From NCBI GenBank assembly GCA_030141605.1, contig JAQGDQ010000914.1:1-64000 (forward strand): a DNA stretch of 64,000 bases, given 5' to 3'. Source of the stretch: Tubiluchus corallicola (Eukaryota; Priapulida; Priapulimorpha; Priapulimorphida; Tubiluchidae). A program made the translations under genes and the position numbers. Below the pieces are notes generated by a model that was given only the letters and a program-made list of their open reading frames with translations, searched no databases and was not told the origin of the DNA. Shown in pieces: positions 1 through 64,000 of the stretch; position 1 is the stretch's first letter, and each line of letters begins with the position of its first letter.

Positions 1-369
1 AAACTAATCCCAAACATAAATGGTCAGTGTAAAAAGAGATAAATCTTGAAAAACAAAATATTTGTTTTTTAACAAATGGCTTAGAATAACAAAAATTGAG
101 GAAGATGGTTGAAAAATGTATGCACGTCTCTCGTATTACGTGACAGCCTACATGCTATGAGCAGCCTGGAAGATGGGCGAATTTCAGACCAACATTGCTG
201 TACTTTTAAAACATTTTTTAAAAATAAGTTGCAAGATTAGTTGACTTTTAATAAAGAATCAAACCTTTATCATTTCATAAATCTATCAGTCATACCACAA
301 TCCTGGTACAGATTATGTAAAACAAGGCATCATTGATAAATCTTTAGAGCTGATGTTAACATAGCGCAA

Positions 370-670
370 TCTATTATCTTTCTTCCTACCATTTCCACTA
401 ATACATCCTTCTACCCTTTCTGTGTGATCTAACCTTTCTCCCTGTTCTTTTTTTGTTCACTCATCCATTCTTTTTTATCGGGTTCACATGACAGTGGGCT
501 TATACAAGCCTTTGCTTTTCTAGCCCACTGCAGTACAATTATTCTTTTATGATAACGATAGTGTATGAAACATAATAATTTATTACAGTAGATGTAATAA
601 TTTTGTTGTCACTGTGTGCTTAATGTCATTATATTGTACTGAATGTGATAATAATAATAAATAAAAAAAA
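370..670 (+). repeat. LINE-like 3' end with terminal stem-loop and AT tail
   Basis: A perfect hairpin is seen at 492-530 (CAGTGGGCT pairs with AGCCCACTG around a pyrimidine-rich loop). About 110 bp later comes an (ATA)n/A-rich tail near 645-670. Four other places in the window have the same architecture (16.1, 31.1, 34.45 and 56.14 kb). No coding sequence is visible. The rest of 1-1700 shows nothing I can assign. Confidence 0.45.
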
Positions 671-1710
671 TTATAATTGAGCAAGAGCAATCATTCTCGT
701 AGATTTACGTGGCTGTATTGTTAATGGAATGATATAAATCCAATTTTATGAACATGAACAGGATTAACCAGAATTTGGAAAATAATTAGGGGTGGCTATA
801 CACTGCCAGAAATTGAAAAGATTTCTTGGCTTCAAACTCAAATCGAAACTGTGCAGCAAATCATGCGCAGTGCTTATTGCTCTAAGTCTTACTTACTTTG
901 TCTAGAACAAGAAATTCCAGATAAACTGTGATGATCGTACGTTTCAAATATTCTATTAAAAGTATTGAATCCATAATTTTGGGTTCTAATCGAATTCGAA
1001 ATCAAGAAAAATACAAACAAATTGATTAAATTCTCACAGGCAAACACAGGAAATAGCCACGAAAAAACAGTTTTGGTTAAGCACTTTCTGAACTGAGGCC
1101 TGCTCTGTCACTGCTGCGTGTTGCTTTGGTACTTTCAGTCATTTTACTCACAAAAATGTAACACACTACAAACAGTAGTAGTGGGAAGCTTTATATATTA
1201 TGTGTACTTTAGAGGAAAAACGTTTTCAGTGCGCTTAGAAAAATCTAGAGTAATTAAACAGTTATTGATTTTGTATAAATTGATTATTGGCGCTGACATC
1301 AAACACACAACAGCTGTTTCCTAAAAACTGACAGTCGCAAAAATTGACGCACAAATCAATATAAATATATTTATATCAATATAAATCAACACTAGTTTTT
1401 GTGCTGGCAGGTAAAATCAATTTTTTTCTCGTAAGTCACTACATTACACTTACAAAATGAGTTTTGAATGTTTACCCAGTATGAAAGGTCATTCGGATTG
1501 CATAAGGTTTTTGTATGCACCATATCTTTTGTGAATACTGTGATATTTTTCTATTAAATTGAACTTTTGTACACCAGTGAGCACACGGCTTTATTTACAC
1601 AAAGTTTTTTATATTGCTAATTGTCATATGAAATGACTCATTTGACATCATGCCTAATACTGCTGTTTCCAACAAACTGTTTCCCGGCTTGTTTAGTAAA
1701 AATATTGGTC

Positions 1711-2935
1711 TGCGCAGAGCCAAGAAATTGGTCCATGAATTTAAAACACGGGACCTGCAGAGCCAGGAAATTGGTCCATGAATTTAAAACACGGGGCCCG
1801 CAGAGCCAAGAAATTGGTCCATGAATTTAAAACACGGGACCTGCAGAGCCAAGAAATTGGTCCATGAATTTAAAACACGGGATCCGCAGAGCCAAGAAAT
1901 TGGCTCATGAATTTAAAACATGAGACCCGCAGAGCCAAGAAATTAGCCCATGAATTAAAACATGGGACCCGCAGAGCCAAGAAATTGGCTCATGAATTTA
2001 AAACATGAGACCCGCAGAGCCAAGAAATTGGCTCATGAATTTAAAACATGGGACCCGCAGAGCCAAGAAATTGGCTCATGAATTTAAAACACGGGATCCG
2101 CAGAGCCAAGAAATTAGCCCATGAATTTAAAACATGGGACCCGCAGAGCCAAGAAATTGGCTCATGAATTTAAAACATGAGACCCGCAGAGCCAAGAAAT
2201 TGGCTCATGAATTTAAAACATGAGACCCACAGAGCCAAGAAATTGGTTCATGAATTTAAAACACGAGACCCGGTGCCAATTGGCACATGAATTTAAAACA
2301 TGGGACCCGCACAGCCAAGAAATTTGCACGTGAATTTAAAACACATGACCTGCAGAGCCAATTGGCACATGAATTTAAAACACGAGACCCGCAGAGCCAA
2401 AAGAAATTAGCCCATGAATTTAAAACACGGGACCCGCAGAGCCAAGAAATTGGTTCATGAATTTAAAACACGAGACCCGCATAGCCAAGAAATTGGTTCA
2501 TGAATTTAAAACACGAGACCCGCAGAGCCAAGAGAAACTAGCCCATGAATTTAAAACATGGGACCCGCAGAGCCAAGAAATTGGTCCATGAATTTAAAAC
2601 ACGGGCCTGCAGAGCCAAGGAATTGGCACATGAATTTAAAACATGAGACCCGCAGAGCCAAGAAATTGGTTCATGAATTTAAAACACGGGACCCGCAGAG
2701 CCAAGAAATTGGCTCATGAATTTAAAACACGGGACCCGCACAGCCAAGAAATTGACACATGAATTTAAAACACGGGACCCGCAGAGCCAAGAAATTGGTC
2801 CATGAATTTAAAACAAAACAAGGGGCCCGCAGAGCCAAGGAATTGGCCCATGAATTTAAAACACGGGACTCGCAGAGCCTAGAAATGGGCCCATAAATTT
2901 AAAACACAGGACCAGCAGAGCCAAATCACGTTGAA
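1711..2935. repeat. 42-bp minisatellite, about 29 copies
   Basis: A tandem array of a unit of about 42 bp with core 'cagagccaagaaattgg' followed by 'catgaatttaaaacac' and 'gggacccg'. Copies differ by substitutions and small indels, and several are shortened. It ends where the 5S-derived repeat begins. Short open frames across it are by-products of the repetition. Confidence 0.95.
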
Positions 2936-3110
2936 AACATCGGTTGTCGTCTGATTATCGAAGTTAAGCAATGTAGAGCCTAGTTAGTGAACACCCACGA
3001 ATACCAGGTGCTGTAGGCTCAGGATGCCCACACTGTATCTCGACACTAGGAGCTGCACAAGCAGCCAACAGCTAGAGGGCAGAGGAGGTCAAGTGACCCA
3101 ACGGCCATGT
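2936..3110 (+). repeat. 5S rRNA-derived SINE, 5'-truncated and diverged
   Basis: The sequence from 'cacgttgaaaacatcgg' through 'gaagttaagca' to 'aataccaggtgctgtagg' is 5S rRNA-like. It is followed by about 90 bp (cacactgtatctcgacacta to ggtcaagtgac) that also follows the 5S part of the copy at 25.05-25.26 kb. It starts about 12 nt into the 5S sequence, and the box C region (acttggat..gaccgcc) is largely lost. It is therefore a dead retrocopy, not a 5S gene. Confidence 0.75.
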
Positions 3111-3290
3111 GTAGAGGAGTAAATCTTCCAAATCAGGAGACGTGCGCCCTGGAGACGCTCAAGGATCGCACTGCTCAGCCACAGTCGACGCTGCAGCTCC
3201 ATCAATGTGATCAATAACTGACTCTCTTGGCGCACACTCCATTGTCTTCCGAGACAGAAGGATGCCAACAACAATCACCAGTTGTGCATC
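3110..3290 (+). repeat. Dispersed repeat shared with 19.64-19.80 kb
   Basis: About 130 bp from 'ccctggagacgctcaagg' to 'ccattgtcttccgag' is closely matched at 19673-19795 in the same orientation. The conceptual translation is open in both copies but matches no domain I recognise. It is probably a fragment of a retroelement. Confidence 0.6.
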
Positions 3291-3411
3291 TGCAGGGGTC
3301 TTTGTTTCGTGTTGCAAAGTTTCTCTTAGAAGTCCTGTTGCCTTCCTCTCTGCTTCTCCTTTTAGTTTGTATGCCTTTGATGAGAGTCCTAAGGGCTGCC
3401 CGACTGAGGCA

Positions 3412-4451
3412 TTACCTGGGAGATATCGTACTTACTTGAGCTGAACGATGTGAGGCGCCACTTACGTAAACTTTGCTGCTACATTTCCGGAATGGTCCGC
3501 ACCATATCCGTTGGTAATTCTGTCGAAATCTTGGATTTGTTATGGCATACAGGTACGGATTAATGAGAGAGTTAATGTACACCAGCCAGTAGGTGAACAT
3601 GTAAATGTAATCGTTCTCCATTGATAAATAGTAGCTTATTAGTTGACGGTAAACGGCATAAGGACTCCATGTGATGATGTAAGCAATGACGAGCACGAAA
3701 AGTGAAGTGGCTGCCTTTCTGTCCTTTGACAATAACTTGCGCGAATTTGCCTCTTTATGGGAGACGACAAAGTCCGTTTTATAGTTAAATTTTTTCTTTC
3801 TGTCATGGATGTTCTTATAAATGGAAATACTGAAGAACACGATGAGCGTTACCGGAATGAAAAAATCCGTGACATTCGTCCATATGGTGTATGGATGATG
3901 GTACAGGAACTCCACGTCACAGTAATTTTCCTCCAGTTCGGAGTAGCCCACAAAGTGCTCCCAACCAAAAATGCTGGGTCCCCAAAGCGCAAACACGATC
4001 ATCCACGTGACGATGATGATGCAGCGAGCCATTCTGATAGTTTGGTTCTGGTTGTATCTAGCGCCTTGCGAAACAAGTCGATATCGGTCCCAGCTGATGA
4101 GCACCATGGCAAACACGGATCCGGTGCACAGACAGAAGTCGATGAAGAGCCACAAGTCACAAAATACCATGGGAGCTAGCCACACCCAGTTCGCATAGAT
4201 GTCCTTGAATGCGAGAGGAGCGTCAATGCACCCAACTAAGAAGTCATTCGCTGCAAGATTAAGAATGAACGTATTTTGTACATTGCGCAGTTTCTTGTCT
4301 ATGCCGTATGACACGATTGTGGTCAAGTTGCCAAAAGTTGTCAGCAAACACTGGATGGTCACGAAAACGATCAAAAATGATCTTACGCCAGGTGGGAAAT
4401 AGTCAATATCATCTGTGTGATCGATATCGTCACATGATGTGATATTTGAAC
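3412..4451 (-). CDS. Histamine H3/H4-like aminergic G-protein-coupled receptor, 3' terminal exon
   Basis: A rhodopsin-class (class A) plasma-membrane receptor. One exon encodes about 345 residues with all seven membrane segments. TM2 has LAxxD. TM3 has an aspartate exactly 17 residues before the D of the WDRY motif, so it is D3.32, the amine anchor. TM5 has D-F-F-I-P, which puts an acidic residue at 5.46 where histamine H3/H4 receptors have a glutamate. TM6 has W-S-P (W6.48, P6.50). TM7 has W7.40, Y7.43 and NPxxY. The third intracellular loop is short, with a KDRKAA start to TM6. The exon starts after a splice acceptor (tgtttcag at about 4459-4452, phase 1), and an N-glycosylation sequon (NIT) lies before TM1. 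The 5' exon(s) upstream were not found. Subtype and ligand are inferred; a muscarinic-like or orphan amine receptor is the alternative. Confidence 0.85.
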
Positions 4452-4599
4452 CTGAAACATTATCAGTAGAACATTAGAGAAAACAACATTTTTTCTAAAA
4501 TCTGGCAGTGAATTGATACAAAAAGTTCCCTGTTCGCTTAGCAATACATAATCTTGGAATTCTATATACATTTCTAAATTTTGCACGTACAAATTGAAA

Positions 4600-5190
4600 C
4601 TTAAATTTACATTAAATTACATTATAGTCTTGTATCCCATCCAAGTCTTTCCTAAAAACTATCCTTTCAAATATATATTACCTAATATTATGCTTACTCG
4701 TTTGAAAGACTTACGTAGTTGGAAGAGAAGATAATTTAAAATCAATCAATTTATTTCACTCCAGCAATACATATACAATACATCAACATATAATATTATT
4801 GAAACAAAAAGAAACAGTATAGGTAAAAAAACGTTGATGAAGTCAAATTAACCAAATAAAAGAGTTGCTGTATGACACCTTGAAAGCCTGGCTTGTTAAG
4901 GTGGCACAAATGAGTGAATGAAAGAATGGTTAGGGTTAGTAGACATAATGGAATGGAAAAAATAGTAAGATTAGGGATAGGAAGAAGGAAAAGAGGAGAA
5001 GAAACGACCACAGTGTACGTTTAATTTGCATAGATGTATATTAAAATAGCATTATAATTGATTGGAGGCCATATATTGCAACTGCATCAGACATGGAAGC
5101 ATTAAAATTGTATTATAAGTGTTTGTACGAACTGGTAAAAACGCCCCAGTTAGCACCACTGGCTAACCAAAAACGTGTCATTTAATTAAA
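4600..5190. repeat. Dispersed AT-rich repeat related to 24.0 and 35.0 kb copies, with a nested insertion
   Basis: Around 4680-4740 (gcttactcgtttgaaagacttacgtag then aatttaaaat) and 5125-5180 (ggtaaaa..actggctaaccaaaaacgt) this matches the copies at about 24.0 and 35.0 kb. Some 380 bp between the two parts is absent from those copies. That block looks like a minus-strand LINE 3' end (aacaagccaggctttc). Short ORFs here are not supported. The stretch 5190-5850 holds nothing I recognise. Confidence 0.45.
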
Positions 5191-5856
5191 GTCCCACATG
5201 GAATGCAATGAGACGAGCACGCAAAATTACGATAAATATTATTTCCCGACCCGGCAGTATCTTGTGTCTACAAGGTCTAATCTACCAATTATGGTTTTAA
5301 CACAATTCTGCACTTTGCAAGCCACGACCAGCACTCAATAGCAGTGAATATTAATATATAATGAAATGGCAGGACGGGTACCTATCACATTATCAAGAAT
5401 AAGACACTGATTTAGCAGCGGTGTCCCAGCCATGTTCAGATGTTTATATAAATGTCATGCTTCCTCATCAAAGTAATCAGCGACAGTCAGTATGGCATTC
5501 AATCTAGGACCGGAATCTATCTAACTGTCAAAGATAATTACCTAGTATAATCTAAAACAATTATCTAAGATAAGATATGAGGGTGTGCCGTAAATAGATG
5601 CCTGTCTCCATGAGCGATGTGACAAACCGCACACGGGAAATTTTAAACCCGGTCATCACCATCTAATTACTGACCGAGTTCAGTGTTGCTTGCACATCAA
5701 CTACTTGGTTATTCATGTCACCCACAAATATGGCAATTGTGTCGAAACAGTAATGCCACTAGCTCATACGTTTTTTCATTCATAAATTTTCATTCACATG
5801 ACAATAATATTTATTATACACGAATTGCTGCCAATAGATAGTAAGATTATAGTTTT

Positions 5857-7058
5857 ACGAAAACATGTACAACAAAGATACATATGAACAAACATGTACA
5901 GCAAAGATACATATGAACAAACATGTACAGCAAAGATACATACGAACAAACATGTATAGCAAAGATACGAACAAACATGTACAACAAAGATACATATGAA
6001 CAAACATGTACAGCAAAGATACGAACAAACATGTACAGCAAAGATACATATGAACAAACATGTACAGCAAAGATACATATGAACAAACATGTACAGCAAA
6101 GATACATATGAACAAACATGTACAGCAAAGATACATATGAACAAACATGTACAGCAAAGATACATATGAACAAACATGTACAGCAAAGATACATACGAAC
6201 AAACATGTATAGCAAAGATACGAACAAACATGTACAACAAAGATACATATGAACAAACATGTACAGCAAAGATACATACGAACAAACATGTACAGCAAAG
6301 ATACATATGAACAAACATGTACAACAAAGATACATATGAACAAACATGTACAGCAAAGATACATATGAACAAACATGTACAACAAAGATACATATGAACA
6401 AACATGTACAACAAAGATACATTTGAACAAACATGTACAACAAAGATACATATGAACAAACATGTACAACAAAGATACATATGAACAAACATGTACAACA
6501 AAGATACATATGAACAAACATGTACAACAAAGATACATACGAACAAACATGTACAACAAAGATACATATGAACAAACATGTACAACAAAGACACATATGA
6601 ACAAACATGTACAACAAAGATACATATGAACAAACATGTACAACAAAGATACATACGAACAAACATGTACAGCAAAGATACATACGAACAAACATGTACA
6701 GCAAAGATACATACGAACAAACATGTACAGCAAAGATACATACGAACAAACATGTACAGCAAAGATACATATGAACAAACATGTACAGCAAAGATACATA
6801 CGAACAAACATGTACAGCAAAGATACGAACAAACATGTACAGCAAAGATACATATGAACAAACATGTACAACAAAGATACATATGAACAAACATGTACAG
6901 CAAAGATACGAACAAACATGTACAGCAAAGATACATACGAACAAACATGTACAGCAAAGATACATATGAACAAACATGTACAGCAAAGATACGAACAAAC
7001 ATGTACAGCAAAGATACATATGAACAAACATGTACAACAAAGATACATATGAACAAAC
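5857..7058. repeat. 29-bp minisatellite, about 42 copies
   Basis: Tandem copies of 'gaacaaacatgtacarcaaagatacatat' (29 bp, written as two adjoining parts gaacaaacatgtac and arcaaagatacatat), mixed with a 25-bp form lacking 'atat'. The repeat has no stop in the minus-strand frames, so three overlapping ORFs of about 400 codons appear. They are low-complexity artefacts. Confidence 0.95.
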
Positions 7059-7298
7059 AATCTAAATGTAGTAACAAAAATTTTAGTTGATCTAGTCTAT
7101 TAGTAACTTAGCATACGAATTCCTGTGCCTGTGTGAAAGTTTTCACCGTAACCTGAGTGACCACTGACTTTGTTTGGAGAGATTTGTATATAAGTATTTT
7201 AAAATGTAGGAAACATGTATTATGAATTTCATTTTTAAAATCGTCAAAAATTTGCGCATAAAATTTCGCGAAATGTCATATGAAACGCAATTGTGTTC

Positions 7299-7769
7299 TT
7301 AGTAAGAAAAGATTTTATTGTGAAATATCTGCTTACAGTTATCGCCTAGTTTCATTTTTGTCGCAACTTTGAAACACTTTTCCACTGCAGCTTTGAAACT
7401 CTTCTCCTCTACAACTTTGAAACCCTTCTCCTCTGGAAGTTTGAAACCTTTCTTCACTGCAACATTCAAACTCTTCTGCACTGCAACTTTGAAGAACTTC
7501 TCCACTGCAGGTTTGAAGCCTTTCTCTACTACAACACTGAAGCCCTTCCCCACTGCAGCTTTGAAACCTTTGTTCACTGTAACTTTGAAACCCTTCCCCC
7601 ACTCTGCACGAGACAAGAGAGCAAATGTTTCGCCACGTATAAATACCTGCTGCAGGGATTCCTCTACGAGCATGCGCAGTGCGATTTGTGGAGTGATATC
7701 TGAAAATTGAAACCTGCTCATACACTTGCTACAATTCAAAATTGTTGGAGCCTCCTTCTTACTGCACAC
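7299..7769 (-). CDS. Hypothetical ORF with nine-residue in-frame repeats
   Basis: A 156-codon ORF whose C-terminal half contains about nine copies of a nine-residue unit of the form KGFKxAVEK, from a 27-bp tandem repeat at about 7370-7600. The repeat is lysine/phenylalanine-rich with period nine, and its length keeps the frame. The N-terminal third (cysteines in CSKCMSRF) is not repetitive. I recognise no family, and I see no splice signals or regulatory context. The plus strand is also open across the repeat, which weakens the case for a gene. It could be a minisatellite with a chance ORF or an exon of an unknown gene. Confidence 0.2.
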   Translation of the reverse strand: MCSKKEAPTILNCSKCMSRFQFSDITPQIALRMLVEESLQQVFIRGETFALLSRAEWGKGFKVTVNKGFKAAVGKGFSVVVEKGFKPAVEKFFKVAVQKSLNVAVKKGFKLPEEKGFKVVEEKSFKAAVEKCFKVATKMKLGDNCKQIFHNKIFSY

Positions 7770-7841
7770 CTTTTTCTTCCGCTTCCTCTCTTTCTCTCCT
7801 TCCTCTGTCCGGCTTGAAGATAGTGGCGCAATAGATGACTT

Positions 7842-7874
<33 letters not shown>

Positions 7875-8090
7875 TGTCCTTTATGTCTTCGTTCTCCTTA
7901 TTTTTTTATCTCCCCTACTCTCTCTCTCCCATCTCTTTTCATCATCTCTCACTTTCTCCTTTCTGATTCAAACACATACTTACTTTTTCTTTCTCTTTCT
8001 TTCCTCTCTTTCCCCTCCTCTCTCCCTCCCCCTCTCTCTCTCCCTTCCCTCTCCCTTGCTATTTTACAGCCTCTCTTTTTCTCACATTAA
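7726..8090 (+). repeat. Simple-sequence region: (TCA)n and CT-rich tract
   Basis: (ATC)n lies at about 7842-7874, followed by a 200-bp pyrimidine tract rich in CTCT and TTTCT. The apparent Ser/Leu-rich ORF is simple sequence. Confidence 0.7.
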
Positions 8091-8133
8091 GTAATTGCAT
8101 TGTTTGACACACTAATATTATCTATTATTCTGT

Positions 8134-8920
8134 ATGGTGCGGCTGCTTTTGGTGGCTCGTAAACATGAGTTCTCTGACAACCTGATTTGTGACGTCGTGA
8201 AAACTACGACAGGTTATCGCTTCTACCCATCCCGTGACAAGTTGGAGTTAATATGCGAATTACCGCTTTTAGAGATTATGTGGAAATGCTTAACAACGAA
8301 ATTTATCGTAAAAACCTTGTCAATGCCGAACAGTGATCTAGTAAAATTAAATTTGTTTCGACTAAATAACAGTCCTCTACCTGTAAACAGGCACTTATTG
8401 GCGACTAATGAATTTTTAAGAATAACTAAAGATTTTACTGCCCGAAATTTAGATTTACGAGAAATCCCCAAGCAGTCATTAAATATAATGAAAGTGATAT
8501 CGATAATTATATATTAGCAATATGGAAATGTAAGTGTTGCAACAGATATCTTTGTGGGGCAGCTCCAGTTTATCCATATTCTTTAAGTACAGCTCCCTTG
8601 AATATTCCAGTACAGAGAGGTAATAGAGAACTTGAGTTTTTAGCCTGCACATTTCTAATAGGGAATTTTAATGATTTTTTCTTCAATATTGGCTATGCAG
8701 ACAATAATATGCGTCAGTGTTTAGAGGGGAGGCAAACCTCACATCATCTGCTATTTGAATGTAAATTTGTAAGTCGCATTAAACGAGAGAATTTTGCACA
8801 CGTTCTACAGCACCAGGATGTTAACTATACGTTAGCTTGTCGTGATAATCTGATTTTAACTAACTTTACTAATATTTTATTAGATAATTTTATTTTGTCA
8901 TTAACCTAACAGGATTAATT
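8134..8920 (+). pseudogene. Decayed LINE C-terminal fragment
   Basis: The open stretch 8598-8909 has the end-of-LINE pattern: a region resembling 'RxR.G..N..L...G..D' followed by C..GRQTSHHLLFEC, the 'CxxGxxxxxxHxxxxC' signature of reverse-transcriptase C-terminal ends. The ORF at 8134-8517 lies just upstream in another frame. No RT core motif remains, so this is a relic. Confidence 0.45.
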
Positions 8921-9119
8921 AATTTTAGAAAATTGTTATCAATGTCAGTTAGGAAGCTAATGATAATACAATGCCAGCATAGCTATTGTAAGTTGTTAAA
9001 TATGATATGTAAGTACTGGTTACTGTTATAGTCTCACTGAGCTGTCAAAATATTAATATATGACCACTGTCGTGGCGAACACCACGAATTTTTTTTTGTA
9101 AAAAAGATTTCGGTTATTG

Positions 9120-9785
9120 AGAAAAAGAAATGGCAGAAACACTGTTTGGTGATGAATCATGGCAAAGATGCAAGTATCTCGGTAGTCTGCTGGCAACAGA
9201 ACACCACATATCAAGACGGAAGATAATGGCATTATCAGCTTACTCAAAACTCACAAAAGTTTTTGAGAATAGGAAGATTTCTTTGGAAACAAAAATGAGA
9301 ATATTCTCAGCCTTAGTTGAAACTGTATTTCTGTGTAACTCAGAATTCTGGACATTAAAAGCAAATCATAAAGCTGAAATTGATGCGTTTCAAAGGCGAA
9401 ATTACAGAAACATTTTGAGTAATAGATGGCCCAAGAAAATTTCAAACTAAGATCTATATGAAAAAATAAAAGAAGAACCTTGGACAAGAAAAATAAAAAG
9501 ACGCCGTTTAAGATGGATTGGGCATATGCTTAGACTACCTGATGATATTCCAGTAAAGATAGCTCTCCAACAAGCCATAGAAACAGCTAAAAAACCTGCA
9601 GGAGGACAAATGTTAACATATTTAAATTTTGCACAGAAAGATTTAAACACTTCAGCATTGATCCTTAGAAATAAATCCACTTGGGGCATTGCGGAGAGCA
9701 GGGAGTCCTGGCATAGGGAGGTGAGCAGAATCATGTCACTGGACGTGTGATTCATTGGATGATGATGATGATGATGATGATGATA
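9120..9785 (+). pseudogene. LINE reverse-transcriptase 3' fragment with (ATG)n tail
   Basis: Translation gives the typical post-RT region: KYLGSLL, then LSLETKMRIFSALVE-like, NSEFWTL, FQRRNYRNIL, WPKKIS and RRRLRWIGHMLRLPDD. One stop (TAA, 9448-9450) separates two otherwise continuous frames (9130-9450 and 9451-9750). The element ends in a (GAT)n microsatellite at 9758-9785, as is common for LINEs with short tandem 3' tails. The RT catalytic domain is missing, so this is a 5'-truncated insertion. Confidence 0.8.
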
Positions 9786-10053
9786 AGCACGTGTTCTTTA
9801 ACTTTTTGTTTGATTTTATCCTTCAGTTTTAAAAATTATTAGGCATTGCAAATAAAAGATGTCTATAACAACCGCGATGAACATTAAAGAAACAATTTAA
9901 ATCAGTAGGCATAAACTGGTAAACCGCACACTTATTAAAATCATTTAGGTGTGAAACCGCGACTATATGTTATGTGGACATTTATATGAGACACTTTATT
10001 ACTATTATGTATACGGGATTATGTGTGTAGAAATCTCATTAAAGAGACCCATG

Positions 10054-10592
<539 letters not shown>

Positions 10593-10985
10593 GACCCATG
10601 TAGCAGAAGATGTCATGCGGTAGTCAAAATGAATTTGCAACAGTTAACGAGGAATTCGTATGATCTATTCTGTTCTGCAGCCATATATGGAGGTTAATTT
10701 ATTCTGGCGATACTCCTGTACTTTGGAAGCGCCACGGCTTTTATCACATTTGCAGGTGTTACCCTGGAATCTCTGCCCATTCTTCTACGGTTTCCTATTT
10801 TCAATAATACGACAATAATGGAATTTAGGTGGCACTAATGCATCGGCTGCACGATGAAACCATTGCGTGCTGTAATACGAAAATTCGTGATTGCGAAGTA
10901 AAAAGGATAAAATCTGTTGTGTCATTTATAATCCGAAACACTTGTACATCTTTGATTCTATGTGTGAAGAAAATAATACGTTTAC

Positions 10986-11820
10986 ATGACTCAAATTACA
11001 CTTGCTACATACCGGGGATTAGGACCTTTAGTCCATTGCTATCTCTGCTACTGCATGACTCAAATTACACTTGCTACATACCGGGGATTAGGACCTTTAG
11101 TCCATTGCTATCTCTGCTACTGCATGACTGAAATTACACTTGCTACATACCGGGGATTAGGACCTTTAGTCCATTGCTATCTCTGCTACTGCATGACTGA
11201 AATTACACTTGCTACAGACCGGGGATTAGGACCTTTAGTCCATTGCTATCTCTGCTACTGCATGACTGAAATTACACTTGCTACATACCGGGGATTAGAA
11301 CCTTTAGTCCATTGCTATCTCTGCTACTGCATGACTCAAATTACACTTGCTACAGACCGGGGATTAGGACCTTTAGTCCATTGCTATCTCTGCTACTGCA
11401 TGACTGAAATTACACTTGCTACAGACCGGGGATTAGGACCTTTAGTCCATTGCTATCTCTGCTACTGCATGACTCAAATTACACTTGCTACATACCGGGG
11501 ATTAGGACATTTAGTCCATTGCTATCTCTGCTACTGCATGACTCAAATTACACTTGCTACAGACCGGGGATTAGGACCTTTAATCTATTGCTATCTCTGC
11601 TACTGCATGACTCAAATTACATTTGCTACAAACCGGGGATTAGGACCTGTAGTCCATTGCTATCTCTGCTATTGCATGACTCAAATTACACTTGTTACGG
11701 ACCGGGGATTAGGACCTTTAGTCCATTGCTATCTCTGCTACTGCATGACTCAAATTACACTTGCTACGGACCGGGGATTAGGACCTTTAGTCCATTGCTA
11801 TCTCTGCTACGGTATGACTC
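10986..11820 (+). repeat. 69-bp tandem repeat, 12 copies, frame-preserving
   Basis: Twelve copies of a 69-bp unit starting 'catgactcaaattacacttg' and ending 'tatctctgctactg'. Because 69 is divisible by three, one frame reads as a 300-codon ORF of 23-residue repeats, and a second frame is also partly open. Differences between copies fall at all codon positions as far as I can see. I find no promoter, splice signal or family match, so I call it a minisatellite. Confidence 0.9.
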
Positions 11821-11829
11821 AAATTACAA

Positions 11830-12003
11830 AAGCAACAGCAACAACAACAACAACAGCAAGTGGAACAAAACAACAAGAACAACAGTAGCAACAACAATAA
11901 TAGCAGCAGCAGAGGCACCGGCAGCGGCGGCGACGACGACAACAACAACAAAGACAACGACAATGACAGTCACTCCCACCAGTAACGACGACGACGAACA
12001 ATA
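11830..12003. repeat. (CAA/CAG/GAC)n triplet tract
   Basis: Imperfect trinucleotide repeat directly after the 69-bp array (CAA, CAG, then GGC/GAC, then CAA). Four short ORFs on both strands here are homopolymer-like artefacts. The stretch 12010-13080 holds nothing I recognise. Confidence 0.85.
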
Positions 12004-13079
12004 ACAAAAAAGATTTATCAAAAAAGTTTGTGGAATAGGCGCTTTTAGCCTAACTTAAAAAATAAATGAATTTGATGCAAAATCCTAACCTAAAAACTGG
12101 GCTGTATCACCTAAGAAATTCTACTTATACGGAAAGAATGTGGTGTAATTTTTTTCGAAAAATTAATTATGATTTCTCTTTTGCACCCAACCTTCAATTT
12201 CAAAGATTGAGAATTACGCGCATGCGTACCAATACCTACACTGACAGCGTTACTAAAATTCAAATATGTGGGTTTCATAATCTGAGTTTACACATTTTAT
12301 GGTTTAATAAGTACTCCTACATTATTTACCTATTTGTCACTTTTAATGTTTAACGAGTAAATTACGTGTCATGGTGTTTACTATCCAGTGGGAAATTTCC
12401 CTAATAAAGGAAAAGTTAGACAGTAAGTAAAATTTTATTTTCGAACTAAAAGTTCACAGAACGCACGTAATACATATACACATAAAATTTACTTAAAAAA
12501 TAATTTACAACTAATTCGAATTTATACACATAATGAAATAGAAGGATTTATGGGAATTAAATAAAAAATAAAATAAAATGGTTATTGGTAAATATTCATG
12601 AATTATAATAGTTTGTATTGCAAAGAACGTGGCTCCATCTATTGTGACAGAATGAAAACATTAGAATTTAAAATACCATTACATATAAAATTATTGTTAC
12701 ATTTTTCGACTCTCATCATAAAAGAACAACATCTTTTTTCTTACTAAAACGTCAAAACATACAATATTCAAATCTAAGGACATTTGTCTGGCACTACAAT
12801 CGCAAGGCAGCGAAAATATCCTTCCTTATGCATTTATTATAAGGTACTTTAATATCATTATGCATGTACGAATAAAAATTTCTCCAAAGAGCAGCGTCAT
12901 ATATGACTACAGAGGTAACACATTCAAAGCAAAACCGATACGCTAGCCTATTTAACGCATGGTACTACGATTGTTCTGCATACATAGTGCACAAAAGGGA
13001 AGCGAATATGACATAAAAGTAGGAAAGGCTCTTTGGGTACATAAAAATATCTTAATTTAAATATGTGAAGGAAAAATAT

Positions 13080-13215
13080 TGAGTCAATTATGCGGAGTTA
13101 TTTGAGTCTATTACCGACAGTTTTTATGTACATTTGAACAGAAGCGGCCAGTTCCAGGCGTTTTTGAGTCAATTAAGCGTATGAGTCTATTAACCGTGAG
13201 TCTATTAAACGGCGC
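13080..13215. repeat. Partial copy of the CAGGGATGAGAA MITE interior
   Basis: The sequence 'gagttatttgagtctatt..acagtttttatgtac..ggccagt..ggcgtttttgagtcaatta' matches the interior of the MITE copies at 35738-36222 and 58693-59185. No terminal repeats are visible here. Confidence 0.4.
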
Positions 13216-13935
13216 CTACTGTAGTACAACAGCTTCTGAACAATTGTTATTTTAACTTTCTCGTTATAATTGTTAAAATTGTGAATAATCATTTACTCTA
13301 GTTGCCAAAAGACACTTTTGCAGTTTCATATCATCAAGATCAGTACCTTTTGCTGAGATAAGATGTCTAAGATATTTTTCAGAGTCTACAGGCATTTTAA
13401 TGTAATTTCCGCAATATACATCATAGAAAGGACTACTTTCAAATTGTTTGGCTTCATTGTCACAAGTTTTATTTTTCCTGAATTCAGCTCATCATCAAAT
13501 TCTTCAGCAAAGAACTGATTACTATTATTCAAAATATTCATGGATTTAACAGTAGTTGCCAATAGAGCTACGTCATCTGCATACATTAAATTATTCAATA
13601 TTTTATCGTTTAATCTACAACTAACTTGAGGAGCACTAAGGTGTACACTTAAGCCCTTAAAATAAAAGTTAAAGAACCGGGGAAATAGAATTCCACCCTG
13701 TCTGACAGTATTTCTGAATCCAAAATTTGCAGATACAAAGTTTCCACAACGTACACATAGTCTGATTAACATAAAAATATATTAAAATCCGTGTAATAAT
13801 TTTTGGCATGCTAGTTTTTGAATTGATCTTTATACTGCTTAAAACAGTTAACTTTATCGAAGCTATATCAGCAAGACACACATGTACTGACGTGCCCTTA
13901 ATAATACAGTAGAAATCAATTATATCTTTTAGCGT

Positions 13936-14660
13936 ACAGTTAGTCCTCGCTTAACGACGCTAATGCGTTCCAGCAACACAAGCGACGTTAAACGAAGCCA
14001 AGACTTCCACAGAAAGCAATGTAAAAGAATTGGGATACGTTCCAGGGGAAAAAAATCAGTGCTGCTTAAATTATAGAAATTAAAGGTTTTATGAGTTTTA
14101 CTCATGTTTCTACTGATTATTTTTTCTGCTTCCTTGAAACCTTCCACACGCACACGCGCACGCGCGCACACACGCGCACACACGCGCACACACACGCACA
14201 CACACATGTATATATATATATATATATCTTACTTACCTAGCTAGCAGTTTCTCTTTGGTTAACATTTAACTCTAGGCAGGGGTTAAACAGTAAACACTGC
14301 AGCAGAGTCAAAACCAAGCACTGGACGACCTTGGGAATTCTATCTAGCTTGGTTACTATAGCAACAGGTTCCAGGCAAAATCCTGGCATAGAGTTTGCTC
14401 CCAGGTCTCGCTTGCCACAAAGGGTAGCATTCGGTGGTCAGTCGGGAAGCAAAAACTTATAAAATAATTAGACTATTTACGTTATTAGTACATTTTTAAA
14501 ACAGAATAATGCAATATGTACTGTCTTAAAGAATCAAATTAGGTGAGACAGTTGTTGATGAAAAAAATGGCGATGAGCAAACATGCGTCGTTACGTAAAA
14601 AAAAGATGTTAAATGTTCAGCATCATTAAAAACGAAACTTCGATAAACGGGGAGTCATTA
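13936..14660. mobile_element. Probable TIR element nested inside the LINE
   Basis: The left edge reads 'agtcctcgcttaacgacgc'. The right edge, reverse-complemented, reads 'tgactccccgtttatcgaag'. The two are imperfectly complementary, and the LINE translation resumes on both sides. A similar left-end sequence (cgcttaatgatgctaatg) occurs at about 58338. The element contains (AC)n and (AT)n microsatellites at 14148-14227. The ends are approximate and no target duplication was established. Confidence 0.4.
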
Positions 14661-15032
14661 GTATGTAGAGAGTCACAGTATCGAGTTCAAAAATTTTACT
14701 GCACACTGTACGCTAGGCAACGGGCCAGTAATTGCTGCTTTCAGTAATGGTCAGGTTTTGGTTTTTCACGACTGGTACAAACACTGAATGCATGAAGCAG
14801 ACAGGAATATAACCATGACTAGTCATGGCCGTTAATAACTGATAATAGGACACATACGTGTGAATATAGTTTAAATGTTCAGTAACTATTCCATCAGATC
14901 CTGTAGACTTATTATATCCGAGTTTTCTTTTAATGATTTGAAGCATCTCATCAGGAGTACTAGTAGGAACTTGTCCGTGCTCAATAATTGTGACTTTAGT
15001 ACCTCGTCGTTTTCAACAGAGTTAAATAAATG

Positions 15033-15454
15033 TGTGAAAGTTATTTGTGAAGTTGAAATTGAACACTTGTAGAAAACAACTAAACACCATATTACATGTT
15101 TGCACAAGAACTGAAACACCTTTATTCCACTAAATACACATGAGTAAAATGAAGATCACAACTGCTGCACAGCACTGAGTGTGTGACAGAGAGACAGTGT
15201 GTCCCATGAGTTGCACGACTGCACTGCCTGAGACAGAGAGTGACTAGCAGTGAAATCTAGCCAGTTTATATAGGTAGAGAAGTATGCAAGAACTTGGCTT
15301 CACATATCCCATTACAGTGAAAATAGGGGAGATCCAGTGAGTTTGCATATTCACTGGACCGAACAATTGTACTAAGGGTGAGTTGAACTAGTAAATGTTA
15401 AAGTAACTAATCAATAGATGGCAGCACCTAAAATATACAGTTACAACTTTCACA
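15033..15454 (-). mobile_element. Solo LTR, family A, copy 1
   Basis: 422 bp with TG...CA ends in short inverted repeats (TGTGAAAGTT / AACTTTCACA). A perfect 5-bp target duplication, aaatg, lies at 15028-15032 and 15455-15459. On the minus strand a TATA-like box (near 15265) precedes an AATAAA signal (near 15121), the order expected in an LTR. No internal retroelement sequence is present. It sits inside the LINE relic. Confidence 0.88.
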
Positions 15455-15959
15455 AAATGTCGTAATGTGATTTCCACATGTTACGTATTGTTGATGAAGG
15501 ATCAGAGGCATTATCTCATCCACTTTTGAAGAGAGTGGCAATTTAGAATGCGTGCGTACTGCTGACAAGAAAATTCTATTATAATTTTGTAAAAATTTGT
15601 ATGCCAGCTTATCCGATCGGATGGCTTCGCTGTGTCTTTTACACTCCCTTAACGCTTATTTAAATCGGGCTCGGCTAATTTTCATATTATCAGCATGTTT
15701 ACCTTACCTAGGTTTACCTTAATTAACCCACATAAGAAAACAAAAACGCGCTTCATCATTTTCATGTGCTACCATTTCATTCCACCCATGGATGACTTTA
15801 CAACGATCATGGGAACTGCCTTTGACTAACTTCCCTGGGCTAGTACTCTCGGCTGTTGCTAATAGGGCAAAACGCATATTGTATAGTTTGTCCAGGCGTT
15901 TTGTTTTACTACAGTGTATACAATAGACCGTTTCTAAAGGACTACTATTAACATACTAT

Positions 15960-16325
15960 TAACAAATATATCATAAATATATAAATATTTATATCATCCC
16001 ATATATGAGCTTCATTCATTACATCATTTCATTTTAAGCACTAATGTTTTTTTTATCACGATTCACTATAAAATTTCTCTCCATTATTCCTCTCCACTAT
16101 AAGATTATCTCCATTATTTTTTTCTGTCACTGTGTGGGACAATCTAACAAGCCCTGCTTTTTGATTGCCCGCAACACATTTACCTTCGTGTATAAGTGAA
16201 CAGTGTTTGAGGCTTTTCCTGTGCAGTATTTCTTATTTGTATTATATCCATTGTAGGCCCTTTCACTAGATATTGTACATGAAACTAATGTAAATGTGTA
16301 ATGTGAAATAAATGACTAATGACTA
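15960..16325 (+). repeat. LINE-like 3' end with stem-loop
   Basis: A hairpin (GTGTGGGACAATC, 16132-16144, pairs with GATTGCCCGCAACAC, 16163-16177) is followed by an A/T-rich 3' end with AATAAA and short 'atgactaatgactaatg' repeats. A near-identical copy lies at 30960-31200. A short RT-like ORF on the minus strand at 16451-16681 may be another fragment. Confidence 0.55.
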
Positions 16326-17012
16326 ATGAAGGAACGTTTATGTTAGCGAGTAATTCTTCACTTAGATCTCTGTGCTTAATTAAATTATCATTATTAGCCT
16401 TATCCCAGTAAAGCACCTCTTTTACATCCTGAAACTCCGGAGTGTTATGGTTAATATTCAACGTTTTTTCCAGAATCTGTCACCCTCAAGAATAAAAGAC
16501 GTATTAAATGACATAACCAAGGGCATATGATCATAGGAGCTTGATGATTAAAGTTCATCACCGTCGTTACACTAAAAATTTCATATTTGTCTGAAATAAA
16601 GTTATGCAACCAACCAACAACGCACATGCGCAGAAAAGACGTTGCACTTTGTGTAAAAGACGTCTGCGAAGTGAGTTTCAAGTGAAAATATCTTTCTCGG
16701 TGAAAGCTAGACGCAGAACGATTTAACTTGAAACATTTAACTACAACATAATTTCAGAATGGAATACTATTCCCGAAAAAAGTTGATTTGACTTGTTGAT
16801 ACTGATCACTCTGCTAATTGTGTGTCTTCGCGAAGTTTTTCCGCAACATTCTCAAAGGTCTAGTGCTACACTAAGCTACACTAAGCTACACTAGTGCTAC
16901 ACTAAGCCGTCTTGCTTACAACTGCGTGCTCTAGGTCTACGAAAGGCCCACAAATATTCAACTGAATTCTGTGTTGGTCTATTTGTCTTTAAGACCTACT
17001 AAGACGAGCATC

Positions 17013-18691
17013 ATGGTTTACCGAGAAGTAAAAGCAGTCATCCTCATTTCTTTATTAGCTTCAGTATTATATGGTAAGTAATGGACGAGTAATGGTTATG
17101 TTAAGAAGAATGGACGAATGAACGTCAGTTTTAATACAATTCTAGGACACTTAGTACCAGTCATTTGGGCACCAGACAGGTGGGCACCAGATGTCTTGCA
17201 ATATCTAAATGTACCAACTACAACCACCACAGAATAGCCCATTCAACCAGGTCGATTTATGGCAGATTAATATTTTCTCAAAATTCGGAGTACGTTTTTT
17301 TACAAAAAACGGCCATTTTGGCAGTTTTGTATAATATATCTAACGTTAAACAACAATTACTGATAATTATGATGTTGCTTATTATCAAGTACTTATAGTC
17401 CTTGATATAGTCCTTATGAAGAAAACTCTAATTAAAATGTTAGTATGTTAAAATAACCTAAAGCATAATGACAAAATAACATCTTTCATTCTAGCAGAAT
17501 ATTATTTTTGTCATTGGCTAGTTTTTAAAGGTTAAACTTAAAGAATTAATTTTTTGATTATATTTAGACTTACATCTCAGATTTTTCCTTTTCACTTAAA
17601 TTAAAAAATATCCGGGCACAGGTGATAAAATGGCTGCCTCTATATTTAAAACAGTTAAAAGGTCGTTTTTTGCAAGTTTGTTTAACTGATCAAACGAAAG
17701 CAAAGCTATTTCACCTTAGTAGAATTTCCTTCATTTAAAGCTACTGAACTGATTTATCTGGGGTTTTTTTGCTCTGTACCACATTAAGGTAAATCAAACG
17801 CAACTGTCAGCTTGGCTGACAGATCATCTGATTGCAGTGATGTATATTACCTATAATTATTCTGTTATCTTCAACTTAAAACTGTCTTTCCACTACAAAG
17901 TCAAGCTCATCCAAAATGGCCTGTCACTTGCGTCTTCTTCGAGGGCTTTCTTTTAGTTTTTAAGATTCTGCTTTATTTACCTCCGGTTTTTATGTATTTT
18001 TGTTTATCGCACACGTACAGGGCTAGGGTCACGAAATTCACAGGGCACACTCGGGAGGTAGGAGAATTTATGCTTATTCTCTCCGGGTCAAAAGTCATAG
18101 AGTGGAAGGAGCTTTTTTCATTAGGCTGGATCTCCGTCTTACAGATTTTGAGCTAAGGCCGCAATTTTGGGTGTCTAGGTGGCGTTGCGATCTTGTGTAT
18201 GGCCGAATACAGGCCATTTGCGTATGGGAAAGTTTATTCTAGGGGAGAAAAACCAAAAGTGGGGACACCAAGGCTCCCAGTGCCAGATAAGCGGTTTGTA
18301 GTACATCTGGTGAAAAGCCTTGGTGAGGCGATTGGTTGACCCCTGATCCCGCTAGTGGGTAAAAACGAAAATAAAGACAAAAGATTCCAGTGCCAAGCAA
18401 AAAGTAGGTTGTGGTGTATGAAATGAAAGACATCAATGAGACAAACTGAATGGCACTAGCTAAGTCTATGTTGGTTGGCCCCTTACCCCCAATAGGAGCA
18501 AAAACTGAAATTGGAGTCAGGGGTAATTAATTCATGTTTCTCTTAATCCTGATATCATTGTCCACAAACTCTTCCTTTATACTTAAGTGGAATGATGCAA
18601 GCTGAACAATTTAGCTACATCTTGTGTAACATGTAGGATTACACGAGTGATCCACCTTTCTGCATGTGTCACTTGGAAGATTATATGATAT

Positions 18692-18741
<50 letters not shown>

Positions 18742-18750
18742 GTGTGTGTG

Positions 18751-18782
<32 letters not shown>

Positions 18783-21700
18783 TGTGTGTTTATCTCCTGT
18801 TTTTGAGGTCCACACGTTGTAAGAAAAACCTCATGTTGACTTCTTCGGGAGAGTCCCTGAAATTCGGTGACAATTAAGAGTTTGAAAGTTTTATGTTCCT
18901 GTTCTCGATAAAGCCTATAGTTACCTACTTGGGATATTACTTAAGCTGGAATTATATCATCCGTAGTGCCAGTTAAGCTAGTAGTGCTAGCAAAAATACT
19001 ACTAGCACTAATGCTGTAGCCCTAGTAAAATGAAAACAAGAAGAACGGCCCGTTTAACTCAATTTGCCTAGGATGTAATTTAGGAGCTGAAAGGAGCTGT
19101 AATGTACTGTTTCTTTTGATAAGCATAGAATTATTCAGGAGTTATGACAACAACTTCCGGCTATTGTGACGTTCAGGTGGTAGTCCTACCCGACGTTTCT
19201 TTGATCTTTGTAATTCCACTACTATGTCACCACTCTCCACGCAAAAAAGCTCCAGAATTTTGTGCCAAACGATGAGGCGGACCTTATCATGCTTATCTCG
19301 TGCTGAGGACAGACTCACTAGTTTGCTTCATATACTGTCACGTCTGGAGCATCAGGATTAGCTTGTTATACTGGAGGAAGGTCAGCGTGCTTCTGAGACG
19401 ACTGCAGAAGAAATAAAGCTATTAAGAAGTGGCCAAATTTCAATAGATTTGAGAATGTCTTTACGGATTTCATTTCATTAACTCTGCCAACAAGAATACT
19501 CTAAGTACACCAGTTGTAAAGGAAAAGTTTGTAGAAATACGTTACTTACTTTATGACGGCAATACGATGTAAACGTATCACTCCGCTTTCCTCTGGACTA
19601 CACCAGCGAGGAAGAGAGGGGTTCCTGTTGTCTGGGAAACTCAGGATCTCCATACACCTTGCCCAGGCGTGCACCCTGGAGACGTTCAAGAATCGCACTA
19701 CTCATCCACAGTCGACGCTGCAGCTCCATCAATGCGATCAATCACTGACTCTCTTGGCGGACACTCCATTGTCTTCCGAGCCAGAAGGAAGCCAACCAAA
19801 CTAACGATATTTTGTACTTTGATTCTGACTCGGATTCATTTTTATTTTTTCAGCACAGTAATTCTTAATTATAATAAAGAATCTACATGATTTTCTGCCA
19901 AACTCATTAAATGTCAAACTTAATACAGAGAAGTTACTACACTACACAGGCTACGAAGACTGCTCTTTATCAATTCACATTCTGCTCATTGATACTGCTC
20001 AACTGTAACAGAATTTCGTGGATGTCATTTTTCAAAAGGTGCATCCTTCAAATTTTGCCATTTTTTAAAATTATAATTACTTTATAAAGTTTACACATAA
20101 CCTTTACATTCTGTCAGTAGATGGCACCACTGCATGCTTCTACATGTTTCTAGCACCACAACACAGCGACTCTTCTAACCTCCAATCTACATAATTTAAA
20201 TTAGCTAAGTTAAAAAAACAAGCTAAAAACATAAAATTGAATACAATTAAGAAACTACCTTACAAGTGCTGTTACATTTGCAAGGTAGAAAACCGAAGGC
20301 TTTAACTTGACTGTTGTGGAGATCGCTGGCATCTATGAGAATTAAATAGAATATTTATGAATGTTCCGTTAGAATAATCGTCTTACCTTGTAGAATGTTC
20401 TGGAAGAAAACGTCTAGAATGTTCCCTGGCACCCTATATAACGTGAAGCAGGCCGCTGAGAGAGAGACACGGACGCCACTTACACATTCTCTTGTATACT
20501 TACATTTTCAGATACACTCAAACATTTTCCAGATTTTCACGTTTAGTGTAATCATTTCGTTCGCGTTCCTTCATACTTTTGTGTTGTAGAATTCTCGCTT
20601 AATAAACTAGTTTAGTTTGACGAAGTGTTTTCTGCTTTTCTCTACGAGCCTTCCGAGAGAAACAAAACACAACATTAACACAGCCTCGTTTTATTGCAGG
20701 TTACCTATCACTACTATCATCGTCATCATCATCGTTCTTGTTATCCTCGCCGTTGCCGTCATTGTCACCATCTTCCAGATGTCCTGCTGGGTTTTTCCGC
20801 TTGAAAGGGATGCGAAACTGTTCAAAATGGCTGAACTGTGAGGACTTAAAGAAAGTCGAAATGAAGGAGAAACATTTTGTCAACGGAGGCTCTAAAATGG
20901 TATTTGTTAATTAACAACTTTTTACAAAACAAAAGGAGGTCTTGTTCTTTTCAACATCACTAGTGTCATCTTGCTCAATAGTTAACAGCTAATTACGTGG
21001 AATTCAAAGCAGACTGTGAAAGTTTTCTTAAACAGGTCTGACACTTAATTGTGAATTAGAAGAATCGAGCAACTTCTTGAAATGACTTAGGAGACATAAT
21101 TAATAACGTATTCTGATGTTTCTGAACCATGCTTCTATACTTCCCGTTAAACTTCTAGACTTTTTACAAAAACATGTCGTGAAAAGCAGGAACAGCAGCA
21201 ACAACAACAGCAGTAGTAGCAACAGCAGCAGTAGCAGCAGTAGCAACAACAAAAACAACAGTAGCAGCAGCAGCAGTAGCAGCAGCAGCAGTAGCAGCGA
21301 CAGCAACAGCAGCAGCAACATCAGTAGCAGCAACAGCAGCAGCAGCAGCGGAAATAGCAGCAACAACAACAGCAGTGGCAACAGAGCGGCATCAGTAGCA
21401 GCAACAGCAGCAGTAGCAGCAGCAGCAGTAGTAGTAGCAGCAGCAGCAACAACAACAAAAACAGCAGTAGCAGCAGCAGCAGCAGCAACATCAGTAGCAG
21501 CAGCAACAACAACAGCAGTAGCAACAGAGCAGCATCAGTAGCAGCAACAGCAGCAGTAGCAGCAGCAGCAGTAGTAGTAGTAGTAGCAGCAGCAGCAGTA
21601 GCAGCGACAGCAACAGCAACAGCAGCAGCATCATCAGTAGCAGCAGCAGCAGCGGAAGTAGCAGCAGCAACAACAACAGCAGTAGCAGCAACAGCAGCAG

Positions 21701-22545
21701 CAACAATAACAACAGCAGCAGCAGCGCTTATGATGATCACGTTCGCGTTTCTCTCTCATATGTAAGTTTTCTTTTTGCAGCTTGACCTTGTAACGTGGAA
21801 CAACCGGACAATCGTCATGGCCAAAATGAAAAGGAAACGCAAAGTGGACGGTAACTTGGCGGGAATGTTAGAAAACTACATCAAATTCCAAACCAAAACC
21901 AACGTTGTTCAACTCATTGGTTACTGCAACAAAACTTTAACAATTTGCACGGAATACCATAAACTAGGCAACGCAAAGACCGTTCATCAAGTTCTAGAAC
22001 AATCGTCAGTTCATGATACAGCGAGACGTCGTCTAAAGTTGTGTATAGACTATGCAAGAGTCGCTGATTTCTTAGACAAACAAAACCTTTATCAGTGCGA
22101 CGCACACAGATTGAAGAAACTGTTGTCACAGTACCTCCTCACGGATGACCACCAGCTAGTTCTCAATGACCTTGAAGATATTAAACCTCGGGAAGCCAGC
22201 TGCACGTATATGAATCTTACCCTACGTTCAGATCTGAACTTCGAAGCACCAGAATCGAGATTGTGGAACGACACTGAATGCACCACAGTTACATGTGCCA
22301 AGAAGCAGCGAGCCATCAAACACGCAAATGAAGTGTTTAGAATACCGGATGTTTGCTTGTCATTCTTCTTCGGGATTAAGGATAATTGGGACCAGAATAA
22401 AAGGGAAAGATTTGCTTTTGCTGTTGATACCCTAGCGCCCGTGCATCAGGCTTGTAAAGATGCGGATCCAAATAAGAGACCGTCAATAAACTCTGTTGTG
22501 AAATTTTATCGAAACGTTCTGGCAAAAAATTCGAAATTTAAATAG
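17013..22545 (+). CDS. POMK: Protein O-mannose kinase (POMK/SgK196), complete, three exons
   Basis: Exons 17013-17073, 20700-20899 and 21781-22545; phases join exactly to 341 aa (human about 350). POMK is a type II membrane enzyme of the ER/Golgi that phosphorylates O-mannose on the laminin-binding glycan of alpha-dystroglycan. Exon 1 supplies a short cytoplasmic start and a membrane anchor (VKAVILISLLASVLY). Exon 2 adds a serine-rich stem and the family signature CPAGFFRL...MRNCSKWLNCEDL, then a glycine-containing loop (VNGGSKM). Exon 3 carries the kinase fold: NVVQLIGYC, TEYHKLGN, QCDAHRLKKLLSQYLL (catalytic-loop equivalent), LNDLED (the metal-binding position) and KRPSINSVVKFY. Each intron has a good GT donor and pyrimidine-AG acceptor. 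The stem's serine run is encoded by an ATC/TCA microsatellite. Homology confidence is high; enzymatic activity is inferred. Confidence 0.93.
18697..18790. repeat. (AT)n(GT)n(GC..GT)n microsatellite
   Basis: Alternating purine-pyrimidine tract: (AT)n, then (GT)n, then (GTGC)n, in POMK intron 1. Potential Z-DNA-forming sequence. The rest of that intron from 17.1 to 18.7 kb shows no recognised feature. Confidence 0.9.
19640..19800 (+). repeat. Dispersed repeat shared with 3.11-3.29 kb
   Basis: From 'caccctggagacgttcaag' to 'ccattgtcttccgagc' it is about 90 percent alike by eye to 3150-3265, in the same orientation. It lies in POMK intron 1 and is a retroelement fragment of unknown type. Confidence 0.6.
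20312..20674 (+). mobile_element. Solo LTR, family B, copy 1
   Basis: 363 bp starting TGTTGTGGAGATCGC and ending CACAACA, with near-matching 5-bp flanks ttgac (20307-20311) and ttaac (20675-20679). It contains a TATA box (ctatataac, about 20434) and AATAAA (20601-20606) in sense order. A shorter, inverted copy lies at 36978-37198. It ends only 26 bp before POMK exon 2, so the exon 2 acceptor region directly abuts an LTR. Confidence 0.75.
21187..21727. repeat. 540-bp CAG/CAA/TAG triplet tract in POMK intron 2
   Basis: A long imperfect trinucleotide array (AGC/AAC/AGT) occupying most of the 881-bp intron 2. Every frame on both strands is nearly open (poly-Ser/Asn, poly-Ala/Val, poly-Leu), which creates spurious ORFs. 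It ends about 50 bp before the exon 3 acceptor (tttctttttgcag). Confidence 0.92.
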
Positions 22546-22628
22546 TTTTTTAGGTTAGGTTTTGATCGTTTTGTACCAAACTTACTTGTACCAAACTTTC
22601 CTACATTCCCCACTGGGCTCGATCCGAA

Positions 22629-22634
22629 AAATAA
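22629..22634 (+). terminator. AATAAA polyadenylation signal for POMK
   Basis: The first canonical signal after the POMK stop codon, about 84 nt downstream. An inference from position; no cleavage-site evidence is available. Confidence 0.5.
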
Positions 22635-22689
22635 ACCATCAATTAACCATCATTAGACGAATTTAGTTCGAGACCTTTCGTTTGCTACA

Positions 22690-22790
22690 CACACACACAC
22701 ACATATATATATATATGTATATATATGTTATATGTATTATATATATATATATATATTATAATATATATAATATAATAAGCCCATACCACC
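22690..22790. repeat. (AC)n/(AT)n microsatellite
   Basis: (AC)n followed by an AT-rich palindromic tract. Nothing else is recognised between 22.8 and 23.28 kb. Confidence 0.85.
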
Positions 22791-23290
22791 GAATAGTATC
22801 ATACAACATGTAATAATCTTGAATATCGCGCAGCAGTTTCAAAATTATCAGACAATGATTTCAAACATTCATATATTCGTTGTATTATTAATTTTATATT
22901 GTATTTAATATTATACATATATGTGTGCGTACTTGTGGGTTTATATAATATATAGTGAGTTTTATTATTTAACGTACCTTTGGTATATTGGTGAACTCTT
23001 GCTCTGCAAATGAAGAGTTCTGTTTTATTTTGAAAATAAACGAAATTTCATAAATGAATTCCACAACTGTGCAAAGTACTGATGACAGTCATGAGGGCAG
23101 AAGAACCCGCTATCACAAACAGAATTATATAGTACATACTTGATATTCGGATCACATTCCTTATTAGGTTGTTTCGTTTTGATCAGTTTTTCTAATCCTT
23201 ATCACTTTTTGTCCCAAGAAATCAAAGCTAAAGAAAGTTTTTAAACGATAGTCATGACACAAGTTTTTTGTAAGCTGCTGTGATAGTAGG

Positions 23291-23735
23291 CAGGGGCGGA
23301 TACAGGTTTCAGAACAACGGTGGGCCCAACAGAAAAGCAGTTAGGGGGTCTGGGGAAACAACGTAAGCTCCCCAGCGAGGTCCATCCGGACAACAATACA
23401 TTTTGCTGCATTTCAGACCATTTTCTGCCTTCCAGAAGCCATTTCCTCAAGGAAGCTCACTTGTTTGTAGCATGTGTCACCTCACTTTTGACTCAAAAAT
23501 CAAAAATGCATACACCAATATTTTGATATACACTATACAGCATACATGACGTACGTTACTTTCATCTGTTTTCTTGTGATACATGTTTTTTACAGATATA
23601 AGGCACCTTTAGGATCTAGCAAATTGTTCTAATGCTTATAACCCAGAAAAAATATTAATTTGGTGTTTTGTAACAGTTACTGTGAAAGGGAGGGCCCAGG
23701 CGCCTTGGGCTCACCCCTAAATCCGCCACTTGGTA
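23291..23735. mobile_element. Probable hAT-like MITE
   Basis: The left end CAGGGGCGGATACAGG and right end CCTAAATCCGCCACTTG are imperfect inverted repeats of the CAGTGGCGGATCCAG-type seen in hAT MITEs. No target duplication was recognised, so the edges are approximate. It has no coding capacity. Confidence 0.55.
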
Positions 23736-23979
23736 CTTGCAGTAGGTACTTGTCTAAATGACACTCAGAAATACGAATGGCGATAATACGAGTTATTAAA
23801 ATAAGTGAATTCTATTCAAAATTAAAACGATTCTATGCTATTTCTCTTGGTTTTATCAGTTTTTTACATTTTTCGGTTTGTTTCCTACAGGGGAAGAGTC
23901 TTTCCTTGATGCCCTATATCATTTAATAAATAACTCACCATGTTACTAATAGTTAAAACGCAATTTTAAAGTTTGTCCC

Positions 23980-24470
23980 AAAAAACTTTCATACAAAAGT
24001 TATAACATTACGCTTACCTGCTTGAAAGACTTATGTACTAGAAAACAATTTGTTTATTAATTTAAAATGTTCTCGCCAACTGCGAAAACGTCACTGACTC
24101 ACCTTTCCAGTGTGCCCTAAAAACGTCACTGGCTCATCAGAAAAACGTATTGTTACTGTTACTGACGATATATAAAGTAATTTATAGTTTTGGTTATTTA
24201 GTGAAGAGTGCACCAGGAATGCTCTGATTATTTTCTCAAAGTTTATGGCAAATTTGTTTCAAATGTTATTTCTACCAGACACCGTTAAAATGGCTGCACC
24301 TAACGGACATCATAGGAGTTTACGTTTGCCAGCTTTATACAGCGTTATTGCTAGTACAAATTCTCTGCGCAAGATGGCAGCATGTAGGTGACACAAAATT
24401 TCAGCTTTTTAGCTTTAGGTAACTAAAGGGTTTTCTTGTGTTTTAAATTTCAAATTGCTTCCGTGAGGAA
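23980..24470. repeat. Dispersed repeat (copy matching 35.0-35.5 kb)
   Basis: The order of matching blocks (ttacgcttacctgcttgaaag, aaaatgttctcgccaactg, caaatttgtttcaaatg, aaaatggctgcacctaacgg, gggttttcttgtgttttaa) is shared with 35.0-35.48 kb. A shorter inverted copy is at 54.25-54.53 kb and a fragment at 4.7 kb. This is a mid-copy interspersed family of unknown class. Confidence 0.6.
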
Positions 24471-25049
24471 AGCATAACTAAGAACTGTACACTAGATTCA
24501 ATTAATGTTGTCGTGTATGTGCATGTATGTATAGTGTAACCCCTTTGCACTGTGCGTGTTATTATTAAAACATTACAACATCTTTAGTAACCACATTGAT
24601 TCATTTAGGCCTATTTCTAGTTTACAAGTTTACAATTTCAGTACACAAAGAAGTGAAAATCGATTATATACTCTATAACAGCAGAAGTGCTAAATTGATA
24701 CGATACTAAAATATAGTCAAAAATGTCGTTTACATCATTACATTACAAGCTCACAATTCTGTATAATTATTACAAAAAAAACGTATGGTTTTAGGGGAAA
24801 TTCAGAGTGGAATGTTCTTAATATATATGTACGTATTTACGATATTCACAATGTAAAAAAATACAATAATCATAGCAGCAAATAAATAGTTATGAGATCA
24901 AATACTTACAACACTGCATACTTCCAAATTGACTTAATGAATTTTATAATAAGCAGTTCAGAAAAGAAAAATCTGTGGACGAAGTTCCAGATTGCCAGTA
25001 GAGAGGCAGCTACATACACACTTTGCTATAACTACTGCAGAAACGATTA

Positions 25050-25256
25050 AACAAGTCACTTGACCGCCTCCGCCCTCTAGCTCTGGCTGCTTGTGCAGGT
25101 CCTCTGCCTAGTGTCAAGATACAGTGTGGGCACATCCCGCAAGCCTACAGCACCTGGTATTCCTAGGCGGTCACCAATCCAAGTACTAACCACTTCAGTG
25201 CTTAACTTCGGTGATCAGACGAAAACTGATGTTTTCAACGTGATATGGCCGTAGTC
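25050..25256 (-). repeat. 5S rRNA-derived SINE with full-length 5S head
   Basis: The minus strand from 25256 reads as a complete 5S rRNA-like sequence of about 120 nt: GACTACGGCCATATCACG..., CGTCTGATCACCGAAGTTAAG, TTAGTACTTGGAT..GACCGCC and AATACCAGGTGCTGTAGGCTT. It keeps recognisable box A, intermediate and box C promoter regions. There is no T-run terminator. Instead about 85 bp follows that is shared with the copy at 2936-3110. A 5S head plus a shared non-5S body is the SINE3 type of retroposon. Alternatively it is a dispersed 5S gene with conserved spacer. Its first bases form part of the stop codon of the neighbouring gene. Confidence 0.75.
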
Positions 25257-28094
25257 ATTGTCCAATACTGTCGGCCATTTTACTCATGTCTTTCACAATT
25301 CGTATGCAATATTGTCCCTTGCAGTCGTCGTTATTTTCCAATAAACATCTCAACGTCTTGACGAACTCCTCAACTTCTCTCCTGAGGTCACCGCTATCCA
25401 CGTTCAAGTTATGATGATGGACCATTGCGTACATGGTTAGAAGGACTGCCGGACAATCGGCAACGAAATAAATATCCTAAAACAAAATGAAAAACGTTTT
25501 ATAAATCAGTTTGCAATTTAATTCCATTTTTGTAAATTTACAATTATTACAATCGTGTTATCATAACCTCTTAGGGAATACTAGACTGTCCAGACTTTGG
25601 TACGTGTTAGACAAACTACTGTAGAAGCTATTTTAACTTTATATTGTAATTCATGTATGATCTAGCAGAATCAATTTTCAAAAACAACTGTAAGCCTTCT
25701 TTTGTATTCACTGTTAAAACAGTAAAAATAATCTGATCCCATTTAACCTAAGTATAGCTGCTACTTAGAGCACTGGTTGGCTTGAATGAGTCAAAAAAAT
25801 GTTGAAAATAAAAGTATTCACGTCATATTTTTGCCATTGCACTTTTAAAGCTTGTACAAATGGAACCGTATCTGAAAACGTTACTCACTTTATTATTAGT
25901 TCTGCATTTGTACACTGTGTTGCGACCGTAGTTTCGACCAACATTTCCAGCTCGGTCAATTTTTCTGTCTCCAAGGTGACCAGCTTTCTGAACACGTCCA
26001 TCAGCTTCACTAAAACTTCCCGGACAATTGCAGTCTTCTGGAACTATTATCAGAAGAAATCCCTGTTGAATTTTTGTCCCAAATTCCGGCGAGGATGCCA
26101 CAAACTTGTTAAATTCTGTAAATATTGTGAATTAAAATAATAATTGAGTCAATCTTTGTACGTAACGTAACTATCTTAATTTCAAGATGATTTTAGTAGA
26201 TTTATACACTAAGGTTATTAAATTTTTGGAATCATGGTTAATCATTAAAAATTTAAAAAAACTCAAAATTGGAACTAATCTAGGAACTAGAATCAGTATT
26301 TTTGCGACGAGTCCAAATAATAATGTTAAAACTGATAATTTTCCATAATTACAGACAACTCCTGCTCAAACTCTTTGCACGTTTTTTATTCCAGAGCTTA
26401 GAAAATAAAAAAATCAAATCGCTATTTTTGGCAAAAGAAAATAACAAAGCCAAATAACTTTTGGCACTTCATATTCCTGATAACTGATATTTACATTTTG
26501 ATATCATCATGCAGCTATTTCTACTTCTGACACAGAGCTACATTATAAGACATCACTGTTTCTGAGATGCTTACCAGGCAAAATGATCCTCAAATACCCC
26601 AAGTAGTACGACCATGCCAAACCTGCACCTACATGGGTTGGGATAGACTGTAGTGAGGAAACAGTTTCCTCAAATTGCTCTTCGTCACTTTGTGAAATTC
26701 GTAGCGCTATCAAATCAGAAATGGTGGTCAGATCTTTGACTACAACGATGTCATACTGCCCTCTGAATGCTGGATTTGAAAAGAGGAGAAATTTAACAGT
26801 TCTGAGAAACTCTTGCATTTGCAACTGCAGCTCCTCTGGCAACATGTTAACGTCTCCACATTGTGACATCTCATAGAGATTCAGCAACGGTGTTGCAAAT
26901 TCACCAACAAAATAAGTCTCAACCTATAATGAACACCAGTAATTAAAAGATACATCCGACCAAAGAACAAATGAACGAATCAACAAATCAATTAATCTAC
27001 TATAACCATCCAGCCAGTCGGTAGTCGTGCCTTTACAGTATTTGCCTTTAGCAGTGTAAGTGTTTAGTAACTAATCATCTCTGTAAACTCTTATTTCAGT
27101 GATTATCAATGTTTTTAATGGCAAATAAAGATTATTAAACATATATTATGCGCATAGTTAGCATTTAGTTAGAAGGACAATGGTCAGTAAAACAGTCAGT
27201 GAATTGGTTGGTCACGTCAGTGAATTGAGACGGCCAGCCACTCAGCAAATCAGACAACATTCAGTTTGGAAAGTTAGTCCGCAATACTATGTTCGACTAT
27301 GATAAGTGTTTTAGTTTGTAAAAAAGTTATCTTTTAAGTCTTGTAATAGCCTGATTCTTTATGAATTTAGCAATTACAGAAGAATGCTTCGCCCCTGACG
27401 AAAAAATTGCAAAAAATATACGTGTAACAGATAAATTTCTCAATAAAAATATAAAATCATAAAATGATAAAGAAGTAAATAAAATACATTAGATATAGGC
27501 CTCTACTAGACAATGATATAATGACTCAATCAGCACTTACGTCATTTTGGGTGAATTTATATACGGAGTTTCGTCCATAATTACGTCGTACACTGCCTGC
27601 CCTATTGATAAACCGGTCCCCTAAATGGCCAGCGTGTTGAATTCGGCTGTCTGCCAAACCGAGGCTCTTGGGACAAAAGCAGTCTTCTGGCATTATGATA
27701 AAGAATTTTTTTGCTGATATTTTCTCTCCAAACTCTTCGGAGGATGCAACAAAAGTGCCAAAATCTGTAAATTCAAACCGTTTAATCAATGAAATAAATT
27801 AACGCCGGTTAATTGGCTAATGATTTTGTTGCAGAATAAACCCTAAAATGAATTGGACAAACCAGAAAATTAAAACAGAGATTACACTGTAAAGGTAGAC
27901 TGTATAATGCAAATAAAATTTAATATTGAAAAAGAGTTTTAGCTAAAGATATTTCATAGGCCTATAATAGTCTACTTCGATCACTTACCTTTTAATATAA
28001 TGTTTAGAAATCCATCGAAATACCCAAAAGCAAAGCCTTGCGCAGCATCTTTACTCACTTCACCAACGTTTAACGAACCACGTACATCAGACAT
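25255..28094 (-). CDS. Tandem STING cyclic-dinucleotide-binding-domain protein, no membrane region
   Basis: Exons (minus) 28094-27989, 27764-27541, 26923-26575, 26115-25889 and 25476-25255: 1,128 nt, 375 aa, phases 1,0,1,0. Two STING ligand-binding domains lie in series. Domain 1: GFAFGYFDGFL (20-30), MPEDC, AGHLGDR, RAGSVRRNY (90-98), EFATPLLNLY (118-127). Domain 2: GLAWSYYLGYL (211-221), VPEDC, AGHLGDR, RAGNVGRNY (281-289), DCPAVLLTMY (309-318). By alignment to human STING, R232, R238 and Y240 are kept in both; T263/P264 are kept only in domain 1; W161/S162/Y167 only in domain 2. An in-frame stop lies seven codons before the ATG, so STING's four membrane helices are absent; there is no TBK1-binding C-tail. 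Exon 3 fuses the two domains, so they form one transcript. Family assignment is strong; a role as a soluble cyclic-dinucleotide binder is inferred. Confidence 0.92.
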
Positions 28095-28192
28095 TTTAGT
28101 AGAACTTATATATTAGAAGATCGTTTCTGATATTATTCTGTCACAGTCGTAAGTTGACTTTAATTTGATCTCTACTGCGTTGCAGTCCCTAC

Positions 28193-28202
28193 TTATATAT
28201 AG
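28193..28202 (-). promoter_or_regulatory. TATA box of the tandem STING gene
   Basis: The minus strand reads GCTATATATAAG about 100 nt before the ATG at 28094, which would place transcription start near 28165 with a 5' leader of about 70 nt. A close TATA box argues that the first exon is complete and no upstream membrane-coding exon is missing. Confidence 0.55.
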
Positions 28203-28213
28203 CATACTGTTTC

Positions 28214-28223
28214 GGGGATCCCC
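28214..28223. promoter_or_regulatory. kappaB-like site (GGGGATCCCC)
   Basis: A perfect palindrome fitting the Rel/NF-kappaB consensus GGGRNNYYCC, about 12 bp upstream of the TATA box. A second Rel-like motif, GGGGAAAACC, is at 28252-28261, and the same 10-mer occurs inverted at 28473-28482. Binding is inferred from consensus only. Confidence 0.45.
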
Positions 28224-28262
28224 ATGCAAGTTGTTGTCAAAATAGAGAACCGGGGAAAACCG

Positions 28263-31200
28263 GATTGCTATCCTTTGTGAAACTTGCGTGCGCAGATGTA
28301 TTTACAGATGTTGGTACTTTGACACGCCTACAGACACCCGTAGCCTTGCATAGAAGAACAGTTGGTTTGTAAGCAGCGTTTTGATTGGATACAAAAGATG
28401 ATGCACCCTGACGTCACATGATTAGCGTAACGGATACTACACTCCCCCTGGCACGAATCATCTGCTGCAGACGGTTTTCCCCGTCATAATTTCGTCGAAG
28501 TATTCGTGTTTGCACTCCTTTCCTATTTGCTAAAGTGCGTCGAATCTAATGACAAATTTAGCAAATGCACGTAGCAACCACGCCAAATTAAAGTGTAAAT
28601 TCGTCTTAGCTACGATTAGTTTGGAGAAATCGGCGTAGTCATCAAAATCATGAGTTGATGACTAGGCAGATTCATCGCTGTATAATACATATTACCACAA
28701 TTCCTGAAAAAAATATTAGCTGTATTAGGAAATAATTAGTAATTTGTTAAACTTGTTGTTGTCTGAAAAAGTTGATTTGAATGATGATGTAACTGTAAAA
28801 AAATTCTAATGTAGCCTGTTAATTAAGTGCATATTTTATTTTTCACGGCAAGCTTGCAAATGAACTTCAACTTTCAATGAAATACTTCAGCCATATACCA
28901 TTTTTTAGATAAATATTTTAGCAATTAGCAGCCTTTACTAATTATAAGTGATGCAATCTTAACAAATATATTGTCAGTTTGTGAAATAAGAGTAATTTTC
29001 GTCGCAAGTGTAACAATAATAATGTATAATAATTCTAGACAAGCCCGGAATTAAGACATGAACAGTATAAGCGTGTTGCACTACAATCAATGACTGCCAT
29101 ATTCCAACAAAATATTGTAGTGTTTTATACGTCATTTCTATTAAAAAAATAAAAAGGCTATTTTACAAATTTGCATTAAATTCTGAAGTTCTTAACTTTA
29201 TTAAACACAAACATTAAATAAACCTAATTTGGTAATTTTACTAATTTATACGACGTTATATCGTTTATAAGATTGTAATTCATTAAACTAAAATGTTCAA
29301 AGCGATCAGTTCATAATAATTCCAAATAATACAAAATGATGTATTTACTTACATCGTATGTCTCCATAAAGCAAATCTAGTATTTACCAATATATCTGCC
29401 AAATTATGTCACTATCATACTGTGAAAAACTATTTTTAAAGAAGCCTGTTAACGTCTACCAACTAACTCACTTGCCCAGGTAGAAACAGATTTGCACAGG
29501 TGAGTGACCGTGGTCACGTGACCAACGAGATACTTGGCGAAGTTCCCTAGGGCACCAAGGTCCCAGGGACGCCAAACTGGCAAAAAATTGAAAACAGATA
29601 TCATGTTAATAAAGTATTTTAAACAGCATAAAAAGCCTTACGATTCAAAATGTGAGGTAGAGGAACACAAGCGAATGTAAAATTTTTTGCTGTTGGCAGG
29701 GATCATACTTTTTCTGTAGCTGATTAACTTAATTAAAATTTGATTTTAAAGTCAATAAAGAATTCAAATGCCATTAATCCTATATAGAGCAATGGGATTT
29801 GCTTTATAACTACAATTTATGATTTATAATTACAACACTTTAATTAATCCGGCTTTGATTACAGTTGATTATGAGGATCATCAAGGATCTTATTCTTTCT
29901 TGCTAAATTTTATGAAAACTATATTTAGCCAAGGTCTTCTCTACTTTTTCTGCTCACCAAGAAGAACCGATATTGCTGTGATCTTTTCTATTCCCCTTTG
30001 CAATGATTTCCTAACCTGGGCATAAAATCGTGCAATTTTTGCTAATATTTGCTTAAGCAAACAAAGGCTCATACTTTGAATATCTGAATAATGATGTTTA
30101 CTGGAAATCGTGAAATATATTATCTCCTCTGTGACGTAACACACCTCGTGACAACAGCTCACACAGCGTGACAACAACTACCTTTAGTAAACAACATAAC
30201 AGCTAATGTTTAATCAGCAGGTAAACTGATTGTGCTTTTTCATAAAGACAAATTTGCAGGGCGGCAGTTATATTTGCACGGAGTTAAAACTTCAAGTACC
30301 CGAAAAATGACTTTTCAATTTAAACAGAATGTAGAGACGAAGTTTCAAAGCACTGCAAAATACAAAGACATAAGTATAATAAAGAAACTAAGCCAGTTAA
30401 CATTGCTTTAAGATAAATGAGCATTAAAAATCTCTCTAGCCTTTGAACATCAAGCCTGCGATGTATTTCTTCTATAATTAACTGATCATGTGCTCATCTG
30501 TAAGATTTATCCAGTTTTTGTATTTTTTTCGTTTGTTAGGTTACGGAAATGGAATAAATTTGATTGTTCCATTCAATAGACGACCCTTATATCGACTGCT
30601 CGAGTTACATAAGTCCCAATGGCATCTTTTAACCTTGATTATAACCACATAAATAGAGTAAAATTAGCTAATATTACATTGATGTATAATATAAATTTTG
30701 GCCACATTTGAGTAAATGTGGACCATGAAGATCTTATCGAGGTTTATAAAAGCTGACCAGAAAAGAAAATATTTTGCCTGAAAACATTTTGTCTGCATAT
30801 GGGGTTTCTACGAGTGTCCTCGGTTACTCATAATCATGACAGTTGTCACGGATTCTCGTGAATGAGTTCAACCAATACCGAATAGCTTATTCTCTACAAC
30901 TTACACAAACCTACTTAGAGTAATGTTATAACTAGTCGTTTAAAAATTCACATATTCTCATATATGAGCTTAATTCAATACACCTTTCCATTCTGTAGCA
31001 CTAATGTTTTCTTTATCATACGATTCACTTCATATTTTCAGATTATTTTCATTAATTTTTTTTACTTTTTTACTTTTTTTTCTTCACAGTGTGGGACAAT
31101 CTAACAAGCCCTGCTTTTTGATTGCCCGCAACACATTTACATTTGTATATGTAGCAAACCTAAACTATGGTATATCTAAACTAGTTATGTGCTCAAAGTA

Positions 31201-32031
31201 AACTGTATACGAATTTACTAAGCAACATACAACAGCGATAATTCTCTTGTTTATCTTTCAACCCCACAGTGTTTTGAGAGTCAAGTTAGTATATTTGCAA
31301 TGATGCTGTACATAACGTTGTTTAGACACCAGTATTAAAGGAAGTAGCGATATCACTATCTTTGTTTACCATAGGTTGACCTACGTCTAAAGACAATTTA
31401 AATCATTTTTTCCAAAATTTGCTTCCAATTATGTATCTTACTATTTGTTATTCATTGAATTATTGATAACTTTTTGTTTCTTTTAATGTATTAATTGTGT
31501 ATTTGTGTTGATGTGAAATAAATAAACAATAAGCAATAAATAAAAAATTAGTATTACATACCAACTAGTATTATAAAAGATAGTATAGTAATATAGTTAT
31601 GGGAATATATAATTATATAGAATTATATAATAGGAATATAGTAATATAATACTATATTCAGTGAGTGATAGCTTGATGTGTTTTAGAAGAAAGGTAGAAT
31701 GATATGTTTAGTTGTTTACAGGCTAACATATACTAGCCAATAATTCGAAAACAGCCAGAAAAATTCATGAGCCAAAACATTAATTTTTACACTAACTGCC
31801 GTTTGTCTTGTGAAAAGCGTGATACGTGTATATTATGGGTTCAGTAGTGATGCACTCACTTTACACTCGCTCTGCGTGTAATTAAAACTGGAAACTACAA
31901 CTATATTACAACTATAACTCAAAAGCTATTTTGATAAGGTAATTATTATTTCCTATTTTATGAACTCAATAAGATTTAATAATAATAATAATAATAATAA
32001 CAATAATAATAATAACAACAACAACAACAAC

Positions 32032-32084
<53 letters not shown>

Positions 32085-33690
32085 TAATAAAAATATCGTT
32101 GATGAAAAACAATAAAATTTGCCCAAAATCTGGCTTTTTCATCCAGAAAATGCCTGTAAAAGAGTAAGTAAAGAGTGAGTAATAACCAATCAGGAGCTGA
32201 GACAAATTTGATATCATCATTACCACTGATAACATCAGCATGCACAACTTGACTTCAATGTTTAATCTATTGTAGTACAGTAGTATTGTATTCCTTCACC
32301 ACTATTATATCACACTGCCTAACGAAGCTAGAGTGCTAAATGAGCTGCTTTGTTAACTAACAACTTATTGTCCAGCTAGCGAGTTACACAAGACAGCACA
32401 AGGCAATACCTATGTACTGCATGCTGGCGTGAATTAAACATAAGGTCGTGCAAGTTTTCATGATGGCAACTCGGCCAACAAGCACAGTATTTAATAAAAT
32501 AAAGAAATTTTTACAGAATTTCTAAAAATACGGAGTAGTGCAACTGCGGTACATGAGTTAGTGAGTTACATGCCTTTACAACCCGTATTCAACAACTCCG
32601 CCATTTTAATTTGACGTCATCAACCTTTGCTGCAGATAGCTAGTCCACTACATTTTCAGCCTGTTGTAACATTTGTGTTTGTAGCAATAAATGCATTTAA
32701 AAATGAAGCCCATCTTTTTGATACACTTGTTTATTTTAAAAACTTCCTTTAGGCTTTGATGTTTTTTGTCTACTGTCTAGCTGTCTACTTAGATGTGCTG
32801 TCTACACAGGCTAGAGGTCTATAACTAAGAGACTAGTAGGCTATATTTTAGCTACGTATGTAATCACCATTGTTTACCAAACTTTATTTGCAGCTTTACG
32901 GTGCAGTGCAAAATTATTAATAATGACATTAGAAATAAATTAAAATAAGTTTATGCAGGCATTGTCATATCTTTTTATCCATCCTTACATACATATCCGA
33001 GGGCTGTGAATTAATAAACACCAATGCAGTTTTTGATTTTTTAATTATCACACTGCTTCATTAACTTTTTTACAAATATTTCAATGTGAATAATTGCTCA
33101 TAGTTCAGTATTATTTTCCTTGCATCCATTATAACAAATTACTGTCAGGCAAATTAGGTTTACCTGATAAGCGTTAATAGTTTCTGTAAGAGGTTTGCAC
33201 TATTTTTTGAAATATTTTTCACTAAATGGAATTCGTTGCATAAGGGAAGAGATAAATTATTTCAGCGGTCTTTGATCAGACCTACAGAGTTCGTGTGATT
33301 TCATACTGGTAAAAAACTGAAACTGAACTAATTTGCGAGATAACCCTCGGCGAGAGAGATAACCCATGTTTACAATTTTGAACTGGCATTGCCGCGTCAG
33401 CAAAACTCGTAATTATCAAATTAAAATTTACGATTACTAAATCAAGTTTATTGCAAGAGGATACTATCACGTTGGTACGCCTAAAATGTCCAGAAGTGAG
33501 GATTTCAGAAGATTATAGGGCCAGTAAAACTGTTACTATCGCTGAAGCTCGGTGCACTCCGTTATTATTGCCTCTGGCATTGGTAAGATAGTAAGGTACT
33601 TACCAACTGGGATCCAAATAATAATGAATCACGACGAATATTTCTACACGAAAATTATGATGATGTCAATTTCTTTCACCTTATTTCATT
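28263..33690. other. Intergenic region between tandem STING and NFXL1
   Basis: 5.4 kb between divergent genes. It holds a LINE-like 3' stem-loop copy (30960-31200, stem arms at 31089-31101 and 31120-31134) and an (AAT)n array (31977-32092). No coding sequence is supported. ORFs at 29819, 29941, 31966 and 33282 are short and unlike any family I know. A possible 5' UTR intron of NFXL1 lies at 33583-33697. Confidence 0.6.
31977..32092. repeat. (AAT)n/(AAC)n microsatellite
   Basis: About 115 bp of AAT and AAC triplets. The minus-strand poly-Ile/poly-Tyr ORFs over it are artefacts. Confidence 0.95.
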
Positions 33691-33703
33691 TCTGTAGAAT
33701 ATT

Positions 33704-36700
33704 ATGGAAGCATCAGGTAGAGGACGGGGCCTATGGAAAGGAACCAACAAACCTCCCATGACGTCTCCCGTTAGACCTGCAGCTACGTACTTTGGCGGTC
33801 GAGGAAGGCAGAAACCAGACACGAGAAGCGGTGCATGGACAAAACATCAAGCACCAGGTGTGATATTCATAAACTAGTACTTTTTAGTAGTAGTAGTGCT
33901 AAACTGTAATCACTACCGTCTGCGCCAGTTTGCAAGTTTTAACAAAGTAGACAGCTAACATCATTTCACACATTGAAGTACAGGGACAGAAGTACAAGGG
34001 GTGTGGCAGAGTGGGTAAACAGATTTCACTTCTGCACTTTACTCACTGTTTTGTAAAGTATGCTATTCTAAGTAAAATTGTACCTCAATCATCAAAATTG
34101 TACAAATATTATAAATCTTACAATTTATATGTATAAAATGCTTTGTTGTATTTCATGTGTGTTGTTTGCTTATTAGAAAAGCAAGAATTTTTCACCTGTT
34201 AATTAACGAGTTAACCATATTTAATTTTCGACCACATTGCTTGCTTTTTTGTTGTTGCATTCATGACTTAACTGCATCTTGTTTAGTTGTTGTTTTAATA
34301 TTTAACTGCATTATTTGCGTGCTTTTTTCCATTGGTATAATTATAATATAACTGCATTGCATTTTGTTTATTTGCTACACTTAAGACCTAACTACGTATT
34401 ATCCACGTAACCATGTGGTCTGCCGTGCTTTATAATATTTCTAAGTTATATAGGGGTGGCTGACTCGATGACCTCCTGCTCAGTCGCCGCCCCATCTATA
34501 CACACTTTACATAATTTGTTGTATTGCACTATAAATATTATATTAGAGATAAATAAACCCTTTGAATTGAATTGAACTGAATTTTGTATTATGATTTATT
34601 CCAGTATAATACCTTATTTGTCTGAATCCCACACAAATTAGTGTAACTACATAGTTACCTGACCTCTTCTTGTTAAACTTCTAAAAATAGTAAGAAAATT
34701 AAATTGCAGTTATTTGTCAGTCATTTAGAAACATGTGAATTTATCCATGCAAAACTTGGAAAAAATGAAAAGTCAAGAATGCTAGGAAGTTATTTAAAGG
34801 ACAAGAAAAGGGGTACCTGAAGTAGGTTTCAGACAAATCGCCTTAAAAAATTATATTACTCTAAAGCAATTTTATGCATATATCTTACTCGCACTGAAAG
34901 GAATTTTAGTTTGTTTTCATTTTAAATTTCCCGCAATACTATTACATGACGTCATGCACCAAACGTAAATGAAGGGAAGAGAAAGCCATGTTAAATTACG
35001 TCTCAAAAGACTTTCCCTGCAAATCTATATTACTTAGATTTTCGCTTACCTACTAGAAAGGCTCATGTAACTAGAAAAGAAAATTATTAATTATTTAAAA
35101 TGTTTTCACCAATTGGTAAAATGTTGCCGACTCACACTCCAGGGTGCACCACTCACTAACCAAAAAACGTATTTTTAATCTTATTGACAAGATACAGTAA
35201 TTTTAAATTTTATTTAGTAAGTGACTTGTGCGCTACAAATGCTCAGATTATTTTTTCAAACTTTACAAGATGTTTTCTAAACTTGTTTCAAATGACCTGT
35301 CGTGAAAATGGCTGCGCCTAACGGTCATCGCGGGAGTTTAAATTTACATGTTTTATACAGCTTGACTGCCGATTGAAGTCCTGCATGCAAAAAGCATGAT
35401 GTAAGTGATATAAAATTTCAAAACGAATTTTTCCAGCTTTACGTTTATGAAGGGTTTTCTTGTGCTTTAACTGTACATAAAGCAACTATGCGAGTTGACT
35501 TATGTTTCTGTCTTCCGGTTGTTTTCTTAAATTACTATTTTGCTTTGTTCCCTTGCAGGAGAGCTCCGGTCTAATTCTCGTTTTGAGGATGCCGCAGCAA
35601 AGATAAATGCATCTGTACAGAAGTTCTTGTCAGCAGCGGATGAAGAAAGCAACTCATCGGAAGAGGATTTGGAGGATGAAGAAATCGTGCGGAACATACT
35701 CTTCAGTTATGCCGGTATATATTTACCAAAATAGTTTCAGGGATGAGAATTTTCCGCGGATACGCGGAATTCCGAGCTTTTGGAAGACCAGTAGTGCCAT
35801 TTTTGTAAATCGCGTAAATTCGTTGAGAAAATTTTTACGGACCCAGTACATTATTTCACAAACTGACCGCTAGTTGGCAGGCCGTCACTTTGTTTACATC
35901 ACGTACATCAGTGTAACCACGTGTGTATCTCTATGTATAAAAATATAGAATCAATTGTGCAGAGTTATTTGAGTCAATTGCAAACAGTTTTTATATACTT
36001 TTGCATATTAGAGGCCAGTACTTAGGCGTTTTTGAGACAATTAGGTATCATATGTCCTTGATAGTTGGGTATTTGAAATTATGCATGAAACAAGGTAACT
36101 GATACTTTAAGTCCTCTTAGGGGCTCTGTATGGTCAAAAAATTGCAATTTGTTGCTGCCTACGCGGCCCCCAAACCCCCGACATGTTTCAGAGTTTTTTG
36201 CAATTTGTCAATCTCATCCCTGTAGTTTACTGCGAAACATTTTTTGAAACAAAATCTGACTTATGTCAGTCTCATCTGTCCGCTGACCGCTAGACCAGTG
36301 CTATTCAGCCTTTTTCAGACCGGTCCACCCTAAGAACCCTGAACTGGTCACGTGGCATAAAATTGAAACAAAAATGTCTTGCTTTACCTTATTATTATTT
36401 ATTTATTAAATAACATAATATTTATTAAACTATAATAATTATTAATAAGTCTTAAAATAAATCAAAACTAGGGATTCACATTAATTTAATTAGTTTAAGC
36501 ATTCAAATAACTTGATTGTTGGTAAAAAAAACCATAAGGCAGAATTATGTGGAGTCCAGAAAGAGTATTACTGTAATTAACTTTATAAAATTATAAAATG
36601 GCCGTGTCGCAGAATTATAGTACAGTGTTAGAGACAAAATTCATTTATGTACCATCACCATTGTCGTTGCTGTTGCCGTTGTCATTTGAATAAAAATATT

Positions 36701-39700
36701 ACAGTTTGACGGGGTCTTATCCTAGCATCCTAGTACCTCCATAGTTAAGCTCTTCTGCTTAAAAGCCAGATACACATGCGCATCCACAACTCTTAATTAT
36801 TAGTATTAATAAATTATCATATGTGAACAGTAGAAAATGATTTGCCAAATTGTAAGATAAGTGTTCTTTTCCAAAAACAACTTTCACGGCTGCTATGCAG
36901 TCATTTTTAATGCAAAAGCAACGTATTTCTTAACAAATCTTGTCTCATCTACAACAAACCATCAACGGTTGCCAAAGTGTTGTGTTTCTCTCAGAAGGCT
37001 CGTAGAGAAAACCAGAAAACACGCTGTTAAATATTATTACTTTATTGAGCGAGAATTCTTACAACACAAGTATGAAGGAACGAGAAATGATTATACTAAA
37101 CGTCAAAATCGGGAAAACGTGAAAGTAAGTATAAATGCGTAAGTATAAGTCTACGATGTTCTATGCAATTCTGCTTGACGTCAGCGATCTCCACAACACA
37201 AAGTAACGAAACGCCAAATGATAATTTTTTTACTTGCAACTTGCTTATTTTATGTTAGGGATGTTGTACCAGTCTATTCTTTCTCAATATTTGTTATTCT
37301 TCAACCAGTATGCAAGAAATAGTAGCTATATGAGTTACTATTGGAATTCTGCATTCCTGGTCCACCCCAATCCCCTGATCCACTCTTAGGTGGTCCGTCC
37401 ACCCCTTTTGAATAGCACTGCACTAGACCACGTTTCATCCCAACTCATTCAATGATTTGACTGGTCAGCTATAAGGAACAAACACATAACATGAACAAAT
37501 AAACACATTTGTTTTTAAGCAAGAGATTTCCTTTAATATTTTAGGTTCATCTTTGTTGTTTATTATACAACTTGCTTCTGCTATTGCAACTCGTATTGTT
37601 TACGCATGTGGAAGTCATGTTTAAGGTTGTAGTTGAACACTTTGTAGAAAAAGAATAAAACACTATACTACGTATCTGCACAAAACTGAAAGCGTTTATT
37701 AGACTACATACACATGTAGAATGACTGCTACACTGAGAACAAGAGTGTCCTGCACTGATCACTGAGAGTTAGACAGTAAGTAAAATGAGGATCACGACTG
37801 CTGCACTGCACTGAGAGTGAGAGTTAGACAGGTGTGTAGCACGACTAACATGACTTCTGCACTGCATTGAGAGTGAGACAGAGAGTGACTAGAAGTAGAA
37901 TCCAGTCAGTATATATAGGTATAGGTAATTATGCAAACTTGGCTTCACAAAAACCATTACAGTAAAATAGGGAGAGATCCAGTGAGTATGCATATTCACT
38001 GGACCGTACAATTATACTAGGGGTGAGTTTAACTAGTAAAATGTAAAGGGATTAGTTAATAGATGGCAGCATCTAAAAATATACAGTTACAATTTCCACA
38101 ACGCATGTTAATTTCAAATCGCTTATTTGCAGAGAGCGTCGGTAGTGGAGATCGTAGCATCTCAGCTGACAACGAGAGTTTGACTCGTACGAAGCAGCTA
38201 CTAGCGGATGCTTTCAAGTCCGGTTCGTCTATTTGCCTCATCTGCATAGAATCCATTAAGCGGATGGAAGCGGTCTGGTCGTGCGAGTCGTGTTCGTGCA
38301 TGCTGCACCTTCCCTGCATTCAGAAATGGGTGAAGGAGGGCGTACATCAGGCAACATCTCTGCTGTCGGAAGAGAATTTCCCTCAGCGTGACATCAATTG
38401 GCATTGGTAATTCAATTCTTCACAAAGTATGCTGTATTATTGAGTTGTACTTGCTCCCTTGTAGTTGTCTACCAATACAAATCATAGTCGTTCCCGGGTT
38501 CTTAAGTGTTGTTAATGACGTAGCTAAGTTAATCAGAAGACGTCACTAGAGTATCATGCTAATTTCTCTACTATAAAGAAACTTAGTGGATTATCTATGG
38601 TCTCATGTACCTTGGATTATCTATGGTCTCATGTACCTTGGATTATCTATGGTCTCATGTACCTACCTAAAATCTCAAGGGTTAAGTGATTCAATTACTT
38701 ACGTTACTTAGTTTTTCCAGGGGTGTACCTAGTATGCTTTATACTAACGTAAGAAATTGTAGGATATTTGCTGTTACTTAGATCATTCTCTCTGCTCACG
38801 TTCCGATCATTTATTGTCTGTCTTCTACTAGATGTGATCCATTTAAAGAAACTTAAATTGAATTTGTTGTTGGGGAGTGGTGGGGGGTTGTATGAGTGTT
38901 TGTCTCATTTTACCAATTAACCTTTTCCTGTTCAGTGAGCTTTTGATTTTCTCTGAACTTTAACAACTAATTGATAAATTCCTTTAAGCAACCTTTGCCA
39001 ACTAGGGTGCCATTTGGTTCATTTTCAAGCACGTTTGTCAAAATCGTGATTATGACTGCTGAGGTTAGCAGTTCGCTGCAGTATTGCAGTACCTAATTTT
39101 CTTACATTTCTTTGACTTTTTTTGAAACATTGTGTTGTTTTTAGTGGAACACTTGGGTTACATTTTTATTTTAGTCCTAAATGTCGAAAGGAGTACAAGC
39201 AGTCCGAATGTCCCTCGCGCTACTATTGCTTTTGCGGAAAGGTGCAGGATCCCAAGTTTGATCCTTGGCTAGTGCCGCACTCGTGTGGACAAAAATGTAA
39301 CAAACCACTCAGTTCAAAATGCGGACACAGTTGTCTACTGCTATGCCACCCAGGTAATTATTTTTATAACTTGGTTAGTAATTTCTTTCCATCTTTTTTT
39401 ACTTAAAGAAAAACCTGATGATTGTGTAAACACGAGTTCAGTATAAAGAATGCTCTAAAATATTGAAAACTACAATAGCTTAATTTTAAATCAAAGCTTA
39501 GATTAATTAATAATCACCTCCGATACTCAAATTTCATTAAACTTTCAAAGCTACGCGTGGCTCGGTGAATCTACTAAGATTGGCAGCGGTGCATTTTTGT
39601 CACATTTTGATAACCATGATCAAGAAATGCAGTGTTAGTTTCTGACGTCATGTGATGTAAAGCCCATTTTTCCTGACATCATGCATTTAAGCAGTACTGT

Positions 39701-42700
39701 AACACTTGTGCAAATTTGCTTGATGCACAAGGGAAAACGCCTGCCATTGCACAAACTGTGGTTAGTTTCTGACGTAAGCAATAGCTGTGTTCGTTTGGTC
39801 TTTAATTAAGTTTCTAAGCTAATTATTCAAATATAAGAATCAACTGTTAACTTTTGTAGGCAAGAAAATCTATATTTTGGACAGTAAATTAAAATGAGAT
39901 TGAGTCTAAACCGTCGTCTGGCCTTCCTTTAATGCACCACAAACAGTTTGTCCAAATTTAATTTTAAATTTGTTTTTATTGATCTTTTGTACCTTTTATT
40001 ATTATTATTATTTTTTTTTATTTAAGATTGTAATACCTGAATATCATCGTTTCTTGATATTTTTGTAGATAATTAGGAATTATCTGCATGTTCACTTCAT
40101 TTTACACTGAATTTGTTTTCAGTCGTCATGTTTTCTTTGTCACGGACAATAATAGTGGCGTTAAATAGAATTACGTTTGTTTTATCATTTTTAAAATTGC
40201 ATGAATTTGTGTTTTTTTCATTATTTAAAGACTTGTAGTTTCATAGTGAAAAAACGTATTTGTTATCATTGTATATCATTTACTGAATGTGACTCATATG
40301 AAGTGAGATTTAGCAACTCATGTAAATGAAACAACGATGGTTGAAATGAAGGTGACTGATGCATGTAGATTGAGCCCTTCTCACCTGGGCAACTCAACAC
40401 TCAGTGCTGATGGAACTTCAGCTACTGTCTGTTCCAACAGTTGCTCGAGTGAGAAGCTCGGTGTCGTGAAGTTTGGGCTTCACGATTCACCCGCCATAAA
40501 GAAGCCAATGTGAATTAATTTACGTATAGCTGTAGGAACTGGCTCGAGGAGTTAACTTAGTTAAAAGAAGTTAGCTAGTTGTTGAGTTGATATGGAACAG
40601 AAAACATGTATATTGCGCTTTCGAAAAAGGATTAAATTTAGCGTTATGGCAGAAGGAAAGTTCTCGTTTTTGTTTTACTATCGTCGCAAAAGTCACCACG
40701 ACACTCGGTAGCAACTTTGGAGTGTGTAAGCTGCTCATAAAAAATGCTGCCAAGTCTGTGTTTCATTCGGCACTAACATTGCTTGCTTTGAAAACTAGTC
40801 AACACTTTCGTACATACGTAAGCAACTCACTTGTTCATTTTCCTGCTGATAAATCCATGTAAAAGACAGAGACAGGCATCGTTTGGTGCAAGTCCTCTAT
40901 CAAATCAGGCTACATAGGTGATTGTGTTACGTTGAACATAATTCAGTGATATTGAACACAAATCACATAATGTTATTGTTTTCACACAGAAATGATATTC
41001 ATTGTATAGGACTTTTTTAATTAGTCTAGCTAATTAGCTAATGTACGTCTTATTATAAAATCAAACAAGAGCAGAAGCAATTAAACCATTAATTTGCCTC
41101 ACAATATTTTTGTTCGATTTTCATATTAAGACTATGATTGTTTAAAAATTTGTTACTGAATCAAAGTTTTGGTGATTATACTGTTAGAGCAATGAATTGT
41201 GGCTTGTATATCAACACTTAAACAGATCTTGAGCAGTAAAACTTGTGGTTTTTATGCAAGCCAGCCATAGTGAATTCGACACAAGTGCTTTATTCACATT
41301 TGAAATCGTTTTCGAAGCATTTATTAGAAATTTGTTTCTTTTTTTAAGCTGCGTCGACTGACATGCGTAATAATTTGAATATTTTTGTTTAGGTCCGTGT
41401 CCACCTTGTCCGCAAGTGGTCAAGAAACCTTGTTTCTGTGGACGCGGTCCAGTTCAACCTAAGCGTTGCAGCCAAGCTGAGTGGTCATGTGGCAAGCCTT
41501 GCAAGCAGTTGTTGACATGTAAACATCACAAATGCAGCTCTCCATGCCATAAAGGTAAGTTCACTTCTTTTCATGTACAATTTTGTAATTACTGTTATAT
41601 TGATATGCCAAAACTCTTACGTGTATGCAATACTTACGTGTATGCAATATGTTAATAATTGCTAGAAACACATTCGCTTATTTCTACATGAGCAAAAACT
41701 GCTTTTAAAAATTTCGCACTCTGTTGTCTTAATATACCATATGTGCTATAATAATGTTTACTGTTTTCCAAATTTGTGTTCTTTCTTTATATATACTGTT
41801 TTTCTCTTGCAGCTGTTGTCGTGTTATGCTTTGTTACATTTGGTTGTTTTAGGCGACTGTCCAGCATGTCCGATGACCAGCGTCCAGCCTTGCAAATGTG
41901 GCCGGCAGTCAGTCAGACGACCGTGTGCCAGTCCACAATGGCAGTGTGATAAGGTTGGCATAACAGTAAAAAGAAGCTTTTAGCAAGTTTGTGCAAGTTT
42001 TTTTTGCCATGGAATTTGACGAAAATGTTTTGTGGGAGCCGTTGTTATTTTTTGGCAGTGATAGAGGTTGGCAGATGTTTAAAGTTTTTAGATTGAGTCC
42101 TGAAATAGCTCTCGCTTGTAAACCTGGGGCATCGGTGTTGTTAAATGAAAGGTAGTATTGTTTCAAATATTTTCGTAATCTTCAATGACGTGCCTTGGTT
42201 TGGTCGAGACCTAGATGTTGTGTTCTATTGCAGGTGTGCGAAAAACCGTTGTCGTGTGGTCATCACGTCTGTGAGAAAGTTTGCCATGACGGAGACTGTG
42301 GACATTGTCCAAGGATGGGAGAAAGGACTTGTCCTTGCGGAAAGTCGAGTGAGTTTATATCATATGTTAAAGTTACTATTTTTTGTACAAATAGCTTGAA
42401 CTTTAACTATTACTTGTAAATTAGTAGTTATTTCCTGAGTTGTTCACAGAATAAATTTTTTATATACTAACTGGATAAAGTTTACAATTCCCCACACAAA
42501 AATATTTAGTTCGGGATTAGGTTAGGGTTAGGGTAAAGAGTAGCTGTAGGGTTAGGATTAGGATTAGGGTTAGGGTTAATGCTATGGATAAGATTAGGAT
42601 TAGGGTTAAGGTTAGGATTAGGATTAGGGTTAGGGTTAAGAGTAGGAGTAGGGTTAGGATTAGGATTAGGGTTAACAGTAGGATTAGGGTTAGGGGATTA

Positions 42701-45700
42701 GGATAAGGGTAAAGGTATTTAAATTGTACGGGGAATTGTAAACTCCTTACTAAAACGTAAACATTTAGTATGGGAGATAAATTCTCTCTTTTTACTATCG
42801 AAGAGTGTTGACGTTTTGTATGTAGTTTCATATCATGATGTGTTCTTATCTAGGACATATAATGCAGGCTTACAATATGGAGGAAACATTAATGCTTAAT
42901 GCTCCGTGTTGTTCGTGATGCTTAGTTTATCGCCTTTTACAGAAAGCAAACTGCCTTGTACGGAGGATGTACCAACATGTGGAGACACGTGTGAGAAGGT
43001 TTTGAGCTGCGCCATTCATTACTGCATTCAGATGTGTCATACAGGTCCTTGTGCAAAGGTCAAATTTTAGATTTTAAAATTCCTCTATGGTTACTTTCCT
43101 TGAATCACAAACTAGTTGTGCAACACCGATGGTCTAATTTTTGTTACTGTAGAAGACACAGGGCTTACTGTGTAGAAGATCCAGGGCTTACTGTGTAGAA
43201 GACCCAGGGCTTACTGTGTAGAAGACCCAGGGCTTACTGTGTAGAAGACAGGGCTTACTGTGTAGAAGACCCAGGGCTTACTGTGTAGAAGACCCAGGGC
43301 TTCCTGTGTAGAAGACCCAGGGCTTACTGTGTAGAAGACACAGGGCTTACTGTGTAGAAGACCCAGGGCTTACTGTGTAGAAGACCCAGGGCTTACTGTG
43401 TAGAAGACCCAGGGCTTACTGTGTAGAAGACCCAGGGCTTACTGTGTAGAAGACCCAGGGCTTACTGTGTAGAAGACCCAGGGCTTACTGTCGATGCACA
43501 CGTTTTCCAGACTGACCCAAATGACTGGGCTTTGATCTTTACCGTCGGCCACTTCATGTTTGTTATTGTTATGAAGCCACATCGCTAAATTTCAGCTTTG
43601 CGTCTTTAAAACTTTGGGAAGAAAAGCCCAACTGAGAAAACCAACAGAAATGTAGAAGATTGAATTTAATTAAATAATATGGAGCTTACCTTATAACCTA
43701 AAAGTTGTTGTTGATATAAGTGTGTTGCCATAACCGTGTTTCATAGTATAACTACGTATAAGTAAGTGAATTTCATTACTGAATGTGATTCAAGATATGG
43801 AGCAGCAAACAATCGTTTTATACTTTCGGAGGGAGGGAGCACTGTGCAAATCACATCCTGGGGCTCACTTAAGGCTAGTAGCACACCCCTCGGTTTTAGA
43901 TTTTCAAAATTAATCAGTGACGGCTGTTATTAATATTTGCATGAATGAGCGAAAGACAATCTCTCATTGTTTAGCACTTTATAAATGCAGACAAGAAACA
44001 TGATGCGTTCAGTTTACATCCGGTTTTGTTTAAACTGTTTTTATACAAACGTTTCAATTCTCTGGGCATTTTATTAATTCAAAACAAAAATTAGCTACTG
44101 ACTTTGAGTAACAGATAGCTTTTAGGTGCTAATCAATGAAAAGCATAACTTTCTGTACCTCAATAAACTGCTGAACAAAAACAGACTGTCTTGTTTAAGC
44201 AAGATGAGCGTACCGTTGCAATTGTTTTTGTTTTATAATTCATTTTTGTAAGTCTCATACACCGAGTCTTTGGCACTGTATTCATTTTGGCACATTTATT
44301 AAATTAGAGATGAATTTTGGTGCAAACTGCACATGTCACGTTACACATTTGAGAACTTTTCAGCAATGTGTGTTTAGAAAAAAGGAATCAGAAAATGCGA
44401 CTATGAAACCCTTTTTCATTTGTTTAACATTATTTGTTTAACATGTTCATGTTTTTCTTGGTTTGCAGTGCAGACAATTGGTTGAAAAGCGCTGTAGATG
44501 TGGTGCCAGGAAGAAGTCGGTGCTTTGCGGTGCAGAATATACATGCGAAACGAAATGTTCGCGTATGAAGAACTGCAGCAGACACGCATGTAAACGAAAA
44601 GTATGTTCAAGTGTTTGCTTCTGTTGTTTCTGCCGTAGATTTTTCTGTTTTGTATCCGTGCGGTCGATGCAAGTGTCTGCGCAATGTTGACTTTTTAGCT
44701 TTGCCTCATGTTGGTAATGGCAAAAGAGAGAATTTTTTTATGATTTTGCTGTGCATGATTTAGGTGCCTCTTTTGACAACTACTTGGTTTTTACATTCAG
44801 AGCTCTGAAATTGAAGCAGCAATGGAATCGAGTTGGCAACTTGTTTGATCATTTATAGAAAATAATCTATTTGTTATTTTACTGTTTTGACTGATTAGTT
44901 AAAAGCCTAATATCGTTCACTTCAACATCTAACGAGCCACCATTAATGTGTCTATGCGTAGAGCTTTGATTAACGTCACCTAAGTTTCGATCTTCCCCTG
45001 CAAGTATCTTGTCTGATAGCGGCTTCACTAAATTAGTGACACGTTCCATTATCATCGCCTATGTCATTTTTTCAAAATAATCGATGACTTAGTGCCCCAC
45101 TATTTAAGTGCAATTCTGCCGCCAAAGGTTAACGAAGTTACCCCGTATTATATGCGCAGTGGTACTAAATACAAAAATTTTAATTGCCGTTCTGTTAGCT
45201 GTGAAAAATCGTTTTTCATATCGACCATTAACATGTGGAACAACTTGCCACAGAACATTCGTGAAATTACATCCATTTCACAATTCAAACAAGAGCTCAA
45301 ATCACATTTAAGTTTTTCGTTGCGTAAGAAACATTTTTCGTTTGGTAAACCTCCAATATCAGTGCATCATACGCGCATGAGAATCGGATTTTCTCAGCTA
45401 AACTATGACCTTTTCTCTAAAGGCTGTATGTAAAGGTAATAACGGTCATCCAATATAGCCGAATTGTAACTGTGGATTTCGATTTGAGTCTGTTGAACAC
45501 TTTTTGTTGCACTGCCGATTGTATCAACTAGCTAGGGTTGCTATGCAATAAATTGAATGCAATACTTCTGCCCGAAAACCTTAATATAGCTGTCTTAGGA
45601 AATAATGATCTGTTGAAGTTGTTATTATTCGGTAAAGATGAATTTAACTATGTTACTAACTGTAAAATATTCCAATGTATACATGACTTTATATTATGTA

Positions 45701-48700
45701 CTAAACGCTTCCAGTAGTTTCTATCTGATATAAAATGCATCATTCTTAAATAATCGTACATTAATATTTACTAACCGTCATTTTCTACTAATGTCTAATG
45801 TATCACTGTAGTAAAACTTTAGTATACTAAAAACTAAGTATAGTCTATTTTTACTGTAAATGTTCTTGTAAATAGTGTATAACGTCTGTTGTGGTGAGGA
45901 TCCTAAATCATGTTGTACAAACTGTCTGATCCAATCCTAAATTATGTTTAAACAAATGTGTCTATGTGTAGAGCTTTGCGTCAGATTAGCGTCACAGTGG
46001 TAACACTGAGCTGTGGTTATGCACAGTTATTGTAACTCATTCATTTCCTGTTGATAAAGTGTTACAACTAATTGGGGCTGTTTCACTATCAGCTGCAGGT
46101 CTGTTGTAAACGCAATTGCTTGTATGCTGAAATCTCGATTGGGAACTGAATTTTTGTTCATTCACGAATGGAATTCAGTCGCTCATTCGCTGGATCAGCG
46201 TCTCAAAGCTAAGGAAATGGATTAGTAATAATCGTTTATCCACGTGCTGTAATTAGTTAAGTTAATTAACCATTTGCTGCCTCGTGTTTGTATACGTGCC
46301 CTTTTTTACAGTGTTGTGATGGTAATTGTCCCCCGTGTGAACAGGCTTGTGGACGGATGTTACCGTGTAGAAATCATAAATGTCCAAGTCCCTGCCATCC
46401 AGGTGCGGTGTTACTAGCATCTTAGTCTAGTGTAAATAATTTGATTATCTTGCGTGCGAGACGTTACAGACTGTTATTGAAGTTGTAGATAACTCACTTT
46501 GTAGAACAAGAATAAACAACTATACTACATATTTGCACAAAACTGAAAAGTGTTTATTAGACTGCACACACATATGTAGAATGACTGCTACACTGAACAC
46601 TGAGAACAAGAGTGTCCTGCACTGATCACTGAGAGTTAGACAGTAAGTAACATGACCATCACGACTGCTGCACTGCACTGAGAGTGAGACAGTGACTAGA
46701 AAGTAAATCCAGTCAGTATATATAGGCATAGGTGATTATGCAAACTTATCTTCAAAAAAACATTACTGTAAAATAGGGAGAGATCATATTCACTGGACCG
46801 TACAATTATACTAGGGGTGAGTTTAGCTAGTAAAATGTAAAAGGATTAGTTCATAGATGGCAGCACCTAAAAAAATATACAATTACAATTTCCACAGTCT
46901 GATCCATTATGAAGCCATTGCATAGCAGCTATAAGTAGCTAGTATGGAATGGCCTCGTTCGTTCATTCGGCAGACGGAAAGGTGCGTTTGCCACCTAAGC
47001 ACCTGTTCCGTAGTCACGATCAGTATGAGAAATGCAGGAACAGATTCTGGCTCATTTTCATCTTAATTTTTGCATTTAAATTTTTGTATTTTTTGTCTAT
47101 TTTCACTTCTACAACATTTGTCTGCAACTTGGTTTGGCTGATTCAGATTTGAACCCAGGACCTCTTGACCAGTGCCGCGACAATATTTTTTTAAAATTTA
47201 GAACTTTTTTCTGTTAATTTATTCTTTTTCTGCACTAAGAAAGATTTGCTGTATTTATTGATTACGCAGAAATAATGTGTTGAAAAAGGTCACATCACAC
47301 ATGAAGACATTGCATTTGTTTTTCTCTTATCCATCTAGGTTATAGTAACTAGATTATTGACACCAATATAAGTTGACTTGCTTAGGTTTTATTCTTTTAG
47401 GACCTTGCTATCCTTGTCCGCTCACCGTCAGTTTGACTTGCGCTTGTGGCGCCACCAAGGTGACCGTTCCGTGTGGTCGAGAGAAAACAACAAGACCGCC
47501 TCGTTGCAATGCACTTTGCAGGTATCTTTCATGCTTTATAATAGACGACTGAACATTTGCTTTACACAGTAGACACTGTGCGAGTGGAAATCCAGCACTT
47601 GGTGACAAAAAAGTATCAATACCATAATGACAAAAACTAGTTTTTTCAACACATTAATTATCGTTATCATAACATCCTTAATCTAGAGCAGACTATTCAT
47701 CATTTTTTATTATTTTATTATTTTTTAATATTTTATTTCAAACTTTACAAAGTTCACATACACATCACAAATTAATACAATAACTCATGACACGCAACAG
47801 TAACCCAAATAACAATTAACGATATAACAAACTACGCCAATGACGTCTAATTACATAAGAAAAGTTTACATCACTGTTTAAAATGTTCTTGCATATAAAA
47901 TTTTCACTGTTATTCAGCCAGACGTATAAACTGTATGCAGATTTTCTGTGAATCACATCAAAATAAATAATTTTAAGTCTAGCAGAAATATATCTGGCGC
48001 TCGTATCATATGAAAAGTTAAACAGCTTCCGTCTTGATACATTATATGCAACCTTGAGTTTGCTAAGATTGTAAGAATAAAAATGTTTCCAAGTGGATAT
48101 GCAATAAAAAGTAGTGCAGTAAGCATTAAACAATTGTTTCTTCACGTTAACTGAACAGTGAGTAAATTTCATGAGTAATTTATTTGCTCTACCATAGTAA
48201 ATTGAACATTGTCGTAATATGTCTAAATCATCTCTATTGTCATCTAATAAAATATGACCCAGATATTTTTCCTTTTTGCTAGGTAGCTTATATTATAGCT
48301 TTAGAGACTAAATGTTTGACGAACTCATAATCAGACACTTGCGCAATTACGACACTTTCTGGTGTCAGTAGAGGCACATTGTCCACTCCCCGCAAATATG
48401 AATTCTCATAAGTTATAATTCTTTTTAAGGCAAGAAGTTAGCATTGTATTTATATCCTTGCTAGCTGGCAGTAACGTGTTTCTTTCATGGTTTTCGATAC
48501 TTATAATGTGACCTTTGTCTTTTTGCTGTTTCATCAACCGTCGTAAATGTGGACTTTGTTCTTCCTTTTTTTGTTTTGTCCATCTTTCTTGACCGCATAT
48601 ATGTCACACATCTCATCATTAAGTTTATCGAACAATCTTTATTTGGGTCTCCCTTTTCTTCCCGCCATCTTGATCACTCTTCTGTCTTCTCTACTTAATC

Positions 48701-51700
48701 GGTTCTTCTCTCTTCTCTACCACGTTCGTTTCACGTCCGTTAGTGGCTTAGTCGAGTGACTTTCATCTTTTCCCACATCTAATCTATCATTCCTGGCAGC
48801 TCTAATGCAACCCCGTTCATTTCTGTTACCGCGAACGAGATTTCTCTTTTACTGCGATGCTCATTCTCTCAAGTTCGTAAAACGTGGCTGACCTCACTAC
48901 AGTGCCTGACCTCACTAGAGTAACCGACCTCACTACAGCAGCCAACCTCACTACAGCGGCCGACCTCACTACAGCGGCCAACCTCACTACAGTGGCTGAT
49001 CTCACTACAGTGGCTGACCTCGCTACAGTGACTGACCTCACTACAGCGGCTGATCTCACTACAGTGGCTGACCTCACTACAGTGGCCGACCTCACTACAG
49101 CGGCTGATCTCACTACAGTGGCTGATCTCACTACAGTGGCTGACGTTTCTACCGTTTCTTATACTTTCCTTTTCAGTTTCACACTTTTGCCATATAATAC
49201 AGCTTTGATTAGTAATTGCAGCATGAAAAGATAGCTGTCTGTTATCTGGCTAGAATTGACATTGTGATCCTGCATTGAGTTTGCTAATGAAAATATCTGT
49301 GTCTGTTCAGGAAGCCACCTATATGTCACCACAAGGTGCAGGAAAAGCATCGCTGTCACTCCGGGAAGTGTCCACCTTGTCGTCAGTGCTGCGATATTCA
49401 ACTGCCCTGTGGTCATCGATGTCCGAACACTTGTCACACGGCAGTATTGGTCAAGTTACAGGAAAAGGTAAAAAATTATTGAACTATTTGACAACATTAA
49501 TTGATAGGTGTGACATGGAATGGCTTTTGTGATAAGGGTTATTGTGATAATGAATTATATTATTGATAGTGTTTTTCAAATATTTAAGTTTTGTTGTATG
49601 TTTTTAAGTAAGAGATTTTCTCTAGTTCTTATTTAACCAGTTGAAGTGTTGTGTGTAAGTAAAATGAAATCAATATATTTTATTTTGTGAGCAAAATTAT
49701 TACACAACTTTGCAATATATATGAAATGACTTGAACTGTTTGTCTTTTATTTTGTGTTTCATAGTTGTTATAAGTAATTTTTCAAAGCAACATGTTGCTA
49801 TAATCCGTTGCACAAATTATGAACAACTGATCATACATGTTGCAGAAGCTGTGTTCCTTTTTTGCAGATGCATGTTGCTTGTATGCTGTCATGTGTTAGA
49901 TAATTTCTGCTTAGTTGCTCAATGATACATTGACTTTTTATATGTGTGGAAGTCATTATGCCTTACTATTTTAAGGGCACTGTTGTGAGGGCAGGCCCGT
50001 GGGAACCAGCGCCACAAGCTAGAGTTGAGTTGGTGAAGTATGATTGCAGACCGTGTATTGTTGCCGTACCCGTAACCTGCCACGGGAAGCATGAGGTAAT
50101 GATGACTGTTAGTGTCTCTGAGAGGCATTTATGACAACTTCAAAAGTCTCAGTTAAATTTACATGTAAACCACTGATCTTTATTTCTGCAATATTTAAAA
50201 ATTAAAATAGAAAGGCAAAGGTGACTGACATTGGCTAATTTTATGAAAAGTTACATAGTTTAGTTAGATTTACAGTCATTTAGTCCATTCAAAAATATCA
50301 ATGAATAAATCAAAATAAAAATTAATAGAAGTAAACTTACATCGTTGCGGCATATATCTAATGAAAAATTTCGCTAGCTTGTACAAGACACATGTTCACA
50401 TACACTACAGAACAGCATAATGAAAATATAACTTGGTCAATGCCCACACTTTAAACTTTCTAGCTAGATGGAGCCACCTTGGCTACAAAATTAAAATTTA
50501 TTAAGTCAGGTTCACACTGGCCTTAATAATGATGCACAGTGAGATCCAGCCTTTGTAATGCTATGGACCAACTGTGTTAGTTTTTTGTTTATATGCGATG
50601 GATTTTGTAGTTTTGACTGCCTTGACCACTGGGAGATGCGCATGCCTAGTGGTCTAAGGTGTCTGCAATGTAAGCAGACGGTCGCTAGATTTCCTATCAT
50701 TCTTGTTTGGCAGCAAAATTAAGTTAATTATGGGTTTTAAACATCACCAGAGAGCATGTTCATCACTCTGTCTGAAATTCCTCTTCAATTCGTCACTGAG
50801 AGTTTAACACCTCCCCAATTCTTCACTGAGAGTTAAACACTTCTCCAATTCGTCACTGAGAATTAAACACCTCTCCAATTCATCACTGAGAGTTAAACAC
50901 CTCCCCAATTCGTCACTGAGAATTAAACACCTCCCCAATTCGTCACTGAGAGTTAAACACCTCCCCAATTCGTCACTGAGAGTTAAACACCTCCCCAATT
51001 CGTCACTGAGAGTTAAACACCTCTCCAATTCGTCACTGAGAATTAAACACCTCCCCAATTTGTCACTGAGAGTTAAACACCTCCCCAATTCGTCACTGAG
51101 AGCTAAACACTTCCCCAATTTGTCACTGATAGTTAAACACCTGTCCAATTCATCACTGAGAATTAAACACCTCCCCAATTCGTCACTGAGAATTAAACAC
51201 CTCCCCAATTCGTCACTGAGAGTTAAACACCTCCCCAATTTGTCACTGAGAGTTAAACACCTCCTCAATTCGTCACTGAGACTTAAACACCTCCCCAATT
51301 CGTCAGTGAGAGTTAAACACCTCCCCAATTCGTCACTGAGAGTTAAACACCTCTCCTATTCGTCACTGAGAGTTAAACACCTCCCCAATTCGTCTCTGAG
51401 AGTTAAACACCTCCCTAATTCGTCACTGACAGTTAAACACCTCCCCAATTTGTCACTGAGAATTAAACACCTCACCAATTCGTCACTGAGAGTTAAACAC
51501 TTCCCCAATTCGTCACTGAGTGAATTAAACACCTCTCCAATTCATCACTGAGACTTAAACACCTCCCCAATTCGTCACTGAGAGTTAAACGCCTCCTCAA
51601 TTCGTCACCGAGAGTTAAACACCTCCCCAATTCGTCACCGAGAGTTAAACACCTCCCCAATTCGTCACCGAGAGTTAAACACTTCTCCAATTTGTCACTG

Positions 51701-54700
51701 AGAGTTAAACACCTCTCCAATTCGTCACCGAGAGTTAAACACCTCCCCAATTTGTCACTGAGAGTTAAACACTTCTCCAATTTGTCACTGAGAGTTAAAC
51801 ACCTCCCCAATTCGTCACCGAGAGTTAAACACTTCTCCAATTCGTCACCGAGAGTTAAACACCTCTCCAATTCATCACCGAGAGTTAAACACCTCCCCAA
51901 TTCGTCACCGAGAGTTAAACACCTCCCCAATTCGTCACCGAGAGTTAAACACTTCTCCAGTTCGTCACTGAGAGTTAAACACCTCCCCAATTTGTCACCA
52001 AGAGTTAAACACCTCTCCAATTCGTCACTGAGAGTTAAACACCTCCTCAATTCGTCACCGAGAGTTAAACACCTCTCCAATTCGTCACCGAGAGTTAAAC
52101 ACCTCTCCAATTCGTCACCGAGAGTTAAACACCTCCTCAATTCGTCACCGAGAGTTAAACACCTCTCCAATTCGTCACTGAGAGTTAAACACCTCCCCAA
52201 TTTGTCACCGAGAGTTAAACACCTCTCCAATTCGTCACCGAGCGTTAAACACTTCTCCAATTCGTCACTGAGAGTTAAACACCTCCCCAATTTGTCACCA
52301 AGAGTTAAACACCTCTCCAATTCGTCACCGAGAGTTAAACACTTCTCCAATTCGTCACTGAGAGTTAAACACCTCCCCAATTTGTCACCGAGAGTTAAAC
52401 ACCTCTCCAATTCGTCACCGAGAGTTAAACACCTCACCAATTCGTCACTGAGAGTTAAACACTTCTCCAATTCGTCACCGAGAGGTAAACACCTCCCCAA
52501 TTCGTCACTGAGAGTTAAACACCTCCCCAGTTCGTCACTGAGAGTTAAACACCTCCCGTTTGAGAATTATTGCTACAGCATAGCAGTATGCAAAGTAACA
52601 ACATGTTTCCAATTTTACTGTAAATTTTTTGCAAACGGTGAAAAAGATTGCAGTCCTTTGAAGACCCCAAATTTATGTAAATTGTTTTTGTAGCTAGAAT
52701 GATAACGAATTGAATTATAGTTAGTTTAATTCCTGTTTTTTCAGTAACATAAATTTTTGAGGCAGATCAATTTCGGCTTTGCGTGATATTCTGTATACAG
52801 AAAAATCGATTTCTTTTATTTAAATAATCGTTTAGCATGAGCTATTAGAGAATATATGCAGACTCACTTTCGACCAGACGGTTTAGTCTAGTGGTAATGC
52901 ATCTGCTTTCCGTCTGGGAGGTTGTGAGTTCGAACCAGCAGCCGGGTTATACCAAAGACTTTAAAAATGGTACCTGCTTTGCCCTGCCTGACGCGTGGTA
53001 TTTAGGGTAAAAGTGGGGTAATAATAGTCTCTGTTATGTAGTTGTAGGTTGTTATTTACAGTCGGCGATAATAGCTCTTTGAGCTAATGTTAATTGTTGA
53101 CCCAAAAGCCGACTTTAAATAAAGATTATTATTATTATTATTATTATTAGCTTTCTTCACAAGTGGTTGAAGTAACACAAGTAATTTATAGTTTTACTAT
53201 AGAAAGTTACTACTCGGTTTCACTGACTGGAGTTATTATAATTTTAGATCACTGACTTCGCATGCTCCGAAGCAGCCCCGTATTCGTGTGGAAGAAATTG
53301 TGGACAACCGCTAGCCTGTGGTAATCATAGATGTACGCTCGAGTGCCACGTGGTAAAAACTTCACACAACAGCGGATCTCAGGTTAATAGCAGTCATAAT
53401 TAAGATGAATAGAGTTCTTTCGTAGTCTTAGATGTTTCATTGATTACAGTAATTGAGGTGGGCACTGTGGGTACTAGTTCTTGCTACTGTTTCATTTCAC
53501 TTTGACTTCGAATTATCAACTCAAAAGTTGAACCATAGGGACACTGACTGTGAAAATCATTTTTGAAATTGTTGTTCAGTCACTTTGTTATGATTGAGTT
53601 TAGGCACAGAGAAGTATGGATAGGAACCAAAAATCTATAATAAATATTTGCACTGCACACAACAGAAAGTGTTTATTGAACTACAGAAAACATGAGTAGC
53701 AAAACTGCTGCACTGAACATTGAGCAAAAACTAGAAAGCAAAAACAGTCAGTAAAACCTGTTTCACAGCCAGTATACAGGTATAGAACTTGACCTATGCA
53801 GAGTTATACAGGCTTCACAACAACCATTAATTTTAGATAGGGAGAGGACCAGTGTGTATGTAGTCACTGGACCATACAATTATGCTGAAGGTAAGTCAGC
53901 TGGTAGAATGTAACAAGATTAGCACATAGATGGCAGCACCTAACTGCAATGTACAATTCCAACTTCCACACTGACATACTATTAATTAGCTATAGTTTTT
54001 ATGTTTTTTTGGCTGTAGATGGGAGAACCTTGTGAAGAGTGTGACTCTCAATGTGACAAGCCTCGGCCAGAGGGATGTACACATGCGTGCCTAGAAGCGT
54101 GCCACCCAGGTAAAAACACGTAGAACTCGTATTTGTATTTACCTTTGTTGACTTTTTAAGACTCGTTGTAGTTCTAGGAATATAAAGAAGTCTTTTTTGT
54201 TGCAGCACAGGAAAACCCTCCACTTAAAAATGCGTCTTGAAATTTTATGCCACTTCCATACTACCTTTTTGCATACAGGGCTTGCATCGGCAACAACGCT
54301 GTATAAAACATGTAAATTTAAACTCCCTCGATGACAGTTAGATGCAGCTATTTTGACGAGGAGTCATTTGAAACAAGTTTAGATAACACTGAGTAAAGTT
54401 CGAAAAACAATCAGAGCATTCGTCGTGCACACACCACTAATTAAGTAAAATTTTTAAATTACTGTAATGATGCTATGGGAGTGAAATGAGTACAAAAAAA
54501 TCTAACCTGTATCAAAAGAGATTTGAGTTAGGCCCTTTGGGGCTTCGTTTTCAATTCTGAAAATAGAAAAAAATCTTTTTTAAAAGAAATTAGTAAGTGA
54601 ATGTGCTTGTGAATTAATATTTTGTAGCAGCCCAGGATGTACGCAGAAACAAGATAGTCAAATAGCAGCAAAATGCAGATACGCGAAAATTTAATTCAAC

Positions 54701-57188
54701 TAAAATAAACTATTTTATAGTAATGTCAAAACACCATGCAAACTTTGAGCAAACTGTATTAACATGACTAGAACATGACACTGCAGTGTTAAAGCTCTCT
54801 GGTTCGCTTCGCATCTTCGCATTTCTTTTGCACTAAATGTCGGTCATGCAAGAACAATAAGATGTCTTTCAGTCTCGTAGAACTCACTCTCTCTATTACA
54901 TCACTGCAACATGAATTAAACATGAATTTATTCCACAGCAAATCACAAAAACACAACAAAACCCACAAACACAAAAACACCACAACCACACAAACACCCA
55001 GCAAATGTACATATAAACTGACATACAAATTGTTATTCTACAGCAAATCGTACATATAAACTGACATACAAATTGTTATTCCACAGCAAATCGTACATAT
55101 AAACTGACATACAAATTGTTATTACATTATAAAATAAAATAAAAGAGTCACTGTGAGGAGGAAGGAGCATTATGCTTTTCAGTCCTCCTCCATTATAACT
55201 TTTTGTACAACTTTTAAGCAAGATATTTTTGTAAGCAGTTACTTTATGTATGCAGGTGACTGTCCTCCGTGTACACAAATGCTACGTTGCCGTTGCCACT
55301 GTCAGCTAGTGGTGTTGCACAATGAGTGCAGTAAGTGGAATTCTGCCGACGATGAAGAGCGCGAGCTGATGCAGTCTTGCAAGAATCAGTGCCCTAGAGA
55401 GGTGAATTTATTCTGCTACGTAGTTAGCTGTTTTTAACTTACTTATTTGGAATAAATTGTGAGATTACGTGTAAATGCATGGAATAAGTTGTGAGATTAC
55501 GTGTAAATGCATGGAATAAGTTGTGAGATTACGTGTAAATGCATGGAATAAGTTGTGAGATTACGTATAAATGCATGGAATAAGTTGTGAGATTACGTGT
55601 AAATGCATGGAAGCCTATAGGGATTTTATGGCTTCTAGGATTCAAAAGAAAATCTGTTGTAATACGATTCCTGTTTGTGTGGATTTTGTTGTTTTGAATT
55701 TGGTGGATATATGTCTCATATTGTATGCACTATTGTATGCACTATATTGTATGACTATTGTATGCACTATATTGTATGCACTATAATTAGCGATTACTTT
55801 TGGACGGTGACATAAATTACCTGCTCTGCTTTGCTTTTACGTTTCTTTTTTCTGTTATATAATCATATACACAGTATTTTTTCTCATCGAGAATTTTGTA
55901 AACAACTGTACATATATCATCATTTTATTTAATTCGTAACTAATTATTGTGATACTTATTCATCATCTTCATTTATTATTATTCTTTTTTTCACTTATGC
56001 CATTGTTGTTATGTTTGTTTTTATATTTTTCTTTTTGTTATTGCTTTATTTTGATTAGTTTATTTAAGTAATTAACAATAATTGCATCCTATGTCATTCA
56101 TCAATTCTTTTTTCTGTCATCAATATTAAATTATAAGGGGTGAGTGACTAGATAACCTACGGTCTTTCCTCGCCCCATCTCCACGGATAAAGTTATTTTT
56201 TCGTAAAATGGAAATTTGTGACACATTTGGAGAAAATAAATGTCTACGTCTATATGTCATAGTAATACTTTAAAGTTCATGGATAATCTATTCAGTATTT
56301 TATCTGTACATAGCAGGAAAAACACAACAAAACAGAAATATAAATTTGGCACAGAATTATGCACATTTCCTTGTATATTAATGTAATCCTTCTCATGATA
56401 ATGAAGCACGGTAAACATTTGTTACACCAGACCATATAACAGTGGACTGTTTCCCGTTGTAGGGGAAAGTATATTTGAAGGATGGCACGTATCTGGATAG
56501 GTGCCTTTGTTTGACGAGTGACATCCATTTTGGAAACGTAATGTCGTTACCATACGTGTTGTGTGTGATAAAGTAAAGTGTAACAATGGAACCAATGTAA
56601 AACCGTAACATGTAACAATGTTTCTGGCATGCCGACTACATTGTTCCACAGATTTTGACATCAATTTTGTGCCTATTTTTTAGCTGACCTGTAAACATCG
56701 CTGTCCTAAGCAGTGTCACAGTGGCCCTTGCTTGGACGTCGTACTGTGTACGCAGAAGAAGATCATTCGTTGTCCTTGCAAGCGACGCAAGACGGAAGCA
56801 CTGTGCCGCGAAGTGCAGGCTGGCGATCGTTGCATAGAATGTGACGATGGCTGCAAGAAAGCCGTGGAAAATAAAAGACGGGTAATTTATGCTGGCTAAA
56901 TTATGTAGAGCTGAAAAAATGAATAAAATAACAGGTGATACGTTTAACTTTTTGCTAGTGAATTTGTGCCATATGAAATTTTTAAAGAAGCTTTCCCTAT
57001 GTTTCAACCTGGTAGATTTGTAGAACATTGAGTGTCTTACGAAGCTGCATAAACTATTCAAGCATTCTCAATAGTCGAATATTAGACCACTAACGTATCA
57101 CAAACAGAGCCTATTTCAGGGGGGGGGATACTTCCCCGGGGCCTCGCGCCAAGGTAACATTTTTTTTTGCTTTATGCAAACATACTGG

Positions 57189-57232
<44 letters not shown>

Positions 57233-57911
57233 CACGCGCGCCGTTTGCCAGTATTGACAAGTATTAAGGACTGGTCTTGAGAATAAAGCAGTTTTTCTTT
57301 CAATTGTTCTTTCCTTTAACAACTGTATAACTCCATATTTTCTCTTCGAAAATGCGTCTCCGGCGTGCTAGCAGTTCAAAAATTTTCTGGGCGCGAACCA
57401 TGGTGTGTGTGTCCGTCCCCCGGCGCTTTGCGACCCCCTCCGAGGGGGCCTCACACGCCCCACTTCCCCGGGCCTCGCTTAAGCTGAAATAGGCCCTGAT
57501 CACAAAAGTAAATTACATGTAGTATTAATTCTGAATTTTATATGAGTTTTGTCTGTACAATGTACAGTATGTGTATTTTAGCGACACATTTTGACTAAAA
57601 TAACTTGAAATCTTTTGTAACTGTCGTGAACGGACTGTTGCCAGAATTTAATACTTACTACTACTACTACTACTACTACTACTATTGTTGTTTAGGAAGA
57701 GGAGGAGAAAAAGAGGCTTGAAGCTGCACAAGAAGAAGAGAAAGCAAGGGCAGAGTTGGAGAAATTTGAGCGCATGATGAGTGGACCAAAGCGGAAGCCT
57801 CGCAAGAGAAAAGAGGTCGTGGAGAGCATCAGTTTTTGGAGGCGGTACTGGATCAGTATTGTTTTGTCTTGCTTTGTAGCTGTGGTTGCCTATTACGTCT
57901 TTCTTGTCTGA
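33704..57911 (+). CDS. NFXL1: NFXL1 (NF-X1-type zinc-finger-like 1), complete, 18 exons
   Basis: Exons 33704-33857, 35559-35714, 38133-38406, 39175-39353, 41393-41554, 41853-41953, 42234-42348, 42943-43058, 44469-44600, 46312-46402, 47401-47521, 49311-49467, 49976-50095, 53248-53382, 54019-54109, 55256-55401, 56684-56881 and 57696-57911. All introns are GT-AG and the phases close at 2,664 nt, 887 aa (human 911). The start MEASGRGRG resembles the human N-terminus. An acidic region follows, then a RING/PHD-like finger (about 138-200: CLIC, AVWSC, CIQKW, CPKC) and [14 protein letters not shown]. The NF-X1 cysteine/histidine repeats (CGH..C..CHPGPCPPCP type) run to about 810. Then come an E/K-rich coiled coil (about 817-850) and one C-terminal membrane helix (about 867-887). 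Family members are RING/NF-X1 proteins linked to transcriptional or RNA regulation; the exact role here is inferred. The exon 14 donor (53383) was chosen for frame and homology; an earlier gtaaaa (53353) is also in frame. Confidence 0.95.
34453..34570 (+). repeat. LINE-like 3' end with stem-loop and (GAATT)n tail
   Basis: The hairpin GGGGTGGCTGACT (34453-34465) pairs with AGTCGCCGCCCC (34482-34493). It is followed by AATAAA and a short tandem tail, ttgaattgaattgaactgaa. It lies in NFXL1 intron 1. Confidence 0.6.
35000..35480. repeat. Dispersed repeat (copy matching 23.98-24.47 kb)
   Basis: Shares the block order described for the 24-kb copy, including 'aaaatggctgcgcctaacgg' and 'gaagggttttcttgtgcttt'. 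It ends about 80 bp before the NFXL1 exon 2 acceptor. Confidence 0.6.
35738..36222 (+). mobile_element. MITE with CAGGGATGAGAA ends (copy 1)
   Basis: Inverted termini CAGGGATGAGAATTTT / ..AATCTCATCCCTG, 485 bp, flanked by a 6-bp direct repeat tagttt (35732-35737 and 36223-36228). The insertion starts 24 bp after the NFXL1 exon 2 donor. The inverted second copy is at 58693-59185. The superfamily is uncertain: CAGGG ends suggest hAT, but the duplication is 6 bp, not 8. Confidence 0.85.
36297..37420. mobile_element. Non-autonomous hAT element, 1.1 kb, with nested solo LTR
   Basis: The ends CAGTGCTATTCAG and TGAATAGCACTG are inverted repeats. The 8-bp flanks are cgctagac (36289-36296) and cactagac (37421-37428), one mismatch. 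No transposase is recognisable; the 94-codon ORF at 36861-37142 has no motif and runs into the nested LTR. It lies in NFXL1 intron 2. Confidence 0.85.
36978..37198 (-). mobile_element. Solo LTR, family B, copy 2 (nested, shortened)
   Basis: 221 bp, TGTTGTG...CACAACA, with a perfect 5-bp target duplication caaag (36973-36977 and 37199-37203). It is the reverse complement of the copy at 20312-20674, lacking an internal part. It is inserted in the hAT element, so it is younger than that insertion. Confidence 0.85.
37607..38100 (-). mobile_element. Solo LTR, family A, copy 2
   Basis: 494 bp, TGTGGAAG...TTCCACA, with a perfect 5-bp target duplication acgca (37602-37606 and 38101-38105). On the minus strand a TATA box (about 37915) precedes AATAAA (37700-37695). 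It ends 30 bp before the AG of NFXL1 exon 3, close to the expected branch point. Confidence 0.92.
38578..38662. repeat. 26-bp tandem repeat, three copies
   Basis: 'cttggattatctatggtctc' plus 'atgtac' three times in NFXL1 intron 3. The 1.9-kb intron 4 (39354-41392) holds nothing I recognise. Confidence 0.85.
42479..42744. mobile_element. MITE-like element packed with TTAGGG-type repeats
   Basis: A 15-bp perfect inverted repeat (AGTTTACAATTCCCC at 42479-42493; its complement at 42730-42744) encloses about 200 bp of degenerate TTAGGG, TTAGGA and AGTAGG hexamers (42518-42718). It lies in NFXL1 intron 7. No target duplication was recognised. The bounded structure argues for a transposed element rather than a simple interstitial telomere scar. 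Confidence 0.75.
43148..43492. repeat. 23-bp minisatellite, about 15 copies
   Basis: Tandem 'gtagaagacccagggcttac' plus 'tgt', nearly identical copies, in NFXL1 intron 8. Low divergence suggests recent expansion. Confidence 0.95.
44945..45978 (+). pseudogene. LINE C-terminal relic between two long direct repeats
   Basis: The ORF 45092-45433 has the hallmark end-of-LINE pattern ([44 protein letters not shown]), with further frameshifted sequence to about 45720. About 24 bp, 'aatgtgtctatgygtagagc' plus 'tttg', is repeated on both sides (44945-44968 and 45955-45978). This fits a long LINE target-site duplication. It lies in NFXL1 intron 9. Confidence 0.7.
46472..46896 (-). mobile_element. Solo LTR, family A, copy 3
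   Basis: Closely matches copy 2 over most of its length and ends TTTCCACA. The left end (TGTTATTGAAG) is diverged. The flanks are cagac and gtctg, reverse complements rather than direct repeats, so no normal target duplication is seen. NFXL1 intron 10. Confidence 0.8.
47690..48330 (-). pseudogene. LINE reverse-transcriptase 3' relic
   Basis: The minus-strand translation has [20 protein letters not shown], then [40 protein letters not shown] and [12 protein letters not shown], the post-RT thumb region of Rex/CR1-like LINEs. No intact RT. NFXL1 intron 11. Confidence 0.75.
48885..49146. repeat. 18-bp minisatellite, about 14 copies
   Basis: Tandem 'gacctcactacagtggct' with C/T and A/G variants. 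18 is divisible by three, so both strands appear open. NFXL1 intron 11. Confidence 0.95.
50795..52556. repeat. 30-bp minisatellite, about 59 copies
   Basis: Units of 'ttcgtcactgagagttaaac' plus 'acctccccaa'. Two subarrays are visible: 'cactgag' is dominant to about 51.6 kb and 'caccgag' after it. A 2-bp insertion near 51520 shifts the phase. It makes up over half of the 3.15-kb NFXL1 intron 13. The four long ORFs over it are artefacts. Confidence 0.96.
52868..53150 (+). repeat. tRNA-derived SINE with (ATT)n tail
   Basis: The head resembles a tRNA: box A 'tagtctagtgg' (52887 on) and box B 'gagttcgaacc' (52926 on). An unrelated body follows, then aaataaag with (ATT)n at 53120-53150. The whole is a Pol III retroposon in NFXL1 intron 13. 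The tRNA acceptor stem is not intact, so it is not a tRNA gene. Confidence 0.8.
53549..53970 (-). mobile_element. Solo LTR, family A, copy 4
   Basis: 422 bp, TGTGAAAATC...CTTCCACA, with a perfect 5-bp target duplication ctgac (53544-53548 and 53971-53975). More diverged internally than copies 2 and 3. It ends about 46 bp before the AG of NFXL1 exon 15. Confidence 0.9.
54240..54530. repeat. Inverted partial copy of the 24/35-kb dispersed repeat
   Basis: The complementary strand shares 'gtttcaaatgac', 'aaaatagctgcatctaac' and 'gagtttaaatttacatgttt' with 35.27-35.38 kb. NFXL1 intron 15. Confidence 0.55.
55447..55613. repeat. 32-bp tandem repeat, about five copies
   Basis: 'ataagttgtgagattacgtg' plus 'taaatgcatgga' repeated right after NFXL1 exon 16. 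A short 'attgtatgcactat' repeat follows at 55715-55790. Confidence 0.9.
56040..56240 (+). repeat. LINE-like 3' end with stem-loop
   Basis: GGGGTGAGTGAC (56137 on) faces CTTTCCTCGCCCC (ending 56176), followed by an A-rich end with AATAAA. Same architecture as 34.45 kb. NFXL1 intron 16. Confidence 0.5.
57105..57498. mobile_element. hAT-type MITE with 8-bp target-site duplication (copy 2)
   Basis: Ends CAGAGCCTATTTCAG / CTGAAATAGGCCCTG with perfect 8-bp flanks atcacaaa (57097-57104 and 57499-57506). The interior matches copy 1 apart from a much shorter (CT)n (about 45 bp). It lies in NFXL1 intron 17. Confidence 0.93.
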
Positions 57912-58257
57912 ATTCGTTTAGCACTGATGACTGGTCAGTTATTTCAGTACTTGACTGGCTTACTGTCTGAATTCGTTTAGCACTGATGACTGGTCAGTTA
58001 TTCTAGTACTTGACTGGCTTACTGTCTGAATTCGTTTAGCACTGATGGCTGGTCAGTTATTCTAGTACTTGACTGGCTTACTGTCTGAATTCGTTTAGCT
58101 CTGATGGCTGGTCAGTTATTTCAGTACTTGACTGGCTTACTGTCTGAATTCGTTTAGCTCTGATGACTGGTCAGTTATTCTAGTACTTGACTGGCTTACT
58201 GTCTAAATTCGTTTAGCACTGATGACTGGTCAGTTATTTCAGTACTTGACTGGCTTA
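57905..58257 (+). repeat. 59-bp tandem repeat, six copies, starting at the NFXL1 stop codon
   Basis: The unit is 'ctgtctgaattcgtttagca' through 'cagtacttgactggctta'. The first copy overlaps the last NFXL1 codons and its TGA (57909-57911), so each later unit carries a copy of the terminal 'gtctga'. The array fills the start of the 3' UTR. Confidence 0.93.
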
Positions 58258-58692
58258 CTTGTTAAACTGATGTGGCAGCGTATTGTTTAGAACTGCTCCA
58301 ATTCGTTAAACTGATTTCATTTTTTACGTTAGTATTTCATCGCTTAATGATGCTAATGTTTTCCAGTAAAATGCAACATTAACCGAATCGTCGTTAAATG
58401 AACCATTTCTTCTGTGGACAAAAATGCAAAAGTTAAAGATGTGTTCTAAGGGTGAAAGTTGATAATTCATAGCAATAAGAATTTTTCTTTTATTTGCTTG
58501 TCGTTATACTAAAGGCTTTTTTACAACTTGCGTCAAAGTGGCTGCTAATGATTTCTTCTGCTATTTTACCTATAAAGTTCACGGAAAAATACAGCGGAAA
58601 AATACAGAGTTGTTTTTCAATAGCGTAGATACAAATGGAGTGACTGGCGAATAGAACCCCAACCCAACAAGTAGGTGTGTATCATGGAATAT

Positions 58693-59185
58693 CAGGGATG
58701 AGAATGACAAATTGCAAAAAACTCTGAAACAAGCCGGGGTTTGGGGGCCGTGTAGGCCCCCGTGGGGGTTCAAATTGCAATTTTGTGACCATAGAGAGCC
58801 TCTAAGTGGACTTAAAATATCAATTACCTTGTTTCATGCATAATTTAAAATACCCAACTATCAAGGATACATGGACACCTACTTGTCTCAAAAACGCCTA
58901 AGTACTGGCCGCTCCTATGCAAAAGTATATAAAAACTGTCTGCAATTGACTCAAATAACTCTGCACAATTGATTCTATATTTTTATACATAGAGATATAC
59001 ACGTGGTTACACTGATGTACGTGATGTAAACAAAGTGATGGCCCGCCAACTAGCGGTCAGTTTGTGAAATAATGTACTGGGTCCGTAAAAATTTTCTCAA
59101 CGAATTTATGCGATTTACAAAAATAGCACTACTGGTCTTCCAAAAACTCGGAATTCCACGTATCCGCGGAAAATTCTCATCCCTG
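58693..59185 (-). mobile_element. MITE with CAGGGATGAGAA ends (copy 2, inverted)
   Basis: 493 bp, reverse complement of the 35738-36222 copy along its full length, ending CAGGGATGAGAATGAC / AAATTCTCATCCCTG. The flanks gaatat and taatat differ by one base, again 6 bp. Confidence 0.85.
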
Positions 59186-59615
59186 TAATATAAGAGGCTT
59201 ATATCACACAAGGCAGACTTACCATAATGTAGGCAACACATAAATCATGGATGTTTACCAGTGTCTGACAAACTGCTATACACACAGTGATTTGGGTTAG
59301 TAGTGGCTTCTTTATAGATAGCAATAAATCATATTTGCATAAGCACTTGGATAGGTAGCAACTTCGTTATTGAGTGTCAGCTTAACAAATAGGTTGTAAT
59401 GCTTAAGTATGGTCACAAACTTGTCGGTAAAGTGAAGTTTACTTCATCAAGTGAGAAATACGTGATAAAAGCTTGTTGTTGGTAAAACGATTCATTGGAA
59501 AATCGGGAGTCGTTTAGTGGGGATGTATTTTAGGTGACCTACCCTATCGCTTCTGGTTGGTTTGAAGCATTGTTTAATTTTGTTCTCAAGTCTGTCATAA
59601 AAATTTTTTAAGGTA

Positions 59616-60086
59616 CAGTCAACCTCGGGTATAAGGTACTCGCTTATAAGGGACCACCAACACCAGTCCCGCTTTTTCGTAACGTTTTTCCTATGTAAAA
59701 AACTTCGTATGTAAAGTATGCGGATATAAGTGACTTTCGGTTATAAGGGACGATATCTTCAGGTCCCGCGTAATAAAAACCCAGATAAATTTCCTCGCAT
59801 ATAAGGGACCCTACAATCAAAGCAAAATTGATTGATTTTTAACCTCAATTTTTCGCCTCAGCCTTCAAACAGCTCGGTTTCCGCAGTCACATACATCTCG
59901 CATCACTGAAGGAGCTTCCTACATACCGTTTGCAATAAATGTGTAGCAATAATCCATAAAATTATTGGTAAAAGTACAGGTCTAGATTACACCCTTGGTC
60001 TGATTCAACTTCGGCTATAAGGGACATCGGATATAAGGAACGGTTTTTTCCGGTCCCGAGGTGTCCCTTATATCCGAGGTTGACTG
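59616..60086. mobile_element. MITE of Tc1/mariner type (TA target)
   Basis: Near-perfect inverted ends CAGTCAACCTCGGGTATAAG / TATATCCGAGGTTGACTG, flanked by TA on both sides. Further 'tataaggga' direct and inverted motifs inside. No transposase. TA duplication and CAGT ends fit Tc1/mariner or Tigger-like families. Confidence 0.85.
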
Positions 60087-60454
60087 TAGCAGTTGGTGAG
60101 CCATGTTTGTAATTGTGCAAACATCTTATTTGGAATGTCACGAGTCTCGCGCTTGAACATTTAAAAATGGTTTATCAGAGAATTTTGATGATTTAACTAA
60201 TTAAAGTTTTTCAACTGAATTTCAAATTATTAGGTCAGCCATGTTTAGAGACTAAACTTTTCTGTGATATTGTGACAGGCCTTTTATGTACTATAACTAT
60301 GTAAAGTGTCAAAAAGAGATGTCACTATTGACTTGAAACATCATTAGCAATGTTGAAACGCCACTGTAACGTGTTTTTATATTTCTGCTCCTGACGAGGC
60401 AGACAGTAACTGAGGAAGATAATATGATGCATTTATGAGAGGAGGTGTCGTGGT

Positions 60455-60690
60455 TAATTAGCAGAATACACCAGGTGGTTCAACTCAAAGGCAGCGTGCT
60501 CACTTCCCACCCGGGAGGTCACGGTTTAAATTCCGACCAAAACGGTGCCGCCGGTTCTTCGACCAAGAACACGGGCTTATCGAAGTAACATGCGGTTTAT
60601 AATAATCGGGACCACCTTTGGGAATATGTATCGAGTTACTTAAGGTGTCATTCTTAGACTATCTCCTAAATGAAGTTATTGCTATTGTTA
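60455..60690 (+). repeat. Degraded tRNA-derived SINE
   Basis: A tRNA-like head with box A-like 'tggttcaactcaaaggcag' and box B-like 'ggtttaaattcc', followed by a body with no coding sequence. More diverged than the 52.87-kb SINE and a different body. The stretches 60.1-60.45 and 60.7-61.4 kb show nothing I can assign. Confidence 0.5.
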
Positions 60691-61724
60691 AAAGTCATTC
60701 GCATAGTAAACTCTTGTTTTTTCATAAACTTTTTATATTTGAACGTGTTCAGCATTTTTCTAAACAGCATTGAGTATTGTTACGTTCAGTATGTTGTTCA
60801 AGGCGTTTAAAAATTGAAATTGCAAGTTTTGCAAACGTTTCACTTGTTTATTTAAATTTGTTGTTGTTGTTAATACAATTATAAATGACAATTTCAGTTG
60901 TTTGTATTGTTATTTTGTACGTATTTGTAAAGTTCACCTAATTCTGCTCGACTAGTTCCTAGCTAAGTTGAATTTGTTGGTCTACTATACTCATACATGT
61001 AAATAGGCTTTGCTCATTATAGCAATGTCAGCATGTAGCAATGTCCCCAGAGCTAAGTATACAGGCTACAGTTATAAGTTCAGCAAAGTTGACTAGAATT
61101 ATAATGAAAATTGTTGCAAAGATATTGTAGTTTGTACGTATTGGAGTTTCTGTTAAACTGTTTGTATTAATTTGCAATCTGCAAAGAATTTAATACAGTT
61201 TTATAATGGTTTTTGTAAAAACAAAGTTTCAGTATTTATTTCAGTGACCTGTAATTGTTTGATTGTAATAGTGATAATTATACGTCTCCACTTTAACGTG
61301 GTAAACAGCCATCGATGGTATGGCAAATGAAACAGCCAGAACACGTATTGATCCCAGTTGTCGCCCATCCGTTTACTGACCAGGTGTGATGTTACTCAAC
61401 TTCAGTGTATAAGCAGACACAATGACCAGTTGGCTCTTTAGCCTGGCCCAGAATGCAAGACAGAGAGAGAGAGAGAGAGAAGGGTTTTATACGTCTTCAT
61501 CTCTGCTTTCAATAAAATATGGATAGCTTTTAAATAATCTCACTACATACAAGTCAGTTTATGTTGATTAATAAATAATACATTATTCTTAGTGCAGCAA
61601 AAAACAAACAATTCTTACTAAACGGCACAAAATTGTAGGTGTGTCATAAAAATCTTGATTTTATCTTAAATTTTTTTACATAGTTATGCTTATTTACATG
61701 AACATTACAACAAATTTTTCGTGG

Positions 61725-64000
61725 TTACCTTCTATATCTGTACCGCTTGAAGTGAAACCACAACTGAAAAATGCCATTGTGAAACTGACAGCGGAAGCCG
61801 CGCTTGTAGGAGTACTCCCATTCTCGATTGACAACCTTAAATGCAATGTCTTCGTACGGCGGCCCTGCGCGAAATCTCAACATGGCAAAATCCTTGTTTT
61901 CCGGAAGAGGAGTCAGAAAATATTCGGGCGTTGAAGATTTGTCTATTATGTCCGGGTAGAAAATGTTGAATTTATACCCCTGTACGATTTTAGGTGGCGG
62001 GTTATCAAAATCGTAGTGGGTCTGGTTATATTTGTTCCACTCAAATCCGGTGTGAACGCGATTGAAGAAGCGCGGCTTTCTCGGCCGGTATTTATCCTGC
62101 CACAGGTAAGAGGTGTTGTCAAGCGGAACCTCGACACTGAATTGAGCCTCTTCGCCACTCATGCCTTTCCTGGCTTCTCGCTCAAAAGCGGCATCTTCTG
62201 CAGACATGACTCGACCTCTTTCGGAAATTTCCCGTCTCTTGAATTGCAACCTTTCCAAGTCTAACATGGCATCCATAATGACAGTGCCAAGATCTAGATC
62301 CTTTTCCTTAGTTAGTTTTGGGCTATATCTGCCGGCTTCGTATTCTTCGTAATAGTAATTATTAACAATATCTTCAGTTTCTTCTTTTCCTGAACTTTGA
62401 TCACCGTCTGCCTCTTCAGAAATCTTGATAAATTCGGCTGTGCTGTCTTCATCCCGTTCTTCTTTCACAGTAACATCCATAACACTGGGTACTTCAACCG
62501 GTTGTTCCTCCGAGCTAATAGTAATGTCACGTTCACCTCGCAATTCTTCTGCTTCTCGCTTTACTATGAGGTCAGCAATAGCTTCTGACTGCTTGAAAGA
62601 TTTCGCTGTGGCCTTTGGTGAATTTGTCACACTTCTGGGCAAACTTGGTCCAGGGGAGGGTTGACTAGTGCTGCCCTCCTGTGCTATTATTGGAAACAAT
62701 GGCATACTTTCCACACCTTGTTCTTGCTTTAGCTGGAATAATTTTTTCCGCAACAAATCCTGATGTCGATCGCGGAGTCGTGCTTTTGCCATGTACGCTT
62801 GCAACTGCTGTAGTAAAGACTCCCAATATCCTATATCAATACCTTCTTCTCCACTCCGGATTTTACTAATAATCTGCTGCTGTAGTATTGCGAGCTGATT
62901 TGATGTCTTTCCCCGGAATACTTTACTAATGTCTTGTCGAACAGCGTCATTAATGCCTTCCCGCCTGGTGCCCACATGTTCCTTATTCAGAGGATCAATT
63001 TTCCGTAACTTATTTAGTTCATCTTCTGTAACAATTGTCATGTCTTTCCAATAATCGAGATTGTGAGCATCATCTAAGTCCATATAAACTTTAATATCCT
63101 CCAAAAGATCTTCTAGATCGCCAATTGTTAATCCAGTGAGATAAGTGTACGGCTCGTTCATTTCAACTGCTTCAGTTTCTTCGTCCGCAGTTATGTATTT
63201 GGCAAGTAAGTCAATGGGCTTTGCTCTTCCATCTTGAATACGGATTTTTGATCTAAGTTTTGCTTGCTGTAGATGAAATTTCTCTTCTTGTTGAGACCAG
63301 CCGGCAAACTGTTCAGATTCCTTTGTCCGTTGTAATAACTGCAGTTCCTCTTCTCTCTGCAAGCGCTCGTGTTCTCTTTGTAAGCGAGCTTGCTTCACCT
63401 TTTCCAATTCCCTTCTATTTTCCTCTAGGTTTTTCATGTTCATTTTGGCAATCTCTTGATTTGTCAATTCTTGAAGACCCTCGTGCTCTAGTTTCTTTTT
63501 CCACACAAATGTATCAAGTAACGTCGCATCTCCAAATGGGTTATCGGTGTTGGTGTATCCGAGGTAGTCTTTGTCCCAGCCCATTTTCATACGTCGTTGT
63601 CGCTCTTTTGCTTCCTTTTTGGCTAGCCGCCTTGCTCGTTTTTCTTCTGGTGTTTCATTAAGCTTCATTAGTTCCTTTTGTTTTAGTTTCTCTTCTTTCG
63701 TAAGTGGTTTACTTTCCGGAATTCTACGCTCGCTTCCGTCGTCTAGTTCCTGTTCACTAGACGCCGAGTCACTATTATTCGATGACGTTTGTCGTTTAGT
63801 AGGTTTCTTTTCCTTGCGTCGTATTGACTCCGAACGCGACCGTGACCTCCTTTTCCTGTGGTTCATCTCTTGTTCACTAGACTCGTTACTGTCGGACGAA
63901 CTTCGTGGTCTCGCACGTTTGGTCTTTTTCTTGTGCTGCTTTGGCAGTGGACTATGTCTTGATCGTTTCTTACGATATTCTCGTGATCTTGATCGGCTCT
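61725..64000 (-). CDS. CACTIN: Cactin, 5' end beyond the window
   Basis: Cactin is a nuclear protein found with the spliceosome; in Drosophila it binds the IkappaB Cactus, and in vertebrates it dampens NF-kappaB signalling. One uninterrupted frame of at least 757 residues runs from the window edge to the stop at 61725-61727 (human protein about 758). The N-terminus is rich in RS/KR residues, with an in-frame Met at 63866 that is probably internal because the RS-rich frame continues to the edge. Next come long charged coiled-coil segments (EEKRARRLAKKEAKERQRR, NMKNLEENRRELEKV), the middle domain (LAKYITADEE... LTIGDLEDLLEDI) and the conserved C-terminal domain (last 125 residues: DKYRPRKPRFFNRVHTGFEW, PPPKIVQGYKFNIFYPDI, and the end FQLWFHFKRYRYRR). 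No intron in this part. Identity is very secure. Confidence 0.96.
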   Translation of the reverse strand, partial: SRSRSREYRKKRSRHSPLPKQHKKKTKRARPRSSSDSNESSEQEMNHRKRRSRSRSESIRRKEKKPTKRQTSSNNSDSASSEQELDDGSERRIPESKPLTKEEKLKQKELMKLNETPEEKRARRLAKKEAKERQRRMKMGWDKDYLGYTNTDNPFGDATLLDTFVWKKKLEHEGLQELTNQEIAKMNMKNLEENRRELEKVKQARLQREHERLQREEELQLLQRTKESEQFAGWSQQEEKFHLQQAKLRSKIRIQDGRAKPIDLLAKYITADEETEAVEMNEPYTYLTGLTIGDLEDLLEDIKVYMDLDDAHNLDYWKDMTIVTEDELNKLRKIDPLNKEHVGTRREGINDAVRQDISKVFRGKTSNQLAILQQQIISKIRSGEEGIDIGYWESLLQQLQAYMAKARLRDRHQDLLRKKLFQLKQEQGVESMPLFPIIAQEGSTSQPSPGPSLPRSVTNSPKATAKSFKQSEAIADLIVKREAEELRGERDITISSEEQPVEVPSVMDVTVKEERDEDSTAEFIKISEEADGDQSSGKEETEDIVNNYYYEEYEAGRYSPKLTKEKDLDLGTVIMDAMLDLERLQFKRREISERGRVMSAEDAAFEREARKGMSGEEAQFSVEVPLDNTSYLWQDKYRPRKPRFFNRVHTGFEWNKYNQTHYDFDNPPPKIVQGYKFNIFYPDIIDKSSTPEYFLTPLPENKDFAMLRFRAGPPYEDIAFKVVNREWEYSYKRGFRCQFHNGIFQLWFHFKRYRYRR

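Follow-up and report, generated by a model that had tools for sequence, protein, structure and literature searches.

On its minus strand, the window (by which we mean the whole 64-kb stretch of DNA analysed, part of contig 818 of a 343.5-Mb animal genome) contains a gene whose five exons join in frame to give 375 codons followed by TGA (28094-25255). All four introns are bounded by GT/AG, the exon phases run 0/1/0/1/0, and exons 2 and 3 show one pattern that is repeated by exons 4 and 5. This structure reproduces exactly the coordinates of a preliminary description of the same DNA. The gene and the repeat that adjoins it are laid out as follows.

27989..28094, minus strand: exon 1, with the start codon and the first helix of STING domain A; donor GTAAGT
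27541..27764, minus strand: exon 2, beta core of domain A, with R90, R96 and Y98 (human R232, R238 and Y240)
26575..26923, minus strand: exon 3, C-terminal part of domain A (E118, T121, P122), a linker of about 20 residues and the first helix of domain B (S215, Y220)
25889..26115, minus strand: exon 4, beta core of domain B (R281, R287, Y289), in the same phase as exon 2
25255..25476, minus strand: exon 5, C-terminal part of domain B (D309, A312, V313) and TGA
25056..25258, minus strand: SINE-like repeat of about 200 bp derived from 5S rRNA (Rfam 5S_rRNA at 25142-25256, E 2.8e-12)

A soluble protein with two STING ligand-binding domains

The Pfam profile STING_LBD (PF15009) matches the predicted protein twice (whole protein, 215.6 bits, E 4.5e-64), and each half alone belongs to the STING ligand-binding domain family by this profile (104.9 bits, E 4.3e-30, and 115.2 bits, E 2.9e-33; cut-off 27). 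The STING fold was likewise found in a comparison of folds that covered the first half. The two halves, A and B, are 46% identical over 171 residues aligned free of gaps, and the nearest solved structures in a sequence search were coral STINGs (8gjz, 8efm and 8efn), a 354-residue STING chain (8ydn), a metazoan TIR-STING (6wt6) and anemone STINGs. The prok_STING profile, too, is matched above its cut-off of 27.1 bits by the whole protein (30.8 bits) and likewise by its relative P0001 (34.4 bits); neither half of the window protein reaches it alone, and the addition of two half-scores may account for the match. These were the only Pfam profiles matched above cut-off, with neither a TIR nor a caspase domain among them.

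The highest hydropathy over 19 residues was 1.45, as against 2.2-2.5 in the three membrane STINGs that were measured, a search of the protein for a PxPLRT-type motif of the vertebrate-type, TBK1/IRF3-binding tail came back empty, and the chain terminates where domain B ends. (A TBK1/IRF3-binding C-terminal tail is a feature of vertebrate STING.) By domain the window protein is a member of the STING_LBD family; because membrane helices and the C-terminal tail were both tested and were both absent, it is not a canonical membrane STING. Taken together, these findings confirm a gene for a soluble protein with two STING ligand-binding domains in one chain and no membrane anchor, and uphold the earlier proposal of two complete domains with neither membrane helices nor a TBK1-binding tail.

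Upstream of the gene, an in-frame stop lies seven codons 5' of the ATG and a TATA-like box lies at about -107, both as originally described. The promoter contains the following features, shown where applicable with their counterparts in the C460 gene, the second intact copy described below.

28192..28201, minus strand: TATA-box-like TATATATAAG, at about -107
28214..28223, no strand assigned: palindrome GGGGATCCCC, kB-like, at -129
28252..28261, plus strand: Rel/NF-kB-type motif GGGGAAAACC, at -167; C460 counterpart at -188
28473..28482, minus strand: second Rel-type motif GGGGAAAACC, at -388; C460 variant GGGGAAACCC at -408

Sites of the GGGGAAAACC type are, we presume, Rel/NF-kB motifs. The 64-kb window contains two, against 0.05 expected, and both lie 5' of this gene; none of 100 shuffles contained two. 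Across 287,546 bases (the window and the loci, leaving aside L001-L008, which overlap others), the exact motif occurs six times: twice at the window gene, twice at the broken copy C1326, once at C460 and once at C2160. The C1326 pair belongs to a duplicated copy and is not independent of that at the window gene, and the C2160 occurrence lies about 4 kb 5' of the first exon found for a caspase gene. A looser variant of the motif was sought in the window and C460 promoters only, with no background count. We thus recognise here Rel-type motifs, as candidate sites, at matching distances in the promoters of two paralogs.

The first bases of the 5S-derived repeat overlap the stop codon of the gene, its boundary being uncertain by a few bases; further copies lie at 2920-3097 of the window (plus strand) and at 8836-9041 of L027. 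We considered truncation of the gene through this repeat and rejected it, since the relatives P0001 and P0002 end no more than two residues from the same point; the repeat is probably without effect on the protein.

Three other open frames were noted in the window. An intronless frame of 353 residues at 3415-4473 (minus strand) encodes a rhodopsin-type GPCR (Pfam 7tm_1, E 6.9e-44), a frame at 21766-22542 (plus strand) has a weak protein-kinase match (PF07714, E 1.9e-5), and 61728-63998 (minus strand) encodes the middle and C-terminal domains of cactin. Among the best 120 of 2118 matches to cactin, identity over the whole query reached at most 60% (an unnamed protein); the best named matches were Haliotis (59%) and a chiton (58%), with vertebrates mostly at 53-58%, and identity of about 72% extended over little more than one-third of the query. 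With no more than 60% over the whole query among these matches, the database used for cactin seems to include no close annotated relative of the animal. The assembly yielded no COX1.

Relatives, paralogs and the STING inventory of the genome

A search among 5.8 billion proteins returned three relatives of the window protein: P0001 (373 residues, 85% identity, 98% covered), P0002 (229 residues, beginning at about position 146) and P0003 (303 residues). P0001 starts and ends no more than three residues from the corresponding points of the window protein. A contig of 1,280 bases contains it as a single open frame, whereas the window gene spans 2.8 kb; it would therefore derive from spliced RNA or from a retrocopy. 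Indeed, the frames of both P0001 and P0003 cross splice junctions, that between domains A and B included, as would be expected of spliced RNA, a retrocopy being the sole alternative; P0003 seems to comprise exons 1-4 in spliced form followed by read-through into intron 4. The genome contains another intact copy of the gene, C460 (C460:506095-525742), with which P0003 shares 93.5% identity over 292 residues. C460 agrees with the window gene in its five exons and their phases, is 59% identical to it, and carries a stop two codons 5' of its own ATG. The preliminary description had argued that membrane helices were not simply missed, and the agreement of the relatives' start codons, together with in-frame stops upstream in two paralogs, supports that argument; on the same grounds we rejected upstream exons for the window gene.

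A tree was built from 19 domain sequences out of 21, leaving aside the shortened B half of P0003 and the incomplete P0008. In it the A halves grouped together (93/91), as did the B halves (99/98) and A with B (88/89); the two caspase-family domains lie on very long branches and their placement is unsure. The separation of the A from the B halves indicates that the internal duplication predates the split between the window gene and C460, which in turn predates the separation of the relatives. Over 365 codons, these two genes differ by 0.83 at synonymous sites, which is near saturation, and by 0.26 at nonsynonymous sites, indicative of purifying selection. When these four sequences were made into a profile and the 8,000 candidates sharing the most words were scored among proteins of similar length, at least 12 further STINGs beyond P0001-P0003 emerged, nine of them with STING_TM. 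Two broken copies are also present: C1326 keeps the promoter and shows about 92% identity over its alignable parts, but neither exon 2 nor exon 5 aligns, nor does the end of exon 1; C1793 contains stops.

Searching the genome with STING_LBD gave at least 22 matches (29 candidates scored, 22 with E at or below 0.001; the counts are lower bounds), those 22 all falling within a two-domain gene or a fragment: four in the window gene, four in C460, two in C1326, one each in C1793 and C2317, and ten in a divergent family at C235, C414, C2160, C1844 and C2192. No single-domain membrane STING was seen among the 22 matches listed. The STING_TM profile matched nothing in the genome, control genomes being silent too, so that this search had no positive control, and a membrane STING protein used as query gave two matches, both to ligand-domain exons of tandem genes. 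The suggestion that the window protein partners a membrane STING thus becomes less likely, none having been found in the genome (with the STING_TM search lacking a positive control), and the caspase-STING-STING proteins of the same genome are more plausible partners.

These proteins are encoded by the divergent family, which is 24-29% identical to the family of the window gene. At C2160:235868-244692 (L030, L015), nine phase-matched exons predicted from DNA, for which the upstream start was not found, encode a full caspase domain (E 5.3e-44, profile positions 1-232 of 233) and, after it, two STING_LBD domains; THG and QACRG, which we take to be the catalytic His and Cys motifs of caspase, are intact. 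Caspase exons lie 5' of the STING exons and on the same strand at all five loci of the family, p20 pieces being found at C2160 and C2192 and p10 or later exons at C2160, C414, C1844 and C235 (the scan of C414, C1844 and C235 covered near-upstream stretches). C235 has two extra caspase pieces past its STING exons that may belong to the next copy. C2192 is 48-58% identical in the STING part and 37-61% in the caspase pieces, so that the order of caspase then STING is old. The fusion is possibly more striking than the window gene.

At C2317 (L017, 281500-291400; about 279-287 kb) lies a third type of STING gene, apparently tandem: three exons encode its first STING domain, and a second is matched more weakly. 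The exons 5' of it have a weak match to HEPN_Swt1 (E 0.0013, below cut-off) and an RNNHAH motif; with the exon join putative, the gene could possibly encode a HEPN-STING-STING protein. Mab-21-type nucleotidyltransferases gave nine matches in the genome, with ankyrin repeats in two of the three examined by Pfam. C1560 and C918 (L034, L035) have long single-exon ankyrin repeats followed by a Mab-21 nucleotidyltransferase and Mab-21_C, and are cGLR-like. A crude motif search found the GS..[DE]xD pattern in none of the six Mab-21-type loci examined, so an endogenous source of ligand is not established; bacterial ligands are an alternative.

Pocket residues and a proposed mechanism

We take the ligand contacts of human STING to be S162, Y167, R232, R238, Y240, E260, T263 and P264. 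Equivalents of R232, R238 and Y240 are present in both halves, in both paralogs and in the relatives as well. The equivalent of S162 occurs in half B alone and those of T263 and P264 in half A alone, D309, A312 and V313 of domain B replacing the E260, T263 and P264 of ordinary STING. The pocket residues of domains A and B thus complement each other and are conserved across the two copies and the relatives, a feature newly recognised here. Each half lacks some of the human contact residues, and the binding of cyclic dinucleotides may have been changed or lost. In the caspase-STING-STING family, S162 and R232 are absent from both halves and Y240 from one, and positions 260-264 read E-F-A-T-P in one domain and D-Y-P-S-A in its partner, in the reverse order to the window gene; judging by these residues, the pocket may take another ligand or none.

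The preliminary description had also proposed that the chain could fold as a ready-made dimer. The complementary, conserved pocket residues fit such a pseudo-dimer. However, two AlphaFold2 models of P0001 (pLDDT 60 and 65; pTM 0.45 and 0.48) do not set A against B with confidence, a deeper alignment of 14 rows, which were mainly exon fragments and of which MAFFT stacked some on the wrong half, having raised the pTM merely to 0.48.

The account that we favor, if by a modest measure, is that the window protein is a cytosolic one-chain cyclic-dinucleotide receptor that modulates effector-fused tandem STINGs. Rel/NF-kB-type signalling would probably induce its gene. Within the one chain, a linker of about 20 residues connects domains A and B, which would pair with each other to create one asymmetric cyclic-dinucleotide pocket that forms without dimerisation and without a membrane. 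Ligand would shut the two STING domains over the pocket (compare the closed STING dimer on ligand in the accessible text of PMC9980059), and side-by-side stacking would follow (compare the bacterial STING filaments in that of PMC12421889). In caspase-STING-STING proteins, stacking would gather the caspase domains and switch them on. The window protein, as a sensor without an enzyme, would bind the same or related ligands and either buffer cyclic dinucleotides or mix into caspase-STING-STING stacks, and so set the threshold of the pathway. Four steps here are inferred: that A and B pair in cis, that they bind ligand, that Rel induces the gene, and that the protein has a modulatory role. The last is the weakest; we propose it because the window protein has no effector domain, which is its sole basis, and think it somewhat less probable than the contrary.

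The same lack of an effector domain, in a genome in which effector-fused relatives exist, would also suit a dominant-interfering or scaffold protein that binds no ligand and co-assembles with caspase-STING-STING proteins through STING-STING side contacts; effector-less relatives of caspases act by such co-assembly, and each half of the window protein lacks some contact residues. We consider this unlikely, as the retention of R232, R238 and Y240 in both halves, in the paralogs and in the relatives is hard to explain without a ligand, and at 24-29% identity mixed assembly with the caspase family is uncertain. Slightly less probable again is pairing in trans, in which A of one molecule would meet B of the next and ligand would string the molecules into filaments, making the protein an activating scaffold and not a sink. 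The complementary residues of A and B fit this arrangement too, and bacterial TIR-STING domains form filaments (PMC12421889, accessible text), but the linker of about 20 residues should favor pairing in cis.

Two other explanations concern the gene itself, and we hold each to be very improbable. The window gene was predicted from DNA, and its model might be an artefact in which upstream exons for membrane helices went unseen or the halves are separate genes; against this, P0001 and P0003 have the same start and cross the splice junctions, including that between A and B, in-frame stops lie seven and two codons 5' of the ATG in the two paralogs, and the genome gave no STING_TM match (again with no positive control) and only ligand-domain exons with the membrane STING query. 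The broken copies C1326 and C1793 and the 5S-derived repeat on the stop codon might instead mark a decaying family, of which the window gene would be one duplicate heading to loss. The open frame of 375 codons, the intact splice sites, the conservation in the relatives and the low nonsynonymous change beside near-saturated synonymous change all argue against such decay.

Comparison with known STING systems

STING is known as a homodimer anchored in the membrane and, from oysters, as a fusion with TIR. Canonical animal STING has four membrane helices and one ligand-binding domain, whereas the window protein has two specialised domains in one chain, no helices and no TBK1-binding tail. The chain of oyster TIR-STING presumably lacks the four membrane helices, as the window protein does. 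That protein (PDB 6WT6/6WT7), which matches the window halves with E 2.9e-21 and 9.1e-19, has one STING domain and a TIR effector, whereas the window protein has two STING domains and no effector.

A 2023 survey (PMC10732462), in its accessible text, describes animal STINGs as membrane helices plus the domain or, rarely, TIR-STING, and the prok_STING profile as typical of bacteria-like eukaryotic STINGs; the window protein fits animal STING_LBD (215.6 bits) far better than prok_STING (30.8). The accessible part of PMC9980059 reports one STING in 88% of animal genomes and, in Stylophora pistillata, seven STINGs, all with membrane helices and one domain, beside ankyrin-fused cGLRs. An expanded STING set and ankyrin-Mab-21 proteins are thus common to that coral and this genome, but all seven coral STINGs are of the membrane, one-domain type, unlike the window protein. 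Elsewhere, fungi have PNP-STING (PMC12424679) and choanoflagellates have membrane STING (PMC8592570), as far as the accessible text of these sources goes. In the open-access literature, to the extent that its text was accessible, no tandem or soluble two-domain animal STING and no caspase-STING fusion is named; subscription papers and most preprints lay outside this search.

STING sensing may have been recast in this animal in the form of a soluble, self-contained receptor. With a pseudo-dimer occurring naturally in one chain, the two halves of the pocket could be mutated separately, which is impossible in a homodimer, and what underlies ligand asymmetry could be tested directly. More tentatively, and as a reading that we think less likely than not, soluble single-chain pseudo-dimers with asymmetric pockets may have taken the place of membrane STING in one lineage of animals, used alone and as a switch for a caspase activated by cyclic dinucleotides and perhaps for a HEPN-type nuclease (C2317), with ligand-driven killing of a CBASS-like kind and the stand-alone tandem STING regulating it. 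Bacterial STING effectors have a single STING domain and homodimerise. The STING effectors of bacterial CBASS (TIR-STING and others) are soluble receptors, like the window protein, and the caspase-STING-STING genes share their effector-plus-STING plan. Together with the window gene, those genes suggest that a soluble effector under the control of a cyclic dinucleotide, as in bacteria, was invented anew by animals, in which case death signalling there would be independent of membranes, of TBK1 and of transcription.
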